Positions 1 to 64,000 of a stretch of 64,000 nt of DNA are shown here, one piece after another. The translations under genes and the position numbers were made by a program. Location of the stretch: positions 3,694,001 through 3,758,000 of the forward strand of contig NZ_CP017024.1 of NCBI RefSeq assembly GCF_014522265.1, in the 5' to 3' direction. The number at the start of each line of letters is the position of its first letter. Within the stretch, counting starts at the first letter, position 1. Below the pieces are notes generated by a model, which had not been told where the DNA came from, searched no databases, and saw only the letters and a program-made list of their open reading frames with translations. Origin of the DNA: Pseudomonas oryzihabitans. Its GTDB lineage: Bacteria > Pseudomonadota > Gammaproteobacteria > Pseudomonadales > Pseudomonadaceae.

Positions 1-424
1 AGCCGGCCTTTTCCAGCAGCAACAGGCCACGGCCGCCATTGATGGCATCGTTGGCGATGGCCACCCGCGCGCCCTTGGGTACTTCCGCCAGGGTGCGGTA
101 CTTCTTCGAATAGAGCCCTACGTTGTTGATGATCCCCGGCGCCACCGCCACCAGGTCATAGCCGGCGGTGCGCTTGGCGTTCTCCAGGAAGGGGATGTGC
201 TGGTAGTAGTTGGCGTCGATGTCATGGTTGGCGAGGCTGGTGTTGGGGGCGATCCAGTCGCTGAATTCGACGATCTCCACGTCCACCCCGGCGGCCTTGG
301 CTTCCTGCACCGCCACTTCCAGTGGCGGGGCGAAGGCGGCGGTAGTGCCGATCTTGAGCGGCGCGGCCAGGGCCGCGGTGCTGCAGAGGCCGAGGGCGAA
401 GAGCAGGGGCTTGAGGCGGGTCAT
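1..424 (-). CDS. MetQ/NlpA-family ABC substrate-binding protein (partial)
   Basis: Only the first 141 codons lie in the window; the gene runs off the left edge. The ATG at 424 follows a good AAGGACG ribosome site. A signal peptide (about residues 1-20, ending in LALAA-type small residues) precedes a mature start APLKIGTT. The next stretch has features of the MetQ/NlpA periplasmic family (methionine and related ligands): an EVAVQEAKAAG helix, an EFSDW...PN segment and a DANYYQHIPFL motif. The GLCS near the cleavage site is a poor lipobox, so a soluble periplasmic protein is likelier than a lipoprotein. It starts 17 bases after the stop of the FMN monooxygenase and is probably co-transcribed with it, suggesting an organosulfur ligand rather than methionine itself. 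Confidence 0.85.
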   Translation of the reverse strand, partial: MTRLKPLLFALGLCSTAALAAPLKIGTTAAFAPPLEVAVQEAKAAGVDVEIVEFSDWIAPNTSLANHDIDANYYQHIPFLENAKRTAGYDLVAVAPGIINNVGLYSKKYRTLAEVPKGARVAIANDAINGGRGLLLLEKAG

Positions 425-441
425 GGGGCGTCCTTGAAAGG

Positions 442-1869
442 TCAGTCCTGGCGGAAACGGCTGCCGAAATGGCGGGTGTCGAGGTGGTCGCCGCGGCCGA
501 ACAGCTTGTGTCTGAAGCTGCCCTCGGCATAGGCGGTCTTGTAGCGACCCCGGCTCTGCAACTCCGGGATCACCAGGTCGATGAAGTCGCCATAGCACTC
601 GGGGGTGACGGTGCGCGCCAGGTTGAAGCCGTCCAGCCCGGTTTCGTCGATCCAGCCGAGCAGGGCATCGGCCACCTGCCCGGGATCGCCGACCAGGGCG
701 GTGTAGCGGCCACCGAGGGCGTGCTGCTCCAGCAGCTTGCGGCGGGTCCAGCCGGCGTCCTTGGCCACCAGGCGCTTGAGCGCCGACTCGATGGCCTCGG
801 TCCGTTGCGGACGGATGGGTTCGTCGAGGCCATAGGCGGCGAGGTCTATGCCCACCGAAGCGGAGTGGTGGGCGACCCCGGCTTCGGGACTGGCGTAATG
901 CAGGTATTCGGCGTGCTTGTCGCGGGCTTCGGCGGCGGTGGGGGCGACGATCACCGTGAGGCCCATGAACAGCTTGACGTCATCCGCGCGGCGGCCGGCG
1001 GCCACCGCCGCGCAGCGGACGCGCTCGACCTGGGCGCGGGTGGCGGCCTGGTCCTGCCCGGAGATGAACACGCACTCGGCATGGCGCCCGGCAAAGGCCA
1101 GGCCGCGATCCGAGGAGCCGGCCTGGAACAGCACCGGGGTGCGTTGCCGCGAGGGCTCGCAGAGGTGATAGCCCTCGACGTCGAAGAATTCGCCGTGGTG
1201 CGCGACCTTGCGCACCCGCTCGGGACGGGCATAGATCCGTTGGACGCGATCCCGGACCACGGCGTCGTCGGCCCAGCTGCCTTCGAGCAGCTTGTAGAGG
1301 ACTTCCAGGTATTCGTCGGCCTGGTCGTAGCGGCGGTCGTGGGCGATCTGCCGGTCCAGGCCCATGGCGCGGGCGGCGCTGTCGAGGTAGCCGGTAACGA
1401 TATTCCAGCCCACCCGCCCTTCGCTCAGGTGATCCAGGGTGGAAAGGCGGCGGGCGAAGGGATAGGGCGGCTCGTAGGTGAGGTTGGCGGTGAGGCCGAA
1501 ACCCAGGTCCCGGGTGCTGGCGGCCATGGCCGAGACCAGCAGGAAGGGATCGTTGACCGGCAGCTGGATGGATTCGCGCAGGGTCAGGTCGACATTGCCG
1601 CCATAGACGTCGTAGACGCCCAGGATGTCGGCGATGAACAGCCCGTCGAACAGGCCGCGTTCCAGCAACTGCGCCAGCTCGGTCCAGTAGCCGAGGGTAT
1701 GGTAGCGGCTGGAGGTGTCGCGCGGATGGGTCCAGAGACCGTGGTTGATGTGGCCCACGGTGTTCATGTTGAAGGCGTTGAGCAGCACCTGCTTGGCGGG
1801 GCGGTCATGGGCTGGGCGCCCCCGAGGGGAGAAGAGTCCGGAGCATGGCCATGGGATCCTCGGGTTCAA
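442..1869 (-). CDS. NtaA/SnaA/DmoA-type FMN-dependent monooxygenase (LLM class)
   Basis: Bacterial-luciferase-like TIM-barrel oxygenase that would use reduced FMN from a partner reductase to cleave C-S or C-N bonds. Family landmarks are NAFNMNTVGHINHGLW near the N-terminus, LLERGLFDGLFIAD, GRVGWNIVTGY and QAGSSDRG. As an open frame it is 475 aa from a TTG at 1869, but no ribosome site precedes that TTG and the first 25 or so residues look unlike the family. An ATG at 1808 would give a family-like MTAPP start but is out of frame, so a lost base near 1795 or a GTG start at 1788 are alternatives. Divergent from the SsuA-like gene and upstream of the MetQ-like gene, it belongs to an organosulfur operon. 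Confidence 0.88.
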   Translation of the reverse strand: MNPRIPWPCSGLFSPRGRPAHDRPAKQVLLNAFNMNTVGHINHGLWTHPRDTSSRYHTLGYWTELAQLLERGLFDGLFIADILGVYDVYGGNVDLTLRESIQLPVNDPFLLVSAMAASTRDLGFGLTANLTYEPPYPFARRLSTLDHLSEGRVGWNIVTGYLDSAARAMGLDRQIAHDRRYDQADEYLEVLYKLLEGSWADDAVVRDRVQRIYARPERVRKVAHHGEFFDVEGYHLCEPSRQRTPVLFQAGSSDRGLAFAGRHAECVFISGQDQAATRAQVERVRCAAVAAGRRADDVKLFMGLTVIVAPTAAEARDKHAEYLHYASPEAGVAHHSASVGIDLAAYGLDEPIRPQRTEAIESALKRLVAKDAGWTRRKLLEQHALGGRYTALVGDPGQVADALLGWIDETGLDGFNLARTVTPECYGDFIDLVIPELQSRGRYKTAYAEGSFRHKLFGRGDHLDTRHFGSRFRQD

Positions 1870-2068
1870 GGCGAAAGGAGAGATCCGGTGGTCCGGTGGT
1901 TATACCTTAGCTTCAAGATATACAGCGCTCTAAATAGCTTTTCGGAATAACGTTAAGACGTTCGCAGGCGTGGGGCTCGCCTCTAACCAAATTCCAAATC
2001 GGTATTAAGATGACCTTTGCTTATTCCTTACTGTGGCCGGCATCCATTCGCCACCCGCTGAGGCATTC

Positions 2069-3043
2069 ATGGCTGCTATCCGCTTTTCGTTTCGCGCAGG
2101 TCTTCTCCGCCGGGGCCTGCTCGTGCTGGGTCTGCTGGGCCTCGCCAGCGCGGTCCAGGCCGATACCAGCCTGCGTATCGGTTACCAGAAATCCTCTACC
2201 CTGCTGGTACTGCTCAAGGAACAGGGCACCTTGCAACGCGACCTGGCGGCCCAGGGCGTCATCCTCAGCTGGCACGAATTCTCCAGCGGCCTGCCGCTGC
2301 TGGAAGCGCTCAACGTGGGCAACGTGGATCTCTCCGCCGACGTCGCCGACACCGTGCCGGTGTTCGCCCAGGCCGCGGGTGCCAAACTCACCTATTTCGC
2401 CCGGGAAACGCCGTCGCCCCAGGCCCAGGCCATCCTGGTCCCGGAGGGCTCGCCGCTGCAGACCCTCGCCGATCTCAAGGGCAAGCGCATCGCCGTGACC
2501 AAGGCCGCCGGTAGCCACTACCTGCTGATCGCCGCCCTGCAAAAAGCAGGGCTGACCTTCGCCGACATCCAGCCGGCCTATCTCACTCCGGCCGACGGTC
2601 GCGCCGCCCTGGAGAACGGCAAGGTGGATGCCTGGGTGACCTGGGAGCCCTTCGTCGCCAGTGCCCAGCGCCAGCAGCACCTTCGCATCCTCGCCTCGGG
2701 CGAGGGCCTGGCCAGCTACCAGCGCTACTACCTGGCCGCCACGCCCTATGCCCAGGCTCATCCCGAGGTGTTGGCCCTGGTCTTCGCCGAATTGCAGCGC
2801 ACCGGCCAGTGGGTGAAGCAACACCCTGCCGCGGCGGCACGCATCCTTGGTCCGCAGTGGGGTCGCCTGGACGAGGCGACCGTCGAGCTGGCCAACGGCC
2901 GCCGCAGCTACGATGTCCAGCCGGTCAGCCGCGCCGCCCTCGGCGAGCAGCAGCGCATCGCCGATGCCTTCCACGCGGCCAAGCTGCTACCCACTGCCGT
3001 GGACGCCAGCGCCGTGGAGGTCTGGGCTCCGACGTCGCCGTGA
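2069..3043 (+). CDS. SsuA-like aliphatic sulfonate ABC substrate-binding protein
   Basis: Periplasmic ligand-binding protein of 324 aa. The ATG at 2069 begins a signal peptide with Arg-rich start, hydrophobic core and SAVQA cleavage site at about residue 32. The mature protein opens LRIGYQKSSTLLVLLKEQG, characteristic of SsuA/TauA sulfonate binders, and contains the TWEPF motif near residue 200. Its own permease and ATPase are not adjacent; it may feed the importer at 23889-25652 or one outside the window. It is divergent from the FMN monooxygenase, with a 199-base shared upstream region, so the two are probably co-regulated by sulfur supply. The exact ligand is not determinable. Confidence 0.88.
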   Translation: MAAIRFSFRAGLLRRGLLVLGLLGLASAVQADTSLRIGYQKSSTLLVLLKEQGTLQRDLAAQGVILSWHEFSSGLPLLEALNVGNVDLSADVADTVPVFAQAAGAKLTYFARETPSPQAQAILVPEGSPLQTLADLKGKRIAVTKAAGSHYLLIAALQKAGLTFADIQPAYLTPADGRAALENGKVDAWVTWEPFVASAQRQQHLRILASGEGLASYQRYYLAATPYAQAHPEVLALVFAELQRTGQWVKQHPAAAARILGPQWGRLDEATVELANGRRSYDVQPVSRAALGEQQRIADAFHAAKLLPTAVDASAVEVWAPTSP

Positions 3044-3415
3044 ACCAACCGGGCTGATCAGACGTTCACGCAGGACCGGGCGAGCAACGCCGGGGCTTGT
3101 GACTTGCCCCGCTAAGTCAGGCCGCTCCGGTCGAGGATGCCCGCTTGAACCACGGCTCCTTACGCCGGGTGCCGGGTGCTGAGCGCTCGCACGTCGGACG
3201 AGGCTCCATCGACGCTGTGCCCATTACGCCAGGGCCTACAAGGTCGACTACCTCTTGCTCACCTTACCCCTTTGGTATAACGTAATTACAAAGTACCGAG
3301 TGATGATTTTGTAGCCGTCTCCTCTGGTTGGATTTCCTGAAGGCAATGGCTGCACTGTCCAAAGTCGTCGCAACGATTGTCTTTCGTTATAATAAAAAAC
3401 ATATGGAGTTCGTTC
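3044..3415. other. Gene-free stretch upstream of aldehyde dehydrogenase
   Basis: No coding gene is evident in these 372 bases. Visible elements are a short stem (CGGGGC/GCCCCG, 3090-3112) after the SsuA-like gene, an eight-base palindrome GTAATTAC at 3282-3289 flanked by GGTA and TACC, and an AT-rich tract with a TATAAT at 3388-3393, about 20 bases before the aldehyde dehydrogenase start. The tract at 3376-3403 also weakly matches the ATTGT-18-ACA element found elsewhere in the island. The A+T content rises sharply compared with the flanking genes, as expected of a promoter region. Confidence 0.5.
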
Positions 3416-4786
3416 ATGATCGAAGTCATCAACCCCGCCACCGGGGCTGCCATCGCGACCTACTACACCCACACGCCGGCCCAGGTCGAAGCGCGCCTGG
3501 CCCAGGCCGCTGCTGCGCAGCGGTGCTGGGCTGAGCGTCCCCTGGCGGAGCGCTGCGCGGCCCTGGTGCGCCTGGCCGCCGTCCTGCGCGCCGGGCGCGA
3601 CACCTATGCGCGACTCATCGTCAGCGAGATGGGCAAGCCGCTGCTGGAAGCCGAGGCGGAGATCGAGAAATCCGCGCTCACCTGCGAGTTCTACGCCGAG
3701 CAGGCACCTGGCTTTCTCGCCGATACTCCTGTGGCCAGCGCTGCCGCCGATAGCCGGGTGGTCTACGATCCGCTGGGCGTGGTGCTCGCGGTGATGCCCT
3801 GGAACTATCCGTTCTGGCAGTTCGTCCGCTTCGCCGCACCGGCGCTGGCCGCCGGCAATGGCGCCATCCTCAAGCACGCCAGCAACGTGCCGGGCTGCGC
3901 CCTGGCGTTGGAGCAGGCGTTCGCCGAGGCCGACCTGCCCACTGGCTTGGTGGCAACGCTGCTGATCGAAGCGGGGGAAGTGGCCGGAGTGCTGGCCGAT
4001 CCGCGCATCGCCGCCGTCACCTTGACCGGCTCCACCGCGGTCGGCCAGCAGGTGGCCAGCCAGGCCGGCGCACTGATGAAGAAGCAGGTGCTGGAACTGG
4101 GCGGCTCGGACCCCTTCATCGTACTGGCCGATGCCGACGTGGCCCTGGCCGCGCAGACCGCGGTCAAGGCGCGCTTTGGCAACGCCGGTCAGAGCTGCAT
4201 TTCCGCCAAGCGCTTCATCGTCGCCGAGGCAGTGGCCGATGCCTTCACCGAGGCCTTCGCCACCGCTGCCGCCAGCCTGCGGCTGGGCGATCCGCTTGAG
4301 CGTGCCACCCAGATCGGTCCGCTGGCCCGCGCCGGTCTGCGCGAGGATCTGCAGCGCCAGGTGACGCTCAGTCTTGCCGAAGGTGCACGCCTGGTACTGG
4401 GCGGTACGCCCCTTCCAGGGCCGGGCTTCTTCTATCCACCCACCGTGCTCGACCAGGTGACCCCGGAGATGACCGTGGCCCGCGAGGAGACCTTCGGGCC
4501 AGTGGCCGCGATCATCCGGGTCGCCGACGAGGACGAGGCGATCCGCGTCGCCAACGCCAGCGAATTCGGCCTGGGCGCTGCCCTCTGGACCCGTGATCTG
4601 GCGAAAGCCCAGCGGCTCGCCCGGCGCCTCGAAGCGGGCGCGGTGTTCATTAATGCGCTAGTGGCTTCCGATCCACGGGTGCCCTTCGGCGGTATCAAGC
4701 AGTCCGGGTATGGCCGCGAACTGGGCGAGTGGGGCATTCGTGAATTCACCAACGTCAAGACCGTCTGGCAGGGCGCTCAGGCCTGA
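3416..4786 (+). CDS. NAD(P)-dependent aldehyde dehydrogenase, succinate-semialdehyde dehydrogenase type
   Basis: Oxidises an aldehyde to the acid in the cytoplasm; the closest family by eye is the Sad/GabD succinate-semialdehyde group (MIEVINPATG start, 456 aa). Catalytic residues are present: the general base Glu227 in LELGGSDPF and the nucleophile Cys261 in GNAGQSCISAKR. The cofactor segment MPWNYPFWQ and the EETFGPV motif are also intact. The ATG at 3416 was chosen over an in-frame upstream start because homology begins there and GGAG lies just before. It leads a compact + strand operon (cupin 15 bases on, tautomerase 9 bases after that), so it probably handles the semialdehyde end of the same pathway. 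Confidence 0.92.
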   Translation: MIEVINPATGAAIATYYTHTPAQVEARLAQAAAAQRCWAERPLAERCAALVRLAAVLRAGRDTYARLIVSEMGKPLLEAEAEIEKSALTCEFYAEQAPGFLADTPVASAAADSRVVYDPLGVVLAVMPWNYPFWQFVRFAAPALAAGNGAILKHASNVPGCALALEQAFAEADLPTGLVATLLIEAGEVAGVLADPRIAAVTLTGSTAVGQQVASQAGALMKKQVLELGGSDPFIVLADADVALAAQTAVKARFGNAGQSCISAKRFIVAEAVADAFTEAFATAAASLRLGDPLERATQIGPLARAGLREDLQRQVTLSLAEGARLVLGGTPLPGPGFFYPPTVLDQVTPEMTVAREETFGPVAAIIRVADEDEAIRVANASEFGLGAALWTRDLAKAQRLARRLEAGAVFINALVASDPRVPFGGIKQSGYGRELGEWGIREFTNVKTVWQGAQA

Positions 4787-4801
4787 CCCAAGGAGACTTT
4801 C

Positions 4802-5221
4802 ATGATCAAGACCGATTCCGCTGCCTGGCTACTCAAACCCGAGGCCATCGCCAAGCACGACCGCGGCGGTGGCGCCGCCACCACGCCGCTGGTGACCGCG
4901 GGCCTGGGCGCGCGCACATTCATCAACGGCTACACCGAATTCCAGGGTGGAGCGCAGATTCCCTTCCATTTCCACAACTGTGAAGAGAGCGTGATGCTGG
5001 TGGAGGGCCGGGCGATCTTCGATATCGATGGCCAGGAATTCACCATCGCACCCCAGGACGTCACCTATATCCCCGCTGGAGTACCCCATCGCTTTCGCAA
5101 TGCCTCGGCGACCGAGCCCATGAAGATTCTCTGGATCTATGGCTCGGCCGACGCCACCCGCACCCTGGTAGAGACGGGTGAGACGCGCCCGATCGCCGCG
5201 GAACACCGTACCCAGTCCTAG
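4802..5221 (+). CDS. Cupin-domain protein
   Basis: Single small cupin barrel of 139 aa with a strong AAGGAG ribosome site. Motif 1 reads PFHFHNCEESVMLVEG, giving two His and a Glu in the usual metal positions. Motif 2 (VTYIPAGVPHRFRN) supplies the last His. Such proteins are either metal-dependent isomerases/dioxygenases or ligand-binding accessory proteins; nothing here decides between them. The tight packing between aldehyde dehydrogenase and tautomerase suggests it acts on a pathway intermediate, for example isomerising a keto or enol acid. No signal peptide, so cytoplasmic. Confidence 0.85.
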   Translation: MIKTDSAAWLLKPEAIAKHDRGGGAATTPLVTAGLGARTFINGYTEFQGGAQIPFHFHNCEESVMLVEGRAIFDIDGQEFTIAPQDVTYIPAGVPHRFRNASATEPMKILWIYGSADATRTLVETGETRPIAAEHRTQS

Positions 5222-5230
5222 GAGACATCC

Positions 5231-5416
5231 ATGCCGGAAATCATCGTTCACGCCGTCAAGGGCCGTAGTGCCGAACAGAAGAAGTTGCTGATGAAGCGCA
5301 TCACCGAGGCGGTGGTGGATAGCTTCGGGGTGGCTGCCGACCGCGTCATCGTGCAGATCGTCGAGGCCGAGCCGGAAGACAAGGCGCGCGGCGGCGTGCC
5401 CTACAGCGAACGCTGA
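5231..5416 (+). CDS. 4-oxalocrotonate tautomerase-family enzyme
   Basis: A 61-aa tautomerase-superfamily subunit. Pro2 (the catalytic Pro1 after Met removal) starts the PEIIVHAVKGRSAEQK strand-turn-helix typical of the 4-OT/DmpI group. The second half carries VIVQIVEAEPEDKARGG. The length matches the usual 60-70 aa and the family usually forms hexamers. These enzymes interconvert enol and keto forms of unsaturated 2-oxo acids. It lies nine bases after the cupin gene behind GGAGACATCC, so it is the third gene of the operon. Its presence argues that a 2-hydroxymuconate-like or other enolised acid occurs in the pathway. Confidence 0.88.
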   Translation: MPEIIVHAVKGRSAEQKKLLMKRITEAVVDSFGVAADRVIVQIVEAEPEDKARGGVPYSER

Positions 5417-5431
5417 AACAGCCACCTGGCG

Positions 5432-5475
5432 AGCGTTCGCCAAGCGCGAACGCTGCGTTGGCCAAAGGTCAATTT
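5432..5475 (+). promoter_or_regulatory. Repeated operator-like element, copy 1 (upstream of lactonase)
   Basis: Begins with AGCGTTCGC, then seven unconserved bases, GAACGCTGCGTTGGCCA, five bases and CAATTT. AGCGTTC and GAACGCT form a perfect dyad. The same arrangement with the same spacing recurs on the opposite strand at 19604-19647 in front of the aconitase paralogue (about 36 of 44 positions identical by eye). It ends 97 bases before the lactonase start. The dyad size fits a LysR- or TetR-type operator; the regulator is not identified. Confidence 0.6.
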
Positions 5476-5571
5476 TCGCTGGGCAGCGGGTTGCCTAAGG
5501 TGGCGCAAGCAGGTCGGACGTTCGCCGTGGCGCGGACGTCGGACCCTTCCAGCCGGTGCCAGGAGAGCCCT

Positions 5572-6614
5572 ATGTACGCCTATGTCGGCAGCCGAACCAC
5601 CCGTGCCCGCCAGGCCCGCGGGAGGGGATCAGCGTTTACCGGGTCACGCCCGCAGGCGCGCTGGAACTCGTCCAGGTGGTCGGCGACCTGATCAATCCGT
5701 CCTACCTGACCCTCAATCGGGCGGGTGACCGTCTCTATACGGTGCATGGCGACGAACAGGCGGTCAGCGCCTTCGCCGTCGACCGCCAGAGCGGTTGCCT
5801 AACCCTGCTCAACCGGCAAGCCAGCGGCGGTCGCAATCCCGTGCACCTGGCGCTGGCGCCGGACGATCGCCATCTGGTGGTGAGCAATCACCTCGGTCGC
5901 AGTCTCGCGGTACTGCCGGTGACCCTGGATGGCCGGTTGGAGCCGCTGGTCCAGCTGCTGGAGCTGCAGGGCGAACCCGGGCCGCACCGCCAGGAACAGC
6001 CCCATGCCAAGCCCCACTGCAATCCCTTCGACCCCAGTGGCCGCTTCGTGCTGGTGCCGGACAAGGGGTTGGACCGGATCTTCAGCTTCGCCTTTCACGA
6101 CGGACGCCTGGTGCCAGTGGCCGAGGTGGCGACCCGCGAAGGCGCGGGGCCGCGGCATCTGGTCTGCCATCCGCACCTGCCGCGGGCCTATGTGGTCAAC
6201 GAGCTGGATTCGACCCTCACCACCTATGCCTTCGCTGCCCGTTCCGGTGTCCTCGAACCCCTGGCCATCCACTCGACGCTGCCGGCCAGCTTCACCGGCA
6301 ATAGCCGGGCAGCGGCCATCGAACTGGATCGCAGCGGGCGTCTGCTCTACACCTCCAATCGCGGTCACGACAGCCTGATGGTCTTCACGCTGGATCCCCG
6401 GAGCGGGCTGCCCACGCCGCTCGGCAGCCTGGCGAGCGGTGGCCGCACGCCACGCGCCTTCGCCCTGGCGCCGGATGGCCGCCAGCTGTTCGCCCTCAAC
6501 GAAGACAGCGACAGCATCGTCACCTTCCTGGTCGACGAGACCCGGGGAATCCTCGAACCCACCGGCACGGCGGTGCGCTGCGGCAGCCCGGTGTGCCTGA
6601 TCTTCAGCCGCTGA
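5572..6614 (+). pseudogene. Lactonase, 7-bladed beta-propeller (PGL type), frameshifted
   Basis: Lactonase of the 6-phosphogluconolactonase (YbhE/Pgl)/muconate-cycloisomerase-like propeller family, about 347 aa if repaired. The ATG at 5572 follows AGGAGA and gives MYAYVGSRTTRARQARG; the rest of the protein (GISVYRVTPAG onwards) is in another frame. One base, most simply a G in the GGGAGGGG tract at 5620-5626, is missing. The repeated blades are visible as PSYLTLN..GDRLYTVH, HLALAPDDRHLVVSN, NPFDPSGRFVLVPDKG, RHLVCHP and ALAPDGRQLFALNE. It would open a sugar-acid or other lactone. It begins a new unit with the MFS permease behind the repeated element at 5432-5475. Sequencing error is the likeliest reason for the break. 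Confidence 0.85.
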
Positions 6615-6677
6615 AGATCGTCGCCGCATCCCATAACAACAAGATCGGCCGCCCCGTTGCGGCCCTGTGAGGCCATC

Positions 6678-7993
6678 ATGAACACCACCCCCGTGAGCCG
6701 GGACCAGGCCATCATCCGCAAGGTGACCTGGCGCATCATCCCCTTCGTCTTCCTGCTCTACATCGTCTCCTATCTGGATCGGGCCAACATCGGCTACGCG
6801 GCGTTGCAGATGAACGCCGAGCTGGCGCTGTCCAGCGAAGTGTTCGGCTTCGTCTCGGGTATCTTCTTCATCGGCTACTTCCTGTTCGAGGTGCCGAGCA
6901 ACCTCCTGCTCGAACGCTTTGGCGCGCGGGTGTGGATCGCGCGCATCCTGCTCACCTGGGGGGTGATCGCCGCGGCCACGGCCTTCGCCCAGACCGCCAT
7001 GCACCTCTATATCCTGCGCTTTCTGCTGGGGGTGGCCGAGGCGGGTTTCTTTCCCGGAATCATCGTCTACCTGACCTACTGGTTCCGCTCACGCGAACTG
7101 GCCACCACGGTGGCACTCTTCACCGCGGCGATCCCGGTGTCCTACGTCATCGGCGCGCCGCTCTCGACCTGGATCATGGACAACGTCCACTGGTTGGGCT
7201 GGAGCGGTTGGCGCTGGATGCTGTTTCTCGAAGGCATCCCGGCGGTGTTCCTCGGAGTGCTGTGCTATCTCTACCTCACCGATCGGCCCGAACAGGCACG
7301 CTGGCTGGCAGATGAAGAAAAGGTCTGGCTGCTCGCCGAGCTGGAGCGAGATCGCCAGGCGCGCAAGGACGTCAGGCATTTCGGCGCGCTCAAGGCCATG
7401 AGCAATCCCAAGGTGCTCTACCTGGCCTTCATCTACTTCGTCTACCAGTGCGGCAGCCTGGGTGTGGGTTACTGGATGCCGCAGATCATCAAGGGCTTCT
7501 CCTCCGCGCTCAGCCATACCCAGATCGGTCTGATCGCCACCATTCCCTACATCGTCGCCACCCTGGTGATGATCGCCTGGTCGCGACGTTCGGATCGCCA
7601 CGGCGAACGGCGTCTGCACTCGGCCTTACCGCTGGCGGTCGCGGCGGTGGCGCTGGTGGGGCCGGACTGGTGCGCGATCCCTACCTGGCGATCGGCTTGA
7701 TCAGCCTGGCGCTGGCCGGTCTGTACAGCTTCAAGTCGCCGTTCTGGGCGCTACCGACGCTGTTTCTCAGCCGCTCCACGGCCGCGGTATCCATCGCCGT
7801 GATCAATTCCATTGGCAACCTGGGCGGCTTTGTCGGACCCTTCATGATCGGCATGGTGAAGGGCAATACCCAGAGCGCCTCGGCGGGCCTGCTGTTTCTC
7901 AGTGCGCTGCTGGCGATCGCCTTCATCATGACCCTGCTGATCCGTCTCGACCGTGGCGACGACGATACCCGCGCCGCTGCGGCCACCACCTGA
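6678..7993 (+). pseudogene. MFS transporter, anion:cation symporter (ACS) type, frameshifted
   Basis: Inner-membrane permease of the major facilitator superfamily with 12 expected helices, about 438 aa if repaired. The N-terminal segment WRIIPFVFLLYIVSYLDRANIGYA is typical of the ACS group (tartrate, phthalate, glucarate and hexuronate permeases), as are LGVAEAGFFPG and the KGFSSALSHTQIG region. The reading frame breaks at the GGGG run 7658-7661: adding one G restores VALVGAGLVRDPYLAIG and the last helices (SIGNLGGFVGPFMIG). Start is the ATG at 6678. It follows the lactonase by 63 bases, so the pair probably imports and opens an acid sugar or its lactone. Likely a homopolymer sequencing error. 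Confidence 0.87.
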
Positions 7994-8011
7994 CCTCCAA
8001 GGAGTTCTCCC

Positions 8012-8746
8012 ATGACCCCCAGCTCAGCGGTACTCGCGGACCTCGCCCCCCAGGGCGCGCTACGGACGGCGATCAACTACGGTAATCCGGTGCTGGCGCA
8101 GCGTGGCGCCGATGGCCAGCCGGCCGGGGTCTCCGCGGCCCTGGCCCACGCCCTGGCCGAGCGTCTGGGCGTGCCCGTGCAGTTCAGCACCTACGACGCC
8201 GCCGGCAAGGTCTTCGCCGCCCTCGAAGACGACGCCTGGGACCTGGCCTTCCTGGCCATCGAACCGGTACGGGCGGCGCAGATCGACTTCAGCCATCCCT
8301 ACGTCATCATCGAGGGCACCTATCTGCTGCGGGACGCCGATCCCGCTCAGGGCGTCGCCGAGCTGGACCGGGCTGGCCGCCGTATCGCCGTGGGGCAGGG
8401 CGCCGCCTACGACCTCTACCTGAGCCGTACCCTGACCCAGGCCGAGCTGGTGCGGGCGCCGACCTCGGCAGCCGCCGTGGACTGGTTCGTCGACCAGGGC
8501 CTGGACGCCGCCGCCGGCGTGCGCCAACCGCTGGAGGCCTATGCCCGGGCTCACGCCGGCTACCGGGTGCTGGCCGACAGCTTCACCGAGATCCGTCAGG
8601 CCATGGCCGTGCCCAAGGGGCGTAGCGCTGGTGCGGCCTTCGTCCGGGATTTTCTCGACGAGCAGATCCGCAACGGCTTCGTCGCCCGCGAGCTGGCCGC
8701 CAGCGGTCAGTCCGAGGCACGAGTGGGACCGGCACTGGGCAGCTGA
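8012..8746 (+). CDS. Family-3 solute-binding-like protein lacking a signal peptide
   Basis: A 244-aa protein with the amino-acid-type periplasmic binding fold: LRTAINYGNPVLAQ at the first strand, WDLAFLAIEPVRAAQIDFSHPYVIIEGTYLL in the middle and VDWFVDQGLDAAAGVR later. Normal ABC binding proteins of this family are exported, but the start (MTPSSAVLADLAPQGALRTAIN, strong GGAG site at the ATG 8012) has no hydrophobic leader. It is therefore expected in the cytoplasm, where such proteins can act as cyclohexadienyl-dehydratase-like enzymes or ligand sensors. It is the last gene of the lactonase-MFS unit, 18 bases after the permease. Whether it binds, senses or dehydrates the substrate is unknown. 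Confidence 0.82.
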   Translation: MTPSSAVLADLAPQGALRTAINYGNPVLAQRGADGQPAGVSAALAHALAERLGVPVQFSTYDAAGKVFAALEDDAWDLAFLAIEPVRAAQIDFSHPYVIIEGTYLLRDADPAQGVAELDRAGRRIAVGQGAAYDLYLSRTLTQAELVRAPTSAAAVDWFVDQGLDAAAGVRQPLEAYARAHAGYRVLADSFTEIRQAMAVPKGRSAGAAFVRDFLDEQIRNGFVARELAASGQSEARVGPALGS

Positions 8747-8836
8747 CAGCATCCGGGCCGGGCTGCGGGCAAGGCCGCAGCCCCTCTCCTTGCCGCTCGC
8801 CACGCGTCCGACCGCGCTACGACGTTGCAGCGGGCG

Positions 8837-9898
8837 CTAGGGCGATTCCCTGGTCACCGGCTCAACCGAGCGTGCGCACCAGCGCCGATACAGCGGCTCG
8901 GCCACTGCCATCACCACCACCAGACGCAGAATCTGCATGGCGGTAACGGTGCCCACACCCAGCCCCAGGGCCTCCGCCGTCAGGTACATCTCGGTGGTGC
9001 TGCCCGGTGTCATGCCCAGGCCCAGGGTGGTGAAGGGCAGGGCGAATACCTGGGCCAGCAGCCAGGCGATCAGGAAGGTGGCGGCCAGGCAGAGCAGGGT
9101 GTAGAGGGTTGCCAGCAGCAGAAAGCGCGGCGAGCGGCGAAAGAAGGCGCGGTCGAAGTGGCACCCCAGGGTGACGCCGATGAGCATCTGGGCCAGGTGG
9201 CTCAGCGTCGGCGGCAGGCTGGTGACCAGGCCGCTGGAGGCGGTGACCAGGCAGCACAGGGCCAGGGGGCCGAACATCCAGGGATTGGGCCAGCCGCGGC
9301 GCTTCCAGGCCAGGGCCGCCACCAGCCCAGCAGCCAGCAGCGGTGCCAGCCAGCGCCAGTCCGGCGGCGGTGGGACATGGGCGGCCTGGGCGATACCCGG
9401 CACGCCCCAGAGCATGGCGGGCGGCACCACCAGCACGATGATCACCAGCCGCAGGGTATGGGCGGCGGCGACCTTGGGCGCATTGGCGCCATGGCGTTCG
9501 GCCAGATTGATCATCTCGGCGAAGTTGGCTGGCATGAAGGCGAAGAAGGCGGTCTTGCGTTCCGTGCCCAGGCGCTGCACGGCGGTGATACCCACCAGCG
9601 CCAGCAGTAGCGTGGCAACCGCTGCCAAGGCCATCAGCGGCAGGTGCCTGACGACCTCGGTCAGTACCGCCGGGGTGAAGTGCAGCCCAATGGCCGTGGC
9701 GATCAGCCATTGCCCCGCGGGGCGGCCGTGGGGAATGGCAGTGATGCGCCAGCCCAGGCAGCGGCAGAGGGTTACGGCGATCAGGGCGCCGGTGATCCAC
9801 GGCAACGGCCAGTGCACCAGGCTGGCGAGCCAGCCGCCGAGCAGGCCGACGAAGGGGGTGGGCCACCAGGGGCGAGGGGCGAAGCGGGAAGTCGACAT
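8837..9898 (-). CDS. AbrB-type integral membrane protein (putative ammonia monooxygenase family)
   Basis: A polytopic inner-membrane protein of 353 aa with about ten hydrophobic segments. Segment pairs such as PFVGLLGGWLASLVHWPLPWITGALIA and a later TTLGLGMTPGSTTEMYLTAEALG repeat the glycine/proline-rich AbrB-duplication pattern. The databases' names for this family (AbrB regulator, ammonia monooxygenase) are historical and not supported by biochemistry; small-molecule transport is the usual guess. It starts 29 bases after the LysR gene and is the last gene of the long minus-strand series beginning with the aconitase paralogue. It may export or exchange an acid of the pathway. Confidence 0.8.
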   Translation of the reverse strand: MSTSRFAPRPWWPTPFVGLLGGWLASLVHWPLPWITGALIAVTLCRCLGWRITAIPHGRPAGQWLIATAIGLHFTPAVLTEVVRHLPLMALAAVATLLLALVGITAVQRLGTERKTAFFAFMPANFAEMINLAERHGANAPKVAAAHTLRLVIIVLVVPPAMLWGVPGIAQAAHVPPPPDWRWLAPLLAAGLVAALAWKRRGWPNPWMFGPLALCCLVTASSGLVTSLPPTLSHLAQMLIGVTLGCHFDRAFFRRSPRFLLLATLYTLLCLAATFLIAWLLAQVFALPFTTLGLGMTPGSTTEMYLTAEALGLGVGTVTAMQILRLVVVMAVAEPLYRRWCARSVEPVTRESP

Positions 9899-9927
9899 GG
9901 CGTTGTACAGGGATCCGGTTGCAGGGT

Positions 9928-10824
9928 TCAGGGGCGCAGATGACCGACGAAGGCCTTGGCTACCGGTGACAGCGCGCTATAGCGCCGCACCACTACGACG
10001 ATGGCGCGACTGGCCCAGGCTTCGTCCAGTTCCAGGGCCACCAGTTTCATCGGCTTGAGATAGGGCCGCACGATGGACTCGGGCAGTACGCACAGGCCCA
10101 GGCGAATCGCCGCCAGCCGGCACATGGCCTCGAAGCTGCTGATGCGCACGCGTTGACGGATGCCGCGCTGGAGCAGCGCCGCCTGGCGCGAGAGCAGGGC
10201 GTTCATCGAGCTTTCCACGTGGGGGCCGATGAATTCGTGGTCCAGGGTCTCGGCGAAGCTTACCCGGTCACGCCCGGCCAGGGGGTGATCCGCAGCGGCG
10301 ATCACCACCAGTCGCTCGCGGCGATAGGCGAAGGTCTCCAGGTCCAGGGCGGCGGTATCGGCCGCGACGATGCCCACGTCCGCCCGGCCTTCCGCGACCG
10401 CCTGGACGATGCTGCCACCCACCCGCTCCTCGATGTCGAAATCGACCCGCGGATAGAGGCCCATGAAGCTGGCGAGATCGGGAGTCAGGTGGTTGGTCAG
10501 CGCCGAGGTGATGGCTTGCAGGCGGATATGGCCGGTGGCGCCGCTGCCGTGCTCGTTGAGCTCCAGCTGCATGAGTCGCAGATCGCCATGCACCCGCTCC
10601 ACATAGTGCAGCATGGTCTCGCCGGCCGGGGTGAGTCCCATGCCACGGGCGTGCCGGATGAACAGTGGCACCCCGACCTGGTCTTCCAGTTCGCTGATTC
10701 TCTTGCTCACGGCGGAGACGGCCAGATGGCAGAGCCGCGCGGCGCGGGTGACGTTGCGCTCCTGGGCCACCGCCCGGAAGACGTTCAGGCTGACCAGATC
10801 GTAGCGTGGCGCAGAGCCGCTCAT
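9928..10824 (-). CDS. LysR-family transcriptional regulator
   Basis: A 298-aa LTTR. Residues 1-65 hold the winged helix (LVSLNVFRAVAQERNVTRAARLCHLAVSAVSKRISELEDQVGVPLFIRH), followed by a linker helix and an effector domain starting at IRLQAITSALTNHL. The ATG at 10824 has AGGAT upstream and is preferred over an in-frame start five codons earlier. It sits 18 bases after the repaired stop of the DUF1537 kinase and before the AbrB-type gene. LysR proteins usually control a neighbouring operon with an organic-acid effector; a dyad such as the one at 5432-5475 and 19604-19647 is a plausible target, but this is inference. Confidence 0.9.
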   Translation of the reverse strand: MSGSAPRYDLVSLNVFRAVAQERNVTRAARLCHLAVSAVSKRISELEDQVGVPLFIRHARGMGLTPAGETMLHYVERVHGDLRLMQLELNEHGSGATGHIRLQAITSALTNHLTPDLASFMGLYPRVDFDIEERVGGSIVQAVAEGRADVGIVAADTAALDLETFAYRRERLVVIAAADHPLAGRDRVSFAETLDHEFIGPHVESSMNALLSRQAALLQRGIRQRVRISSFEAMCRLAAIRLGLCVLPESIVRPYLKPMKLVALELDEAWASRAIVVVVRRYSALSPVAKAFVGHLRP

Positions 10825-10842
10825 GGGCGATCCTTGCAAGGG

Positions 10843-12113
10843 TCAGGGGGCGACGGCCAGGGCCCGTTCGAAGAAGTCCGGCGTGCCGAAATTGCCGGAT
10901 TTGAGCGCCAGGGCGATGGCCCCCGGGCGCCGCTGCCCAGCGTCCAGGGTACGCCCGGGGCGATGGGCGCACCGATGCGCAGACTGTCAATGGCAAGCGC
11001 CTTGACCACTGCGCCCGAGGTTTCGCCGCCAGCCACTACCAGCCGGGTCACACCGCCTTCGTGCAGGCCCTGGGCGATGCGGGCCAGGGCGTCTTCCACC
11101 AGTTGGCCGGCGCGCTCCACGCCCAGCTGGGCCTGGGCCTTGCGCACCTCCGCGGGATCGGCGCTGCCATAGATGAGTACTGGCTCGGAAGGCAGTCGCG
11201 CTGCGGCCCACTCCAGGGCAGCGCCGACCTGATCCTCGCCTGCGGCCAGGGCCAGCGGATCGAGGCGAAAGCCAGGCCGGTGCTCTAGCCAGAGGGCCAC
11301 CTGGCCACGGGTCGCGGTGGAACAGCTGCCCGACAGCACGGCAGCCAGACCGGGCGCAGCCGGTAGGGCTGACGCTTCGGCATGGGCGGCCAGCAGACCC
11401 CGGCGACGGAAGTTGGCCGGCAGCCCCAGAGCCACGCCGGAACCGCCGGTGACGAGAGGATGATCCGCCACGGCTGCGCCTATGGCATGCAGATCGGCGT
11501 TGTCGATGGCGTCGACGATGACATGGCGGACGCCCTGCGCCTGGAGGTCGGCCAGGGCGGTGGCAATGGCTGCGCTGCCCTGGCGCACCTGGGGCAGGCG
11601 CAGCAGGCCCACGGAATGGGACGTCTGCGCCTGCAGCACCCGCACCAGATTGCTGTCGGTCATGGGTGTCAGCGGATGGTGGCGCATGCCCGACTCGGCC
11701 AGGGGCTGGTCGCCGACGAACAGCTGGCCGAGGTAGAGGGTTCGACCGTTTTCGGGGAAGGCGGGGCAGACGATGCTCAGGCGCGCACCGAGGGCCTCGG
11801 CCAGGGCATCGGCGCCCGGTCCGATGTTGCCGGCCGCGGTGGAATCGAAGGTGGAACAATACTTGAAGAAGAATTGCCGACATCCCAGCTCGCGCAGATA
11901 GGCCAGGGCCGCCAGGGACTGCGCGACCGCTTCGGCAGCGGGCAGGGTACGGGTCTTGAGGGCGACCACCACGGCATCGGCGTCGCTGGGCAGCGGACGG
12001 TCCGGCACGCCCAGTACCTGAACGGTGCGCATGCCCTGGGCCACCAGGGTGCTGGCGAGGTCGGTACCGCCGGTGAAGTCGTCGGCGATGCAGCCCAGGA
12101 GCGGCGTGGCCAT
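10843..12113 (-). pseudogene. DUF1537 four-carbon acid-sugar kinase family, frameshifted near the C-terminus
   Basis: Member of the kinase family that phosphorylates tetronates and 3-oxo-tetronates (OtnK, DtnK, LtnK types), about 423 aa if repaired. The ATG at 12113 follows AGGAGA. The N-terminal substrate motif CIADDFTGGTDLAS is clear, as are SIVCPAFPENGRTLY, VVSGSCS-like AVLSGSCSTATRGQV and the nucleotide-binding GGETSGAVV. The frame breaks at the GCCCGGGGG tract (10918-10926): one extra C restores the family C-terminus GAIALALKSGNFG and a stop at 10843-10845. It is 67 bases after the dehydrogenase gene. Kinases of this family normally work with an epimerase, aldolase or dehydrogenase; here the partner would be the isopropylmalate-type enzyme, an unusual pairing. 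Confidence 0.87.
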
Positions 12114-12180
12114 GGTGGTTCTCCTTGTTGTTATCCGGGATGACCGGGGCGCGCACACCCCGGGAGACGCGGGTATGGCC

Positions 12181-13251
12181 TTAGCCGCGCAGGACCTGGG
12201 CCACCGCCTGGCCGAAGGCGGCGCAGCCCAGGCTGCCGCCCAGGTCGGCCGTCCGCTTGGCCGGATCTTCCAGTACCTTGTCCACCGCCTGGTCAATCGC
12301 CGCGGCCGCTTCCTGCAGCTTGGCGTTGCCGCGGTGCTCGCCCATCCAGTGCAGCATCATGCCGATGGACAGGATCATCGACACCGGGTTGGCCTTGTCC
12401 TGGCCGGCGATGTCCGGTGCCGAGCCGTGCTGGGCCTGGGCGCAGCAGTGGATGTTGCTGGCCATGATCGAGCCGGCCAGGCCCAGGCTGCCGGAGAGTT
12501 CGCTGGCCAGGTCGCTGATGATGTCGCCATAGAAATTGGTGGCCACCAGCACGTCGAAGCGCTCGGGGTTGCGCACCAGGTGCGCGGTGGAGGCGTCCAC
12601 CAGCAGGTCGTCCAGCTGCACCTCGGGGAATTCCTTGGCCACGTTGCGCACGCATTCCAGGAAAAGGCCATCGGTCATGTGGAAGCTATTGGCCTTGTGG
12701 ATGGCGGTGACCTTGCGGCGCCGTTTCATGGCCAGTTCAAAGGCCTGGCGGGCGATGCGCTCGCTGCAGTGGCGAGTGATCTTGCGGGTCGACAGCGCCA
12801 TGTCCGGCGAGGGCATCACCTCGCCCCAGCCGCGGCTCATGTTGCGATCCGGATAGAAGCCCTCGGTGGCCTCGCGCATGATCACCAGGTCCATGCTCTT
12901 GCCTTCCTTCATGTTGGAGGCGAGGAAGGATCTGGTGCGCGCCGGGCGCACGTTGGCATAGAGATCGAGGCCGATACGAAAGCCAGCGGAGACGTTGCGA
13001 CCGCCTTTCTCGGGCGCCGGGTAGTCGGCATGGGACTGGGTGCCGAGGATCACGCCATCGTAGGTCTTGGCCTTTTCCAGGGTCTCGTCGCGCAGGGTAA
13101 CGCCGTGCTTCTCCAGGCTGGTGAAGCCGACGTCGTCGTAATCGAAGGTCAATCCCAGGCCGAATTTTTCGTTGGCGACATCCAGCACGGACATGGACGC
13201 CTGGATGATTTCGGGACCGATACCGTCGCAGGGCAGGACCAGAATACGCAT
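12181..13251 (-). CDS. Isocitrate/isopropylmalate-type beta-decarboxylating dehydrogenase
   Basis: A 356-aa NAD(P)-dependent dehydrogenase that oxidises and usually decarboxylates 2-hydroxy-3-carboxy acids. Seen are the start LVLPCDGIGPEII, the substrate-binding series VRPARTR and LVIMREATEGFYPD, the catalytic Lys in VTAIHKANSFH, and the metal-binding Asp in VATNFYGDIISDLASELSGSLG. The last part (HGSAPDIAGQDKANPVSMILS) carries the cofactor site. The tartrate dehydrogenase and 3-isopropylmalate dehydrogenase groups are closest by eye. It has its own upstream region containing an ATTGT-18-ACAAT-like element at 13329-13356, and leads into the DUF1537 kinase gene. With the aconitase paralogue it could form a hydratase/decarboxylating-dehydrogenase pair acting on a citrate-like acid. 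Confidence 0.9.
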   Translation of the reverse strand: MRILVLPCDGIGPEIIQASMSVLDVANEKFGLGLTFDYDDVGFTSLEKHGVTLRDETLEKAKTYDGVILGTQSHADYPAPEKGGRNVSAGFRIGLDLYANVRPARTRSFLASNMKEGKSMDLVIMREATEGFYPDRNMSRGWGEVMPSPDMALSTRKITRHCSERIARQAFELAMKRRRKVTAIHKANSFHMTDGLFLECVRNVAKEFPEVQLDDLLVDASTAHLVRNPERFDVLVATNFYGDIISDLASELSGSLGLAGSIMASNIHCCAQAQHGSAPDIAGQDKANPVSMILSIGMMLHWMGEHRGNAKLQEAAAAIDQAVDKVLEDPAKRTADLGGSLGCAAFGQAVAQVLRG

Positions 13252-13328
13252 TGTTTTCTCCTTGTAGATTCTGTGGGGAAGTCGGTCTGGTGGCTAAGTC
13301 GGCGAGGGTAGACGCCTGGCCAGAACGC

Positions 13329-13356
13329 TTTGTACTTTATGTCATCTAAAAACAAT
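13329..13356 (-). promoter_or_regulatory. ATTGT-18-ACAAT-type operator candidate (dehydrogenase promoter)
   Basis: On the minus strand ATTGT is followed by 18 bases and ACAAA, 78 bases upstream of the dehydrogenase start. The same half sites with the same 18-base spacing occur at 16754-16781 and 19668-19695. A run of three A residues precedes the second half site, as in the other copies. On the plus strand TGGCCAGAACGCT at 13317-13329 also recalls parts of the 5432-5475 element. Confidence 0.5.
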
Positions 13357-13373
13357 TCATGCAACGGCGCAGG

Positions 13374-13425
13374 ACAAAAAAAGCGGTGCGATTCGTCGCG
13401 TGCGAACGCGGGCGCTCAGCGCCCG
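13374..13425 (-). terminator. Probable terminator after the GntR gene
   Basis: Reading on the minus strand after the GntR stop, CGGGCGC and GCGCCCG (13409-13425) form a perfect stem with a three-base loop. A second small hairpin and a run of seven T follow at the 13374-13380 end. It would separate the GntR unit from the dehydrogenase-kinase unit. Confidence 0.45.
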
Positions 13426-13476
13426 TGCGGAGGACGGGCGGGCAGGGGAAGTGGAGGGTTCAGGCTGGTGGGTAGA

Positions 13477-14397
13477 TCAGGCGGGCTGCTTTGCCGCATC
13501 TTCTTCGGCGGCTTCGAGCTGGCGATCTTGGGCGGCCTTGAGCCGGCTGACCACGTCGAGATGCTGGTGCAGGAACAGCGCCGCCTCTTCACGACTGCCG
13601 CCTTCGAGCAGGTCGAGGATGTGCAGGTGTTCCTGGCTCTGGCCGATCTGCCGCGAGCGTTCGACGTTGGAGCGATAGGCCATGAAGCGGCGCAACTGAT
13701 TCTGCCGGCGGATGGCTTCGAGCAGGAAGACGTTGCCCGAGCAGCGCACCAGCAATTCGTGGAAGCTGGAGCCGATCTCGAACAGCTGCGCGCGGGACAG
13801 GGTGAAGAGCTCGCCGTCCAGCAATCGTTGCTGCCACTGGCGCGCCTGGGCGAAGGCGCGCTTGTCGATGCGGTAGCCCGGCTCGCGCAGGGCGAAGGGC
13901 TCGATGGCCATGCGGAAGCGATAGCTCTGGATATGGGCTTCGCTGTCATGCAGGAAGGTATTGATCTCCCACCCCTGGCCAGGGCGGCGCTCGATCATGG
14001 CCTCGCTGGCCAGGCGATTGAGCACCTTGAGCAACTGGCCGCGGGGAATCTGGTAGCGGCGCAGCAACTCGGCCTCGAAGAAGCTGCTGCGGATATCGCC
14101 CCGCAGCATGTCGTCCACCACCCGCAGATAGAGCTCCTCGTAGGGATCGTCCTCGCTGGGCAGGGCCGCCTGCTCGATGGTGCTGGCATTACGGGTCAGG
14201 AAGAAGCCGCGATTGGGCTCCTTGCGCGCCAGGCCCAGTTCTTCGAGAAGGGCAAAACCGCGGCGCACCGGTGAGCGGGAAACGCCCAGTTCCTTGGCGA
14301 AGGCCTCTTCGCGCAACGGATCACCGGCTTTCATCGAGCGGGCACGGGCAAGATCGATGATGCGCGGGGCGAGTTGTTCGGCGAGGTCTTTTTTCAT
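13477..14397 (-). CDS. GntR-family regulator with two winged-helix domains and FCD-like effector domain
   Basis: A 306-aa cytoplasmic DNA-binding regulator. Residues 1-68 are a standard GntR winged helix (LREEAFAKELGVSRSPVRRGFALLEELGLARKEPNRGFFL). Residues about 85-145 form a second winged-helix-like domain (YEELYLRVVDDMLRGDIRSSFFEAELLRRYQIPRGQLLKVLNRL...PGQGW). An all-helical FCD-like domain with His ligands (SSFHELLVRCSGN, HLHILDLLEGG, LFLHQHLD) follows. The ATG at 14397 is where homology begins. It lies between CitMHS and dehydrogenase genes and probably senses the acid substrate. It is the prime candidate for the long elements at 13329, 16754 and 19668. Confidence 0.88.
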   Translation of the reverse strand: MKKDLAEQLAPRIIDLARARSMKAGDPLREEAFAKELGVSRSPVRRGFALLEELGLARKEPNRGFFLTRNASTIEQAALPSEDDPYEELYLRVVDDMLRGDIRSSFFEAELLRRYQIPRGQLLKVLNRLASEAMIERRPGQGWEINTFLHDSEAHIQSYRFRMAIEPFALREPGYRIDKRAFAQARQWQQRLLDGELFTLSRAQLFEIGSSFHELLVRCSGNVFLLEAIRRQNQLRRFMAYRSNVERSRQIGQSQEHLHILDLLEGGSREEAALFLHQHLDVVSRLKAAQDRQLEAAEEDAAKQPA

Positions 14398-14538
14398 CGG
14401 GAGTCTTCTGGACGACGGGTACCGGAGCGCAGGTACGGAAGAGGCTGGCCAGCCGGGTCTGGCGGATCGCCCTGACGTTACCATAACCACGGCCATCCGG
14501 AGCGGGCGACGGCGCCGGACACACCGTCGCCGGGGCCG

Positions 14539-15876
14539 TCAGCGGGCCGAGTAGAGCGGGAACAGGCCGAGGGCCATGGAGACCGCCATGAGCAGAAAGC
14601 TCAGGGCGAACGCCCATTTCATGGTGTATTTCTGGTGGTCGCTGAACTCCACCCCGGCCAGGCCTACCAGCAGATAGGTAGAGGCCACCAGCGGACTGAG
14701 CAGGTGCACGGGCTGCCCGATCAGCGAAGCCCTGCCGATCTCTGCCGCACCGATGCCATAGGCCTCGGCCGCGTGGGCCAGCACCGGCAGTACGCCATAG
14801 TAGAAGGCGTCGTTGGACATGAAGAAGGTACCGGGGATGCTCAGCAGCGCGGTGATGGGCGCCAGGTAGTTGCCCCAGCTTTCCGGCAGGGCCCAGAGCA
14901 GCGAGCCGGACATCGCCTTGACCATGCCGGTCCCGGATAGGATGCCGGCGAAGATGCCGGCGGCGATGAAGATCGAGATCTGCGTCAGGGCTGCGGGTGC
15001 GTGGGCCGAAATACGCCGCCGCTGTTCGTCCATCTGCCGGTAGTTGATGGTCAGGGCGATGCAGAACGCGACCATGAACAGGATCGGCAGCGGCAGCAGT
15101 TCGATCACCAGGCAGGTCATCAGCGCCAGGGTCAGAAGGGCGTTGAACCAGAACAGCTTGGGCCGGCGCAATTCGGCGTTTTCATCGCTCAGGGTGAGCA
15201 GATCACCCATGTCTTCATCCATACCCGTGGCGCGTAGGGGATTACCGCCCGGCGCCGTCAGCAGGCCTAGGCGTCGGCGCTCCTGCAGCCCCAGCCAGAA
15301 CGCCAACGCCAGTACCCCGATGAAGCTGACGATCATCGGCGGGATCAGCGGGATGAACAGCTGGCTGGTTTCCACCTGCAGTGCGGCGGCGACCCGCGCC
15401 ATGGGGCCGCTCCAGGGCAGCAGGTTGGTGACACTGGCAGCGAGGATGACCACGCAGGGCAGGATCAGCGGATTCAGCCGCAAACGGCGGAACAGCGGCA
15501 GCATGGCGGTCAGGGTGATCATGTAGGTGGTGGAACCGTCGCCATCCAGGGACACCATGCCGGCCAGCAGGGTGGCGAAGAGCACCGCCTTGGCCGGATC
15601 GCCCTTGATCAGCTTGATGAAGGTGCGAATGATGGGATCGAACAGCCCGGTATCGAACATCAGGCCGAAATAGAGGATGGCGAACATCACCATGATGGCA
15701 GTGGGCGCAACCTTGCGCAGGCCATCGATCATCATCGGGCCCATCTCCGGCGCGAAGCCGCCGATGATGGCGAAGATGATGGGGATGATGGTCAAGGCCA
15801 CCAAGGGCGGCAGCCGCTTGGTCATGATCAGCGCCATGAAGGTCACGATCATTCCATAGCCGAGCAGAGAGAGCAT
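14539..15876 (-). CDS. CitMHS-family citrate/divalent-metal:H+ symporter
   Basis: A 445-aa inner-membrane carrier with 11-12 hydrophobic segments. Recognisable CitMHS stretches are MTKRLPPLVALTIIPIIFAIIGG, VMFAILYFGLMFDTGLFDPIIR, LDGDGSTTYMIT and LLPWSGPMARVAAAL. Family members import citrate or similar tricarboxylates as complexes with Mg2+ or Ca2+. The ATG at 15876 is preceded by AGGAGATACAG, which decides the start against a longer frame. It stands between the SDR and GntR genes in the minus-strand series. Together with the aconitase paralogue it is the strongest clue that the island's substrate is a citrate-like polycarboxylate. Confidence 0.92.
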   Translation of the reverse strand: MLSLLGYGMIVTFMALIMTKRLPPLVALTIIPIIFAIIGGFAPEMGPMMIDGLRKVAPTAIMVMFAILYFGLMFDTGLFDPIIRTFIKLIKGDPAKAVLFATLLAGMVSLDGDGSTTYMITLTAMLPLFRRLRLNPLILPCVVILAASVTNLLPWSGPMARVAAALQVETSQLFIPLIPPMIVSFIGVLALAFWLGLQERRRLGLLTAPGGNPLRATGMDEDMGDLLTLSDENAELRRPKLFWFNALLTLALMTCLVIELLPLPILFMVAFCIALTINYRQMDEQRRRISAHAPAALTQISIFIAAGIFAGILSGTGMVKAMSGSLLWALPESWGNYLAPITALLSIPGTFFMSNDAFYYGVLPVLAHAAEAYGIGAAEIGRASLIGQPVHLLSPLVASTYLLVGLAGVEFSDHQKYTMKWAFALSFLLMAVSMALGLFPLYSAR

Positions 15877-15944
15877 CTGTATCTCCTGATTCCAAAATAC
15901 AACTTTTGTTGTGGTTGTCGTTGTGTTCGGTGGCGGAGTAGCGA

Positions 15945-16688
15945 TCAGCTCATGTGAAGGCCGCCATTGAGGGAGAAGTCCGCGCCGGTGGCGAAGGCCG
16001 ATTCGTCCGACGCCAGCCAGGAGCACATGGAGGCGATCTCTTCCGGCGTACCCAGGCGGCGCATCGGAATTTCATGAACGATGCGATCCATCTGCTCGGT
16101 CCGGGTGAGCGCCTTGAGCCGTGGCGTGGCGATGTAACCCGGCGAGACGGTATTGACCGTGACGCCGCGGGCTGCCAGCTCACGGGCCAGGGCCCGGGTG
16201 AAGCCGCGGATCGCCGACTTGGCGGTGGAATAGTTGACCTGGCCGACCTGACCGAGCTGGGCGTTGACCGACGAGATGTTGATGATCCGGCCCCAGCCGC
16301 GGGAGGTCATGCCGTCGATCACCTGCCGGGTGACGTTGAACAGCGAGTTGAGATTGGTATCGATGACGGTCTGCCAGTCACCCGGTTGCATGTCGCGGAA
16401 CACCACGTTGCAGGCGGTACCGGCGTTGTTGACCAGCACATCGACGGAGCCGACCTCGTCGCGAATCTTGGCGAAGGCCGCCCGGGTGGATTCCCAGTCG
16501 GCCACGTTGCCTTCGGCGGCGATGAAGTCGAAGCCCAGCTTGCGTTGCTGTGCGAGCCAGTCGGTCTTGAGCGACGAGTCCGGGCCACAGCCGGCGATGA
16601 CGGTGAAGCCATCCCGAGCCAGGCGTTGGCAGACGGCGGTTCCCAATCCGCCCATGCCGGCGGTAACGAAGGCGATGCGCTTGCTCAT
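15945..16688 (-). CDS. Short-chain dehydrogenase/reductase, acetoacetyl-CoA reductase (PhbB) type
   Basis: A 247-aa NAD(P)-dependent oxidoreductase. The Rossmann nucleotide motif is VTAGMGGLGTAV (residues 8-19, a variant of TGxxxGxG); NNAG is at 87-90. The catalytic set Asn112, Ser140, Tyr153 and Lys157 is complete (NISSVNAQLGQVGQVNYSTAK). PhbB-like features are the GWGRIINISSVN stretch and SPGYIATP. The ATG at 16688 follows GGAGAGCAATAC. A transcription start is likely directly upstream because a hairpin (16821-16842) and an ATTGT-18-ACAAT site (16754-16781) separate it from the aconitase paralogue. It probably reduces a 3-oxo or oxidises a 3-hydroxy intermediate. Confidence 0.9.
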   Translation of the reverse strand: MSKRIAFVTAGMGGLGTAVCQRLARDGFTVIAGCGPDSSLKTDWLAQQRKLGFDFIAAEGNVADWESTRAAFAKIRDEVGSVDVLVNNAGTACNVVFRDMQPGDWQTVIDTNLNSLFNVTRQVIDGMTSRGWGRIINISSVNAQLGQVGQVNYSTAKSAIRGFTRALARELAARGVTVNTVSPGYIATPRLKALTRTEQMDRIVHEIPMRRLGTPEEIASMCSWLASDESAFATGADFSLNGGLHMS

Positions 16689-16753
16689 GTATTGCTCTCC
16701 TGTTGTCGTTCTTGTCGGGCGTGAGCCATGTAAGGCACGGTAAGACGAATCCA

Positions 16754-16781
16754 ATTGTCTTGTAAATACACAAAATACAAT
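16754..16781. promoter_or_regulatory. ATTGT-18-ACAAT operator candidate (SDR promoter)
   Basis: ATTGT (16754-16758) and ACAAT (16777-16781) are perfect inverted half sites separated by 18 bases; inside are TTGTA and ACAAAAT. It lies 66 bases before the SDR start. The ten-base string CAAAATACAA inside it recurs at 15893-15902 just upstream of the CitMHS gene. Equivalent sites are at 19668 and 13329. Confidence 0.55.
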
Positions 16782-16820
16782 TTAGGGATGAATGACCGGT
16801 CCAAGGTGGCTGTAGGGTTA

Positions 16821-16842
16821 GGGCCTCGGTGTACCGAGGCCC
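16821..16842 (-). terminator. Hairpin after the aconitase paralogue
   Basis: GGGCCTCGG and CCGAGGCCC form a perfect nine-base stem with a TGTA loop, six bases after the aconitase stop on the minus strand. There is no T run, so it could act as a weak terminator or an mRNA-stabilising hairpin. Confidence 0.5.
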
Positions 16843-16847
16843 CTGGT

Positions 16848-19535
16848 TCAACTCCCTTGTTCGCCGAGGCTCTTGCGGATCACATAGGGCAGGATGCCGC
16901 CCTGACACAGGTAGAGCAGCTCCTGGCTGGAATCCAGCGGCAGTTCGAGGGCCACGCTGTCACTCCGGCCGTCCGGACGGATGATCTGCAGCGTGATGGA
17001 ATTGATCCCTACCCGCAGTTCATCCAGGCCAGCGAAGTCCAGGCGCTCGTCGCCGGTCAGACACAGGCTCTCGGCGGTTTGCCCGGCCGGGAAGCGCACT
17101 GGAAAGATGCCCATGCCGATCAGGTTGCTGCGGTGGATCCGCTCGAAGCTCTGCGCCACCACCAGCCTGACGCCCAGGGTGGCCTGGGCCTTGGCCGCCC
17201 AGTCGCGACTGGAGCCGGCGCCATAGTTGATGCCGGCGAACACCACCAGCGGCGTGCCTTGGCGGACCCAGCTGAGGGCGGCGTCGTATACCGGCAATAC
17301 CTCGCCGTCGGCTGCTCGCGCCCAGCCGCCCTGGCCCGGATGCGCCGGCAGCAGGCGATTCTTCACCGCGCGGTTGACGAAGGCACCGCGCATCATCACC
17401 TCGTGATTGCTGCGCCGGGTCGAGTATTGATTGAGGTCTTCCGGCGCCTCGCCATGGTCCACCAGCCAGCGACCGGCCGGGCTCTCCAGGGGAATGGCAC
17501 TGGCGGGCGAGATGTGGTCGGTGGTGATGTTGTCGCCCAGCACCATCAGCGCCCGGGCGTCGCGCACGGCCAGCGACGCCGGCGGCTCCGGGGTTATGCC
17601 CTGCAGATAGATCGGACGGCGCAGATAGGTCGAGCTTGGCGACCAGGGAAAGCGCACGCTGCCCTCGGCCGACAACGCCTGCCAATGGTGGCTGCCGTCC
17701 CAGAGGGTGGCGTTGCGCTGGCGGAACAGTTCGGGCCGCACCGTTGCGCGAACCAGGGCCTGGACTTCGTCATCGTCCGGCATCAGGTCGCGCAGGTAGA
17801 CCGGCTGCCCGGTTTGGTCCAGGCCCAGCGCGGCCTGTTCGAGATCGACGTCGATGCTGCCGGCGAGGGCATAGGCGACCACCAGAGCCGGCGAGGCCAG
17901 GTAGCCGAACTGCGCCTTGGGATTGACCCGGCCTTCGAAATTGCGATTGCCCGAAAGTACCACCACCGTCTTCAGGCCCTGGTCGGCGAAGGCCTCTACA
18001 TGGGCTTCGAAGGTGCCCGAGTTGCCGATGCAGGTCATGCAGCCGAAGCCGGCCAGCTCGAAGCCGAGCGCGGCGAAGTCGCTCAGCAGATCGGCTTCAC
18101 CCAGATAATCGGCCACCACCCGGGAGCCGGGTGAGAGCGAGGTCTTCACCCAGGGCTTGCGGGTCAGGCCGCGCATCCGTGCTCGTCGCGCCAGCAGCCC
18201 GGCCTGGATCATCTGGCTCGGATTGGCAGTGTTGGTGCAACTGGTGATGGCGGCGATGGAGATGGCGCCGTGGGTCAATGGCTGGCCAAAACTCGGCTCG
18301 AAGTAATCCGCTGCGGCTTGGCTGGAGCGGGCGATCAGTGCCGCAGCCGGTTCGGCGCGGAGCTCGGCGCGAAAGGAGTTGGCGGCTTCAGCCAGTGGCT
18401 GCCACTGGTGCGGCTGGTGCGGGCCAGCCACGCTGGGCTCTATGCTGGCGAGGTCCAGATGAATGACCTCGGTGAAAACCGGTTCGGGATCTCCGTCGTG
18501 GCGCCATAACGTTTGGGCCTCCAGGTAGGCGGCTACCCGCTCGCGCAGCTCGGGGCTGCGGCCGGTGAGCGCCAGATATTCCATGGTGACGGCATCGAAC
18601 GGAAAGAACACCACGGTCGCGCCGTATTCCGGCGCCATGTTGGCCAGGGTGCCGCGGGCGGCCCAGCTCAGGCCCGACAGCCCCGGCCCGCAGAATTCGA
18701 CGAACTTGCCCACCACGCCGCGCTGACGCAGCAACTGGGTGACTTTCAAGGAAAGGTCGGTGGCAGTCACTCCCGGACGCAGCGCGTTGGTCACGCGGAT
18801 ACCGATGACCTCGGGAAAGCTGATCGGTACCGGTTCGCCCAGCATGGCCGCCTGGCCTTCCAGACCGCCGACGCCCCAACCCAGGATGCCGATGGCATTG
18901 ATCATCGGTGTATGGCTGTCGGTGGCGACCATGCCATCCGGGTGCAGCAGCGGCTGGCCGTCACTGGTCTCGCTCTCCCAGACCACGGTGCCCAAGGACT
19001 CCATGTTGACCTGGTGGATGATGCCGGTGCCTGGTGGCACCACCTTGAAGTTGTCCAGGCTCTTCTGTGCCCACTTGATGAACTGGTAGCGCTCGGTGTT
19101 GCGGCGATAGTCGATGTCCAGATTGGCTTCCACCGCACCTGGCTCGGCGAAGCGCTCGACGATCACCGAGTGATCGATGGTCAGCACCGCCGGGATGCGC
19201 GGATTCATCCGGCTCGGATCGCCGCCCAGTTCGGCCACCATGTCGCGCATGCCGGCGAAGTCGGCCAGGGCGGGCAGGCAGGTGGTGTCATGGAACATCA
19301 GGCGGTTGGGCAGGAAGGGCGCCTCGCATGGCGGGCCTTCACCGCGGGCCCGGGCCAGCACCGGCGGTAGCGCCTCGGGAAAGCAGCGGGCGACGTTTTC
19401 CACCAGCAGGCGCAGGGAATAGGGCAGGCGGGCCAGGGCGTCGGCGTCGAACAGGCGCTTGAGATCGGCATAGGCGTACTGCCGGTCACCGAGGGTGAGC
19501 TGGCCGGTATAGGCGGAATCCAGGGCAAACTTCAT
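16848..19535 (-). CDS. Aconitase-family hydratase (AcnA-like paralogue)
   Basis: An 895-aa hydro-lyase of the AcnA/IRP-type aconitase family, distinct from the housekeeping acnA at 31860. The 4Fe-4S cysteines are present in ITSCTNT and GFGCMTCIGNSG (the two Cys of CxxC). Also present are DHSVIVERF, VVPPGTGIIHQVNMESLG, DSHTPMINAIG, SGNRNFEGRVNPKAQFG and SSRDWAAKA. Unlike housekeeping AcnA, the sequence after NRNFEGRV diverges and the N-terminus is family-specific (MKFALDSAY). It likely isomerises a citrate-like acid through an aconitate-like intermediate. It heads the minus-strand series, with both repeated regulatory elements (19604-19647 and 19668-19695) in its upstream region. Plain aconitase activity is an alternative. 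Confidence 0.9.
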   Translation of the reverse strand: MKFALDSAYTGQLTLGDRQYAYADLKRLFDADALARLPYSLRLLVENVARCFPEALPPVLARARGEGPPCEAPFLPNRLMFHDTTCLPALADFAGMRDMVAELGGDPSRMNPRIPAVLTIDHSVIVERFAEPGAVEANLDIDYRRNTERYQFIKWAQKSLDNFKVVPPGTGIIHQVNMESLGTVVWESETSDGQPLLHPDGMVATDSHTPMINAIGILGWGVGGLEGQAAMLGEPVPISFPEVIGIRVTNALRPGVTATDLSLKVTQLLRQRGVVGKFVEFCGPGLSGLSWAARGTLANMAPEYGATVVFFPFDAVTMEYLALTGRSPELRERVAAYLEAQTLWRHDGDPEPVFTEVIHLDLASIEPSVAGPHQPHQWQPLAEAANSFRAELRAEPAAALIARSSQAAADYFEPSFGQPLTHGAISIAAITSCTNTANPSQMIQAGLLARRARMRGLTRKPWVKTSLSPGSRVVADYLGEADLLSDFAALGFELAGFGCMTCIGNSGTFEAHVEAFADQGLKTVVVLSGNRNFEGRVNPKAQFGYLASPALVVAYALAGSIDVDLEQAALGLDQTGQPVYLRDLMPDDDEVQALVRATVRPELFRQRNATLWDGSHHWQALSAEGSVRFPWSPSSTYLRRPIYLQGITPEPPASLAVRDARALMVLGDNITTDHISPASAIPLESPAGRWLVDHGEAPEDLNQYSTRRSNHEVMMRGAFVNRAVKNRLLPAHPGQGGWARAADGEVLPVYDAALSWVRQGTPLVVFAGINYGAGSSRDWAAKAQATLGVRLVVAQSFERIHRSNLIGMGIFPVRFPAGQTAESLCLTGDERLDFAGLDELRVGINSITLQIIRPDGRSDSVALELPLDSSQELLYLCQGGILPYVIRKSLGEQGS

Positions 19536-19603
19536 GGGCTATCCGGTCCAATTGCGAGAAGGTAGAGAGGTAGGGGAATGCTAGGAGAGCCGGCATCACC
19601 CAG

Positions 19604-19647
19604 AAATTGGTATCTGGCCAACGCAGCGTTCTCGGTCCGCGAACGCT
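19604..19647 (-). promoter_or_regulatory. Repeated operator-like element, copy 2 (upstream of aconitase paralogue)
   Basis: Minus-strand copy of the element at 5432-5475: AGCGTTCGC, seven unconserved bases, GAACGCTGCGTTGGCCA, five bases, CAATTT. It ends 69 bases before the aconitase-paralogue start. Identical spacing in two otherwise unrelated upstream regions, each in the same orientation to its gene, points to a shared regulator. Confidence 0.6.
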
Positions 19648-19667
19648 GGATTTCAGGCTTGGCAAAT

Positions 19668-19695
19668 ATTGTTCTGTATTGATATAAAAGACAAT
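19668..19695. promoter_or_regulatory. ATTGT-18-ACAAT operator candidate (aconitase/TerC intergenic region)
   Basis: ATTGT and ACAAT are separated by exactly 18 bases; the dyad extends to AATATTGT and ACAATATT (19665-19698). Aligned with the site at 16754 it shares TGTA after the first half and AAAA before the second. It lies between the divergent aconitase-paralogue and TerC genes and could serve both. Confidence 0.55.
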
Positions 19696-19767
19696 ATTAA
19701 TGACCTGAAATCATTGCGGGCCGCTGCTGCCCAAGGGACGTCAGCCCCCAAATAGACGAGGTCCACC

Positions 19768-20451
19768 TTGCTTACCGCCCTGTCCGATCCGGTCTTCCTG
19801 ACCAGTCTGCTCCAGATCGTCATCATCGATATCCTGCTTGGCGGCGATAACGCCGTGGTCATCGCCCTGGCCTGTCGGCGCCTGCCGGACGCGCAACGTC
19901 GCAAGGCCATCCTGGGTGGCGTGGCCGGGGCCGTCATCCTGCGCATCCTGCTGCTGTTCGTCGCCAGCTACGTGCTGGGCTGGCCGCTGCTCAAGGTGGT
20001 GGGCGGCGTGCTGCTGCTGTGGATCGGCATCAAGCTGCTGGTGCCCGAAGACGACGAGGCCGACGTCAAGGCCGGTACCACCCTGGGCCAGGCGATCTGG
20101 ATCATCATGGTGGCCGATGTGGTGATGAGTCTGGATAACGTCATCGCCGTGGCCGGCGCGGCTCAAGGCCATCTGGGCCTGGCCGTCACCGGGGTGCTCA
20201 TCAGCATCCCCATCATCATCTTCGGCAGCCAGCTCATCCTGAAGCTCATGGAAAGGTTTCGCTGGCTGGTGGTGGCCGGCGCGGCACTGCTCGGCTGGAT
20301 CGCCGGCAAGCTGATTGCCAGCGATGAACTCCTGCAGGGGTGGCTCGGTACCGGTGACATGCACTGGGTCCCCTATGCCGCCGGCGTCCTCGGCGTCTTC
20401 ATCGTGGTCGTGACCGGCCAGTTGCTGGCACGGCGAACGGTAACGGCCTGA
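19768..20451 (+). CDS. TerC-family membrane protein (YjbE type)
   Basis: A 227-aa inner-membrane protein with seven hydrophobic segments. The two family signatures are LLQIVIIDILLGGDNAVVIALA near the N-terminus and IIMVADVVMSLDNVIAVAGAA in the middle, with the conserved acidic residues in GGDN and SLDN. TerC proteins are implicated in tellurite resistance and in efflux of Mn2+ or Ca2+, often to load exported enzymes. The predicted start is a TTG at 19768 behind GAGGT; no ATG alternative fits. It is divergent from the aconitase paralogue and 30 bases before rraA. A metal-homeostasis role coupled to uptake of metal-acid complexes by CitMHS is possible but speculative. Confidence 0.88.
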   Translation: MLTALSDPVFLTSLLQIVIIDILLGGDNAVVIALACRRLPDAQRRKAILGGVAGAVILRILLLFVASYVLGWPLLKVVGGVLLLWIGIKLLVPEDDEADVKAGTTLGQAIWIIMVADVVMSLDNVIAVAGAAQGHLGLAVTGVLISIPIIIFGSQLILKLMERFRWLVVAGAALLGWIAGKLIASDELLQGWLGTGDMHWVPYAAGVLGVFIVVVTGQLLARRTVTA

Positions 20452-20481
20452 CCGATCTTTCGACCATCAAGGAGCACCACC

Positions 20482-20955
20482 ATGACCTTCAAGACCACCG
20501 ACCTCTGCGACGCGCATGGTGACCAGGCGCGGGTCCTGCAGCCGATCTTCCAGGACCTGGGCGGCCGCACCGATTTCGCCGGACCGGCGCTGACGGTCAG
20601 GTGCTTCGAGGACAACTCGCGTATCAAGGAACTCAGCCAGCAGCCGGGCGAGGGGCGCGTGCTGGTGGTCGATGGCGGTGGCAGCGACCGCTGCGCGCTG
20701 CTCGGCGACATCATTGCCGAGGACCTGGTGAAGAACGGCTGGGCCGGTGCGCTCATCTATGGTCAGGTTCGCGACAAGGCGGTGCTGACCGGGTTGCCGT
20801 TGGCCATCAAGGCGCTGGGCGTCTCGCCGCGCAAGTCGGTCAAGCGTAACGAAGGCCAGGTCGGCGAGCCGGTGACCTTCGCCGGGCAGACGATCCGCAG
20901 CGGCGATCAGCTCTACGCCGACGCCGACGGCGTGATCATCCTCGACGTCCGCTAG
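20482..20955 (+). CDS. rraA: RraA-family protein (RNase E regulator / HMG-CHA aldolase fold)
   Basis: A 157-aa protein with the swivelling beta/beta/alpha fold shared by RraA, which inhibits RNase E, and 4-hydroxy-4-methyl-2-oxoglutarate/4-carboxy-4-hydroxy-2-oxoadipate aldolases. Markers are TTDLCDAHGD at the start, VVDGGGSDRCALLGD, GALIYGQVRDKAVL (containing the Arg-Asp pair used by the aldolases) and ADADGVIIL. The length matches bacterial RraA. Strong ribosome site AAGGAGC. As the orthologue of rraA it may be a housekeeping gene, but in this catabolic setting an oxaloacetate decarboxylase or retro-aldol role should be considered. Confidence 0.85.
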   Translation: MTFKTTDLCDAHGDQARVLQPIFQDLGGRTDFAGPALTVRCFEDNSRIKELSQQPGEGRVLVVDGGGSDRCALLGDIIAEDLVKNGWAGALIYGQVRDKAVLTGLPLAIKALGVSPRKSVKRNEGQVGEPVTFAGQTIRSGDQLYADADGVIILDVR

Positions 20956-21012
20956 GCGCTTCCGCCAGCTACCCGTCGCCGTTCAGGCGGCCCTTCCTGG
21001 AGCGCTATCACC

Positions 21013-21678
21013 ATGACCGCCGCCAAACGCATCTTTCTGATTCACGCCACCCGCATCGCCATCGAGCCCATCAACGCGGCCTTCGCCCAGGATTGGCCCC
21101 AGGCGCTGCGCTTCGATCTCTGGGACGATTCGCTGTCGAAAGACGCCAGCGCCGCTGGCGGCAGTACGCCAGCGCTGGACCAGCGCATTCAGGACCTGGC
21201 CGAGCATGCCTTTCGCGCCCAGGCCGACGCCGTGCTCTTTACCTGCTCGGCCTTTTCCAGCGCCATCGAAGCCTGCCAGCGCCGCTATCAGCGACCGATC
21301 CTCAAGCCCAACGAGGCCATGGTGCAGGAGGCCCTGGCCAGGGGCGGTCGCATCGCCGCCCTGACCACCTTCGGCCCGGCGGGCGCGGCCATCGTCAGCG
21401 ACTTCGAGGTCGAAGCAAGCCGCCGCGGCCAGACGGTAGATATCTCACCAATCCTTTGCGAAGGCGCGCTGGAAGCCCTGCATGCGGGAGACCAGGCCCG
21501 CCACGACGCCCTTATCGCGGCGGCTGCAGAGCGGCTACGCGGCGACTATGACGTGCTCTGTTTCGCACAGTTTTCCATGACCGCCGCGCAATCGGCCAGC
21601 GAAGCCGCCTGGGGCGGCTCGGTGCTTACTACGCCGGCCAGCGCCGTGCGGCGCCTGCGACAGCTGCTTGAAGGCTAG
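21013..21678 (+). CDS. Asp/Glu racemase-superfamily protein
   Basis: A 221-aa cytoplasmic protein of the superfamily containing Asp/Glu and hydantoin racemases, maleate isomerase and arylmalonate decarboxylase. The first catalytic Cys is in VLFTCSAFSSAIEAC. The second catalytic position, a GCT-type motif in true racemases, reads LCFAQFSMTAA, so the usual two-Cys arrangement is altered. NEAMVQEALARGGRIAALTTF is the central strand-helix. It follows rraA by 57 bases on the same strand. A cofactor-free isomerase or decarboxylase for a dicarboxylic acid would suit the neighbourhood; a standard racemase is less likely given the changed motif. Confidence 0.82.
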   Translation: MTAAKRIFLIHATRIAIEPINAAFAQDWPQALRFDLWDDSLSKDASAAGGSTPALDQRIQDLAEHAFRAQADAVLFTCSAFSSAIEACQRRYQRPILKPNEAMVQEALARGGRIAALTTFGPAGAAIVSDFEVEASRRGQTVDISPILCEGALEALHAGDQARHDALIAAAAERLRGDYDVLCFAQFSMTAAQSASEAAWGGSVLTTPASAVRRLRQLLEG

Positions 21679-21811
21679 GACCTTTCCAGCGGTCGAATTC
21701 ACCCGGTCCTGCATCTCCGTGCATATGGTTAGTCAAATTCCGTCTTTACCAAAAGTTATAACAGCTCATTAGCCTATAACGCTTTCGGGTAGCCAGTCGG
21801 CACGGAGCGGG

Positions 21812-22822
21812 ATGATGAGCAGGGTAGGGAAGGGATTGGCGGTTATCGCCGCGGTGGTGGGTGCCCTGGGTTTCGCGGGCAATGCCGCCGCCGAGGGCAG
21901 GATCAGCATCGCCCAGCAATTCGGCATCGGCTATCTGATCCTCGACGTGGTACGCGATCAGCAGCTGATCGAAAAGCACGGCAAGGCCGCCGGGCTGGAC
22001 ATCCAGGTGGACTGGAACAGCATCTCCGGCGCCACCGCCATGAACGAGGCGCTGCTGGCCGGCGCGCTGGACGTGGTCTCCGCCGGGGTACCGCCGATGC
22101 TGACCGTCTGGGATCGCACCCGCGGCCGGCAGAACGTCAAGGCCATCGCCGCCCTGGGCGCCATGCCCAACTACCTGTTGAGCAATCGCGCCGAGGTCAG
22201 GTCGATCAGCGACCTGACCGACCAGGACCGCATCGCCGTGCCGGCGGCGGGCGTGGGCTTCCAGTCGCGCACCCTGCAGATCGAGACGGCCAAGGTCTTC
22301 GGCGACGCCCAGTTCAAGAAATTCGACGCCATCAGCGTGAGTCTGCCGCACCCCGATGCCAGCGCCGCCCTGATGGCGGGCGGCGCGGAGATCACCACCC
22401 ATTTCTCCAGCCCGCCGTTCCAGTACCAGGCGCTGGAGAATCCCCGAGTCCATCGCATCCTCAGCAGCTACGACGTCCTCGGCGGACCGGGCACCTTCAA
22501 CGTGCTCTACACCACCGAGAAATTCCACGACGAGAATCCCAAGACTTATCGCGCCTTCTATGACGCCCTGGTGGAGGCCGCCGCCTTCATCCGCGCCAAC
22601 AAGGCCGCGGCCGCCGAGGCCTATATCCGCGTCGAGCATTCCAAGCTGCCGCTGGCCCTGGTGCAGCGCATCGTCGAGGACCCGGAGATCGATTTCACCG
22701 TCGAGCCCCAGCGCACCTTCGTCTACGCCCAGAAGCTGCATGAGCTGGGCGTGCTGAAACACCAGGCTGCCGCCTGGCAGGACTACTTCTTCCCCGAAGC
22801 CCACGAGCGTCCCGGCAGCTGA
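21812..22822 (+). CDS. Sulfonate/taurine-type ABC substrate-binding protein
   Basis: Periplasmic binding protein of the NMT1/SsuA/TauA class, 336 aa. A signal peptide covers about residues 1-27 (MSRVGKGLAVIAAVVGALGFAGNAAA). The mature part has QQFGIGYLILDVVRDQQLIEKHGKAAGL, GALDVVSAGVPPML and a long VAAPAAGVGFQSRTLQIE-like hinge region. It opens the importer operon and is followed 26 bases on by the TauD-type dioxygenase, then ATPase and permease genes. The 133-base upstream region contains two TATAAC repeats (21757 and 21775) and a GTTATAAC palindrome that may be regulatory. The ligand is probably a sulfonate whose C-S bond the dioxygenase cleaves. Confidence 0.9.
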   Translation: MMSRVGKGLAVIAAVVGALGFAGNAAAEGRISIAQQFGIGYLILDVVRDQQLIEKHGKAAGLDIQVDWNSISGATAMNEALLAGALDVVSAGVPPMLTVWDRTRGRQNVKAIAALGAMPNYLLSNRAEVRSISDLTDQDRIAVPAAGVGFQSRTLQIETAKVFGDAQFKKFDAISVSLPHPDASAALMAGGAEITTHFSSPPFQYQALENPRVHRILSSYDVLGGPGTFNVLYTTEKFHDENPKTYRAFYDALVEAAAFIRANKAAAAEAYIRVEHSKLPLALVQRIVEDPEIDFTVEPQRTFVYAQKLHELGVLKHQAAAWQDYFFPEAHERPGS

Positions 22823-22848
22823 GCTGGACCACCAAGGAGAACACTCCC

Positions 22849-23730
22849 ATGACCCTCGCATCCCCCCGTCCGGCCGCCGGCGAGACTTTCGAGATCCGTC
22901 CCTTCGGCAACCTGGGGGCCGAGATCCTCGGCATCGATCTGGCCCAGCCGCTCAATGCCGAAGACTTCGCCCGTGTCCATCGCGCCCACCTGGACCACCA
23001 TGTGGTGGTGTTCCGCGACCAGCGCATCACCCCCGCGGAGCAGATTGCCTTCAGCCGCCGCTTCGGCGAATTGCAGATCCATGTCCTCAAGCAATTCCAC
23101 CTGGCCGGCCACCCGGAGATCCTCATAGTCTCCAACATCGTCGAGGACGGCCAGCCGATCGGCCTGGGCGATGCCGGCAAGTTCTGGCACTCGGACCTCT
23201 CCTACAAGGAGCTGCCGAGCCTGGGGTCCATGCTGCATGCCCAGGAGTTGCCGGAGGAGGGCGGCGATACCCTCTTCGCCAACATGCACCTGGCCTACGA
23301 CACCCTGCCGGCGGCGCTGAAGCGCCAGGTAGAAGGTCTCCAGGCCGAGCATTCCTACACCGCCACCTACGCCAAACCCAAGTTCGAGGGTAACTGGCGG
23401 CCGACCCTGACCGCCGCGCAACTGGCCGAGGTCAAGGCGGTGGTGCATCCGGTGGTGCGCACCCATCCGGAAAACGGCCGCAAGGCGCTGTTCGTCAGCG
23501 AGGGCTTCACCACCCACATCGTCGGCCTGCCGGAAGACGAGAGTCGCGAGCTGCTGGCCGAGCTGCATGCCCACAGCGTCAAGCCCGAGCACCTCTATCG
23601 CCACCAATGGCAACCCCACGACCTGGTGTTCTGGGACAACCGCTCGCTGCTGCACCTGGCGGCCGGCTGCCCCAATTATCTGCGGCGCAAGCTGTATCGC
23701 ACGACCATCCAGGGCGATGCACCTTTTTGA
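22849..23730 (+). CDS. TauD/TfdA-family Fe(II)/2-oxoglutarate dioxygenase
   Basis: A 293-aa non-haem iron oxygenase that would hydroxylate the carbon next to sulfur in a sulfonate or sulfate ester so that sulfite or sulfate leaves. The iron facial triad is visible: His114 and Asp116 in FWHSDLSY, and the distal His in NRSLLHLAAG near residue 265. The Arg binding 2-oxoglutarate is expected in YLRRKLYRTTI. TauD-like start is IRPFGNLGAEILGIDLAQPL. Behind AAGGAG and second in the importer operon. A 150-base palindromic repeat begins at its stop codon, so the downstream importer genes are separated by 158 bases. Confidence 0.92.
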   Translation: MTLASPRPAAGETFEIRPFGNLGAEILGIDLAQPLNAEDFARVHRAHLDHHVVVFRDQRITPAEQIAFSRRFGELQIHVLKQFHLAGHPEILIVSNIVEDGQPIGLGDAGKFWHSDLSYKELPSLGSMLHAQELPEEGGDTLFANMHLAYDTLPAALKRQVEGLQAEHSYTATYAKPKFEGNWRPTLTAAQLAEVKAVVHPVVRTHPENGRKALFVSEGFTTHIVGLPEDESRELLAELHAHSVKPEHLYRHQWQPHDLVFWDNRSLLHLAAGCPNYLRRKLYRTTIQGDAPF

Positions 23731-23874
23731 AAGCTTGCTCAAAGTCTGCTGCGCGTCGGCCAAACCGCGTTGAAAAGCCCGTCGGAATGCTCATTTACCA
23801 CCCGTAAATTCCGCTTCCTCCGGTCTTTTCGCCTCGTTTGGCTCTAGCTCGCAAAACTTTGAGCAACCTTTAAA
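23725..23874. repeat. Imperfect palindromic repeat element (about 150 bp)
   Basis: The ends form inverted arms (around TTGCTCAAAG at the left and CTTTGAGCAA at the right), and further inner arms pair (GCCAAAC/GTTTGGC, GAAAAG/CTTTTC, GGAATG/..TTCC). The left arm overlaps the dioxygenase stop codon; the right arm ends 15 bases before the ATPase ATG. It resembles a non-coding repeat I recall from several Pseudomonas genomes, of MITE-like or RNA-hairpin type. As a transcribed hairpin inside the operon it could modulate expression of the downstream ATPase and permease. Confidence 0.6.
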
Positions 23875-23888
23875 TACCGGAGACGACC

Positions 23889-24770
23889 ATGAATGCCCCT
23901 CTCGCTTCCCGTCCGCACCTGACCCTGGCGCAGACCCAGCCGCTGCTGCAGGTGCAGGATCTCGACCTCGAATACCACACCCGCGAGCGCCGGGTGCGGG
24001 CTACCCACCAGGTGTCCTTCGAGGTGCATGGCGCCGACCGTTTCGTGCTGCTCGGGCCGTCCGGCTGCGGCAAGTCGAGTCTGCTCAGGTCGGTGGCGGG
24101 TTTTCTGCCGCCGCTGCACGGCGAGATCCGCCTGGATGGCCAGCCGATCAGGGGCCCTGGACCGGATCGCATCGTGGTGTTCCAGGAATTCGACCAGCTG
24201 CCGCCGTGGAAGACGGTGCTGGAGAACACCATGTTCCCCCTGCTCGCCAGTCGCCAGGCCAGCCGTGGCGAGGCGCGCGAGCGGGCGCTGCATTACCTCG
24301 ACAAGGTCGGCCTGGCGCGCTTCGTCGATGCCTATCCGCATCATCTCTCCGGCGGCATGAAGCAGCGGGTGGCCATCGCCCGCGCCCTGGCCATGCAGCC
24401 CAAGATCCTGCTGATGGACGAACCCTTCGCTGCGCTGGATGCCCTGACCCGGCGCAAGATGCAGGAAGAATTGCTGGCGCTCTGGGACGAGGTGCGCTTC
24501 ACCCTGCTGTTCGTCACCCACTCCATCGAAGAGGCGCTGGTGGTGGGCAATCGCATCCTGCTGCTGTCGCCCCATCCGGGCCGGGTCCGCGCGGAACTCA
24601 ACTGCCACCAGTTCGGCCTCGAAGACTTCGGCGGCGCCGAATTCCAGAGTACCGCGCTGCGCATCCACAACCTGCTGTTCCCCGACGACGTTCAGACCCT
24701 GCCACCGGAGGTCGCCGACGAGCGCCTGCGCCTGCAGCAGGCCATCGTCCAGGGGCGCATTTCCTACTAG
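23889..24770 (+). CDS. Sulfonate/taurine-type ABC transporter ATP-binding protein
   Basis: Cytoplasmic ATPase subunit, 293 aa, of the SsuB/TauB class. Walker A GPSGCGKSS at about residue 55, Q-loop in VFQEFDQLPPWKTVLEN, signature LSGGMKQRVAIARAL, Walker B ILLMDEPFAALDAL and the switch His in FVTHSIEEAL are all intact. A C-terminal extension of about 50 residues (FGLEDFGGAEFQ...) follows the core. The start ATG at 23889 has GGAG nearby. It lies 15 bases before the permease gene and completes the importer. Confidence 0.95.
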   Translation: MNAPLASRPHLTLAQTQPLLQVQDLDLEYHTRERRVRATHQVSFEVHGADRFVLLGPSGCGKSSLLRSVAGFLPPLHGEIRLDGQPIRGPGPDRIVVFQEFDQLPPWKTVLENTMFPLLASRQASRGEARERALHYLDKVGLARFVDAYPHHLSGGMKQRVAIARALAMQPKILLMDEPFAALDALTRRKMQEELLALWDEVRFTLLFVTHSIEEALVVGNRILLLSPHPGRVRAELNCHQFGLEDFGGAEFQSTALRIHNLLFPDDVQTLPPEVADERLRLQQAIVQGRISY

Positions 24771-24785
24771 TTTCGAGGTAGACCC

Positions 24786-25652
24786 ATGACTCGACAGCCC
24801 CCGGTGCGGGCCGAATACCAACGCGACCTCGCGCCCCTCGACGACTTGCCGCTGGCGGTCGAACTGCCCCTGGTGACGCGCCTGTGGAGCCAGGCCTGGC
24901 TACGCAAGCTGGTGATTCTGGCGATCCTGATGCTGGCCTGGGAAGTGGCCGCCCGCTGGCAGGGCAACGACCTGCTGCTACCCAGCTTCCTGCAGACCGC
25001 CGCGGCCTTCTGGGATGGGCTGGTGACCGGCGAATTACCGGCCAAGGTCGCCATTTCCCTCGGCACCCTGCTCAAGGGCTATCTGCTGGGCGTGGTCCTG
25101 GCCCTGGCGTTGAGCGCCCTGGCCGTGTCCACCCAGTTCGGTCGCGACCTGCTCGGCACCCTGACCTCTATGTTCAACCCGCTGCCGGCCATCGCCCTGC
25201 TGCCCCTGGCGTTGCTCTGGTTCGGCCTCGGCGAGAACAGCCTGGTGTTCGTGCTGGTGCATTCGGTGCTCTGGCCCATGGCGCTCAACACCTACTCGGG
25301 CTTTCTCGGCGTTTCCGACACCCTGCGCATGGCGGGGCGCAACTACGGCCTCAAGGGGCTGAGGTACGTCGGGCTGATCCTCATCCCGGCGGCGCTGCCG
25401 GCCATCGTCTCGGGCCTGAAGATCGGCTGGGCTTTCGCCTGGCGCACCCTGATCGCCGCCGAGTTGGTATTCGGTGCCTCCAGCGGCAAGGGCGGCCTGG
25501 GCTGGTACATCTTCCAGAATCGCAACGAGCTCTACACCGACCGCGTCTTCGCCGGCCTCGCCGCGGTGATCATCATCGGCCTGCTGGTGGAAGGCCTGGT
25601 GTTCGCCACCCTGGAACGGCTGACGGTGAAGAAGTGGGGCATGCAGCGGTAG
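24786..25652 (+). CDS. Sulfonate/taurine-type ABC transporter permease
   Basis: A 288-aa inner-membrane subunit of the SsuC/TauC class with about six helices. After a soluble N-terminal tail of 35 residues comes LVILAILMLAWEVAARW. The EAA loop that docks on the ATPase is LRMAGRNYGLKGLRYVGLILIPAALPAIVSGLKIG. The last helix is in VIIIGLLVEGLVFATLERLTV. It is the only permease gene in the window, although three further binding proteins are encoded nearby, so it may be shared between ligands. Downstream lies a block of repeats. Confidence 0.95.
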   Translation: MTRQPPVRAEYQRDLAPLDDLPLAVELPLVTRLWSQAWLRKLVILAILMLAWEVAARWQGNDLLLPSFLQTAAAFWDGLVTGELPAKVAISLGTLLKGYLLGVVLALALSALAVSTQFGRDLLGTLTSMFNPLPAIALLPLALLWFGLGENSLVFVLVHSVLWPMALNTYSGFLGVSDTLRMAGRNYGLKGLRYVGLILIPAALPAIVSGLKIGWAFAWRTLIAAELVFGASSGKGGLGWYIFQNRNELYTDRVFAGLAAVIIIGLLVEGLVFATLERLTVKKWGMQR

Positions 25653-25667
25653 GGTCTTCCCCGGCCT

Positions 25668-26000
25668 GTTGGGCTTCGCTGCGCTCAACCCAACCTACGG
25701 GATAGCACCGTAGGTTGGGTTGAGACGGCTCCACCGTTGAAGGGCAACAGACCACCGGGTCTGCCGCGGTAGGAACGCCTCTCAAAGCTCGCTCGGACCG
25801 CCCTTTTTCCTTCTGGGAGAGGGCTGGGGTGAGGGCACCCTTCGCAGCGAAGTCCTCCAGTGGAAAAGGCTGCGCCGTTTTCCACACTACGGCGGCTGAT
25901 CGCGGCCGTGGGCCGCTCCTACAGTAGCCGGATATCCCGTAGGAGCGGCCCATGGCCGCGATCAGCACAATGCTGAAGTCTCGTAGGAACGGCCACGTGC
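25668..26000. repeat. Composite repeat block including a REP-like doublet
   Basis: This gene-free stretch (25653-26184) is packed with repeats. First is an inverted repeat with perfect 17-base arms CTCAACCCAACCTACGG (25684-25700) and its complement (25708-25724); a related copy lies at 36791-36889. Next is a GGGAGAGGGCTGGGGTGAGGG tract at about 25815-25836, of a kind common in Pseudomonas. Then a GGAAAAGGCTGCGCCGTTTTCC hairpin (25862-25883), related to sequences at 36915-36982. Last is a REP doublet with 25-base arms (25898-25922 and 25939-25963, 24 of 25 complementary) plus a degenerate third copy GTAGGAACGGCC at 25983. It divides the importer operon from the SsuD-like gene. Confidence 0.75.
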
Positions 26001-26184
26001 CGGACCGCCAAGACCGCGATAGAAAATCTAGTACTCCATGTCTTTAAATGCGCCTTATAAATAAATCTCGCATTAGGATATGCGCATAAGGAATTTCCTT
26101 CTTATGCCTTGCCTGCCTAAGGTGAACCCCAGCCAACGCCTTCCCGGAAGGCGTCCCCTTTACCTCGGCACGGGATTCACCACC

Positions 26185-27273
26185 ATGAGCGTTCAGTTCC
26201 TCGGCATGATCGGCCATCGCCTCACCTCGGAGATCATCGCCCCCTCCGGTCCCATCTTCGACAAGGGCTATGTCACCCGCTTCGCCCAGGCCCACGAGCA
26301 GGCCGGCTTCGATCGCATCCTGGTGGGCTACTGGTCCGATCAACCCGATGGCTTCCTGGTCACTGCCCTGGCCGGGCAGGCGACGCAGACGCTCAAGTTC
26401 CTGCTGGCCCATCGGCCCGGGTTCGTCGCCCCGACCCTGGCGGCGCGCAAGCTGGCGACCCTCGACCATCTGCTCGACGGCCGCCTGGCGGTGCACATCA
26501 TCAGCGGCGGCAGCGACGGAGAGCAGCGCAAGGATGGTGACTGGCTCGACCACGACCAGCGCTATGCCCGTACCGAGGAATTCCTCGACGTGGTGCGCCA
26601 GGAGTGGACCGCTACCCAACCCTTCGACCACGAGGGCGAGCACTACCGAGTGGCGAATGGCTTCTCCGCCATCAAGCCGTTGCAGCAGCCGAGCCTGCCG
26701 GTCTACTTCGGGGGCTCGTCGCCCGCCGCGCTGCGGGTGGCCGGCAAGCATGCCGACGTCTTCGCGCTGTGGGGCGAATCCCTGGCCCAGACCCGCGAGA
26801 CCATCGCCGCGGTCCGTGCCGAAGCCGCCCGCCACGGTCGCACGCCCAGGTTCAACGTCTCCTTCCGGGTGATCCTCGGCGATACCGAAGACGACGCCTG
26901 GGCCAAGGCCGAGGTCATCCGCCAGCAGGCCAAGGCACGCCTGGCGGCCGACGGCGCCGTGCATCCGGCCAAGCCGGAAGCGGTCGGGGCCCAGCGTCTG
27001 CGCGACACCGTGGCCCTGGGCGACCGCGTGGATCGCCGCCTCTGGACCGGCATCGCCGCCCTGGTGGGCGGCGGGCACAACTCCACCGCTTTGGTGGGCA
27101 CCGCCGAGCAGGTCGCCGATGCCCTGTTGGATTACTACGACCTGGGCGTCGACAGCTTCCTGATCCGCGGCTTCGATCCGCTCAACGACGCCGTCGAATA
27201 CGGTCGCGAGCTGATCCCCCTGACGCGTGAGAAGGTCGCCGCGCGCCTGGCCGGCGCCCGTCGCACCGGCTGA
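26185..27273 (+). CDS. SsuD-like FMN-dependent alkanesulfonate monooxygenase (LLM class)
   Basis: A 362-aa flavin-dependent oxygenase that would convert an alkanesulfonate to aldehyde plus sulfite using FMNH2. SsuD-like landmarks are FDRILVGYWSDQPDGFLVTALAGQAT, LLAHRPGFVAPTLAARKLATLDHLLDGRLAVHIISGG, DGEQRKDGDW, RTEEFLDVVRQEW and VYFGGSSPAALRVAGKHADVFALWGE. The His, Tyr and Arg residues of the SsuD active site appear in this pattern. Homology starts at the ATG 26185; an open frame extends 35 codons further upstream but looks non-family. No reductase gene (SsuE) is in the window. It is 70 bases before the frameshifted binding-protein gene. Confidence 0.92.
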   Translation: MSVQFLGMIGHRLTSEIIAPSGPIFDKGYVTRFAQAHEQAGFDRILVGYWSDQPDGFLVTALAGQATQTLKFLLAHRPGFVAPTLAARKLATLDHLLDGRLAVHIISGGSDGEQRKDGDWLDHDQRYARTEEFLDVVRQEWTATQPFDHEGEHYRVANGFSAIKPLQQPSLPVYFGGSSPAALRVAGKHADVFALWGESLAQTRETIAAVRAEAARHGRTPRFNVSFRVILGDTEDDAWAKAEVIRQQAKARLAADGAVHPAKPEAVGAQRLRDTVALGDRVDRRLWTGIAALVGGGHNSTALVGTAEQVADALLDYYDLGVDSFLIRGFDPLNDAVEYGRELIPLTREKVAARLAGARRTG

Positions 27274-27343
27274 AGCCTGCTGACCCACCCACCGCGCGAC
27301 CGTACCCACGGAGCGCTCCCGAGCCCTTCGAGGAGACGCCTTC

Positions 27344-28292
27344 GTGATCAAGGGATTGCTACTCGCCGCCGGCCTGCTGGCCGGTACCTCCGCCAACCTG
27401 GCCCAGGCGGTCACCCTCACCATCGGTGACCAGTTTTACTACAGCAGTACCCTGCTGGAGCAGGCCGGCGAGCTGAAGGATCTGCCGTACCAGATCCAGT
27501 GGAAGAGATTCAACGCCGGGGGGGCCGGTGGTGGAAGCGCTCAATGTCGGCTCCATCGACCTGGGCATCGTCGGCGACACCCCGGTGATCGCCCTGGCCG
27601 CCCGCGGGGGACCGGTCAAGGTGGTGGCGGTGACCCGCAACCGCCCGGACGGCACCGCCATCGTCGTCGGCAAGGATTCGCCGATCAAGACGGTGGCGGA
27701 CCTGCCCGGCAAGCGCGTGGCCATCTGGAAGGGCTCCTGGAGCCAGCAGCTGGTCTATTCGGCGCTGGAACAGGCCGGACTGCCCAGCGACGCCCCGCGC
27801 TACAGCTACCTGATGCCGACCGAGGCCGTGGCCGCCCTGAGCCAGGGCACCCTGGACGCCACCGCCACCTGGGAGCCCTATGTCAGCATGGTGGAACGCC
27901 AGGGCGGACGGGTGCTGGTCACCGCCAAGGACCTGATGCCGGGCCCGGTCTATGTGGTGGCCAATACCGGGCATCTGGAGGAGAACCGCGCCGCCATCGG
28001 CGATTTCGTCGCCCGCCTGCAACGCGCCCGCAGCTGGGCGCGGGACCACGTCGACGTCTATGCCCAGGCCTGGGCCAGGCGCAACAACTCCGATCCGGCC
28101 ATCGCCGAACGCTGGTTCCGGCGCGACGCCACCTGGGTCGAACCAATCAGCGCCCAGACCCTGAGCGATGGCCAGAAGACCGCCGACTTCCTGGTCAAGG
28201 CCGGGGTGCTGCCGCAGCCCTATGACGTCAAGTCGCTCTATGACCAGAGTTTCAATCGCTACCTGCAAGCGCCCCGGGAGGCCAGCCGATGA
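27344..28292 (+). pseudogene. SsuA-like ABC substrate-binding protein, frameshifted
   Basis: Periplasmic sulfonate binder of about 315 aa if repaired. A GTG at 27344 behind GAGGAG starts a signal peptide (IKGLLLAAGLLAGTSANLAQA), then LTIGDQFYYSSTLLEQAG. The run of seven G at 27518-27524 has one too many: with six, the text continues FNAGGPVVEALNVGSIDLGIVGDTPVIALAA, as in SsuA. The rest (VAIWKGSWSQQLVYSALEQAGL, TWEPYVS) is intact to 28292. Its stop overlaps the start of the next monooxygenase by the ATGA tetranucleotide, showing translational coupling and supporting that the gene is functional and the extra G an error. Confidence 0.88.
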
Positions 28293-29614
28293 GTCGCCAC
28301 CTGCACCTCGCCGGCTTTCTGCTGGCCGGTCCTGTCGTCCATAGCCACGTCGTTTGGCGCCACCCCGAGACCCAGGGTGATTTCCTCGACCCGGCCTACT
28401 ACGTCCGCGCGGCCAAGGCGCTGGAGGAGGGGCTGTTCGACTTCCTGTTCTTCGCCGACCGCCTGGCCGTGGGCGACCAGCTCGGCGGCTCACGGGAGAC
28501 CGCCTTGTGCCTGGGCGCCCAGGACGCCACCCGACTCGATCCGCTGCCATTGCTGTCCTTCCTGGTGGCTCACACCCGCCACCTCGGGCTGGGTTGCACC
28601 CGCTCCACCACCTACTATGAACCGGCCCATGTCGCCCGGGCCTTCGCCACCCTGGATCACCTGTCCCGCGGGCGCGCCGCCTGGAACATCGTCACCTCGA
28701 TGAACGACAGCGAGGGCCGGCTGTTCGGCAAGGAGCGCCACCTGGAACACGACCTGCGCTACGACCGCGCCGACGAATTCGTCGAGGTGGCCGTCAAGCT
28801 GTGGCGCAGTTGGGGACCCGCGGGGCTGCGCCTGGATCGGGACGCCGGCGTGCTGGCCGATCCCGCGCAGGTGCGCGCCCTCGATCACCAGGGCGACTGG
28901 TTCCGCGTGGAAGGCCCGCTCAATATCCCGCGCAGTCCCCAGGGGCGCCCGGTGCTGATCCAGGCCGGTTCCAGTGGTCGCGGCCGGCGCTTCGGCGCGC
29001 GCTGGGCCGAGGCCATCTTCACCATCCAGCCGAATCTCGCCGCCATGCGCGCCTTTCGCGACGACGTCCGCCGCCAGGTGCTGGAGCAGGGGCGGTCGCC
29101 GGATGGCTGCAAGATCCTTACCTCGGTCATGCCCTTCATCGGCGGCAGCGAAGCCGAGGCGCGCGCCAAGCAGGAAAGACACAACGCCCTGGCGCAACCG
29201 GAGGTGGGGCTGATCACCCTCTGCTCACAGCTCAATATCGACCTGTCGCGCTTCACTCTGGACACCGCCCTGGGCGAGGTGGTCGAGGTCGGCGACCTGC
29301 CGCCGGCCGCTGCCGAGAAGCTGCTGGCGCTGGGGCCGCGCATCACGCTGGCTGAACTGGGTCGTAGCTACGCCGCCAGCGTCCGGGTGCCGCAGCTGGT
29401 GGGTACCGCTGCCCAGATCGCCGACCAGCTGGCCGAGTGGTTCGAGGCCGGCGGCTGCGACGGCTTCGTGATTTCCCCCGGTTACCTGCCGGGTTCCTTC
29501 GTCGAATTCAGCGAGAGCGTGGTGCCGCATTTGCAGCGTCGCGGGCTGTTCCGGCGCCAGTACCAGGGTTCGACCCTGAGAGATCACCTGGGCCTCGGCC
29601 CCCTGGAGGACTAG
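28289..29614 (+). CDS. NtaA/DmoA-type FMN-dependent monooxygenase (LLM class)
   Basis: A 441-aa luciferase-like oxygenase of the NtaA/SnaA/DszA/DmoA branch (dimethylsulfide, dibenzothiophene sulfone or nitrilotriacetate monooxygenases). Markers are WRHPETQGDFLDPAYYVRAAKALEEGLFDFLFFADRL, TYYEPAHVARAFATLDHLSRGRAAWNIVTSMNDSEG, and VLIQAGSSGRGRRFGARWAEAIFT. It is a paralogue of the enzyme at 442-1869. Translationally coupled to the binding-protein gene before it (ATGA overlap) and directly followed by the SfnB-like gene. Probably desulfurises a sulfone or thioether with FMNH2 from an unlinked reductase. Confidence 0.92.
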   Translation: MSRHLHLAGFLLAGPVVHSHVVWRHPETQGDFLDPAYYVRAAKALEEGLFDFLFFADRLAVGDQLGGSRETALCLGAQDATRLDPLPLLSFLVAHTRHLGLGCTRSTTYYEPAHVARAFATLDHLSRGRAAWNIVTSMNDSEGRLFGKERHLEHDLRYDRADEFVEVAVKLWRSWGPAGLRLDRDAGVLADPAQVRALDHQGDWFRVEGPLNIPRSPQGRPVLIQAGSSGRGRRFGARWAEAIFTIQPNLAAMRAFRDDVRRQVLEQGRSPDGCKILTSVMPFIGGSEAEARAKQERHNALAQPEVGLITLCSQLNIDLSRFTLDTALGEVVEVGDLPPAAAEKLLALGPRITLAELGRSYAASVRVPQLVGTAAQIADQLAEWFEAGGCDGFVISPGYLPGSFVEFSESVVPHLQRRGLFRRQYQGSTLRDHLGLGPLED

Positions 29615-30796
29615 ATGAGCACGATCGAGGATGTCGCTGGCTGGCTGACACTGGCCCGCGAGATCGGCGCGGAATTCGCCGCGAGGGTGGTGGCCGACGA
29701 ACGCGACCGCATTCGTCCCGACGCCCAGCTGCAACGACTCAAGGACAGCGGCCTGACCAACCTGGTCATACCCGTGCGGCTCGGGGGTGCCGGCCAGCCC
29801 TGGTCGCTGGCCATGCGGGTGCTGCGCGAGATCGCCGCCGGCGACGGCTCGGTCGGCCTGCTCTTTGGCTATCACCTGCTCAATACCGTGAACCTGCGCC
29901 GCGAACCCCAGCCGCGGCGCGATCGGCTGCTGGCGGAGATCGCCGAGGGACGGCTGTGGCTGGCCGGGGTGGTCAATCCACGCGACGACGACATCCTCGC
30001 CACGCCGAGCCCTGGCGGCGGTTTTCGCCTGACCGGGCGCAAGGGCTTCTGCAGCGGCGCCGCCTTTGCCGATCGACTCACCATCAGTGCCCGTGACCGG
30101 GAGCGCGGTGCGCGCCTGATGGTCACCCTGCCAGCGGACCGGCCCGGGCTGGCCTACGCCGGTGACTGGGACCACTTCGGCGTGGCCCGCAGCGACAGCG
30201 GCAGCTTCACCCTTGACGACGTCTGGGCCAGCGCGGAGGAGGTCCAGGTCTGCGACCTGGAAGACGCTGGCGATTTCGCCGCGGTCATCCGCACCCCGGT
30301 CAACCAGTCGGCCTTCACCCAGTACTACCTGGGCGCCGCCCAGGGCGCGCTGCGCGAGGCGCGGCGCTATCTGCATGCAGAAGCGCGACCCTGGGTGCAT
30401 TCCCTGGCCGCCAGCGCCAGCGAGGACCCACTGGTGCTGGGCCAGATGGGCGAACTCTGGATCGCCCTACAGGGCGCCGTGGCCCTCGCCGACGTGGCGG
30501 CACGGCGGGTGGATGACCTGCTCGAGGCCGATGCCACCTTTACCGCCGACCTGCGCGGCGAGACGGCCATCGCCGTGGCCAGCGCCAAGGTGCTGGCTGC
30601 CCGTACCGCCCTGGACGTCACCACCCGGGTATTCGATGCCCTGGGTGCCCGCGCCACCCACAACCGCCTCGGTCTGGATCGCTTCTGGCGCGATGTGCGC
30701 ACCCACAGCCTGCACGACCCCCTGGCCTACAAGGTGCTGGAGGTCGGGCGCTATGCGGTCAATGGTCAGTACCCTGCGATCCTTGCCTACACCTGA
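29615..30796 (+). CDS. SfnB/DszC-like acyl-CoA-dehydrogenase-fold flavoprotein
   Basis: A 393-aa flavin enzyme of the acyl-CoA dehydrogenase fold. N-terminal helical domain contains LKDSGLTNLVIPVRLGGAGQPW and VLREIAAGDGSVGLLFGYH; the beta domain has GRKGFCSGAAFADRLTISA; the C-terminal helices end ATHNRLGLDRFWRDVRTHSLHDPLAYK. The catalytic Glu of true acyl-CoA dehydrogenases is not evident, and the H-N-R...H-DP C-terminal pattern is that of DszC/SfnB-type FMN-dependent sulfur-compound oxygenases. The ATG follows the preceding stop directly behind GGAGG. It probably oxygenates an organosulfur substrate together with the DmoA-like enzyme. Confidence 0.9.
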   Translation: MSTIEDVAGWLTLAREIGAEFAARVVADERDRIRPDAQLQRLKDSGLTNLVIPVRLGGAGQPWSLAMRVLREIAAGDGSVGLLFGYHLLNTVNLRREPQPRRDRLLAEIAEGRLWLAGVVNPRDDDILATPSPGGGFRLTGRKGFCSGAAFADRLTISARDRERGARLMVTLPADRPGLAYAGDWDHFGVARSDSGSFTLDDVWASAEEVQVCDLEDAGDFAAVIRTPVNQSAFTQYYLGAAQGALREARRYLHAEARPWVHSLAASASEDPLVLGQMGELWIALQGAVALADVAARRVDDLLEADATFTADLRGETAIAVASAKVLAARTALDVTTRVFDALGARATHNRLGLDRFWRDVRTHSLHDPLAYKVLEVGRYAVNGQYPAILAYT

Positions 30797-30917
30797 CTAA
30801 AGCTGGTCTGCTCTGGATTCACCCATTAGCTGGCGCAACGCTAAACCCAAAACAGGCGAGGGGGGCTGCGTTATGCTTGAGGCGCATGTCCAGCCACGGG
30901 AAGTCAGACGCCTCCTC

Positions 30918-31811
30918 ATGAAGACCGACGATATCGAAGCCTTTGTCGCGGTGCTCCGCAGCGGCTCCCTCAATGCCGCTGCCCTGTCCCTTGGGCTCAC
31001 TCAGCCGGCCATCACCCGCCGGCTGCAGAGCCTGGAACAGGATCTGGGTGTCGAGTTGCTCGACCGCCACACCAAGCCGCTCAAGCCAACCCGTCTGGGT
31101 CAGGAGGTCTACGGCCACTGCCGCGCCATCCTGCGCGAGATGGACGCCCTGCGCGAACGGGTGGCGGGCGATGCCCCGCCGTCCGGGCTGTTGCGCCTGG
31201 GCGTGCCCCAGACCCTGGGCGATGCGCTGTTGCTGCAGGCGGTACGGGAGATCCGCGCCCGCTATCCGGAGTTGCGCCCCCAGGTGGCGACGGGCTGGGG
31301 CAGTGTGCTGGTCAGCCGTATCGAGCATGGCGAGCTGGACGGCGCCCTGGTGCTGTTTCCGGCCAACAAGGTGTTCCCCAACAACATCGAGGCCCAGGCC
31401 CTGGGCGCCATGCCGCTGCAGGTGGTCTGTGCCCGCGACCAGGCGCCGGCCAAGGCGCAGCGGCTGGCCGATATCCAGGGCCAGGGCTGGGTACTCAACC
31501 CCGACGGCTGTGGCTTTCGCGCCAGCCTGCAACGGACCCTGGCCGAGCAGGGCCAGGCGCTGCGCATCAACTTGGAAACCTATGGCACCGAACTCCAGCT
31601 CGGCCTGGTGGCGGACGGTCAGGGCCTCGGCCTGGTCCCGGCACCGCTGCTGGCCTGCAGCGCCCACCGCGAACGCCTGGCGGTGATCCCGCTGAAGGAC
31701 TTCAAGCCGGAAATCCAGCTGTGGCTGATCCACCCACGCTTTCTCGGACCCTTGCAGGAGGTGGTCGAGGGGTTTGGGCGGGAGGCGAGTCAGCTGTTGG
31801 CAGCCTCCTGA
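30918..31811 (+). CDS. LysR-family transcriptional regulator (organosulfur cluster)
   Basis: A 297-aa LTTR. Winged helix at residues 1-60 (DDIEAFVAVLRSGSLNAAALSLGLTQPAITRRLQSLEQDLGVELLDR), then an effector domain from LLRLGVPQTLGDALLLQAV. The ATG at 30918 is preferred to a start 15 codons upstream because the LysR profile begins with KTDDIEAF. It follows the SfnB-like gene by 121 bases on the same strand and is convergent with acnA, separated by a strong hairpin. By position it is the likely activator or repressor of the sulfone/sulfonate operon. Confidence 0.9.
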   Translation: MKTDDIEAFVAVLRSGSLNAAALSLGLTQPAITRRLQSLEQDLGVELLDRHTKPLKPTRLGQEVYGHCRAILREMDALRERVAGDAPPSGLLRLGVPQTLGDALLLQAVREIRARYPELRPQVATGWGSVLVSRIEHGELDGALVLFPANKVFPNNIEAQALGAMPLQVVCARDQAPAKAQRLADIQGQGWVLNPDGCGFRASLQRTLAEQGQALRINLETYGTELQLGLVADGQGLGLVPAPLLACSAHRERLAVIPLKDFKPEIQLWLIHPRFLGPLQEVVEGFGREASQLLAAS

Positions 31812-31818
31812 CAGCAGA

Positions 31819-31845
31819 ACGCCCGGCAGCCAAGCTGCCGGGCGT
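31819..31845. terminator. Bidirectional terminator hairpin between lysR and acnA
   Basis: Perfect 12-base stem (ACGCCCGGCAGC pairing with GCTGCCGGGCGT) with a CAA loop, between the LysR stop at 31811 and the acnA stop at 31860. T-richness after the stem is slight. Position between convergent genes supports a terminator for both. Confidence 0.75.
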
Positions 31846-31859
31846 CCGTTGACGCTGGC

Positions 31860-34559
31860 TTAGGCCGCAGGCTTCGCCAGGAACTCCCGCAACACGTAGT
31901 GCAGAATGCCGCCGGCCTTGAAGTAGCTCACCTCGTTGAGCGTGTCGATGCGGCAGAGCACCTCGACGCTCTCCAGGCTGCCATCCTCGCGGGTGACTTC
32001 CAGGGTTAGCGGCATGTGCGGTCGCAACTCGACGCCGTCGATGCCCAGCACGGCGATCTTTTCCTGGCCGGTCAGTCCCAGGGACTTGCGGTCCACGCCG
32101 TCCTTGAACTGCAGCGGCAGCACGCCCATGCCCACCAGGTTGGACCTGTGGATGCGCTCGAAGCTCTCGGCGACCACGGCCTTCACGCCCAGCAGATTGG
32201 TGCCCTTGGCCGCCCAGTCACGGGAAGAACCGGTGCCGTATTCCTTGCCGGCGATGATGACCAGCGGGGTGTTTTCCAGTTCGTACTTCATGGCCGCGTC
32301 ATAGATCGACAGCTTTTCGCCCGTGGGGACGTGGAAGGTATTGCCGCCTTCCTCGCCACCGAGCATTTCGTTCCTGATGCGGATGTTGGCGAAGGTGCCT
32401 CTCATCATGACTTCGTGGTTGCCACGGCGCGAGCCGTAGGAGTTGAAGTCGGCATAGTCCACGCCATGCTCGGCCAGGTAGCGGCCGGCGGGGCTGTCCT
32501 TCTTGATGTTGCCGGCAGGGGAGATGTGGTCGGTGGTGACCGAATCACCCAGCAGCGCCAGGATGCGGGCATCGTGGATGTCGGCGATGCGTGGCGGATC
32601 GCCGGCTATGGTCTCGAAGAAGGGCGGATTCTGGATGTAGGTGGAGTCGGCATCCCAGACATAGGTCTCGGCGTCCGGCACCTGGATCGCCTGCCACTTC
32701 TCGTCACCGTCGAATACAGCGCCGTATTGCTTGTGGAACATGGCGGTGTCGAGCTTCTGCACGGCGTCGGCCACCTCCTGCTGGGTGGGCCAGACGTCTT
32801 TCAGATAGACCGGCTGACCGTCATTGCCGGTGCCCAGTGGCTCCTGGGTCAGATCGACCTTGACGCTGCCGGCCAGCGCATAGGCCACCACCAGCGGCGG
32901 CGAGGCCAGCCAGTTGGTCTTGACCAGCGGATGCACCCGGCCTTCGAAGTTACGGTTGCCGGAGAGTACCGAGGCTACGGTGAGGTCGGCGTCCTGGATG
33001 GCCTTTTCGATGGGATCGAGCAGCGGACCGGAGTTGCCGATGCAGGTGGTGCAGCCATAGCCGACCAGGTCGAAACCGAGGTCGTTGAGATAGGGGGTAA
33101 GGCCGGCGGCGTTGTAGTAGTCGGTCACCACCTTGGAGCCGGGGGCGAGGGACGACTTGACCCAGGGCTTGCGCATCAGCCCTTTTTCCGCAGCCTTCTT
33201 CGCCAGCAGACCAGCGGCCATCATCACGCTGGGGTTGGAGGTGTTGGTGCAGGAGGTGATGGCGGCGATCACCACGGCACCGTCCTCCAGCTGGAAGGTC
33301 TGGCCATCGAGCTGGACTTCCACGCCACTGCCAGCCTTGGGGGCCTCGGCTTTTTTCGGCGCCAGGGCAGTGAAATCGCCAAAGGTCTTGGCGACCTCGC
33401 CGAGCAGCACACGATCCTGCGGCCGCTTGGGGCCGGCCAGGCTGGACTGGACTTCGCCCATGTCCAGCTCCAGTACGTCGGTGAACACCGGCTCGTCACC
33501 GGGATTGCGCCACAGGCCCTGGGCCTGGGTGTAGGCTTCCACCAGTTGCACGGTCTCTTCGGGGCGACCGGACAGGCGCAGGTAATCCAGGGTGATCTGG
33601 TCCACCGGGAAGAAACCGCAGGTGGCGCCGTACTCCGGCGCCATGTTGCCGATGGTGGCGCGGTCGGCCAGGGGCAGGGTGGCCAGGCCATCGCCGAAGA
33701 ATTCGACGAACTTGCCCACCACGCCCTTCTTGCGCAGCATCTGGGTCACGGTCAGCACCAGATCGGTGGCGGTGATGCCCTCGCGCAGCTTGCCGGTGAG
33801 CTTGAAGCCCACTACCTCGGGGATCAGCATGGACACCGGCTGGCCGAGCATGGCTGCCTCGGCCTCGATGCCGCCCACGCCCCAGCCCAGCACGCCCAGG
33901 CCATTGATCATGGTGGTGTGGGAGTCGGTGCCGACCAGGGTGTCGGGGAAGGCATAGGTGCGGCCGTCCTCGTCCTTGGTCCAGACGGTGCGGCCCAGGT
34001 ACTCCAGGTTGACCTGGTGGCAGATACCGGTGCCCGGCGGGACCACGCGGAAGTTGTCGAAGGCGTTCTGGCCCCAGCGCAGGAAGGCATAGCGCTCGCC
34101 ATTACGCTCCATCTCGATCTCGACGTTCTCGTGGTAGGCGTTTTCGCTGGCGTAGCGATCCACCATTACGGAGTGGTCGATCACCAGGTCGACGGGAGAA
34201 AGCGGATTGATCCGCTGCGGATCGCCACCGGCCTTGGCCACGGCTTCGCGCATGGCGGCCAGGTCGACCACTGCCGGTACGCCGGTGAAGTCCTGCATCA
34301 GCACCCGCGCCGGCCGGTACTGGATCTCGCGATTGGCGGAGCGGGTCTTGGTCCAGTCGGCCAGGGCCTGGAGGTCCTCGCCGGTAACGGTCTGGTTGTC
34401 TTCCCAGCGCAGCAGGTTCTCCAGCAGCACCTTGAGGGATTTGGGCAGCTTGTCGAGATTGCCCAGGGTCTGGGCCGCGTCGGGCAGGCTGTAATAGTGG
34501 TAGGTGCGCTCACCGACCTGCAGGGTCTTGAGGCTTTTGAGGCTGTCCAGGGCTGGCAT
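31860..34559 (-). CDS. acnA: Aconitate hydratase A (housekeeping TCA cycle)
   Basis: An 899-aa 4Fe-4S enzyme that isomerises citrate and isocitrate. Start MPALDSLKSLKTLQVGERTYHYYSL is typical of pseudomonad AcnA. Iron-sulfur ligands lie in ITSCTNTSNPSVM and GYGCTTCIGNSGPL; DHSVMVDRY, PGTGICHQVNLEYLGR, DSHTTMINGLGVLGWGVGG, NRNFEGRVHPLVKTNW and GSSRDWAAKGTNLLG are all present. The order acnA / rlmM / tusA is the one I recall from P. aeruginosa. It is divergent from rlmM with a shared 197-base region. Compared with the paralogue at 16848, active-site motifs are the same but the wording differs throughout, so they are not a recent duplication. Confidence 0.97.
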   Translation of the reverse strand: MPALDSLKSLKTLQVGERTYHYYSLPDAAQTLGNLDKLPKSLKVLLENLLRWEDNQTVTGEDLQALADWTKTRSANREIQYRPARVLMQDFTGVPAVVDLAAMREAVAKAGGDPQRINPLSPVDLVIDHSVMVDRYASENAYHENVEIEMERNGERYAFLRWGQNAFDNFRVVPPGTGICHQVNLEYLGRTVWTKDEDGRTYAFPDTLVGTDSHTTMINGLGVLGWGVGGIEAEAAMLGQPVSMLIPEVVGFKLTGKLREGITATDLVLTVTQMLRKKGVVGKFVEFFGDGLATLPLADRATIGNMAPEYGATCGFFPVDQITLDYLRLSGRPEETVQLVEAYTQAQGLWRNPGDEPVFTDVLELDMGEVQSSLAGPKRPQDRVLLGEVAKTFGDFTALAPKKAEAPKAGSGVEVQLDGQTFQLEDGAVVIAAITSCTNTSNPSVMMAAGLLAKKAAEKGLMRKPWVKSSLAPGSKVVTDYYNAAGLTPYLNDLGFDLVGYGCTTCIGNSGPLLDPIEKAIQDADLTVASVLSGNRNFEGRVHPLVKTNWLASPPLVVAYALAGSVKVDLTQEPLGTGNDGQPVYLKDVWPTQQEVADAVQKLDTAMFHKQYGAVFDGDEKWQAIQVPDAETYVWDADSTYIQNPPFFETIAGDPPRIADIHDARILALLGDSVTTDHISPAGNIKKDSPAGRYLAEHGVDYADFNSYGSRRGNHEVMMRGTFANIRIRNEMLGGEEGGNTFHVPTGEKLSIYDAAMKYELENTPLVIIAGKEYGTGSSRDWAAKGTNLLGVKAVVAESFERIHRSNLVGMGVLPLQFKDGVDRKSLGLTGQEKIAVLGIDGVELRPHMPLTLEVTREDGSLESVEVLCRIDTLNEVSYFKAGGILHYVLREFLAKPAA

Positions 34560-34695
34560 CAGGGGTCTCCTTATCGACGCTTCGACGGTTGCCCGCTGGC
34601 CGTACGAGCCTCGAAACGTGAAGGAGACCCGTACCAGCGCTGGGCGGACTGATTTTTCTAGGTGTAGTACTGGACCGATAGGCGCCGCTGGCGTT

Positions 34696-34721
34696 CCCCA
34701 GCGGGCGCGCTGGGGTATAGT
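34696..34721. promoter_or_regulatory. Inverted repeat and -10-like box between acnA and rlmM
   Basis: CCCCAGCG and CGCTGGGG form a perfect dyad (34696-34715) that runs directly into TATAGT, a -10-like hexamer 36 bases before the rlmM start. No good -35 box was recognised. It could be an operator over the rlmM promoter. Confidence 0.35.
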
Positions 34722-34756
34722 GCGCGCCCTGCGTGACCCCTTGAGGAAGCCCCGTC

Positions 34757-35817
34757 GTGAATACCCTGTTGCTGCTGTGCCGTACCGGATTCGAAGGCGA
34801 GGTCTGCGCCGAGCTCGGCGAGCGGGCGGCGCTGCTCGGCGTGGCCGGTTATGCCAAGGGCAAGCCGGGTGCGGCCTATGCCGAATTCGTCTGTGGCGAC
34901 GCCGAGGGTGCCGCCCGGTTGATGCAGAACATCACCTTCGCCGAGCTGATCTTTCCCCGTCAGTGGTCCCGTGGCGCCTTTCTCAGCCTGCCCGAGCAGG
35001 ACCGCATCGGCCCGCTGCTGGAGCTGCTGGCGGGCTATCCCGTCTGCGGCAGTCTGGCCCTGGAGATGCCCGACACCAACGATGGCAAGGCGCTCTCCAC
35101 CTTCTGCAAGAAATTCGAGCGTCCCCTGACCCTGGCGCTGCGCAAGGCCGGCCGCCTGGTGGATGATGCCCGGGCGCCACGGCTGCAGCTGACCTTTCTC
35201 AGCGGGCGCGAGGTTTTCGTCGGCGTGGTCGAACCGGGCAACGCCGCGCTCTGGCCCATGGGCATCCCGCGGCTGAGGTTTCCCCGCGAGGCGCCCAGTC
35301 GTTCGACCCTCAAGCTGGAAGAGGCCTGGCACCACTTCATCCCGCGTGCCGATTGGGAAACCCGCCTGTCCTCCGAGATGCGCGCCGTCGATCTGGGCGC
35401 CGCCCGGGTGGCTGGACCTGGCAGCTGGTGGCCCGCGAGATGCTGGTGACGGCGGTGGACAACGGCCCCATGAACGAGGCGCTGATGGATACCGGCCTCG
35501 TCGAGCACCTGCAGGTCGACGGCTACGCCTTCGTTCCCAAGCGCCCGGTGGACTGGATGGTCTGCGACATCGTCGAGAAGCCCGCGCGCACCGCGGCGCT
35601 GATCGAACGCTGGATCGGCGAGGGACACTGCCGCGAGGCGGTGGTCAATCTCAAGCTGCCGATGAAGCAGCGCTATCGCGAAGTGGCCGGCATCCTCGAA
35701 CGCCTGCACGCCCATTTCGCCGATCGCGGCCAGCGCGTCACCATCGGCTGCAAGCAGCTCTACCACGACCGCGAGGAAGTGACCTGTCATCTGCGCCGCC
35801 TGGATCGGAAACCCTAG
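34757..35817 (+). pseudogene. rlmM: 23S rRNA 2'-O-ribose C2498 methyltransferase RlmM, frameshifted
   Basis: SAM-dependent enzyme modifying C2498 of 23S rRNA, about 353 aa if repaired. It starts at the GTG 34757 (NTLLLLCRTGFEGEVCAELGE). A THUMP-like N-terminal half includes LSTFCKKFERPLTLALRKAG and [10 protein letters not shown]. The frame breaks exactly in the SAM-binding motif: the text reads GCCGCCCGGGTGG (35400-35412), where one more C gives [14 protein letters not shown]. The C-terminal half ([37 protein letters not shown]) is intact to 35817. Since all pseudomonads conserve this gene, a sequencing error in a C run is likely. Neighbours acnA and tusA match the conserved order. Confidence 0.9.
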
Positions 35818-35873
35818 GCCGCTATCAGGCTCTGAATGCAGATTGCTGTAACCGTTCTATCCCTGGAGACCCC

Positions 35874-36113
35874 ATGACCCTCGAAGCCGATGCCACCCTC
35901 GACGCCAGCGGGCTGAACTGCCCGGAGCCGGTGATGATGCTGCACAACAAGGTGCGCGACATCGCCCCCGGCGCCCTGCTCAAGGTCATCGCCACCGATC
36001 CCTCCACCCAGCGCGACATCCCCAAGTTCTGCGTCTTCCTGGGCCATGAACTGGTGGAAAAGAGCGAAGGGGAAGGGCGTTATCTGTACTGGATTCGCAA
36101 GAAGGTGGAGTGA
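35874..36113 (+). CDS. tusA: Sulfur carrier protein TusA
   Basis: A 79-aa SirA/TusA-family protein that relays persulfide sulfur from cysteine desulfurase towards tRNA 2-thiouridine and other acceptors. The active Cys16 is in [13 protein letters not shown] (CPxP motif), followed by [35 protein letters not shown]. The ATG at 35874 follows CTGGAGAC and was chosen over a longer open frame because the family begins here. It is 56 bases after rlmM, the order familiar from P. aeruginosa. Confidence 0.93.
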
Positions 36114-36187
36114 GGGTCGCGCGAAAGCTCGCTTTGCTAGCGAGATTCGGTTCACAATCAGCGATCTAGCAAGCAAGGAAGCCTCTT

Positions 36188-36769
36188 ATGAAAGCCGGGA
36201 TGCTGGGTGTTGTATCGCTCATTCTCGCGGGGTGCACGTCGGTACAGGTCCAGCCCGTCGCCGTACGCCCGGACTTGGTATGTATCCAGGAGAATCCTGC
36301 GGTTTGGGTGAAAGACTTTCTCCCCGTGGTCCGGGCCGGCTTTGCTCGGCACAGTGTGCCTACCGAAAGCTATACGCAGGTGCCACGCGAGTGCCCATAC
36401 GTTCTTGAATACACTGCGCGGCAAACCTGGGACGGCGTACCTTACTTATCAGCTGCCGAGCTGACCCTGCGTGACGCCAGTGGGCGCCTGATGGGTCAGG
36501 CTGACTATCACCTGCGGGGTAAGGGCGGTTTCTCCCTTATGAAGTGGCAGGGGACCGCAACAAAGATCAATCCGGTGGTAGATGAGCTCTTGGGTCAGAT
36601 GCGTCCCGCACCTGTAATCAGACCGATCACGACTGCTGTCCCGACCTCCGCACCTGCCGGGCTGACCTTTGAAGACGAATTGGCTGAGCTTCAGGCAAAA
36701 AACCTCAGCTATCAGGACTACAGCAATCGGTACCGTGCGCTTCGGCAGCGCTATGGTCTGGATCGCTGA
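36188..36769 (+). CDS. Sbal_3080-family lipoprotein
   Basis: A 193-aa lipoprotein. The signal peptide MKAGMLGVVSLILAGC ends in a clean lipobox LAGC, so Cys16 would be lipidated. The next residues (TSVQVQPVAVRPDLVCIQENPAVWVKDFLP) and CPYVLEYTARQTWDGVPYLSAAELTLRDASGRLMGQADY are those of the Sbal_3080 lipoprotein family, whose role is unknown. The C-terminal segment (FEDELAELQAKNLSYQDYSNRYRALRQRYGLDR) looks like a helix with coiled-coil character. Good AAGGAAG site. By eye its base composition is lower in G+C than that of its neighbours, a possible sign of transfer. It is followed by a repeat block. Confidence 0.8.
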   Translation: MKAGMLGVVSLILAGCTSVQVQPVAVRPDLVCIQENPAVWVKDFLPVVRAGFARHSVPTESYTQVPRECPYVLEYTARQTWDGVPYLSAAELTLRDASGRLMGQADYHLRGKGGFSLMKWQGTATKINPVVDELLGQMRPAPVIRPITTAVPTSAPAGLTFEDELAELQAKNLSYQDYSNRYRALRQRYGLDR

Positions 36770-36790
36770 CTTCAATGTCGAGCCCGTAAT

Positions 36791-36990
36791 GTTGGGCTTC
36801 GCCTGCGCTCAACCCAACCTACGCTGCCCCACGGCGCGGGCCCGGCTCTCGTAGGTTGGGTTGAGACGGCTCCATCGTCGAAGCCCAACGGACCGATGCC
36901 AAGGGAGCCGTAGCGTGGAAAACCGCGCAGCGTTTTCCACTGTGTGGTCTCGCGTCCGCGGACAAGGCTGCGCCGTTGTCCACGCTACGC
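36791..36990. repeat. Inverted repeat unit plus hairpins, related to the 25.7-kb block
   Basis: A 99-base unit (36791-36889) has two nested inverted arms: outer GTTGGGCTTCG/CGAAGCCCAAC and inner CTCAACCCAACCTACG (36808-36823) with its complement (36850-36865). It is the second copy of the unit at 25668-25750. Downstream are hairpins GTGGAAAA..TTTTCCAC (36915-36940) and GGACAA..TTGTCC (about 36960-36980), variants of the 25862-25883 hairpin. The tail overlaps the end of the SGNH hydrolase gene. Confidence 0.75.
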
Positions 36991-37641
36991 TCAGGCGCTT
37001 GCGGCCGTTCTGACCACCCCCACCAGATGCTCCCCCAGCCGCCGATGCTGGTCCGCCTCGAAATGCACGCCGTCCACGGGACTCACTTGGATGATCTCGC
37101 CCGCATCGACGAAGGCCGCGCCCTGGGCCTCGGCCACCTGACGATAGCGCGCGGCCAATTGGCGGGACTTGGCCGCGCCGCCGGCGAAGATCTCGCCGAG
37201 AAAGCCCACTTCCTCGATGGGCGCCGGCGCCATGACAATCAGCCTGGGTGTGGCGCCGCCCGGGCCGGCATTGCAGCGCCTGATCTCTTCCAGCAGCACC
37301 TGCAACGCACTGGCGATGTCCGCGGGCGTCACCGACAGCCGCGCCTTGAGATCGTTGGTGCCGAGCATCAGCAGCAGGACGTCCACCGGCAGCTGACTCT
37401 CCAGGCAGGGTCGGAGATAGGTGAAGCCGTTCTTGTGGTGGCCGTCGATGGGATCGTCATGCACCGTGGTCCGTGCTGGCAGGCCTTCCTCGATCACCCG
37501 CCAATCGGCGCCCAGCCCGTGGGCCAGTACGCCGGGCCAGCGTTCGTCCCAGCCGAAGCGTTCGAGCACGCCGGGCTGGGTCAGGGGGCGGGTGCCATGA
37601 GTGTTGGAGTCGCCATAGCAGAGCAGGGTACGCAGGGGCAT
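36991..37641 (-). CDS. SGNH/GDSL-family hydrolase (arylesterase type)
   Basis: A 216-aa esterase of the SGNH fold. Block I is LLCYGDSNTHG (Ser of GDSN is the nucleophile), block III LLMLGTNDLKAR, and block V DGVHFEADQHRRLGEHL with the catalytic Asp and His. No signal peptide, so cytoplasmic, as in the short arylesterases that act on aromatic or acyl esters and perform perhydrolysis. It is 91 bases before (downstream of) the mechanosensitive channel gene in the opposite sense of coordinates; the start ATG at 37641 is the family start. Substrate unknown. Confidence 0.9.
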   Translation of the reverse strand: MPLRTLLCYGDSNTHGTRPLTQPGVLERFGWDERWPGVLAHGLGADWRVIEEGLPARTTVHDDPIDGHHKNGFTYLRPCLESQLPVDVLLLMLGTNDLKARLSVTPADIASALQVLLEEIRRCNAGPGGATPRLIVMAPAPIEEVGFLGEIFAGGAAKSRQLAARYRQVAEAQGAAFVDAGEIIQVSPVDGVHFEADQHRRLGEHLVGVVRTAASA

Positions 37642-37732
37642 GTCGGGGACCTCGCCAGGACAGAGTAACGTCCACCCTAGAGGCTTTTCCGCAGCGCCGC
37701 GAGAACCGACGGTCGTGGCAGCGACTTCAGCC

Positions 37733-39880
37733 TTAGCTCGGCGCTTCTTTCCCCCGGGCCGCCTGATCCAGCGGCGAGCCGCCTACCTCGTAGCGCACGT
37801 TCATGCGCGGCGAGGCCAACTCGATGCCGGCGTCGTCCAGGTAGCGCTTGAGCCTGAGGTTGAAGGCCCGCGAGACCTCCCACTGCTTGATCGGCGCGGT
37901 CTTGAAGCGGAATCTCAGGATCGCCATGCCGGAATCGAAGCTCTCCACCCCCTGCAGCTCCAGCGGCGACCAGATGTCTCGGCCGATGAAGGGATCCTGG
38001 CGCAGTGTGCGACCCACTTCCTGGACCATCTCGATGGCCTTGTCCACCGACAGCGCCTGGGGAATCGGCAGGCGGAAGATGGCGTAGCCGAATTGCCGCG
38101 AGTAGTTCTGGATGCTCTTGATCTCGCTGAAGGGGATGGTGTGGACGATGCCATCGATATCCCTGAGTCGCACGGTGCGGATGGTCAGGCCCTCGACGGT
38201 GCCCAGGTGATTGCCGACGTCGACGTAGTCGCCGATGGCCAGGGAGTCCTCGATGATGATGAACAGCCCGGTGATGAGGTCGGCCACCAGGCTCTGGGCG
38301 CCGAAGCCCACCGCCAGGCCGATGACGCCGGCACCGGCCAGCAGCGGGGTGACGTTCACGCCCATGTTGGCCAGGGCGACGATCAGGGCGATGACGAAGA
38401 TGGTCAGGAACAGCACGTTGCGGATCAGCGGCAACATGGTCTGGGCGCGGGCATTGTTCGGGCTGACGCGATGCAGATTGAGGCCGCGGTGGATGGCGGT
38501 GTCGGCCAGGATCCACACCAGCCAGGCCAGCAACAGGGTGCCACCCAGGCCAAAGAACTTGCTGGCGACCGCATGGCCGTCGCCCTGGCTGAATCTCAGC
38601 AGCGAGAGATTCCAGGCGCGCAGGGCCAGCTCGATCCCCACCAGCCAGATGACGATGCCCAGCACCAGCACGAAGAAGGCCCGCAGCCGTTCGGCATAGG
38701 CCTCCTGGATGCGGCCGTGCGGTCGCCGGCGCAGCAGCCGCGCCCGCACCAGGGCGTTGAGGCCCAGGGCGGCGCCCATGGTCACGGCGAACAGCAGCGC
38801 CCGGCGCAGGGCGTCGCTGGTATCGCCGGCGGAGACGAAGGTGGCCACCACCGAGACCGCCACCAGGATCAGCAGCGGCAGGTGCCAGAGGCGGGCGATC
38901 AGATGGCGCACGCCCTGCAGACCGTGCAGCGCCTGACGCTTGGCCAGCGGCTGGTTGCGGATCAGGTGGGCGATGGGCCGGCGGAATCTCAGGGCGAACT
39001 GGGCGGTGAGCAGCGCCGCGCAGATGTTGGCGCCGATGGCGATGACCGCCGCCAGGTGTGGCCCCAGGGTCTCGGCCAGGTGCGGATCGCTGGCGGCGCC
39101 ACCCAGGGCGGCCAGGCTGCCGATGATCCATAGCGGGCGAAAGGCGCGGCGGCGCAGGATCAACAGCGCCCGGCTGCGATGGGCGCCGCTGGGCAGGGAG
39201 CAGATCACCACCACCGTTGCCGCGAACAGCGGGCCGATGACGGCGGCATAGGCCAGGGTGACGGCCACCGTCTTGCCCAGGGAGTCCGGCATCCACAGGG
39301 ATACCAGCAGGGTGATGACGAACGCCAGCAGCCAGGGTGCCAGCTTGCGCAGGGCGAAACGCACCAGGTCCAGGGTCCGCGGTCTGAGCGGAAGCTCCTC
39401 GGAGAGCCTGAACCTGATGCGCAGCCGATGACTGATGCTTTTCAGGCCCAGGGCGCAACCGGCCCAGAAGGCCAGGGTGATGACGAAACCCGAAAGCAGG
39501 TTGAGGCGCTGCTCGGGCGCCGGCGCCAGGGCGGCCAGCTCGGCGCCCGCCTGGTCCAGCTGGTACTGCCAGCGCTCGCGCAGGTTGTCACGCTGCAGCT
39601 GTTGCTCGACCACCGTCATGGTGTCGGTGATCAACCCGATCACGCCCTGGGAGGCGCTGGGTTCGGCCTTGGCTTGGGCCGCCTGCAGCTTCTTGAGATC
39701 CGCCAGCAGACGATTGCGCTGCTGCTCGCTTTCCAGGGTCTTGATCACCTGGTCTAGGGACGGGCCGAATTGCGGATCGACCTGATCCTTCTGGGCGCCC
39801 GGCAGCCCGGGGAGGGCAGCCTGGACCGGGCCGATGAGCAGGAAGCAGAGGCAAAACAGCTGTAGCAGGCGAAAGATCAT
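37733..39880 (-). CDS. Large MscS-type mechanosensitive ion channel
   Basis: A 715-aa inner-membrane channel that opens under membrane tension to release solutes on osmotic downshock. Signal peptide MIFRLLQLFCLCFLLIGPVQA is followed by a periplasmic helical region (KTLESEQQRNRLLADLKKLQAAQAKAE), about ten helices, and the MscS core. In the core, GVNVTPLLAGAGVIGLAVGFGAQSLVADLITGLFIIIEDSLAIGDYVDVGNHLGTVEGLTIRTVRLRD covers pore helix and beta domain. The ATG at 39880 is preferred to a longer frame because it begins the signal peptide. It is 70 bases after the MATE gene, possibly the same transcript. Confidence 0.92.
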   Translation of the reverse strand: MIFRLLQLFCLCFLLIGPVQAALPGLPGAQKDQVDPQFGPSLDQVIKTLESEQQRNRLLADLKKLQAAQAKAEPSASQGVIGLITDTMTVVEQQLQRDNLRERWQYQLDQAGAELAALAPAPEQRLNLLSGFVITLAFWAGCALGLKSISHRLRIRFRLSEELPLRPRTLDLVRFALRKLAPWLLAFVITLLVSLWMPDSLGKTVAVTLAYAAVIGPLFAATVVVICSLPSGAHRSRALLILRRRAFRPLWIIGSLAALGGAASDPHLAETLGPHLAAVIAIGANICAALLTAQFALRFRRPIAHLIRNQPLAKRQALHGLQGVRHLIARLWHLPLLILVAVSVVATFVSAGDTSDALRRALLFAVTMGAALGLNALVRARLLRRRPHGRIQEAYAERLRAFFVLVLGIVIWLVGIELALRAWNLSLLRFSQGDGHAVASKFFGLGGTLLLAWLVWILADTAIHRGLNLHRVSPNNARAQTMLPLIRNVLFLTIFVIALIVALANMGVNVTPLLAGAGVIGLAVGFGAQSLVADLITGLFIIIEDSLAIGDYVDVGNHLGTVEGLTIRTVRLRDIDGIVHTIPFSEIKSIQNYSRQFGYAIFRLPIPQALSVDKAIEMVQEVGRTLRQDPFIGRDIWSPLELQGVESFDSGMAILRFRFKTAPIKQWEVSRAFNLRLKRYLDDAGIELASPRMNVRYEVGGSPLDQAARGKEAPS

Positions 39881-39950
39881 CGAAGCCGCACGCTCGCGAA
39901 AGGGGGAAACGCCCGTCCTGAACGGCCTGGGGCCGTCCGACGAGAGGGGG

Positions 39951-41327
39951 TCAGTGTAGCAAGGGCTTGGCGCTGTGGATGCGTCGCCGGGCACTGCGCG
40001 CCAGCCGCACCGACAGCAGGATGGCCGCGCAGGTCAGTCCCAGTACCAGACCCTGCCAGAGGCCGGCCGGACCCCGCGGTGCCCCGAACCAGTCGCTCAG
40101 CCCCAGCGCCCAGCCCACCGGCAGGCCCATGCCCCAGTAGGCCAGCAGGGTGATGACCATGGTCGCGCGGGTGTCCTGGTAACCACGCAGGGCGCCCGCG
40201 GCGGTCACCTGGATGGCATCGGAGAACTGGAAGATGCCGGCAAACACCAGCAGCGAGGCCGCCAGCTGGATCACCGCCTGGTCCTGGGAATAGAGGCCGG
40301 CGATAGCCGTGCGCGCGGTCAGCATCAGGGTGCAGGAAACGCAGGCGCAGAGCAGCCCGGCGGCCATGCCGACCCCGGCGGAAAAGCGCGCCTCGCGCGG
40401 CTCGCCGCGCCCCAGCGCCTGGCCAACCCGCACTGTCACCGCCATGCCCAGGGCCAGGGGCACCATGAACACCAGACCGGAGAAGTTGAGCGCCACCTGG
40501 TGCCCGGCGACCACGGTCGGACCCAGCTCGCCGATCAGCAGGGCCACCACGGAAAAGATGCTGGATTCGGCGAACACCGCGATGCCGATGGGCACGCCGA
40601 TGGCCAGCAGGGCGCGCAGCGTTGGTCCGTGCGGTCGCTCGAAGCGGGCGAAAATGGCGCAGGCGCGATATCGCTCGGTGCGGATGATCGCCAGCATGGC
40701 CAGCAGCATCGCCCACATCACCGTGCCCGAGGCGAAGCCGCACCCGGCGCCGCCCAAGGCTGGCAGGCCCAGGTGCCCATGGATGAAGATCCAGTTCAGC
40801 GGCACGTTCAGTGCCAGCCCGGCAAGGCCCACCAGCATCGCCGGCCGGGTACGCCCGAGGCCGTCGCTGAAGCAGCGCAGCACATAGTAGAAGGCCGTGG
40901 CGGGCAGGCCCAGGGCGATGCCCTTGAGATAGAGCAGGGTCGGGCCGATCAGCTGGGCGTCGACATGCATCGCCACCAGCAGCGGTCGGGCATTGAGCAG
41001 CAGCAGGCTGGCGATGAGGCCACACCCCAGGGCCAGCCAGAGCGCCTGGCGCACCAGCGGACCGATCTCCTGGCTGCGCCCGCCGCCGTGGCGCTCGGCC
41101 ACCTTAGGCGTGGTCGCCAGCAGGATGCCGGTCATCAGCAGGAACACCGGAATCCACACGGAGTTGCCCAGGGCGACGGCGGCGAGGTCCAGCGGGCCGA
41201 CACGGCCGGCCATGACGGCGTCGACGAAGCCCATGGCCGAATGGGAGAGCTGGGCGATGACGATGGGCGCGGCCAGGGAGAGCAGGGCGCCGAATTCACG
41301 TCTGATGCGGGGCAGGGAGGAGGTCAC
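39951..41327 (-). CDS. MATE-family multidrug/Na+ (H+) efflux pump (NorM type)
   Basis: A 458-aa inner-membrane exporter with 12 helices in two repeats. The N-terminal repeat contains LAAPIVIAQLSHSAMGFVDAVMAGRVGPLDLAAVALG and the second GLPIG..SSIFSVVALLIGELG..VVAGHQVALNFSGLVFMVPLALGMAVTVRVGQALGRGE, both typical of NorM/PmpM pumps. These expel cationic drugs and dyes in exchange for Na+ or H+. The start is a GTG at 41327 behind GGAGGAG. It is divergent from pdxB, with 130 bases between the two starts. Confidence 0.92.
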   Translation of the reverse strand: MTSSLPRIRREFGALLSLAAPIVIAQLSHSAMGFVDAVMAGRVGPLDLAAVALGNSVWIPVFLLMTGILLATTPKVAERHGGGRSQEIGPLVRQALWLALGCGLIASLLLLNARPLLVAMHVDAQLIGPTLLYLKGIALGLPATAFYYVLRCFSDGLGRTRPAMLVGLAGLALNVPLNWIFIHGHLGLPALGGAGCGFASGTVMWAMLLAMLAIIRTERYRACAIFARFERPHGPTLRALLAIGVPIGIAVFAESSIFSVVALLIGELGPTVVAGHQVALNFSGLVFMVPLALGMAVTVRVGQALGRGEPREARFSAGVGMAAGLLCACVSCTLMLTARTAIAGLYSQDQAVIQLAASLLVFAGIFQFSDAIQVTAAGALRGYQDTRATMVITLLAYWGMGLPVGWALGLSDWFGAPRGPAGLWQGLVLGLTCAAILLSVRLARSARRRIHSAKPLLH

Positions 41328-41457
41328 TTGATCGTTCGGTCAGCTTCGGGGCCGATAGTCTAGTCCTCATGGCCCGAGTGGCAACCCTCGCGGCGACCGT
41401 TGCCGGCTGCCGCTGGCCTGCTAAAGTGCCGGTCCCCGCCCTTGCGAGTGCCCAGGC

Positions 41458-42621
41458 ATGCACATTCTCGCCGACGAAAACATACCGCTGCTGGACGCCT
41501 TCTTCGGCCCCCACGCCACCCTCGAACGCCTTCCCGGTCGCGCCTTCGACCGCGCCGCCGTGAGTCGCGCCGATGCGCTGCTGGTGCGCTCCATCACCCG
41601 CGTCGACGAGACGCTGCTGGCCGGATCTCGGGTCGGCTTCGTCGGCACCTGCACCATAGGTACCGATCATCTGGACCTCGGCTATCTGGATCAGGCGGGT
41701 ATCCGCTGGAGCAATGCGCCTGGCTGCAATGCCCGCGGCGTGGTGGACTGGGTGCTCGGCGCCTTGCTGGCGCTGGCCGATGGCGCTGGCGCCGACCTGG
41801 CCCGGCGCACCTATGGCATCGTCGGCGCCGGCCAAGTCGGGGGCCGCCTGGCCGAGGCGCTGCGCGGACTGGGCTGGACGGTGCTGGTCTGCGATCCACC
41901 ACGTCAGGCGACCGAGCAGGGCGACTTCCACAGCCTGGACGAGTTACTGGAGCGCTGCGACGTGCTCTGTCTGCATACCCCGCTGATCCGTGACGGCGAA
42001 CAGCGCACCCTGCACCTGTTCGAGGCGACGCGCCTGGCGAGGTTGCGTCCGGGCAGCTGGCTGCTCAATGCCTGCCGGGGCGAGGTAGTCGACAACGCCG
42101 CGCTGTGTGCCCATCTGGCTGGTGGCGCCGAGCTGGCGGTGGCCCTGGATGTCTGGGAAGGCGAGCCGGGTATCGATCCTGAATTGGCCCGTCTCTGTCA
42201 GCTGGTGACGCCCCATATCGCCGGGCACAGCCTGGAAGGCAAATGGCGCGGCACGGCGCAGATCTACGCGGCCTTCTGCGCCTGGACCGGGGAAACACCG
42301 CGGCTGGGTCTGAGCGACCTGTTGCCGCCGCAGCAGCTGGAGCGCCTGGTGTTTGGTGCGGATACGCCCGAGGCGACGGCCTTCAGGCGCGTCTGTCGTG
42401 CGGTCTATGACCCGCGCGACGACGATGCGGCGCTACGCGCGACCCTCGCCTTGCCGGCCCAGGCGCGGGCTCAGGCGTTCGACGCCCTGCGCAAGGGCTA
42501 TCCTGTGCGTCGGGAGATTCCGGGGCTGGTGCTCGAAGGGACGGGCGTGGCTCGGCTGGCGAGGGCCCTGGGCTGCGACTGGCGACATGGCGACGACTCC
42601 GAAAGCGGCGGTGTCGCTTAG
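41458..42621 (+). CDS. pdxB: Erythronate-4-phosphate dehydrogenase
   Basis: A 387-aa NAD-dependent D-2-hydroxyacid-family enzyme of pyridoxal-phosphate biosynthesis, oxidising 4-phosphoerythronate. Start [17 protein letters not shown] and [12 protein letters not shown] are PdxB hallmarks. The nucleotide motif is [12 protein letters not shown], and the catalytic Arg, Glu and His occur in [20 protein letters not shown] and [12 protein letters not shown]. The C-terminal PdxB dimerisation domain ([19 protein letters not shown]) is complete. Divergent from the MATE gene and convergent with ppnP, separated by a small hairpin. Confidence 0.96.
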
Positions 42622-42706
42622 GACCGAGGCGAAGCGGAAGCGTTCAAGCGGGACAACGGACTCCCGCCACCCGGCCCACGCGGCCGAATGACGGAGCCCA
42701 AGACGA

Positions 42707-42724
42707 GGGAGCCGTACGGCTCCC
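42707..42724. terminator. Hairpin between pdxB and ppnP
   Basis: GGGAGCC and GGCTCCC with a GTAC loop, between the convergent pdxB and ppnP stops. There is no T run on either side, so terminator function is tentative. Confidence 0.4.
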
Positions 42725-42729
42725 CGAGC

Positions 42730-43011
42730 TTAGTGGTATTCGCAGAGATAGGCGGTGTCTTCCGCGACCTTGAGCTGGAACTTCGCATTGGCCGGCACGG
42801 TGAACTGGCTGCCCGCGGCGAAGGTTTCCCAGGTCTCGCTGCCCGGCAGCTTGACGGTCAGGGCGCCGGCCACCACGTGCATGACTTCCAGCTGGCTGGT
42901 GCCGAATTCGTATTCGCCGGGGGCCATGACGCCCAGGGTGGCAGGCTTGGACTTGAGGCTGAAGGCGATGGATTTGACGGTGCCGTCGAAGTATTCGTTG
43001 ACCTTGAACAT
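42730..43011 (-). CDS. ppnP: Pyrimidine/purine nucleoside phosphorylase PpnP
   Basis: A 93-aa single cupin-fold protein of the PpnP (YaiE, former DUF1255) family, which phosphorolyses nucleosides to free base and ribose 1-phosphate. The family text is nearly complete: [65 protein letters not shown] and AYLCEYH at the end. Length matches the family. Monocistronic by appearance. Confidence 0.95.
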
Positions 43012-43093
43012 CGGATTTCCTTGTGCGAGAGCGGTTGGGACCGTCGGCGAGTATGCCCAAGGCCGAGGCCCACTGTCACCGCTCCAGACGAGG

Positions 43094-43645
43094 CTAGCGC
43101 GCGAGGGCCGGCAGGCTGGCGGGTATCAGCTTGGCGGTGTTGCGCGCGTCGGTCTCGGCGCGGTGCAGTACCCCGGTAAAGGCCAGTCCCGCCGATTCCA
43201 GGGCGGCGGTGAGGCCCAGCGGACGTGCCAGACCACGGGCCTTGGCGAAGGCCTGCTTGAGATTGCGATGCGGGACCCGGGCGAGGTGGGTGTGCAGATC
43301 GTATTCGCGCCAGGCCCGCTCCAGCAGACGGCGGTCGAAATCGCCCCAGCTGCACCAGCCGGCGAGAGTGGTCTCATAGGCGCCCAGCCAGGCCTCGAAG
43401 GTCGGCCAGGTGCTTTCCAGGGGCTCTGCGCTATCGACATCGGCCTGGCTGATATGGGTGAGATCGCGGCAAAAGGGCGTCAGCAGCGGCAGCCGCCGGG
43501 GCTGGACGAAACTCTGATAGCGATCGAGCTCCTGGCCCTCCGCATCCACCATCACCGCGCCGATCTCGATGATCTCCATCAACTCCAGTGGCCAGCCGCC
43601 TTCGTCGGTGGTCGCTTCCAGGTCCAGCACCAGCCAATGCTTCAT
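43094..43645 (-). CDS. DEDD-type 3'-5' exonuclease (KapD/Eri-1-like)
   Basis: A 183-aa single-domain exonuclease. Exo I motif [13 protein letters not shown] contains the DLE metal ligands; exo II lies in [16 protein letters not shown]; exo III is [25 protein letters not shown] is the typical strand following motif I. These stand-alone enzymes trim RNA or DNA 3' ends; related proteins process small RNAs or act in sporulation control elsewhere. The ATG at 43645 has GAGGG at good distance; a GTG two codons upstream is the alternative. Divergent from the YkgJ-type gene. Confidence 0.87.
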
Positions 43646-43725
43646 CGTCACGCCCTCGGGCCAGCCGCCTCGCTCATCGCAGATAAGACGGTGGAAAGGC
43701 CGCGGGGTTGCGTGGCGAGGTGCGA

Positions 43726-43742
43726 ATGAATGTTACATTCAT
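43726..43742. promoter_or_regulatory. Perfect inverted repeat, operator-like
   Basis: ATGAATGT and ACATTCAT flank a single central T, giving a perfect 17-base dyad in the gap between the divergent exonuclease and YkgJ-type genes. This is the shape of TetR/MarR-class operators. No regulator gene is adjacent. Confidence 0.5.
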
Positions 43743-43831
43743 GACTCGATGGCAGCATCTGGTCACGATTCGCTTGTGAGGCCCCGGCCTTGCTCTTAAG
43801 CTTGAAGCCTCTTTATCTGCGAGTTTCACCC

Positions 43832-44086
43832 ATGGAGTGCCGTCCGGGTTGTGGCGCCTGTTGCATCGCGCCCTCGATCTCCTCACCGCTGCCACGCATG
43901 CCCCAGGGCAAGCCCTCCGGGGTGCGCTGCGCCCATCTGGACAGCACCAACCGCTGCGACCTGTTCGGCTCGCCGCTGCGCCCGGCGGTGTGCGGCGGCT
44001 TCCAGGCCGAGCTGGCGTTCTGCGGCACCAGCAGTGCCGAGGCCATGGCCATCCTGCTGCGCCTCGAAGGTGAAACCGCCGCCTGA
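43832..44086 (+). CDS. YkgJ-family cysteine-cluster protein
   Basis: An 84-aa protein with the YkgJ (zinc/iron-chelating CxxC) signature. [18 protein letters not shown] at the start gives three closely spaced Cys; [23 protein letters not shown] gives the others. The pattern suggests a bound zinc or iron-sulfur centre, function unknown. The ATG at 43832 is where the family starts; the open frame extends 14 codons further up without homology. Followed 50 bases on by the START-domain gene. Confidence 0.85.
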
Positions 44087-44136
44087 TCCGGTTTTGAATT
44101 GCGCTCTCCGACAACCACAACAACAAGGGACGTCCC

Positions 44137-44736
44137 ATGCACAAGCCGCTTCGCTCCATCCTCGCCCTGACCCTGCTCGCAGCCACCGGCCTGGCCCAGG
44201 CCGAGGACTGGCAACTCGCCAAGCAGGAAGATGGCATCCAGGTCTATACCCGCGCCGTCGCCGGGTCCAAGTACAAGGCCTACCGCGGCGTGGTCCAGAT
44301 CAAGGCCGATCCGGCCACCATCGCCAAGTTGCAGGACGATCCGCTGGGTTCCTGCAAATGGATCTTCCGCTGCCAGTCGCTGCAGGTGCTCAAGCGTCAG
44401 GACAACCAGGCCTGGACCTACATGCGCATCGACATGCCCTGGCCGGTGACCGCCCGTGACGTGGTGCTGCACATCACCGAGCAGAAGACTCCCGATGGCG
44501 GCTTCACCCGCACCCTCGAAGGCCAGCCGGACTATCGTCCCGCTGCCGACGGTTACGTACGGGTCGCGAGCTTCCAGGGCCAGTGGCGCGTGGTGCCGAA
44601 GAACGGCGGCTCGGAAGTGACCTACGAGGCCCAGAGCGAGCCGGGTGGCAGCGTGCCGTCCTGGCTGGCCAACAGCTTCGTGGTGGATGCCCCGCTCAAC
44701 ACCCTGAAGGGCTTGCGCCAGGCCGCGCAGCGCTGA
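44137..44736 (+). CDS. START-domain protein, exported
   Basis: A 199-aa protein with signal peptide MHKPLRSILALTLLAATGLAQA and then a START (StAR-related lipid-transfer) domain: WQLAKQEDGIQVYTRAVAGSKYKAYRGVVQIKA, SLQVLKRQDNQAWTYMRIDMPWPVTARDVVLH, and the C-terminal helix PSWLANSFVVDAPLNTLKGLRQAA. Expected in the periplasm, binding a hydrophobic ligand such as a lipid. Pseudomonads commonly have this gene, but its role is not established. RBS AAGGGACG. Confidence 0.88.
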   Translation: MHKPLRSILALTLLAATGLAQAEDWQLAKQEDGIQVYTRAVAGSKYKAYRGVVQIKADPATIAKLQDDPLGSCKWIFRCQSLQVLKRQDNQAWTYMRIDMPWPVTARDVVLHITEQKTPDGGFTRTLEGQPDYRPAADGYVRVASFQGQWRVVPKNGGSEVTYEAQSEPGGSVPSWLANSFVVDAPLNTLKGLRQAAQR

Positions 44737-44784
44737 TCGACCGCCCTCGGGCAGCGGCCTGGCCCACTGGCGCCAGGCCCGTTC

Positions 44785-44856
44785 AATACCACCCCTTTGC
44801 CAAACCGTGGCTGTCCATCCGCATACCTCAACAGCTGTTTTTAATACCACCCCTTT
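44785..44856 (+). repeat. Direct repeat pair AATACCACCCCTTT
   Basis: The 14-base string AATACCACCCCTTT occurs at 44785-44798 and again at 44843-44856, 58 bases apart, in the gap between the START-domain gene and msrQ. A related inverted string GGCGGTGGTAAT follows near 44893. No coding potential is seen; binding sites or remnants of a duplication are both possible. Confidence 0.5.
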
Positions 44857-44901
44857 AGATTCGAGGCATGGAGGGTCAACCCTCTGCCTGGGCGGTGGTA
44901 A

Positions 44902-45513
44902 TCAGCGAGCAGGGACGGCCGCTGCCCGACTTCGCCTTTTACGGCGCCAGCCATCTACCAGGCGGAAGGCCAGCAGGGCGGCGCCGATAGCGGCGTAGAG
45001 CGCCCACTCTTCCAGGTCCGAGCGTACGATCCAGAGGTAGTGCAGCAGCCCAAGGCCCAGCACCAAGTAGGCCAGTCGATGCAGCTCCTTCCAACGCTTG
45101 CCCAGGCGGCGCATGGCGGGGCGGTTGGAAGTGACGGCCAGGGTCAACAGGATCAGCAGCGCTGCGGCACCCACGATGATGTAGGGCCGGCGCTGCAACT
45201 CCACGCCCAGTTGCGACAGGTCGAAGCCCAGCACGAACGCCAGGTAGCCGAGGAAGTGCAGCAGGGCATAGGTGAAGGTCCAGAGGCCGAGCTGGCGGCG
45301 GATCACCGGCCAGAGCTTCCAGCGGGTGAGGCGCGACAGCGGCGTCAGACTCAGCGTCAGCAGCAGCAGCACCAGGGCGCCGGTCCCCAGCTTGTCCACC
45401 AGCGCCTTGCCCGGGTCCGGACCTAGGGCGAAGATCCAGGCCTGGTACAGCCACCACAGCGGCGGGCAGAGTGCGGCGACAAACACCGCGACCCGCCAGA
45501 GCAGCAATCCCAT
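44902..45513 (-). CDS. msrQ: Haem-binding membrane subunit MsrQ
   Basis: A 203-aa inner-membrane b-type cytochrome that passes electrons from the respiratory chain or flavin to periplasmic MsrP. About six helices, with MsrQ landmarks [49 protein letters not shown], and [27 protein letters not shown]; the His residues in ALLHF, LHRL and LLHY are the haem ligands. Its ATG overlaps the msrP stop (TGATG arrangement), so the two are translationally coupled. Confidence 0.95.
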
Positions 45514-46523
45514 CAGTAGTTTCTCCGCAGATCCATGCCGCTGTAGAGCGAAGCCACTTCCTCGCCATAGCCGTTGAACATCAGCGTCGGCCGCACGTTG
45601 GGGCTGAACAGGCCACTGGGCAGGCGCCGTTCGCGGGCCTGACTCCAGCGCGGGTGGTCCACTTCCGGATTGACGTTGGCATAGAAGCCGTACTCGTTGG
45701 GCGCCATGCCCTGCCAGGTGGTGCGTGGCTGCTCGGCCACCAGGCTGATGCGGACGATGGACTTGATGCCCTTGAAGCCGTACTTCCAGGGCACGATCAG
45801 CCGCAGCGGCGCGCCGTTCTGGTTGGGCAGCACGCGGCCGTACATGCCCACCGTCATCAGCGTCAGCGGATGCATGGCCTCATCCAGGCGCAGGCCTTCG
45901 ACATAGGGCCAGTCCAGCAGGGCGAAGCTGGAATTCATGCCGGGCATGTGCTGCGGGTCCTTGAGCGTCTCGAACTTCACGTAGCGCGCCTTGCCGGTGG
46001 GTTCGACGCGCTTGAGCAGGCTGGCCAGCGGAAAGCCAAGCCAGGGGATGACCATGGACCAGGCCTCGACGCACCTCATGCGGTAGATGCGCTCTTCCAG
46101 GGTGTCGGGGCCGAAGAGGTCTTCCAGCCCGTAGGTGCCGGGCTTGCCCACCTCGCCATCGACTACCACGCTCCAGGGCTGGGTGGGCAACTGCGCAGCA
46201 TGGGCGGCGGGATCGCTCTTGTCCGGCCCGAATTCATAGAAGTTGTTGTAGTGGGTAGCGTCCTTGAAGGGCGTGATGTCCTCGCCCTTGACCGTGGCCG
46301 CCTGCCAGCGGGTATCAGGCAGCTTGCGTTCGAACCAGTCCGGGCCCTTGGCGGCTTCGACGTCGCCATAGCTGGAAGCGGCCGCCAGCGCCCAGCCGGG
46401 CAGGGCGGCGCCGGCGAGCAGGGCGCCGCTGGCACCGAGGAGCTGGCGCCGGGACAGGTAGACGGCTTCGGGGGTGATCTCCGACCCCAGGCAGGCAGAG
46501 CGCGGAACGATCTTGATCGGCAT
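45513..46523 (-). CDS. msrP: Periplasmic protein-methionine-sulfoxide reductase, molybdopterin subunit MsrP
   Basis: A 336-aa molybdenum enzyme that repairs oxidised methionines in periplasmic proteins. A twin-arginine signal [24 protein letters not shown] exports the folded protein. The molybdenum-ligating Cys is in [17 protein letters not shown], and cofactor contacts occur in THYNNFYEF and [14 protein letters not shown]. The ATG at 46523 was chosen because MsrP proteins begin MPIKI just before the Tat motif; the open frame continues upstream without homology. First gene of the msrPQ operon. Confidence 0.95.
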
Positions 46524-46736
46524 GACGGACCTCGGTGGGGTGCGCTCCCAGGAGAGCGGCTGGCTAACAGCGTGAGACATCCCGGTCGTGAAAAGCTTCC
46601 GACGCCAACGATAGCCTGCCGTCCCGGTCCGGCGGAAGGCCGTTGCGCGCCTGTCAGCCGGCCGTTCAGGTCGCTGCCAGGCAGGCCCGGGACCCCGTGC
46701 CATACTGCGGCGACCTCTCGCCCTCAGGAGTCCCCG

Positions 46737-48369
46737 ATGAAGAAGCTGATCAATAGCCCCACCGCTGTGGTTTGCGAACTGCTCGAAGGCCTCGTCAGCC
46801 TGGATCCCGGCCTGGCCCTGCTGGCCGAGGAGCAGGTCATCCTGCGCCAGCCCCTGGCCGCTACGGGAGATCGCCCGGTGGCGGTGATTTCCGGCGGCGG
46901 GAGACGTCTTCACCTCGCCCAGCGTCGATGCCGTGCTGGCGGCCATCCGGGCGGCGGCCGGTCCCGCGGGCGCCCTGCTGGTGGTCAAGAACTACACCGG
47001 CGACCGTCTCAACTTCGGCCTGGCCGCCGAACTGGCGCGCAGCGAAGGCATTCCGGTCGAGACGGTGCTGGTGGCGGACGACGCCGCCTTGCGCCATACC
47101 GTGGCGCCGGAAAGGCGCCGCGGTATCGCGGGTACCGTGCTGATCCACAAGCTCGCGGGCGCAGCGGCCGCCGCCGGGCGCCCCCTGGCCGAGGTAGCTG
47201 CGCTGGCCCGCGCCGCGAGTGCCGAATTGCGCAGCATGGGTGTCGCCCTGGGTGCCTGCACGGTGCCGGCGGCGGGGCATCCGGGTTTCCAATTGGCGGA
47301 CGACGAGGTGGAATGGGGCCTCGGCATCCACGGCGAGCAGGGCGTCCAGCGCGGTCCCCGACTGGGCGCCGACGGCACCGTGGCGCGGCTGCTGGATACC
47401 CTCATCGAAGACGGCGGCTATCCCGCTGGCACGCGCCTGGCGCTGCTGGTCAATGGCCTGGGCGCGACGCCGCCGCTGGAACTCGCCCTGGTGGCGCGGG
47501 CGGCGCTGAGCCAGTTGCGCCAGCGAGGCCTGGTGGTGGAACGCGCCTGGACCGGTACCTTCCTCAGCGCCCTGGACATGCCCGGCTGTTCGCTGTCGCT
47601 GCTGCCGGTAGACGAGGCGCGCCTGGCGCTGCTCGATGCGCCGACCCGGGCGCGAGCCTGGCCGGGTGACGGCCGGGTCCCGGCGGCGCCCACCCTGTTG
47701 CCCGCACCCGCGGCAGCAGCCGAAACGACCCCTCGCACCCCAGGTCCCCTGGCAGAGCGGCTGCAGGCGACGGCAGATGCCGTCGTCGCCAGCCTGCTGG
47801 CCAACGGAGCCCGCCTCACCGAACTGGACAGCCGCGCCGGGGACGGCGACCTGGGCACCAGCCTGGCCCGTGGCGCTGAAGCCATGCGCGCCTTGCCCGC
47901 CAGCGTCTGGTACACCCCGGCCAGCGCCCTGGCAGCCACCGGCCAGGCACTGCGCCGGGCCATCGGTGGCAGCTCCGGACCCTTCTACGCCTGCGCCCTG
48001 ATCCGCGCCGCTCAACTGCTGGACAGGGTGGAACGACCCACGCTGGCGCAATGGGCCCAGGCCCTGGATGGTGGCGTCCAGGCCCTGGCCGAACTGGGTG
48101 GCGCCCAGCCGGGCCAGCGCACCATGCTCGATGCCTTGCGCCCGGCAGCGGATGCCCTGCTGGCCGCTGCCCAGGCGGGCGCCAGCCCGGCACAGGCCTT
48201 TGCCGCGGCGCTCGCCGCCGCCCGCCAGGGCGCCGAGGCCACCGCGGAGATGCTGCCGGCCCAGGGCCGCGCCAGCTACCTGGGCGAACGCGTCCGCGGC
48301 ATTCCCGATGGCGGCGCCGTAGCGGTGGTCTGTTGGCTGGAGGCCCTGGAGCCCGAGATCACCGGCTAG
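46737..48369 (+). pseudogene. Fused dihydroxyacetone kinase DhaK-DhaL, deleted and frameshifted
   Basis: Single-chain ATP-dependent dihydroxyacetone (glycerone) kinase. The ATG at 46737 behind AGGAG gives [28 protein letters not shown], then VAVISGGG. At 46896-46901 the sequence jumps directly to [19 protein letters not shown] in another frame. The family has about 20 residues between, including the GHEPAH substrate loop, so some 60 bases are missing, not a multiple of three. The rest is whole: [32 protein letters not shown], and the C-terminal DhaL domain with SRAGDGDLGTSLARG and GGSSGPFYA. Either a genuine inactivating deletion or an assembly collapse at a GC-rich segment. Real loss would remove dihydroxyacetone phosphorylation by this enzyme. 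Confidence 0.85.
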
Positions 48370-48718
48370 GCCATTTATCGCCCTGGCGGGTCGCGTGGCG
48401 ATCGGGACAGCCAGGGCGCCCAGGAAGGTCGACACGCATCCCGGATCCACCTGGGCGCTCGGCCAGCCGCGCTATCCGGTCAGGCCCTGGAGCTCCTCGT
48501 GAAAAGCCAAGTGCCTCGCCTGGCGCCAGGTCAGCCAGGCCCCTGAGCGAACCGCTTATCAAAACATTTCAGCGCATCCTTAAAGCCCAGATGCAACATG
48601 CCGATAGTTAGTATGACGATAACCAAATGGTTACCGTTGGCGCCTGTGCCGGCAGTTGGCCACCATTGAACTGGTTGATGTCGCACGGAGTAGATAACCC
48701 GCTAGATAAGGCACCCGC
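48370..48718. other. Gene-free stretch between dhaKL and the chemoreceptor
   Basis: No gene is seen in these 349 bases. An inverted repeat CGCCCTGGC/GCCAGGGCG at 48379-48418 follows the dhaKL stop (weak terminator candidate, no T run). A FliA-type promoter lies at 48581-48607, and a small dyad TAACC/GGTTA at about 48619-48632. Confidence 0.5.
48581..48607 (+). promoter_or_regulatory. Sigma-28 (FliA) promoter of the chemoreceptor gene
   Basis: TAAA at 48581-48584, exactly 15 bases, then GCCGATAG at 48600-48607. This matches the FliA consensus TAAA-N15-GCCGATAA in all but the last base. It lies 112 bases before the chemoreceptor ATG in the right orientation, consistent with co-expression with late flagellar genes. 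Confidence 0.8.
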
Positions 48719-50284
48719 ATGCGCACGAATTTGCCGGTCACCCAGCAAGGCCGTACCTTCAAGCAAGAGGAACGACTCATCTCCACCACTGATCTGCAGG
48801 GGAACATCACCTACTGCAACGAGGCCTTCATCGCCATCAGTGGCTATACAAGGGAGGAGCTGATCGGCAGTCCGCACAATCTGGTGCGTCATCCCGACAT
48901 GCCGCCACCGGTGTTCGGCCACATGTGGGCGACCCTCAAGGAGGGCAAGCCGTGGATGGGCATCGTCAAGAATCGCTGCAAGAACGGCGATTTCTACTGG
49001 GTGAGCGCCTATGTCACCCCGATCCTCGAACAGGGCCGGGTGATCGGTTACGAATCCGTGCGTTCGCTGCCCAGCACCAGCGAAGTCCGTCGCGCCGGCG
49101 AGCTCTATGCCCGCATCAATGCCGGCAAGGCCCCCGTGCCCATGACGCGCCGCCTGGGCAGCGCCATCGCCGCCTGCTGGTCGACGGTGGCGGCCACCGG
49201 GGTGATCCTGAGTGGCCACTTCCTGCTCGACGACACGACCCAGGCGGTCCTCATCGTCGCGGCGCTCCTGGGTATCAGCGGTCATCAGCTCTATCGCCAG
49301 CGCGCCAGCATCGAGCGCATCCTCGCCGATCATCCGAAGATGTTTTCCAGTGCCGTCGTGGCCCCGACCTACAGCGACCAGTGTGGTGCCCCGGCACGCC
49401 TGGATCTGGCGCTGCACAGCGAAGCCGCGCGCCTGCAGACGGCCCTGACCCGGCTGGCCGACGTGGGCGACAGCGTGCGCGTCAAGGCGCGCGAATCCTC
49501 CCAACTGGCCCAGTCCGAGGCCGAACTGCTGGATCAGCAGCGCCACGAGACCGACCAGTCCGCCGCGGCCATCACCCAGATGACCTCCACCATCCACGAG
49601 GTCTCGCAGAACGTCCAGGAGACCGCTCAGGCGGCGGCCAACGCCGAGAGCCTGGTGCACTCCGGGCGTGACAAGGCCGAAGAGAGCCTGACGTCCATGC
49701 GCGAACTCGGCGCGGCGGTCAGCGACATCGGCCAGGCCGTAGGCGAGCTGGCCAGTTCGACCCAGAGCATCGGCAGCGTCGCCGATGTCATCACCGCCAT
49801 CGCCGAACAGACCAACCTGCTGGCGCTCAACGCCGCCATCGAGGCCGCCCGTGCCGGTGAGGCCGGTCGCGGCTTCGCCGTGGTGGCCGACGAGGTCCGC
49901 TCGCTGGCCTCGCGTACCCGTGAATCCACCGAGCAGATCCATCAGATCATCGCCAACCTGCAGGCCAATGCCGACCGCGCCGTGGCCACCGCCAGTCGCG
50001 GCGAAGAGACCTCGCGCCAGAGCGAACGCCATTCGGCGGCGGTACGCGAGTCTTTGGAAGGCATCAGCGAATCGGTCAGCCTCATCACCGCCATGAGCCA
50101 GCAGATGGCCACCGCGGTGGAAGAGCAGAGCCACGTCTCCGAAGACATCAACCGGCAGATCAGCCGCATCGCCGATCTTTCCGATCACAGCTCGGCCCAG
50201 GCCCGTCGCGGCTCGGAGCTGAGTCGTGAACTGGAAGGCATGGCCGACTACCTGCACGACCTCACCGCCCGCTTCAATCGCTGA
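48719..50284 (+). CDS. aer: Aer-type PAS-domain energy-taxis chemoreceptor
   Basis: A 521-aa methyl-accepting-type receptor. Residues about 15-120 form a PAS domain with the Aer-like text [49 protein letters not shown] and [19 protein letters not shown], which binds FAD in Aer. Two hydrophobic segments (about 155-195) form a membrane anchor without a periplasmic domain. The signalling hairpin has the invariant tip [37 protein letters not shown]. It would read respiratory redox state and steer swimming towards oxygen or energy. A FliA promoter precedes it. Confidence 0.93.
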
Positions 50285-50344
50285 GTCGGGGAGGGCGGCG
50301 GTGATCCGGTATGATCGCCGCCCCGATTCGCTCCGGAAGTCCCG

Positions 50345-50956
50345 ATGTCCCGTCCCGCTTGCGCGCGCTGTCAGCGTCCCCTGTCACTCTGCCTGTGCGC
50401 GCTGATCCCGTCGCTGACCAGCCGCACGCGGGTGCTGTTGCTGCAGCATCCCAGCGAGCGGCGCCATCCGCTCAATACGGCGCGCCTGGCCGCCCTGGGG
50501 CTCGGCAATGCGCAGCTGGAGATTGGCGAGACCTTTCCCGACCTGCCGCTCTGGCTCGCCGATCATGACGCCTGGCTGCTGTTTCCCGGCCCCGAGGCGA
50601 TCACGGTCGATCTCTTGCCGCCTGCTGCCGTGACCAAGGCACCACGGCTGCTGGTGATTCCCGACGGCACCTGGCGCAAGGCGCGCTTGCTGCTGCACGT
50701 CAATCCACTGCTGGCGGCCCTGCCCAGGCTCACCCTGCCGCCTGGCGCGCCCTCGCGCTACCGGGTGCGCAAGGCCCCGGCGCCGGATGCGCTGTCGACC
50801 GTGGAGGCCGTGGTCGCGGCGTTGAATGCGCTGGAGGCGCCGCGCCGCTTCGATGCCCTGCTGGCGCCGTTCGAGGCGCTGATCGACGGCCAGATCGCCG
50901 CCATGGGCCCGGAAACCTTTGCACGCAATCATGGCGGAGCAGAGCCGCGCGACTGA
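50345..50956 (+). CDS. DTW-domain tRNA-uridine aminocarboxypropyltransferase
   Basis: A 203-aa SPOUT-like enzyme that transfers the 3-amino-3-carboxypropyl group of SAM to uridine (acp3U) in tRNA. N-terminal zinc-type cysteines are in RPACARCQRPLSLCLCALIP. QHPSERRHPLNTARLA is the conserved helix, and VIPDGTWRKARLLLHVNPLL holds the DxTW signature (DGTW here). RYRVRKAPAPDALSTVEAV is the C-terminal motif. The ATG follows the chemoreceptor stop by 60 bases but is probably separately controlled. Confidence 0.92.
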   Translation: MSRPACARCQRPLSLCLCALIPSLTSRTRVLLLQHPSERRHPLNTARLAALGLGNAQLEIGETFPDLPLWLADHDAWLLFPGPEAITVDLLPPAAVTKAPRLLVIPDGTWRKARLLLHVNPLLAALPRLTLPPGAPSRYRVRKAPAPDALSTVEAVVAALNALEAPRRFDALLAPFEALIDGQIAAMGPETFARNHGGAEPRD

Positions 50957-51013
50957 GGGAATTACCCGGGTGCCGGACCACTCTACCTAGAGAGTCAGCA
51001 GAGGAGTCACCCC

Positions 51014-51190
51014 ATGTCCCGCTTTCCGATCCGCCAGCTCGACGCTTTCTCCCGCTTTGTCGCCCTTGCCATGCCCCGTGCCGGCGGCGAGCCCGATCAA
51101 CCTGATCCGGCGCCCATCCAGCCCAGCGAGCCGGGCGAGCCCACCGTTCCCGATCAGGCACCGCCCACCCCCATGGCCAGGGCCGCCTGA
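51014..51190 (+). CDS. Small Pro-rich protein, unknown
   Basis: A 58-codon open frame with a good GAGGAG ribosome site nine bases before the ATG 51014 and a terminator directly after its stop (51211-51242). The N-terminal half (SRFPIRQLDAFSRFVALAMPRAGG) can form an amphipathic helix; the C-terminal half is dominated by Pro, Glu, Asp and Gln (EPDQPDPAPIQPSEPGEP), so likely disordered. No family is recognised. The ribosome site and terminator make a real gene plausible despite its length. Confidence 0.55.
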   Translation: MSRFPIRQLDAFSRFVALAMPRAGGEPDQPDPAPIQPSEPGEPTVPDQAPPTPMARAA

Positions 51191-51210
51191 CGCCGCCAGC
51201 GTCACCCACG

Positions 51211-51242
51211 AAAAAGGGCGATCATCGCTGATCGCCCTTTTT
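51211..51242. terminator. Strong bidirectional rho-independent terminator
   Basis: AAAAAGGGCGATCA pairs with TGATCGCCCTTTTT around a short loop. The A run on one side and T run on the other make it work in both directions, for the small + strand gene and for the converging YbaN-type gene. Confidence 0.85.
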
Positions 51243-51257
51243 CATGCCTGACGGTGG

Positions 51258-51656
51258 CTAGCGCCGGGTCTTCTGCCGGAGCAGGTAGACCGTTACCGCC
51301 GCGCAACTGGTGAAAGCCGCCACCCGGGCCCAGACGTAGGGCACCAGCCAGCAGGAAAACCCGACGCTGATCCACATGGCGACAATGGCGTAAACCTTGC
51401 CCTTGAGCGGGATGCCGTCGCCTTCCAGATAGGGTTTGACCCAGGGCCCCAGCCACCTGTGGTTAATCAGCCACAAGTAGAACCGCTCCGAACTGCGCAT
51501 GAAGCAGGCTGCGGCCAGCAGCAGGAAGGGCGTAGTGGGCAGCAGCGGCAGAAAGGCACCGATGATGCCCAGGGCCACGCTCAGCCAGCCGATGCCCAGC
51601 AGCAGGTAGCGGACCCAGCCCTTGCGCTGGCGGGGTCTCGGAGTGGCCTCATCCAT
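51258..51656 (-). CDS. YbaN-family inner-membrane protein (DUF454)
   Basis: A 132-aa membrane protein. The DUF454 text is clear: RYLLLGIGWLSVALGIIGAFLPLLPTTPFLLLAAACFMRSSERFYLWLINHRWLGPWVKPYLEGDGIPLKGK. Three to four hydrophobic helices span the inner membrane; a short charged N-terminus (DEATPRPRQRKG) is probably cytoplasmic. Function unknown. It starts three bases after the UPF0149 stop, so the two are likely one transcript. Confidence 0.88.
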   Translation of the reverse strand: MDEATPRPRQRKGWVRYLLLGIGWLSVALGIIGAFLPLLPTTPFLLLAAACFMRSSERFYLWLINHRWLGPWVKPYLEGDGIPLKGKVYAIVAMWISVGFSCWLVPYVWARVAAFTSCAAVTVYLLRQKTRR

Positions 51657-51659
51657 TGC

Positions 51660-52244
51660 TCAGTGACGCGGCTTCAGCAGCGCCGGCTTTTCATCGGGGG
51701 AATGGCAGAGCAGGAACAGCTGGGTCAGCAATTCCGGAATCTGCACCATCATGTCGGCAACCAGGCGGCGGTCCTGGGCGATCTCGGCGAATTCCGGCTG
51801 CTCATCGAACAGACCCGAACCCACCATGATCGGCAGCAGCAGCTCGCTGACTTCGTCTTCGGCGTCCTCGAACCACACGGCTTCGCGCAGGAACACCCCT
51901 TCCATGAAACCGATGCACCAGCCGCGCAACTCGGAATCGTCCGGCTCCGGACCGAGCTCCAGGTCGCACGGCAGGTCCAGCTCTTCGTCGCTGCCCAGCA
52001 CGCGCAGGATATGCGCCTTGAGCTGCACCAGGGAGCGCTCGATCTCTTCCTGCTGGGCGGCATCGCGATACTGCGGTGGCTCGGCGAAGAGCGCATCGAT
52101 CCACTCGCGTTCGGGAACCTCTTCCGGGCAGATGGACAGGGCGGTCAGGTAGCCATGGGCGGCTACGTAGTCGAGCGCTTCTTCGTGCAGATCGTCTGCA
52201 TCGAGAAAATCGCGCAGACGGGTCAATTGTTCGGCGAAGGACAT
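51660..52244 (-). CDS. UPF0149/YecA-family protein
   Basis: A 194-aa cytoplasmic all-helical acidic protein of the UPF0149 (YgfB/YecA) family. Markers are LHEEALDYVAAHGYLTALSICPE, the RGWCIGFMEGVFLRE helix and LFDEQPEFAEIAQDRRLVADMM. In E. coli YecA carries a C-terminal zinc tail; none is present here. Role not established, though relatives influence antibiotic response in P. aeruginosa. Divergent from recQ with a 162-base shared region. Confidence 0.87.
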   Translation of the reverse strand: MSFAEQLTRLRDFLDADDLHEEALDYVAAHGYLTALSICPEEVPEREWIDALFAEPPQYRDAAQQEEIERSLVQLKAHILRVLGSDEELDLPCDLELGPEPDDSELRGWCIGFMEGVFLREAVWFEDAEDEVSELLLPIMVGSGLFDEQPEFAEIAQDRRLVADMMVQIPELLTQLFLLCHSPDEKPALLKPRH

Positions 52245-52406
52245 CGGCTACTTACCTCGGAAAGGATTCGAAAGGGCGGAACGGCCGGAATTGTAGACGA
52301 GCGCCCGGGTCACGTCGAACTCGACGGCCTGGGGCCGGCCGATGGAAAAGCACCGCCGCAGTGACCCCGGCATCCGTATAATGGCCTTTCCATTCGAGGA
52401 GGCTTC

Positions 52407-54545
<2,139 letters not shown>

Positions 54546-54618
54546 CGAGGCGCGGCGGTTGCCCCGCCCTGCCTGTAACCAGAATAATGAGAAAATCCAA
54601 GTACAAGGTTTAGCCTGA

Positions 54619-55056
54619 ATGACCCCTACCGATCCACACCTGTTTGGCCGCCAGATCTTCCACGTCTCCCGTGCCTGGCGCGCCGAGCTAGACCGGCGCC
54701 TGAGCCACCTGGGGCTGTCTCAGGCGCGCTGGCAGGTGTTGCTGAACCTGGCCCGGATGAAGGGTGTCCAGCCTACCCAGCGTGAGCTTGCCCAGAGCAT
54801 CAGCATCGAGGGGCCGACCCTGGCACGGCTGCTGGACGGCCTGGAAAAGCAGGGTCTGGTCAAGCGTCTGGCGGTCACCGAGGACCGTCGCGCCAAGCGC
54901 ATCATGCTGACCCAGGAAGCCGGTCCGCTGATCGAGAAGATCGAGACCATCGCCGAAGCCCTGCGCAAGGAACTGCTCAGCGGCCTCGATGATGAAGAGA
55001 TCGCCATCTGCCAGCAGGTGCATCAGCGCGTCCTGGCCAATCTCGAGCGCGGCTGA
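54619..55056 (+). CDS. MarR-family transcriptional regulator
   Basis: A 145-aa winged-helix dimer repressor. The DNA-binding part reads SQARWQVLLNLARMKGVQPTQRELAQSISIEGPTLARLLDGLEKQGLVKRLAVTEDRRAKRIMLTQEAGPLIEKIE, with the wing DRRAKR. Ends in a dimerisation helix. The ATG at 54619 follows the recQ stop by 73 bases on the same strand. Targets unknown; MarR proteins of this type usually control an efflux or stress gene nearby. Confidence 0.92.
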   Translation: MTPTDPHLFGRQIFHVSRAWRAELDRRLSHLGLSQARWQVLLNLARMKGVQPTQRELAQSISIEGPTLARLLDGLEKQGLVKRLAVTEDRRAKRIMLTQEAGPLIEKIETIAEALRKELLSGLDDEEIAICQQVHQRVLANLERG

Positions 55057-55122
55057 CCGCCGTCTGGCGGCTGGCGTCGCCCGGGTGCCTCCGCCCAGCC
55101 CCGGGGTCGGATCTGGCCGGAG

Positions 55123-55150
55123 CGTCTGGCATCGCTACTGGCGCCAGACG
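55123..55150 (+). terminator. Hairpin after the MarR gene
   Basis: CGTCTGGC and GCCAGACG with a 12-base loop, 67 bases after the MarR stop, before the FimV-like gene. No T run; weak terminator candidate. Confidence 0.3.
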
Positions 55151-55296
55151 CCACCCCCCGGCCGCTTTATTGCGTGCGGGGCCATCGGTTTGCCGTCTGT
55201 CGGTATCGATGCTACGTTCCAGCGTAGCGGAGGCGATTTTTGTGAGCCACCGCGCTAAAACACCGGTTTCCTCGAATACCTGACGCAGCGGTATCC

Positions 55297-57503
55297 ATGG
55301 TCGCGAAACGCCGTCCCCTTGCCTTTGTTCTTCTGTCGGCCGCCGCGCTGACCCCTCTTCCTCAAGCGGCGTTCGCGCTCGGCCTGGGGGCATCACCCTG
55401 CAGTCTTCGCTCAACGAACCTCTGCGTGCGCGGATCGAGCTGGTCAACATTGGCGATGCCGGTGCCGAGGACTTCCGCATCCATCTGGCGGCGAACGAGG
55501 CCTTCGCCCAGGCCGGCGTGGATCGCACCCAGTTCCTCGACGATCTGAAGTTCACCCCACACCTGCGCACGGCGGCGGGCAGCTATGTCGAGGTGACCTC
55601 GCGCCGCTCCCTGGTCGAGCCCTATCTGGGTTTCATCGTTCAGCTGGAACAGCCGGGCGGCAAGCAGCTGCGCGAGTTCACCCTGCTGGTGGATCCGCCG
55701 CGCAGTGGTGGCGCACCCACCAGCGTTGCCAGTACCGCCCCGGCGCGCGTCCCGGCGGCACCCGCTCGCGCCGCCGCCCCGGCCGCCGATCCGGTGGTCC
55801 GCCAAACCGTATCTGCACCGCGCCAGGGGCTGACGCCTTCGCCAGACCTGGCCGCCGGGGAGGGCTTCTACCAGACGCGTTCCAGGGACACCCTCTGGAG
55901 CATCGCCAAGCGCCTGGGGCCAATGGCCAATCGATCGGCCGAGCAGCTCATGGCCGATCTGTTCGCCCTCAATCCGGCGTCCTTCGCCAACAATGATCCC
56001 GGACGGCTCAAGGCTGGCCAGCGCCTGCGCCTGCCCGTGGGTGTCAGCGAACCTGCGCCGCGACAGTCGGTAGCGGCCAGGACCACGCCGCCCGCGCCCA
56101 GCCCGGTACCCGCCGCACCGGTCGCCACGGCACCCGCCTTGGCACCGGCACCGGCACCTGCTGCGCCAGCGCCTGCCGCAGCACCTGTCGCTGCGCCGGC
56201 ACCGGCACCGGAATCAGTGGCGCCGCCAGTAGCGGCGCCGCAGCCGGCCGGAAGCTCTGCGGAAGCCACCAAGCCCCTGCTGGTGACGCAGGATCTCGGG
56301 CGTCAGGTCGGCGATCTGGAAGGTCAGCTGACTCAGCTGCAGGAGCGTTACGACGCACTGCTGGCCCAGAAAGAGGTGATGATCGAGCAGCTCCAGCAGG
56401 ACCGTGAAGGTCTGCAGCAGCAATTGAAGCAGGCGCGTTCGGTGGCCCTGTCCACGCCGACGCCCGCCCCCGCGCCGCCGTCACCGGAAAGCCCTGCCGC
56501 TCAGGCGGCGCCCGCCGCCTCCAGTCCTGCCGCGGGCAGTACCGACGAAGGTCTGTTGTCACTGCGCTCGCTGTTGTTGGCGGGTGGCGCGGCCCTGCTG
56601 GCCCTGGCCGGTGTGCTCTGGTGGCGCCGGCGGAAGGCGGAAGGCGTCGTCTTCGACGACGCGGATGACGTCGAAAATGTCGAAATGGTCGAGCCATTGC
56701 CCGAGCCGGTGCTGGCCGCTACCCAGCCGGTGGTTGCCAAGTCCAGGGCCAAGCCTGCAGCCGTCGCCGCCACCCCGGCGCCGGTCGACGATCATGCCGG
56801 TCGTGCGGAGATCTACATCGCCTATGGCCGCTACGGCCAGGCGCGGGAAGTGCTGGAAAGCGGCCTGGCCGAAGATGATCGGCGGCAGGATCTGCGGCTG
56901 CTGCTGCTCCGGGTGCTGGCCACCCTGGGCGAGGCTCCGGCATTCAGGGAGCACGAACAGCGTTTTCTGGCGCTGGGAGGCGTGGCGGCGAGTCTGGCGG
57001 TGCTGCACGCCCAGTTTCCCGGGATGTCCGCCGATCCGGTGGAGCCCCTGCTGGAGGACGATCTGGATCTCGACCTGCCGGCCTTCGATGCGCCGGCCAG
57101 TGGATGGTCGGCGGAATTGCAGTTTGCCGAGCCGGCGGTACCTGCGCCGGTGACCGAAGAGCACTACGATCTGGATCTGGCGGATCTGAGTCTCGATGAG
57201 GCCATCGCCCTGACCGAAGAGCTGGACGCCGATTCCGGGTGGAAGCAGGTCGATGCCCTGGAAGTCTCCCTGGAAGACGACTTCCCTGAAGGCCTGGGCG
57301 AGTTGCCGGCGGTCATGGAGCTGGACCTGAGTCTCGACGAGCACTTCATGGCCGATGCCATTGCCCGGCGGTTTGCCGAGGCCGAGGCCTGTCTCGATCA
57401 GGGCGACGTCCAGCACGCCACCTCGCTGCTGCAGGAAATCGTCAGCGAAGGCAGCGACAGCCAGCGCGAGCGGGCCGAGATCCTGCTCTCGCGCATCGCC
57501 TGA
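55297..57503 (+). pseudogene. FimV/HubP-family polar landmark protein, frameshifted
   Basis: Cell-pole organiser of the FimV/HubP family, about 735 aa if repaired (shorter than P. aeruginosa FimV). A leader (VAKRRPLAFVLLSAAALTPLPQAAFALGLG) starts at ATG 55297. The G run 55386-55390 lacks one G; with it the text continues GITLQSSLNEPLRARIELVNIGDAGAEDFRIHL. Then come the N-terminal periplasmic domain, a LysM domain (FYQTRSRDTLWSIAKRLGP..LKAGQRLRLPVG), a Pro/Ala-rich linker, a coiled coil (LEGQLTQLQERYDALLAQKEVMIEQLQ), one membrane helix (LLLAGGAALLALAGVLWW), an acidic cytoplasmic part and the C-terminal FimV TPR motif (ADAIARRFAEAEACLDQGDVQHATSLLQEIV). Probably intact in the cell. Confidence 0.88.
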
Positions 57504-59702
57504 TCAGAAGCTATTGCCCAGGTTGATGTAGAAGGCATGTTCGCCCTGGTCGCTCAGGCCATAGGTGAACCTGAGTGGTCCCAGCGGCGTGTCCAGTCCG
57601 AGGAACAGGCTGGCCGCGCTGATGTTGCCGCTGTCGTAGTCGTCATCCCGATTCCAGATGCGTCCCTGTTCCAGGCTGCCGCCCAGATAGACCGGGGTGT
57701 CCAGCGGGAACAGCGAGCGCTGCGTAAGCTGGTGGTAGTAGATCAGCCGCGCCAGGCCGTAGTTCTGGCCGGACAGGGCATCCTGCCGATAGCCCGAGAG
57801 CTGCCAGGCACCTCCCAGCAGGAAGCTGCTGGTTACCACGTTGGTGTCGCTGTCCGTCGACAGGGTGCGCCCCAGGCCGCCCCCCAGCACGAAGGTGTTG
57901 TAGCCATAGCTGAGCGCCTTGTTCAGGTGCAGGTCCAGCTGCCGGTAACGCGAATCCGAGCCCAGACTCGGATCGAACTGCTTGAGCGTCAATGCCAGGT
58001 CCTGGCCCTCCCGCGGGAAGTTCACGTCGTCCAGATCGTCCAACGAATAGCGCAACTCGTAGAAGCCTTCGGTGAAGGATTCCTCCGGCGTGTCGCGCGG
58101 TCCGACATGCACCTTGGTACTGCCCCAGTCATGGCCGATACCCAGGCGCACCTCGGCCTTGTTGCCGATCTGCCGACCCACGTTGAGGCCGAAGCCATAG
58201 CGCTCGCGGCGGTATTCGGCGATGGGGTCGTTCCGCTCCAGTTGCTCGATGTTGCGGGCCTCGCCGCCGACGTAGGGTGCGATGAAGTAGCGTGAGCCCA
58301 CATCCAGGGGTTGGTAGAACTCGCTGTAGAGCTCCTGGTGATCACCGATCTGCATTCGGGTCAGCCATTCGCCGCCCAGGCGGTTGAGCCCATTGATGCG
58401 ATAGCTGGCGCCGAAGTTGAAAGCGCTGTCGCCCCGCAGGTCGTCAGACAGATTCAGGCCCAGCCGCAGGAAGTCCGTACCGCTGCGCTTGCCGCGGGCA
58501 TAGATCACCAGCACGTTGTCGCCAGGGCCGTCCCGGCGGATGCGGTATTCCACCTGGTCGAAATAATCCAGCCCGTAGAGGGTGCTCATGTCGTCCTGCA
58601 GCCGCTCGACATTGAGGGGTTCGCCCAGGCGCTGGCGGATGTAGTGACGAATGACCTCGTCTTCGACCTTGGAGTCGTTCTCGATGCGGATGGCGTCGAT
58701 GACCGGAGTGCGGCTGCTGGGCGCGCGAGCCGCTGCCACGGCCGTGGAACGCTCGCTTTTCGCGTCCTTGCGCAACACCGCCAGTTCGCTCGCCATGGCC
58801 ATGGTCGCCCGATAGCCGGCATCGATCAGCGCCCTGACCTCGGTGAAGTCGGCGCTGGTGTAGCTGGCCAATGGCGGCTGGATCAGCAGGTCCTGCTTGC
58901 CCAGAGTCGCCAGCTGCGCCTGGGAATTGTTGCGCGTCATCAGGGTGGTGGACTGATTGAGCACGTCCAGCACCGTGGTCAGGTCCCGGCGCTTGAGCAG
59001 GGGAGTGCCGATGTCGACCACCACTACCCGCTGCGCGCCCATGTCCCGCGCCACGTCGATGGGGATGTTGTCGACCATGCCGCCATCCACCAGCAGCCGA
59101 CCGTCGATTTCCACCGGCGCGAATACCGCCGGAATCGACATGCTGGCGCGGATCGCTCGGGGCAGATGACCATGATCGAAGACCACCTTCTCGCCGGTGG
59201 TGATGTCCGTGGCCACGGCGCGGAAGGGAATGGCCAATTGGTTGAAGTCCCGGGTATCGCTGGTATGCACGAACAGCTTTTCCAGCATCATCCCCAGGTT
59301 CTGGCCCTGGATCACCCCGATGGGCAGGCCCAGGGTGCCGTCGTCACGAAAGCTGAGCTTCTGCTTGACCAGGAAGTCCCGGTCATCCTGCTTGCGCCGG
59401 AAGGGCACGTCCTTGCGTGGCGGCTGGTCGGACAGTACCTGGCCCCAGTCCATGTCCAGCGCGATGCGTTCCAGTTCCTCAACGCTGTAGCCGGCGGCAT
59501 AGAGGCCGCCGATTACCGCACCCATGCTGGTGCCGGCAATGGCGTCGACCTGGATGCCCTGTTCCTCCAGCGCCTTCAGCACGCCGATATGCGCCAGTCC
59601 CCGGGCGGCACCGCCAGACAGCACTAGGCCGACCTTCGGCGGCGGAGCACTCCAGGCCAGGGTGGACAGGAGAAGGCAGGCTACCAGCAGCAACAGGCGC
59701 AT
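57504..59702 (-). CDS. plpD: PlpD-type patatin-like phospholipase autotransporter (type Vd)
   Basis: A 732-aa outer-membrane lipase. Signal peptide MRLLLLVACLLLSTLAWSA, then a patatin domain: oxyanion loop LVLSGGAARGLAHIG, nucleophile Ser in IAGTSMGAV, and the Asp of the catalytic dyad in LLVDGGMVDNIPID. A POTRA-like domain (IDAIRIENDSKVEDEVIRHYIRQRLGEPL) and a C-terminal beta-barrel ending in YINLGNSF follow, the arrangement of P. aeruginosa PlpD (secreted phospholipase A1). The ATG at 59702 begins the signal peptide; a GTG four codons upstream is possible. Its stop is adjacent to the FimV-like stop, sharing a TGATCA. Confidence 0.92.
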   Translation of the reverse strand: MRLLLLVACLLLSTLAWSAPPPKVGLVLSGGAARGLAHIGVLKALEEQGIQVDAIAGTSMGAVIGGLYAAGYSVEELERIALDMDWGQVLSDQPPRKDVPFRRKQDDRDFLVKQKLSFRDDGTLGLPIGVIQGQNLGMMLEKLFVHTSDTRDFNQLAIPFRAVATDITTGEKVVFDHGHLPRAIRASMSIPAVFAPVEIDGRLLVDGGMVDNIPIDVARDMGAQRVVVVDIGTPLLKRRDLTTVLDVLNQSTTLMTRNNSQAQLATLGKQDLLIQPPLASYTSADFTEVRALIDAGYRATMAMASELAVLRKDAKSERSTAVAAARAPSSRTPVIDAIRIENDSKVEDEVIRHYIRQRLGEPLNVERLQDDMSTLYGLDYFDQVEYRIRRDGPGDNVLVIYARGKRSGTDFLRLGLNLSDDLRGDSAFNFGASYRINGLNRLGGEWLTRMQIGDHQELYSEFYQPLDVGSRYFIAPYVGGEARNIEQLERNDPIAEYRRERYGFGLNVGRQIGNKAEVRLGIGHDWGSTKVHVGPRDTPEESFTEGFYELRYSLDDLDDVNFPREGQDLALTLKQFDPSLGSDSRYRQLDLHLNKALSYGYNTFVLGGGLGRTLSTDSDTNVVTSSFLLGGAWQLSGYRQDALSGQNYGLARLIYYHQLTQRSLFPLDTPVYLGGSLEQGRIWNRDDDYDSGNISAASLFLGLDTPLGPLRFTYGLSDQGEHAFYINLGNSF

Positions 59703-59773
59703 AGGACGGACCACATGGCGGATGGAATCGGGGGCTGCGTATTATAGGGAGCCCAGGCCTTGTGAGGTGTACC

Positions 59774-60094
59774 GTGGCGGACGCCAGACCTATCATCACC
59801 ATCCACTACTGCACCCAGTGCCAATGGCTGCTGCGCTCGGGCTGGTTGGCCCAGGAGCTGCTCAGCACCTTCGGTACCGATCTGGGTGGAGTGACGTTGC
59901 TACCGGGAACCGGTGGCGTGTTCGAGGTCGCCTGTGGCGGAGAGGTGCTCTGGGAGCGGAAGAGGGATGGCGGCTTTCCCGATGCCAGAGCGCTGAAGAA
60001 TCGGGTCAGGAACCTGCTGTTTCCGGAGCGCGACCTGGGGCACAGCGAAGGTCAGCGGCGCGAAGGGGGAGATGGCGCCCCCGAAGGGGCGTGA
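59774..60094 (+). CDS. SelT/SelW/SelH (Rdx)-family thioredoxin-fold protein
   Basis: A 106-aa protein of the Rdx family. The redox motif is in ITIHYCTQCQWLLRSGWLAQELLSTF (CxxC, the position of selenocysteine in animal relatives). The second strand-loop-strand is VTLLPGTGGVFEVACGGEVLWERKRDGGFPDARALKNRVRNLL. It ends with an RDLGH motif and a disordered tail. The GTG at 59774 gives the usual start; a GTG four codons earlier is possible. Physiological partner unknown. It is convergent with cspD (stops two bases apart). Confidence 0.87.
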   Translation: MADARPIITIHYCTQCQWLLRSGWLAQELLSTFGTDLGGVTLLPGTGGVFEVACGGEVLWERKRDGGFPDARALKNRVRNLLFPERDLGHSEGQRREGGDGAPEGA

Positions 60095-60096
60095 GA

Positions 60097-60372
60097 TCAG
60101 GCTTCCGTACTGACCGTATCCCGCACATCGAGGGTATTGGTGGCCGGCGCTGCGGCGGGTGCGCTCACTTCGGCCGCGCGAATCTCGACCGCGTGCAGGC
60201 CCTTGGGGCCCTGCACGATATTGAAGTTGACCGCCTGGCCCGCCTTCAGCGTGCGGTAACCGTCCATCTGGATGGCCGAGTAATGAGCGAATAGGTCTTC
60301 ATCACTGTTATCTGCAACGATGAAGCCATATCCTTTGGCGTTATTGAACCATTTGACCTTGCCACTGAGCAT
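60097..60372 (-). CDS. cspD: Cold-shock-domain protein CspD
   Basis: A 91-aa nucleic-acid-binding protein. The cold-shock domain is complete at residues 1-68, with RNP1 KGYGFIVA and RNP2 DLFAHYSAI; it begins MLSGKVKWFNNAKG. A C-terminal Ala/Pro-rich tail is additional. CspD inhibits replication in stationary phase in E. coli. The ATG at 60372 is the family start. Divergent from clpS with a 221-base gap; ClpAP is not far, matching the conserved cspD / clpSA neighbourhood. Confidence 0.93.
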   Translation of the reverse strand: MLSGKVKWFNNAKGYGFIVADNSDEDLFAHYSAIQMDGYRTLKAGQAVNFNIVQGPKGLHAVEIRAAEVSAPAAAPATNTLDVRDTVSTEA

Positions 60373-60593
60373 ACCGGCTCCCTCTGCAAAGGACTCCAAG
60401 CCTGGAGTATCATTCGACTACAGTTCCAGTGAATCCACACAGACGCCACTACAACGGAACCCTTGGTACCTCGTCGGTACAGGATGTTTGTAACACCCTT
60501 TCAGCCTTAGTCAAGGCAAGGCACTAGGCGGCTGAGACGTGGATCAAGCTCTTTTTTTCCTGCTATTCATCCCGTAATTCGGAATCGATCAGA

Positions 60594-60950
60594 ATGCGTG
60601 TAATCGACCCCATCCGACTGGCGGCGGACGACAACGAACATCAGGACGGCGACAACGGCGGCCTGGCGGTGCAGGAGGCAAAACCTGCACTAAAACGGCC
60701 AGCCAGATATCGAGTTCTGATGTATAACGATGACTACACCCCGATGGAGTTCGTCGTCGAGGTGCTGGAGCGCTACTTCAGCATGAACCGCGAAGCGGCT
60801 ACCCAGGTGATGCTTACTGTGCATACTCAGGGAAAGGCAGTCTGCGGAACATTTACTCGCGATGTCGCTGAAACCAAGGCCATGCAAGTCAATCAATATG
60901 CCAGGGAGTGCAACCACCCGCTGCTGTGTGAAATCGAAATCGAAAGTTAG
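60594..60950 (+). CDS. clpS: ATP-dependent Clp protease adaptor ClpS
   Basis: A 118-aa N-degron adaptor that brings substrates with N-terminal Leu, Phe, Tyr or Trp to ClpAP. Core text: [77 protein letters not shown]. The Asn-Asp pair in NDDYTPM and the His in TVHTQG bind the degron amino group. A flexible 35-residue N-terminus is normal. First gene of the clpSA unit, 48 bases before clpA; bpt nearby encodes the matching N-degron-creating transferase. Confidence 0.96.
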
Positions 60951-60998
60951 ATCTGTGCTGCTTGGGCTACTGTGCTGCTTGGGCTATGAGGTGAAGCT

Positions 60999-63267
60999 AT
61001 GTTGAATCGTGAGCTCGAAGTCACCCTGAATCTCGCCTTCAAGGAGGCGAGGACGAAGCGTCATGAATTCATGACCGTTGAGCACCTCCTGCTGGCGCTG
61101 CTGGATAATGAAGCGGCGGCCACCGTGTTGAGAGCCTGCGGCGCCAACATCGATCGTCTGCGACGCGATCTGTTGGAATTCATAGATTCCACCACACCCC
61201 TGATCCCACAGCAGGACGACGAGCGCGAAACCCAGCCGACGCTGGGTTTTCAGCGTGTCCTTCAGCGTGCGGTCTTCCACGTGCAGAGCTCGGGTAAGCG
61301 CGAAGTGACCGGGGCCAACGTCCTGGTCGCCATCTTCAGCGAGCAGGAAAGCCAGGCGGTGTTCCTGCTCAAGCAGCAGAGCGTGGCGCGGATCGACGTG
61401 GTCAATTTCATCGCACATGGCATCTCCAAGGTGCCAGGGGCAGCACCCGAAGCCGAGCAGGATCAGGACGCTGCCGAGGAGGAGGGTGCCGAACCCAGCT
61501 CCTCCAACAATCCGCTGGAAGCCTATGCCAGCAACCTCAATGAGCAGGCTCGCCAGGGCCGTATCGATCCGCTGGTGGGGCGTGAGTCGGAAGTCGAGCG
61601 CGTAGCCCAGATCCTTGCCCGGCGCCGCAAGAACAACCCGCTGCTGGTGGGCGAGGCTGGCGTCGGCAAGACCGCCATCGCCGAAGGTCTGGCCAAGCGC
61701 ATCGTCGACGGTCAGGTCCCTGATCTGCTGGCCGACAGCGTGGTTTATTCGCTCGATCTCGGCGCGCTACTGGCCGGGACCAAATATCGCGGCGATTTCG
61801 AAAAGAGATTCAAGGCTCTGCTGGCGGAGCTGAAGAAGCGGCCCCATGCCGTGCTCTTCATCGACGAGATCCATACCATCATCGGTGCCGGCGCGGCCTC
61901 GGGTGGGGTGATGGATGCCTCCAACCTGCTCAAGCCGCTGCTGTCCTCCGGTGAGATTCGCTGCATCGGCTCCACCACCTTCCAGGAATTCCGCGGCATC
62001 TTCGAAAAGGATCGGGCACTGGCTCGGCGCTTCCAGAAGGTCGATGTCGTCGAGCCTTCGGTAGATGATACCTACGGCATCCTGCGCGGCCTCAAGGGGC
62101 GCTTCGAGCAGCATCACCACATCGAGTACACCGACGAGGCGCTGCGTGCAGCAGCCGAGCTCGCTGCGCGCTACATCAACGACCGGCACATGCCCGACAA
62201 GGCCATCGACGTCATCGACGAAGCCGGTGCCTACCAGCGCCTGCAGCCCGAAGACCGTCGTGCCGAGCGGATCGACGTGCAGCAGGTCGAGGACATCGTC
62301 GCCAAGATTGCGCGGATTCCCCGAAGACCGTCAACAGTTCCGACAAGGAGCTGCTGCGCAACCTGGAGCGCGACCTCAAGCTGACCGTCTTTGGTCAGGA
62401 CCTGGCCATCGAATCCCTGTCCACCGCCATCAAGCTGTCCCGTGCGGGCTGAAATCACCGGACAAGCCGGTTGGTTCCTTCCTCTTCGCCGGCCCTACCG
62501 GCGTGGGCAAGACCGAGGTTGCCCGGCAGCTGGCCAAGGCCATGGGTGTCGAGCTGGTGCGCTTCGACATGTCCGAGTACATGGAGCGGCATACCGTGTC
62601 GCGCTTGATCGGTGCGCCTCCCGGCTATGTCGGTTTCGACCAGGGTGGTCTGCTGACCGAAGCCATCACCAAGACGCCGCACTGCGTGCTGCTGCTTGAT
62701 GAGATCGAGAAGGCCCACCCCGAGGTCTTCAACCTGCTGCTGCAGGTCATGGACCACGGCACCCTGACGGATAACAATGGTCGCAAGGCCGACTTCCGCA
62801 ACGTGATCCTGATCCTGACCACCAACGCCGGTGCCGAGACCGCTTCCCGTGCCTCCATCGGTTTCACGCTGCAGGATCACACCACGGATGCCATGGAAGT
62901 CATCAAGAAGAGCTTCACGCCCGAGTTCCGCAACCGTCTGGATACCATCATCCAGTTCGGCCGCCTGAGCACGGAAGTCATCAAGAGCATCGTCGACAAG
63001 TTCCTCACCGAACTCCAGGCGCAGCTCGAGGACAAGCGTGTCCAGCTCGAAGTCACAGATGCCGCCCGCAGCTGGCTGGCGGAGCGTGGCTACGATGTGC
63101 AGATGGGTGCTCGTCCCATGGCGCGCCTCATCCAGGACAAGATCAAGCGGCCGCTGGCCGAGCAGATCCTGTTCGGGGAGCTGGCCGACCACGGCGGTAT
63201 CGTCCACATCGACGCGGTGAACGACGAGCTGGAATTCGAGTTCGAGACCACCGCCGAACCTGCCTGA
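60999..63267 (+). pseudogene. clpA: ATP-dependent Clp protease ATP-binding subunit ClpA, two frameshifts
   Basis: AAA+ unfoldase of ClpAP, 756 aa if repaired, the usual length. The N-domain starts LNRELEVTLNLAFKEARTKRHEFMTVEHLLLALLDN. The first AAA module has [15 protein letters not shown] and VLFIDEIHTIIGAG. The frame is lost at ATTCCCCGAAG (four C at 62319-62322; five give IARIPPKTVNSSDKELLRNLE) and again at GCGGGCTG (62445-62451; one more C gives SRAGLKSPDKPVGSFLF). The second module (GPTGVGKTEVARQLAKAMGVELVRFDMSEYMERHTVSRLIGAPPGYVG) and C-terminus are intact. Two nearby one-base losses in C-rich text of a conserved gene indicate sequencing error, not inactivation. Confidence 0.95.
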
Positions 63268-63291
63268 GGGCAGGTCGCGATTTACCATCGC

Positions 63292-63328
63292 TCATGAAAA
63301 AGCCCGGCATAGCCGGGCTTTTTCATGA
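63292..63328. terminator. Strong bidirectional terminator between clpA and infA
   Basis: A perfect 17-base palindromic stem (TCATGAAAAAGCCCGGC and complement) with an ATA loop; A and T runs flank the GC stem, so it works for both converging genes. Confidence 0.9.
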
Positions 63329-63338
63329 AAGGATTCGC

Positions 63339-63557
63339 TTAACGCGCGCGGTAAGTGATCCGGCCCTTGCTCAGATCGTAAGGCGTCAGCTCCACGCGAA
63401 CCTTGTCGCCGGTCAGGATGCGGATGTAGTTCTTACGCATCTTTCCGGAGATGTGCGCGGTGACGACGTGCCCATTTTCCAACTCCACGCGAAACATGGT
63501 GTTGGGAAGGGTGTCGACGACAGTACCTTCCATTTCGAAGCTGTCTTCTTTCGACAT
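63339..63557 (-). CDS. infA: Translation initiation factor IF-1
   Basis: The 72-aa S1/OB-fold factor that occupies the ribosomal A site during initiation. Text [71 protein letters not shown] is a full-length standard pseudomonad IF-1. Only the 72-codon frame from the ATG at 63557 matches the family. It lies between clpA (convergent) and bpt. Confidence 0.98.
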
Positions 63558-63651
63558 ATATAGAAAAGCCCTCGGTGACAAGATAGGCCCAGAGCAGTCC
63601 GGGCGAAAAAGGCCCATATTCTGACAGAAATTCAGAAAAAGCGCTATTTCG

Positions 63652-64000
63652 TCAGGCCAGGGCAACCCAGCGCTGATTGACGAAGAGCTCAATGGGGCGA
63701 TACTCGGTCTTATAGGACATCTTGCGACACCCTTTGATCCAGTAGCCGAGATAAACCGCATCGAGACCGAGGCGGCGGGTTTCGGCGACCTGCCAGAGGA
63801 TGCCGAATACACCCAGGCTGCGCTTCTCTTCGCTAGGGTCGTAGAAGGTGTAGACCGCCGACATGCCGTTGGGCAGCACATCGGTCACCGCGATGCCGAT
63901 CAGGCGGTCTTCCACCCGCATCTCGTAGAAGAAGGCGTAGGGCAGGTGGCTGACCAGGAAGGTGGAGAACTGGCCGCGGCTCGGCGGGAACATGTCGCCG
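63652..64000 (-). CDS. bpt: Aspartate/glutamate leucyltransferase (bacterial ATE), C-terminal part
   Basis: C-terminal 115 or so codons of the Bpt/ATE family; the start is beyond the window. The text [92 protein letters not shown] is the family C-terminal domain. The enzyme transfers Leu from tRNA to N-terminal Asp or Glu, creating an N-degron for ClpS. It is upstream of infA on the same strand, the order typical of Pseudomonas. Confidence 0.95.

What the first reader, a model, noticed from the sequence alone, without database searches (positions are those of the whole stretch)
5432..5475. Same long operator-like element in front of the lactonase-MFS unit and of the aconitase paralogue (copy at 19604-19647)
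AGCGTTCGC, seven free bases, GAACGCTGCGTTGGCCA, five free bases and CAATTT occur at both places with identical spacing and in the same orientation relative to the downstream gene (97 and 69 bases from the starts). By my hand alignment about 36 of 44 positions agree. The core includes a perfect dyad. This links genes 14 kb apart and suggests one regulator, perhaps the LysR protein at 9928-10824 inside the island. I know of no described motif of this form.
Basis: partly seen in the sequence, partly recalled or inferred. Interest (0 to 1): 0.72.

Follow-up and report, generated by a model that had tools for sequence, protein, structure and literature searches.

The report
Shared LysR-type operator-promoter, tricarboxylate gene module
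Two near-identical control sites stand before two gene groups that in relatives form one cluster, probably for using a citrate-like acid, and the same site sits before the same genes in other Pseudomonas and in Pantoea plasmids, mostly next to the gene of the protein that most likely binds it.

Summary
The 44-base element occurs as described at 5432-5475 (+) and 19604-19647 (-), 36 of 44 positions agree, and no other good copy exists in the 5.05 Mb genome. It has the layout of a LysR-type operator plus core promoter: a GTTC-N9-GAAC dyad, a second dyad TTG-N9-CAA 22 bp further on, then a -10-like hexamer at a fixed distance, placing the two centres at about -65 and -43. In its genus 5 of 13 genomes have the element, always as this pair, and exactly those 5 carry the LysR at 9928-10839. 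In the wider family, 12 of 13 loci with a more distant homologue of this LysR (49-55% identical) have the same site within 90 bp. There the usual order is LysR, site, aconitase, lactonase: one cluster, which the window's lineage has split, with a site on each half. Two Pantoea plasmids carry the site before acnA amid the same genes. The kind of element is classical; this motif, regulon and module were not found described in the library searched. Binding, inducer and substrate are untested. Caveat: in a tree the window's LysR joins a paralogue with no site beside it.

The parts
5432..5454 (+). copy 1, recognition site (RBS): AGCGTTC-N9-GAACGCT, contains T-N11-A, centre 5443
   Evidence: aligned with 23 other sites
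5458..5472 (+). copy 1, activation site (ABS): TTG-N9-CAA, second T-N11-A dyad, centre 5465
5473..5478 (+). copy 1, weak -35-like hexamer at the ABS edge, 17 bp from the -10
   Evidence: its first three T 24 of 24 each; assignment inferred
5496..5501 (+). copy 1, -10-like hexamer TAAGGT; inferred +1 at 5508
   Evidence: first T 24 of 24, second-position A 23 of 24, last T 24 of 24; A at the +1 column 20 of 24
19625..19647 (-). copy 2, recognition site (RBS), centre 19636
19607..19621 (-). copy 2, activation site (ABS) TTG-N9-CAA, centre 19614
19578..19583 (-). copy 2, -10-like hexamer TAGCAT; inferred +1 at 19571
9928..10839 (-). LysR-type regulator, proposed to bind both copies
   Evidence: Pfam HTH_1 and LysR_substrate
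5556..6614 (+). 7-bladed lactonase reading frame, first gene under copy 1; frame change near its 5' end (probable ATG 5572)
   Evidence: Pfam Lactonase
6657..7993 (+). MFS transporter, in two overlapping frames here
8012..8746 (+). SBP_bac_3-fold protein, no signal peptide seen by eye (possible enzyme)
16848..19535 (-). aconitase paralogue (AcnA type), first gene under copy 2
15945..16754 (-). SDR dehydrogenase following the aconitase
14539..16026 (-). CitMHS citrate-type transporter
13477..14496 (-). GntR/FCD regulator (rival or co-regulator)
12181..13251 (-). isocitrate/isopropylmalate-type dehydrogenase
10821..12296 (-). 3-oxo-tetronate-kinase-type protein

Best explanation
Each copy is a LysR-type (LTTR) operator fused to a sigma-70-type core promoter. 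Shown by sequence: a strong dyad GTTC-N9-GAAC and a weaker dyad TTG-N9-CAA, 22 bp apart, followed at constant distance by a -10-like hexamer, so that with an inferred start the centres lie at about -65 and -43; this layout is conserved before aconitase-lactonase units in several genera of the family and before acnA on two Pantoea plasmids, beside or near one group of LysR genes. Inferred: a pair of dimers of the LysR at 9928-10839 binds both dyads, and a tricarboxylate-like inducer shifts the second contact so that RNA polymerase can use the weak -35, switching on lactonase-MFS-SBP3 and aconitase-SDR-CitMHS and the genes after them together. The two copies exist because an ancestral single cluster (LysR, site, aconitase, lactonase, MFS, SBP3) was split in this lineage and each half has a copy.
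For: Exact pair, none elsewhere in the genome. Genus: 5 of 13 genomes have the element, two copies each, the same 5 that have the LysR at 96-100% identity; the other 8 have 32-40% matches (5 genomes) or none (3). Family: 17 of 398 genomes have this LysR at E<=1e-80, giving 13 loci in 12 genomes outside the genus; 12 of the 13 carry a <=3-mismatch site 14-29 bp from the LysR match, G321 a second one at 87 bp, against a mean of 0.005 of 13 loci (largest 1) in 200 first-order random sequences and 0 of 18 other LysR loci, all of these from the window's genus. Three of the sites (G020, G062, G280) were already listed by the motif scan made before that LysR search. Columns that were not in the search pattern are sharp too: TTT after CAA and A at index 32 24 of 24, -10 first and last T 24 of 24, +1 A 20 of 24. 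Site, aconitase, lactonase in that order in 11 of 12 relatives' loci. Two Pantoea plasmids: best site 4 and 3 mismatches of 36, next best 13, just before acnA. A 26-residue HTH stretch of the window LysR is 18-24 of 26 identical to the site-linked LysRs, 8-13 of 26 to the other paralogues aligned. A site-linked LysR finds the window LysR best in its genome (324 bits, next 213). T-N11-A, RBS near -65 and a 50-60 bp RBS/ABS target are the LTTR norm (passages of PMC8407307).
Against: No binding or expression data. In the tree the window LysR joins the second LysR of genome G024 (98/95, with a long-branch warning), which has no such site beside it, nor near it in a whole-genome scan at up to 2 mismatches, and has the dehydrogenase, kinase and AbrB neighbours as in the window; its HTH stretch (17 of 26) is only just below the lowest site-linked one (18 of 26). 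The island comes and goes as a whole, so genus co-occurrence does not single out the LysR. The start site is inferred; the -10 of copy 1 (TAAGGT) is poor. One of the 24 sites (G064) overlaps an ORF with a transposase DNA-binding domain and has only a fragment-sized LysR match nearby. The short pattern at up to 3 mismatches matched somewhere in 137 of 298 genomes, and the reversed control also matched in many. Choosing sites by pattern inflates conservation of the pattern's own letters. Of 9 LysR homologue loci outside the family, 5 show no site.
Confidence: 0.85

Rival explanations
1. The element is the operator of the GntR/FCD regulator (13477-14496), or of another regulator, and the LysR is only a neighbour.
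For: A GntR gene is in the island and in both Pantoea modules opened. The relatives' loci were chosen by their LysR, so the presence of a LysR in all of them is by design.
Against: A strong match to the island's GntR (463-478 bits) lies in only 3 of the 12 relatives' loci as fetched, 17-19 kb each, although the site is there in all 12; the two-dyad layout at -65/-43 is that of LysR proteins; 12 of 13 LysR loci have the site against 0 of 18 other LysR loci. Whether the GntR lies elsewhere in those genomes was not tested.
Confidence: 0.06
2. The cognate regulator is a LysR paralogue that the window's lineage has lost; the LysR at 9928-10839 serves other genes and the two sites are relics or are served by a distant paralogue.
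For: Tree placement with the site-less second LysR of G024 and similar neighbours, IsoDH, kinase, LysR, AbrB.
Against: Both sites and their -10 hexamers are kept in all 5 genomes of the genus that have them, which relics would hardly be; the next-best LysR in these 5 genomes is at most 41% identical to the site-linked LysR used as query, and the aligned paralogues of the genus have a different HTH stretch.
Confidence: 0.08
3. The dyad is the transcription terminator of the LysR gene (or another RNA structure), conserved for that reason.
For: In the relatives it lies just after the LysR coding region.
Against: In the window neither copy follows the LysR; in the two Pantoea records it precedes acnA while the LysR lies on the far side of acnA; no T run directly follows the dyad, whereas -10 and +1 columns are conserved. 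No RNA folding was run.
Confidence: 0.01
4. A dispersed repeat or a recent duplication without function.
For: Two copies in one genome.
Against: Only two in 5 Mb; the ungapped repeat is 44 nt at 82%; conserved across genera and in another order.
Confidence: 0.01

Closest known systems
LysR-type RBS/ABS operators in general (e.g. of BsrA, BenM, CbnR)
   Same: T-N11-A dyad near -65, second site next to -35 (norms as in passages of PMC8407307)
   Different: Here both dyads, the linker letters and the -10 distance are kept across genera, and in the window two copies serve the two parts of a split cluster, with the regulator gene inside one of them
CcpC (Bacillus), with CcpE (Staphylococcus): LysR regulators of the aconitase gene citB
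   Same: LysR protein, aconitase gene as target, dyad centred at -66 with a second element near -27, citrate as signal (passages of PMC8514465)
   Different: CcpC boxes are ATAA/TTAT/TATT and it represses a TCA-cycle gene; here an aconitase paralogue in an island, different boxes; relation of the proteins beyond the LysR family not tested
TarR-tarAB of Bacillus velezensis (LysR activator of trans-aconitate uptake and isomerisation)
   Same: LysR plus MFS transporter for a tricarboxylate (passages of PMC11495376)
   Different: TarR boxes are TTATAA; TarA is a PrpF-type isomerase, not among the Pfam matches of the window ORFs scanned; the tar operon as described in the passages is tarA and tarB only

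Membership tests
LysR-type operator (RBS/ABS) | interrupted dyad containing T-N11-A | tested here: met
   GTTC-N9-GAAC and TTG-N9-CAA in both copies; in the 24 aligned sites GTTC and GAAC 24 of 24, first T of TTG 17 of 24, its second T 24 of 24, G 22 of 24, CAA 24 of 24
LysR-type operator (RBS/ABS) | RBS centre near -65 and ABS next to -35 | tested here: met
   constant offset to conserved -10 and +1 columns in 24 sites; the start is inferred, not mapped
LysR-type operator (RBS/ABS) | linked to a LysR gene | tested here: met
LysR-type operator (RBS/ABS) | bound by that LysR over 50-60 bp, inducer-dependent | not testable with these tools
   needs gel shift and footprint
LysR-type operator (RBS/ABS) | window LysR is the orthologue of the site-linked LysRs | tested here: inconclusive
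   best hit in its genome for a site-linked LysR, but the tree joins it to a site-less paralogue
CcpC/CcpE citB regulation | ATAA/TTAT boxes | tested here: not met
   boxes here are GTTC/GAAC and TTG/CAA
TarR-tarAB trans-aconitate system | PrpF-type aconitate isomerase in the operon | tested here: not met
   no such Pfam match among the 20 window ORFs scanned
Dispersed repeat | many copies, not tied to promoters | tested here: not met
   two good copies only

The most novel reading that the evidence does not exclude
An undescribed LysR regulon, on chromosomes of Pseudomonas and relatives and on Pantoea plasmids, that controls a dedicated catabolic pathway for a plant tricarboxylic acid or its lactone (trans-aconitate, hydroxycitrate or isocitrate lactone are candidates), built on an aconitase paralogue, a propeller lactonase and a cytosolic enzyme derived from a solute-binding protein; its operator is so constrained that it can be used to find the pathway in other genomes.
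Probability: 0.5. Interest if true: 0.58.

Novelty: new member of a known kind. Interest (0 to 1): 0.43.

Why it matters
It gives a searchable 44-base signature with a named candidate regulator for a conserved but unassigned gene module, and it shows a gene cluster being split with an operator-promoter on both halves. The module's substrate becomes testable: the inducer of this LysR should be the substrate or an early product.

Tried and rejected
Literature by motif letters gave listings of unrelated papers and by spaced notation nothing; searches combining aconitase, lactonase, LysR, CitMHS, Pantoea and the like listed no paper that by title or abstract start describes this regulon (listings seen only, apart from passages of PMC11495376). 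In the P. aeruginosa SELEX atlas PMC8041468 no word begins with GTTC or GAAC in the main text; its motif figures and supplements were not seen, so it may hold a related motif.

Considered and rejected: a sigma-54 site (spacing does not fit, by eye); dispersed repeat; LysR terminator (see rivals). The dyad read backwards towards the TerC gene (from 19626, 3 mismatches) has 5 mismatches in the four related genomes, so it was dropped; it was left out of the 24 sites. That the SBP_bac_3-type protein is an aconitate isomerase is only a lead recalled from Yuhara 2015 (strain WU-0701), whose text and sequence I did not see (title seen in reference lists). Hydroxycitrate as substrate found no support.

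Rows and choices: the 16 loci were picked by hand from the hits. One search aligned 57 rows, many of them the same gene from overlapping loci; the tree used 27 of them. One search left out the LysRs of L098 and L106 after one search failed. Outside the family, 9 LysR loci in 8 genomes of 369 searched were scanned: 2 have a recognisable site by the LysR (L115 4, L116 5 mismatches of 23), 2 are doubtful (L114 7, L121 8), 5 have none; no shuffle control was run at these loose thresholds. Of 6 plasmid records with a homologue, 3 were opened and 2 scanned; the Halomonas record bears no usable annotation and was not scanned. The 18 control LysR loci include orthologues of one another, and two of them (L019, L020) have a 5-mismatch variant beside the LysR (where only L016-L020 of the 18 were scanned at 5).

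Full report
Observation. 36 of 44 positions agree, the core dyad has perfect 7-bp arms in both copies, 100 shuffles of the window give no match, and the genome holds no third good copy. Copy 1 precedes a lactonase, an MFS transporter and an SBP_bac_3-fold protein; copy 2 precedes an AcnA-type aconitase, an SDR, a CitMHS transporter, a GntR regulator, an isocitrate/isopropylmalate-type dehydrogenase, a 3-oxo-tetronate-kinase-type protein, the LysR and an AbrB permease.

Anatomy. Positions 4-20 of the element are GTTC-N9-GAAC and positions 27-41 are TTG-N9-CAA: two dyads that each contain T-N11-A, 22 bp apart centre to centre. In both copies a -10-like hexamer follows CAATTT after 20 bases (TAAGGT at 5496-5501; TAGCAT at 19583-19578). 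With the start placed 7 bases further on, the dyads are centred at about -65 and -43, the usual region of the recognition and activation sites of LysR proteins (passages of PMC8407307).

Genus. Of 13 genomes searched (own included), 5 have the element, two copies each, 14-18 kb apart. The LysR is found at 96-100% identity in those same 5; of the other 8, five have matches of 32-40% and three none at E<=1e-30. Because the island comes and goes together, this alone does not single out the LysR.

Family. A scan of 298 genomes with the pattern at up to 3 mismatches is noisy: 137 match somewhere, and the reversed control also matches in many (not counted). But among the listed hits were places directly beside LysR genes, in G020, G062 and G280 (seen). 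A separate protein search of 398 genomes found the LysR at E<=1e-80 in 17: the 5 above plus 13 loci of 49-55% identity in 12 genomes. Twelve of these 13 have the site 14-29 bp from the LysR match, G321 having a second on the other side at 87 bp; the one without is the second LysR of G024. In 200 sets of first-order random sequences a mean of 0.005 of 13 loci matched, at most 1; of 18 loci of other LysR genes, from the window's genus, none matched.

Footprint. Twenty-four sites were aligned: 10 from the genus, 13 from the 12 relatives, 1 from G064. Letters of the search pattern are conserved in part because sites were chosen by them. Positions outside the pattern are sharp too: the TTT after CAA 24 of 24, A at index 32 24 of 24, first and last T of the -10 24 of 24, its second-position A 23 of 24, the +1 A 20 of 24. 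The ten columns before the element carry at most 0.28 bits, apart from one of 0.68. The two bases that extend the inner arms (index 7 and 15) are complementary in 16 of 24 sites (6 G/C, 10 T/A) and not in 8, among them all 5 aconitase copies of the genus; so this extension is only loosely symmetric.

Cluster history. In 11 of the 12 relatives' loci the order is LysR, site, aconitase, lactonase (in L096 the lactonase is cut by the end of the stretch); an MFS match follows in 9 of the 11 and an SBP_bac_3-type match in 10. In G280 (L107) the site precedes the lactonase with no aconitase between; a partial aconitase match lies some 4 kb away in the other direction. In the window's genus the aconitase and the lactonase-MFS-SBP3 group stand apart in opposite directions, each with its own copy. 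The simplest account is that one cluster was split and an operator-promoter kept on, or copied to, both parts (inference).

Beyond the family. Five Pantoea agglomerans plasmids and a Halomonas plasmid hold a LysR of 45-46% identity to that of G020. The two Pantoea records opened carry MFS, SBP-type, acnA, LysR, lactonase, a phbB-named SDR, CitMHS and GntR, and the best site in each (4 and 3 mismatches of 36, next best 13) lies just before acnA. There the LysR gene is on the other side of acnA, so the site goes with the promoter and is not a LysR terminator. In 9 LysR loci outside the family, 2 have a recognisable site, 2 a doubtful one and 5 none.

Which regulator. For the LysR: the site beside 12 of 13 homologues, genus co-occurrence, best hit in the reverse search (324-326 bits in the 5 genomes, next 221 or less there), and an HTH stretch 18-24 of 26 identical to site-linked LysRs against 8-13 of 26 for the other paralogues aligned. 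The relatives' loci were chosen by their LysR, so its presence in each is no independent count. Against certainty: a tree of 27 LysR rows joins the window LysR to the second LysR of G024 (98/95), which has no site near it and 17 of 26 in that stretch; the tree program itself warns of long branches meeting. A strong match to the GntR is present in 3 of the 12 relatives' loci as fetched.

Function. An aconitase paralogue, a lactonase, a citrate-type transporter and an MFS transporter point to uptake and breakdown of a citrate-like acid or its lactone (inference); the two Pantoea records come from flour and apple leaf. G321's second site precedes an OprD-type porin, a TPP enzyme and an aldehyde dehydrogenase. 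Two known LysR systems work alike: CcpC on aconitase and TarR on trans-aconitate assimilation. Neither shares the boxes, and membership in either is not claimed. The substrate is unknown.

Verdict. A well-conserved LysR-type operator-promoter, not found described in the library searched, ordinary in kind; the regulon and its pathway look new.

Noticed in passing
window 5556-6614 and 6657-7993 (+): The lactonase and the MFS transporter reading frames are each interrupted by a frame change in this genome; unbroken copies exist in related genomes. Sequencing error and decay cannot be told apart here.
   Followed up: partly
window 8012-8746 (+): SBP_bac_3-fold protein with no signal peptide visible; best solved relatives are cyclohexadienyl dehydratases: possibly a cytosolic enzyme derived from a solute-binding protein, co-conserved with the aconitase and lactonase.
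   Followed up: partly
L019, L020, L082, L087, L089, L091, L092: A sister LysR group (HTH ...SPAA...) has beside its gene a variant of the element, roughly GGCGTTC-N9-GAACGCCGGCTTA-N3-AAATGCAAATTCTC; in L086, L088 and L093 the variant stands without such a LysR match in reach. The window's genome has a LysR of this group at G000:C1:3855931 (L025).
   Followed up: partly
L098 10896-15687: In G321 a second site faces away from the LysR towards an OprD porin, a TPP enzyme and an aldehyde dehydrogenase.
   Followed up: no
L141 (G024:C2:421861-421902): G024 has a second, weaker site (2 mismatches) about 6 kb from its aconitase site, and a variant-type one at C1:342762.
   Followed up: no
L108 11424-11463: The G064 site overlaps an ORF with a transposase DNA-binding domain; a fragment-sized LysR match lies beyond it and a sugar-transporter-type gene follows the site: perhaps a cluster broken by an insertion.
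   Followed up: no
L130, L131: More distant LysR homologues in another family lie beside aconitase-superfamily ORFs of 473 aa and isopropylmalate-dehydrogenase-type genes, so the group may generally go with such enzymes.
   Followed up: no
window 19662-19699: AT-rich stretch with AATATTG...CAATATT-like repeats between copy 2 and the divergent TerC gene, seen also beside the copy-2 sites of the four related genomes.
   Followed up: no
window 5513-5547: Imperfect inverted repeat, GGTCGGACGTTCGCC...GGCGCGGACGTCGGACC, between the inferred start and the lactonase.
   Followed up: no
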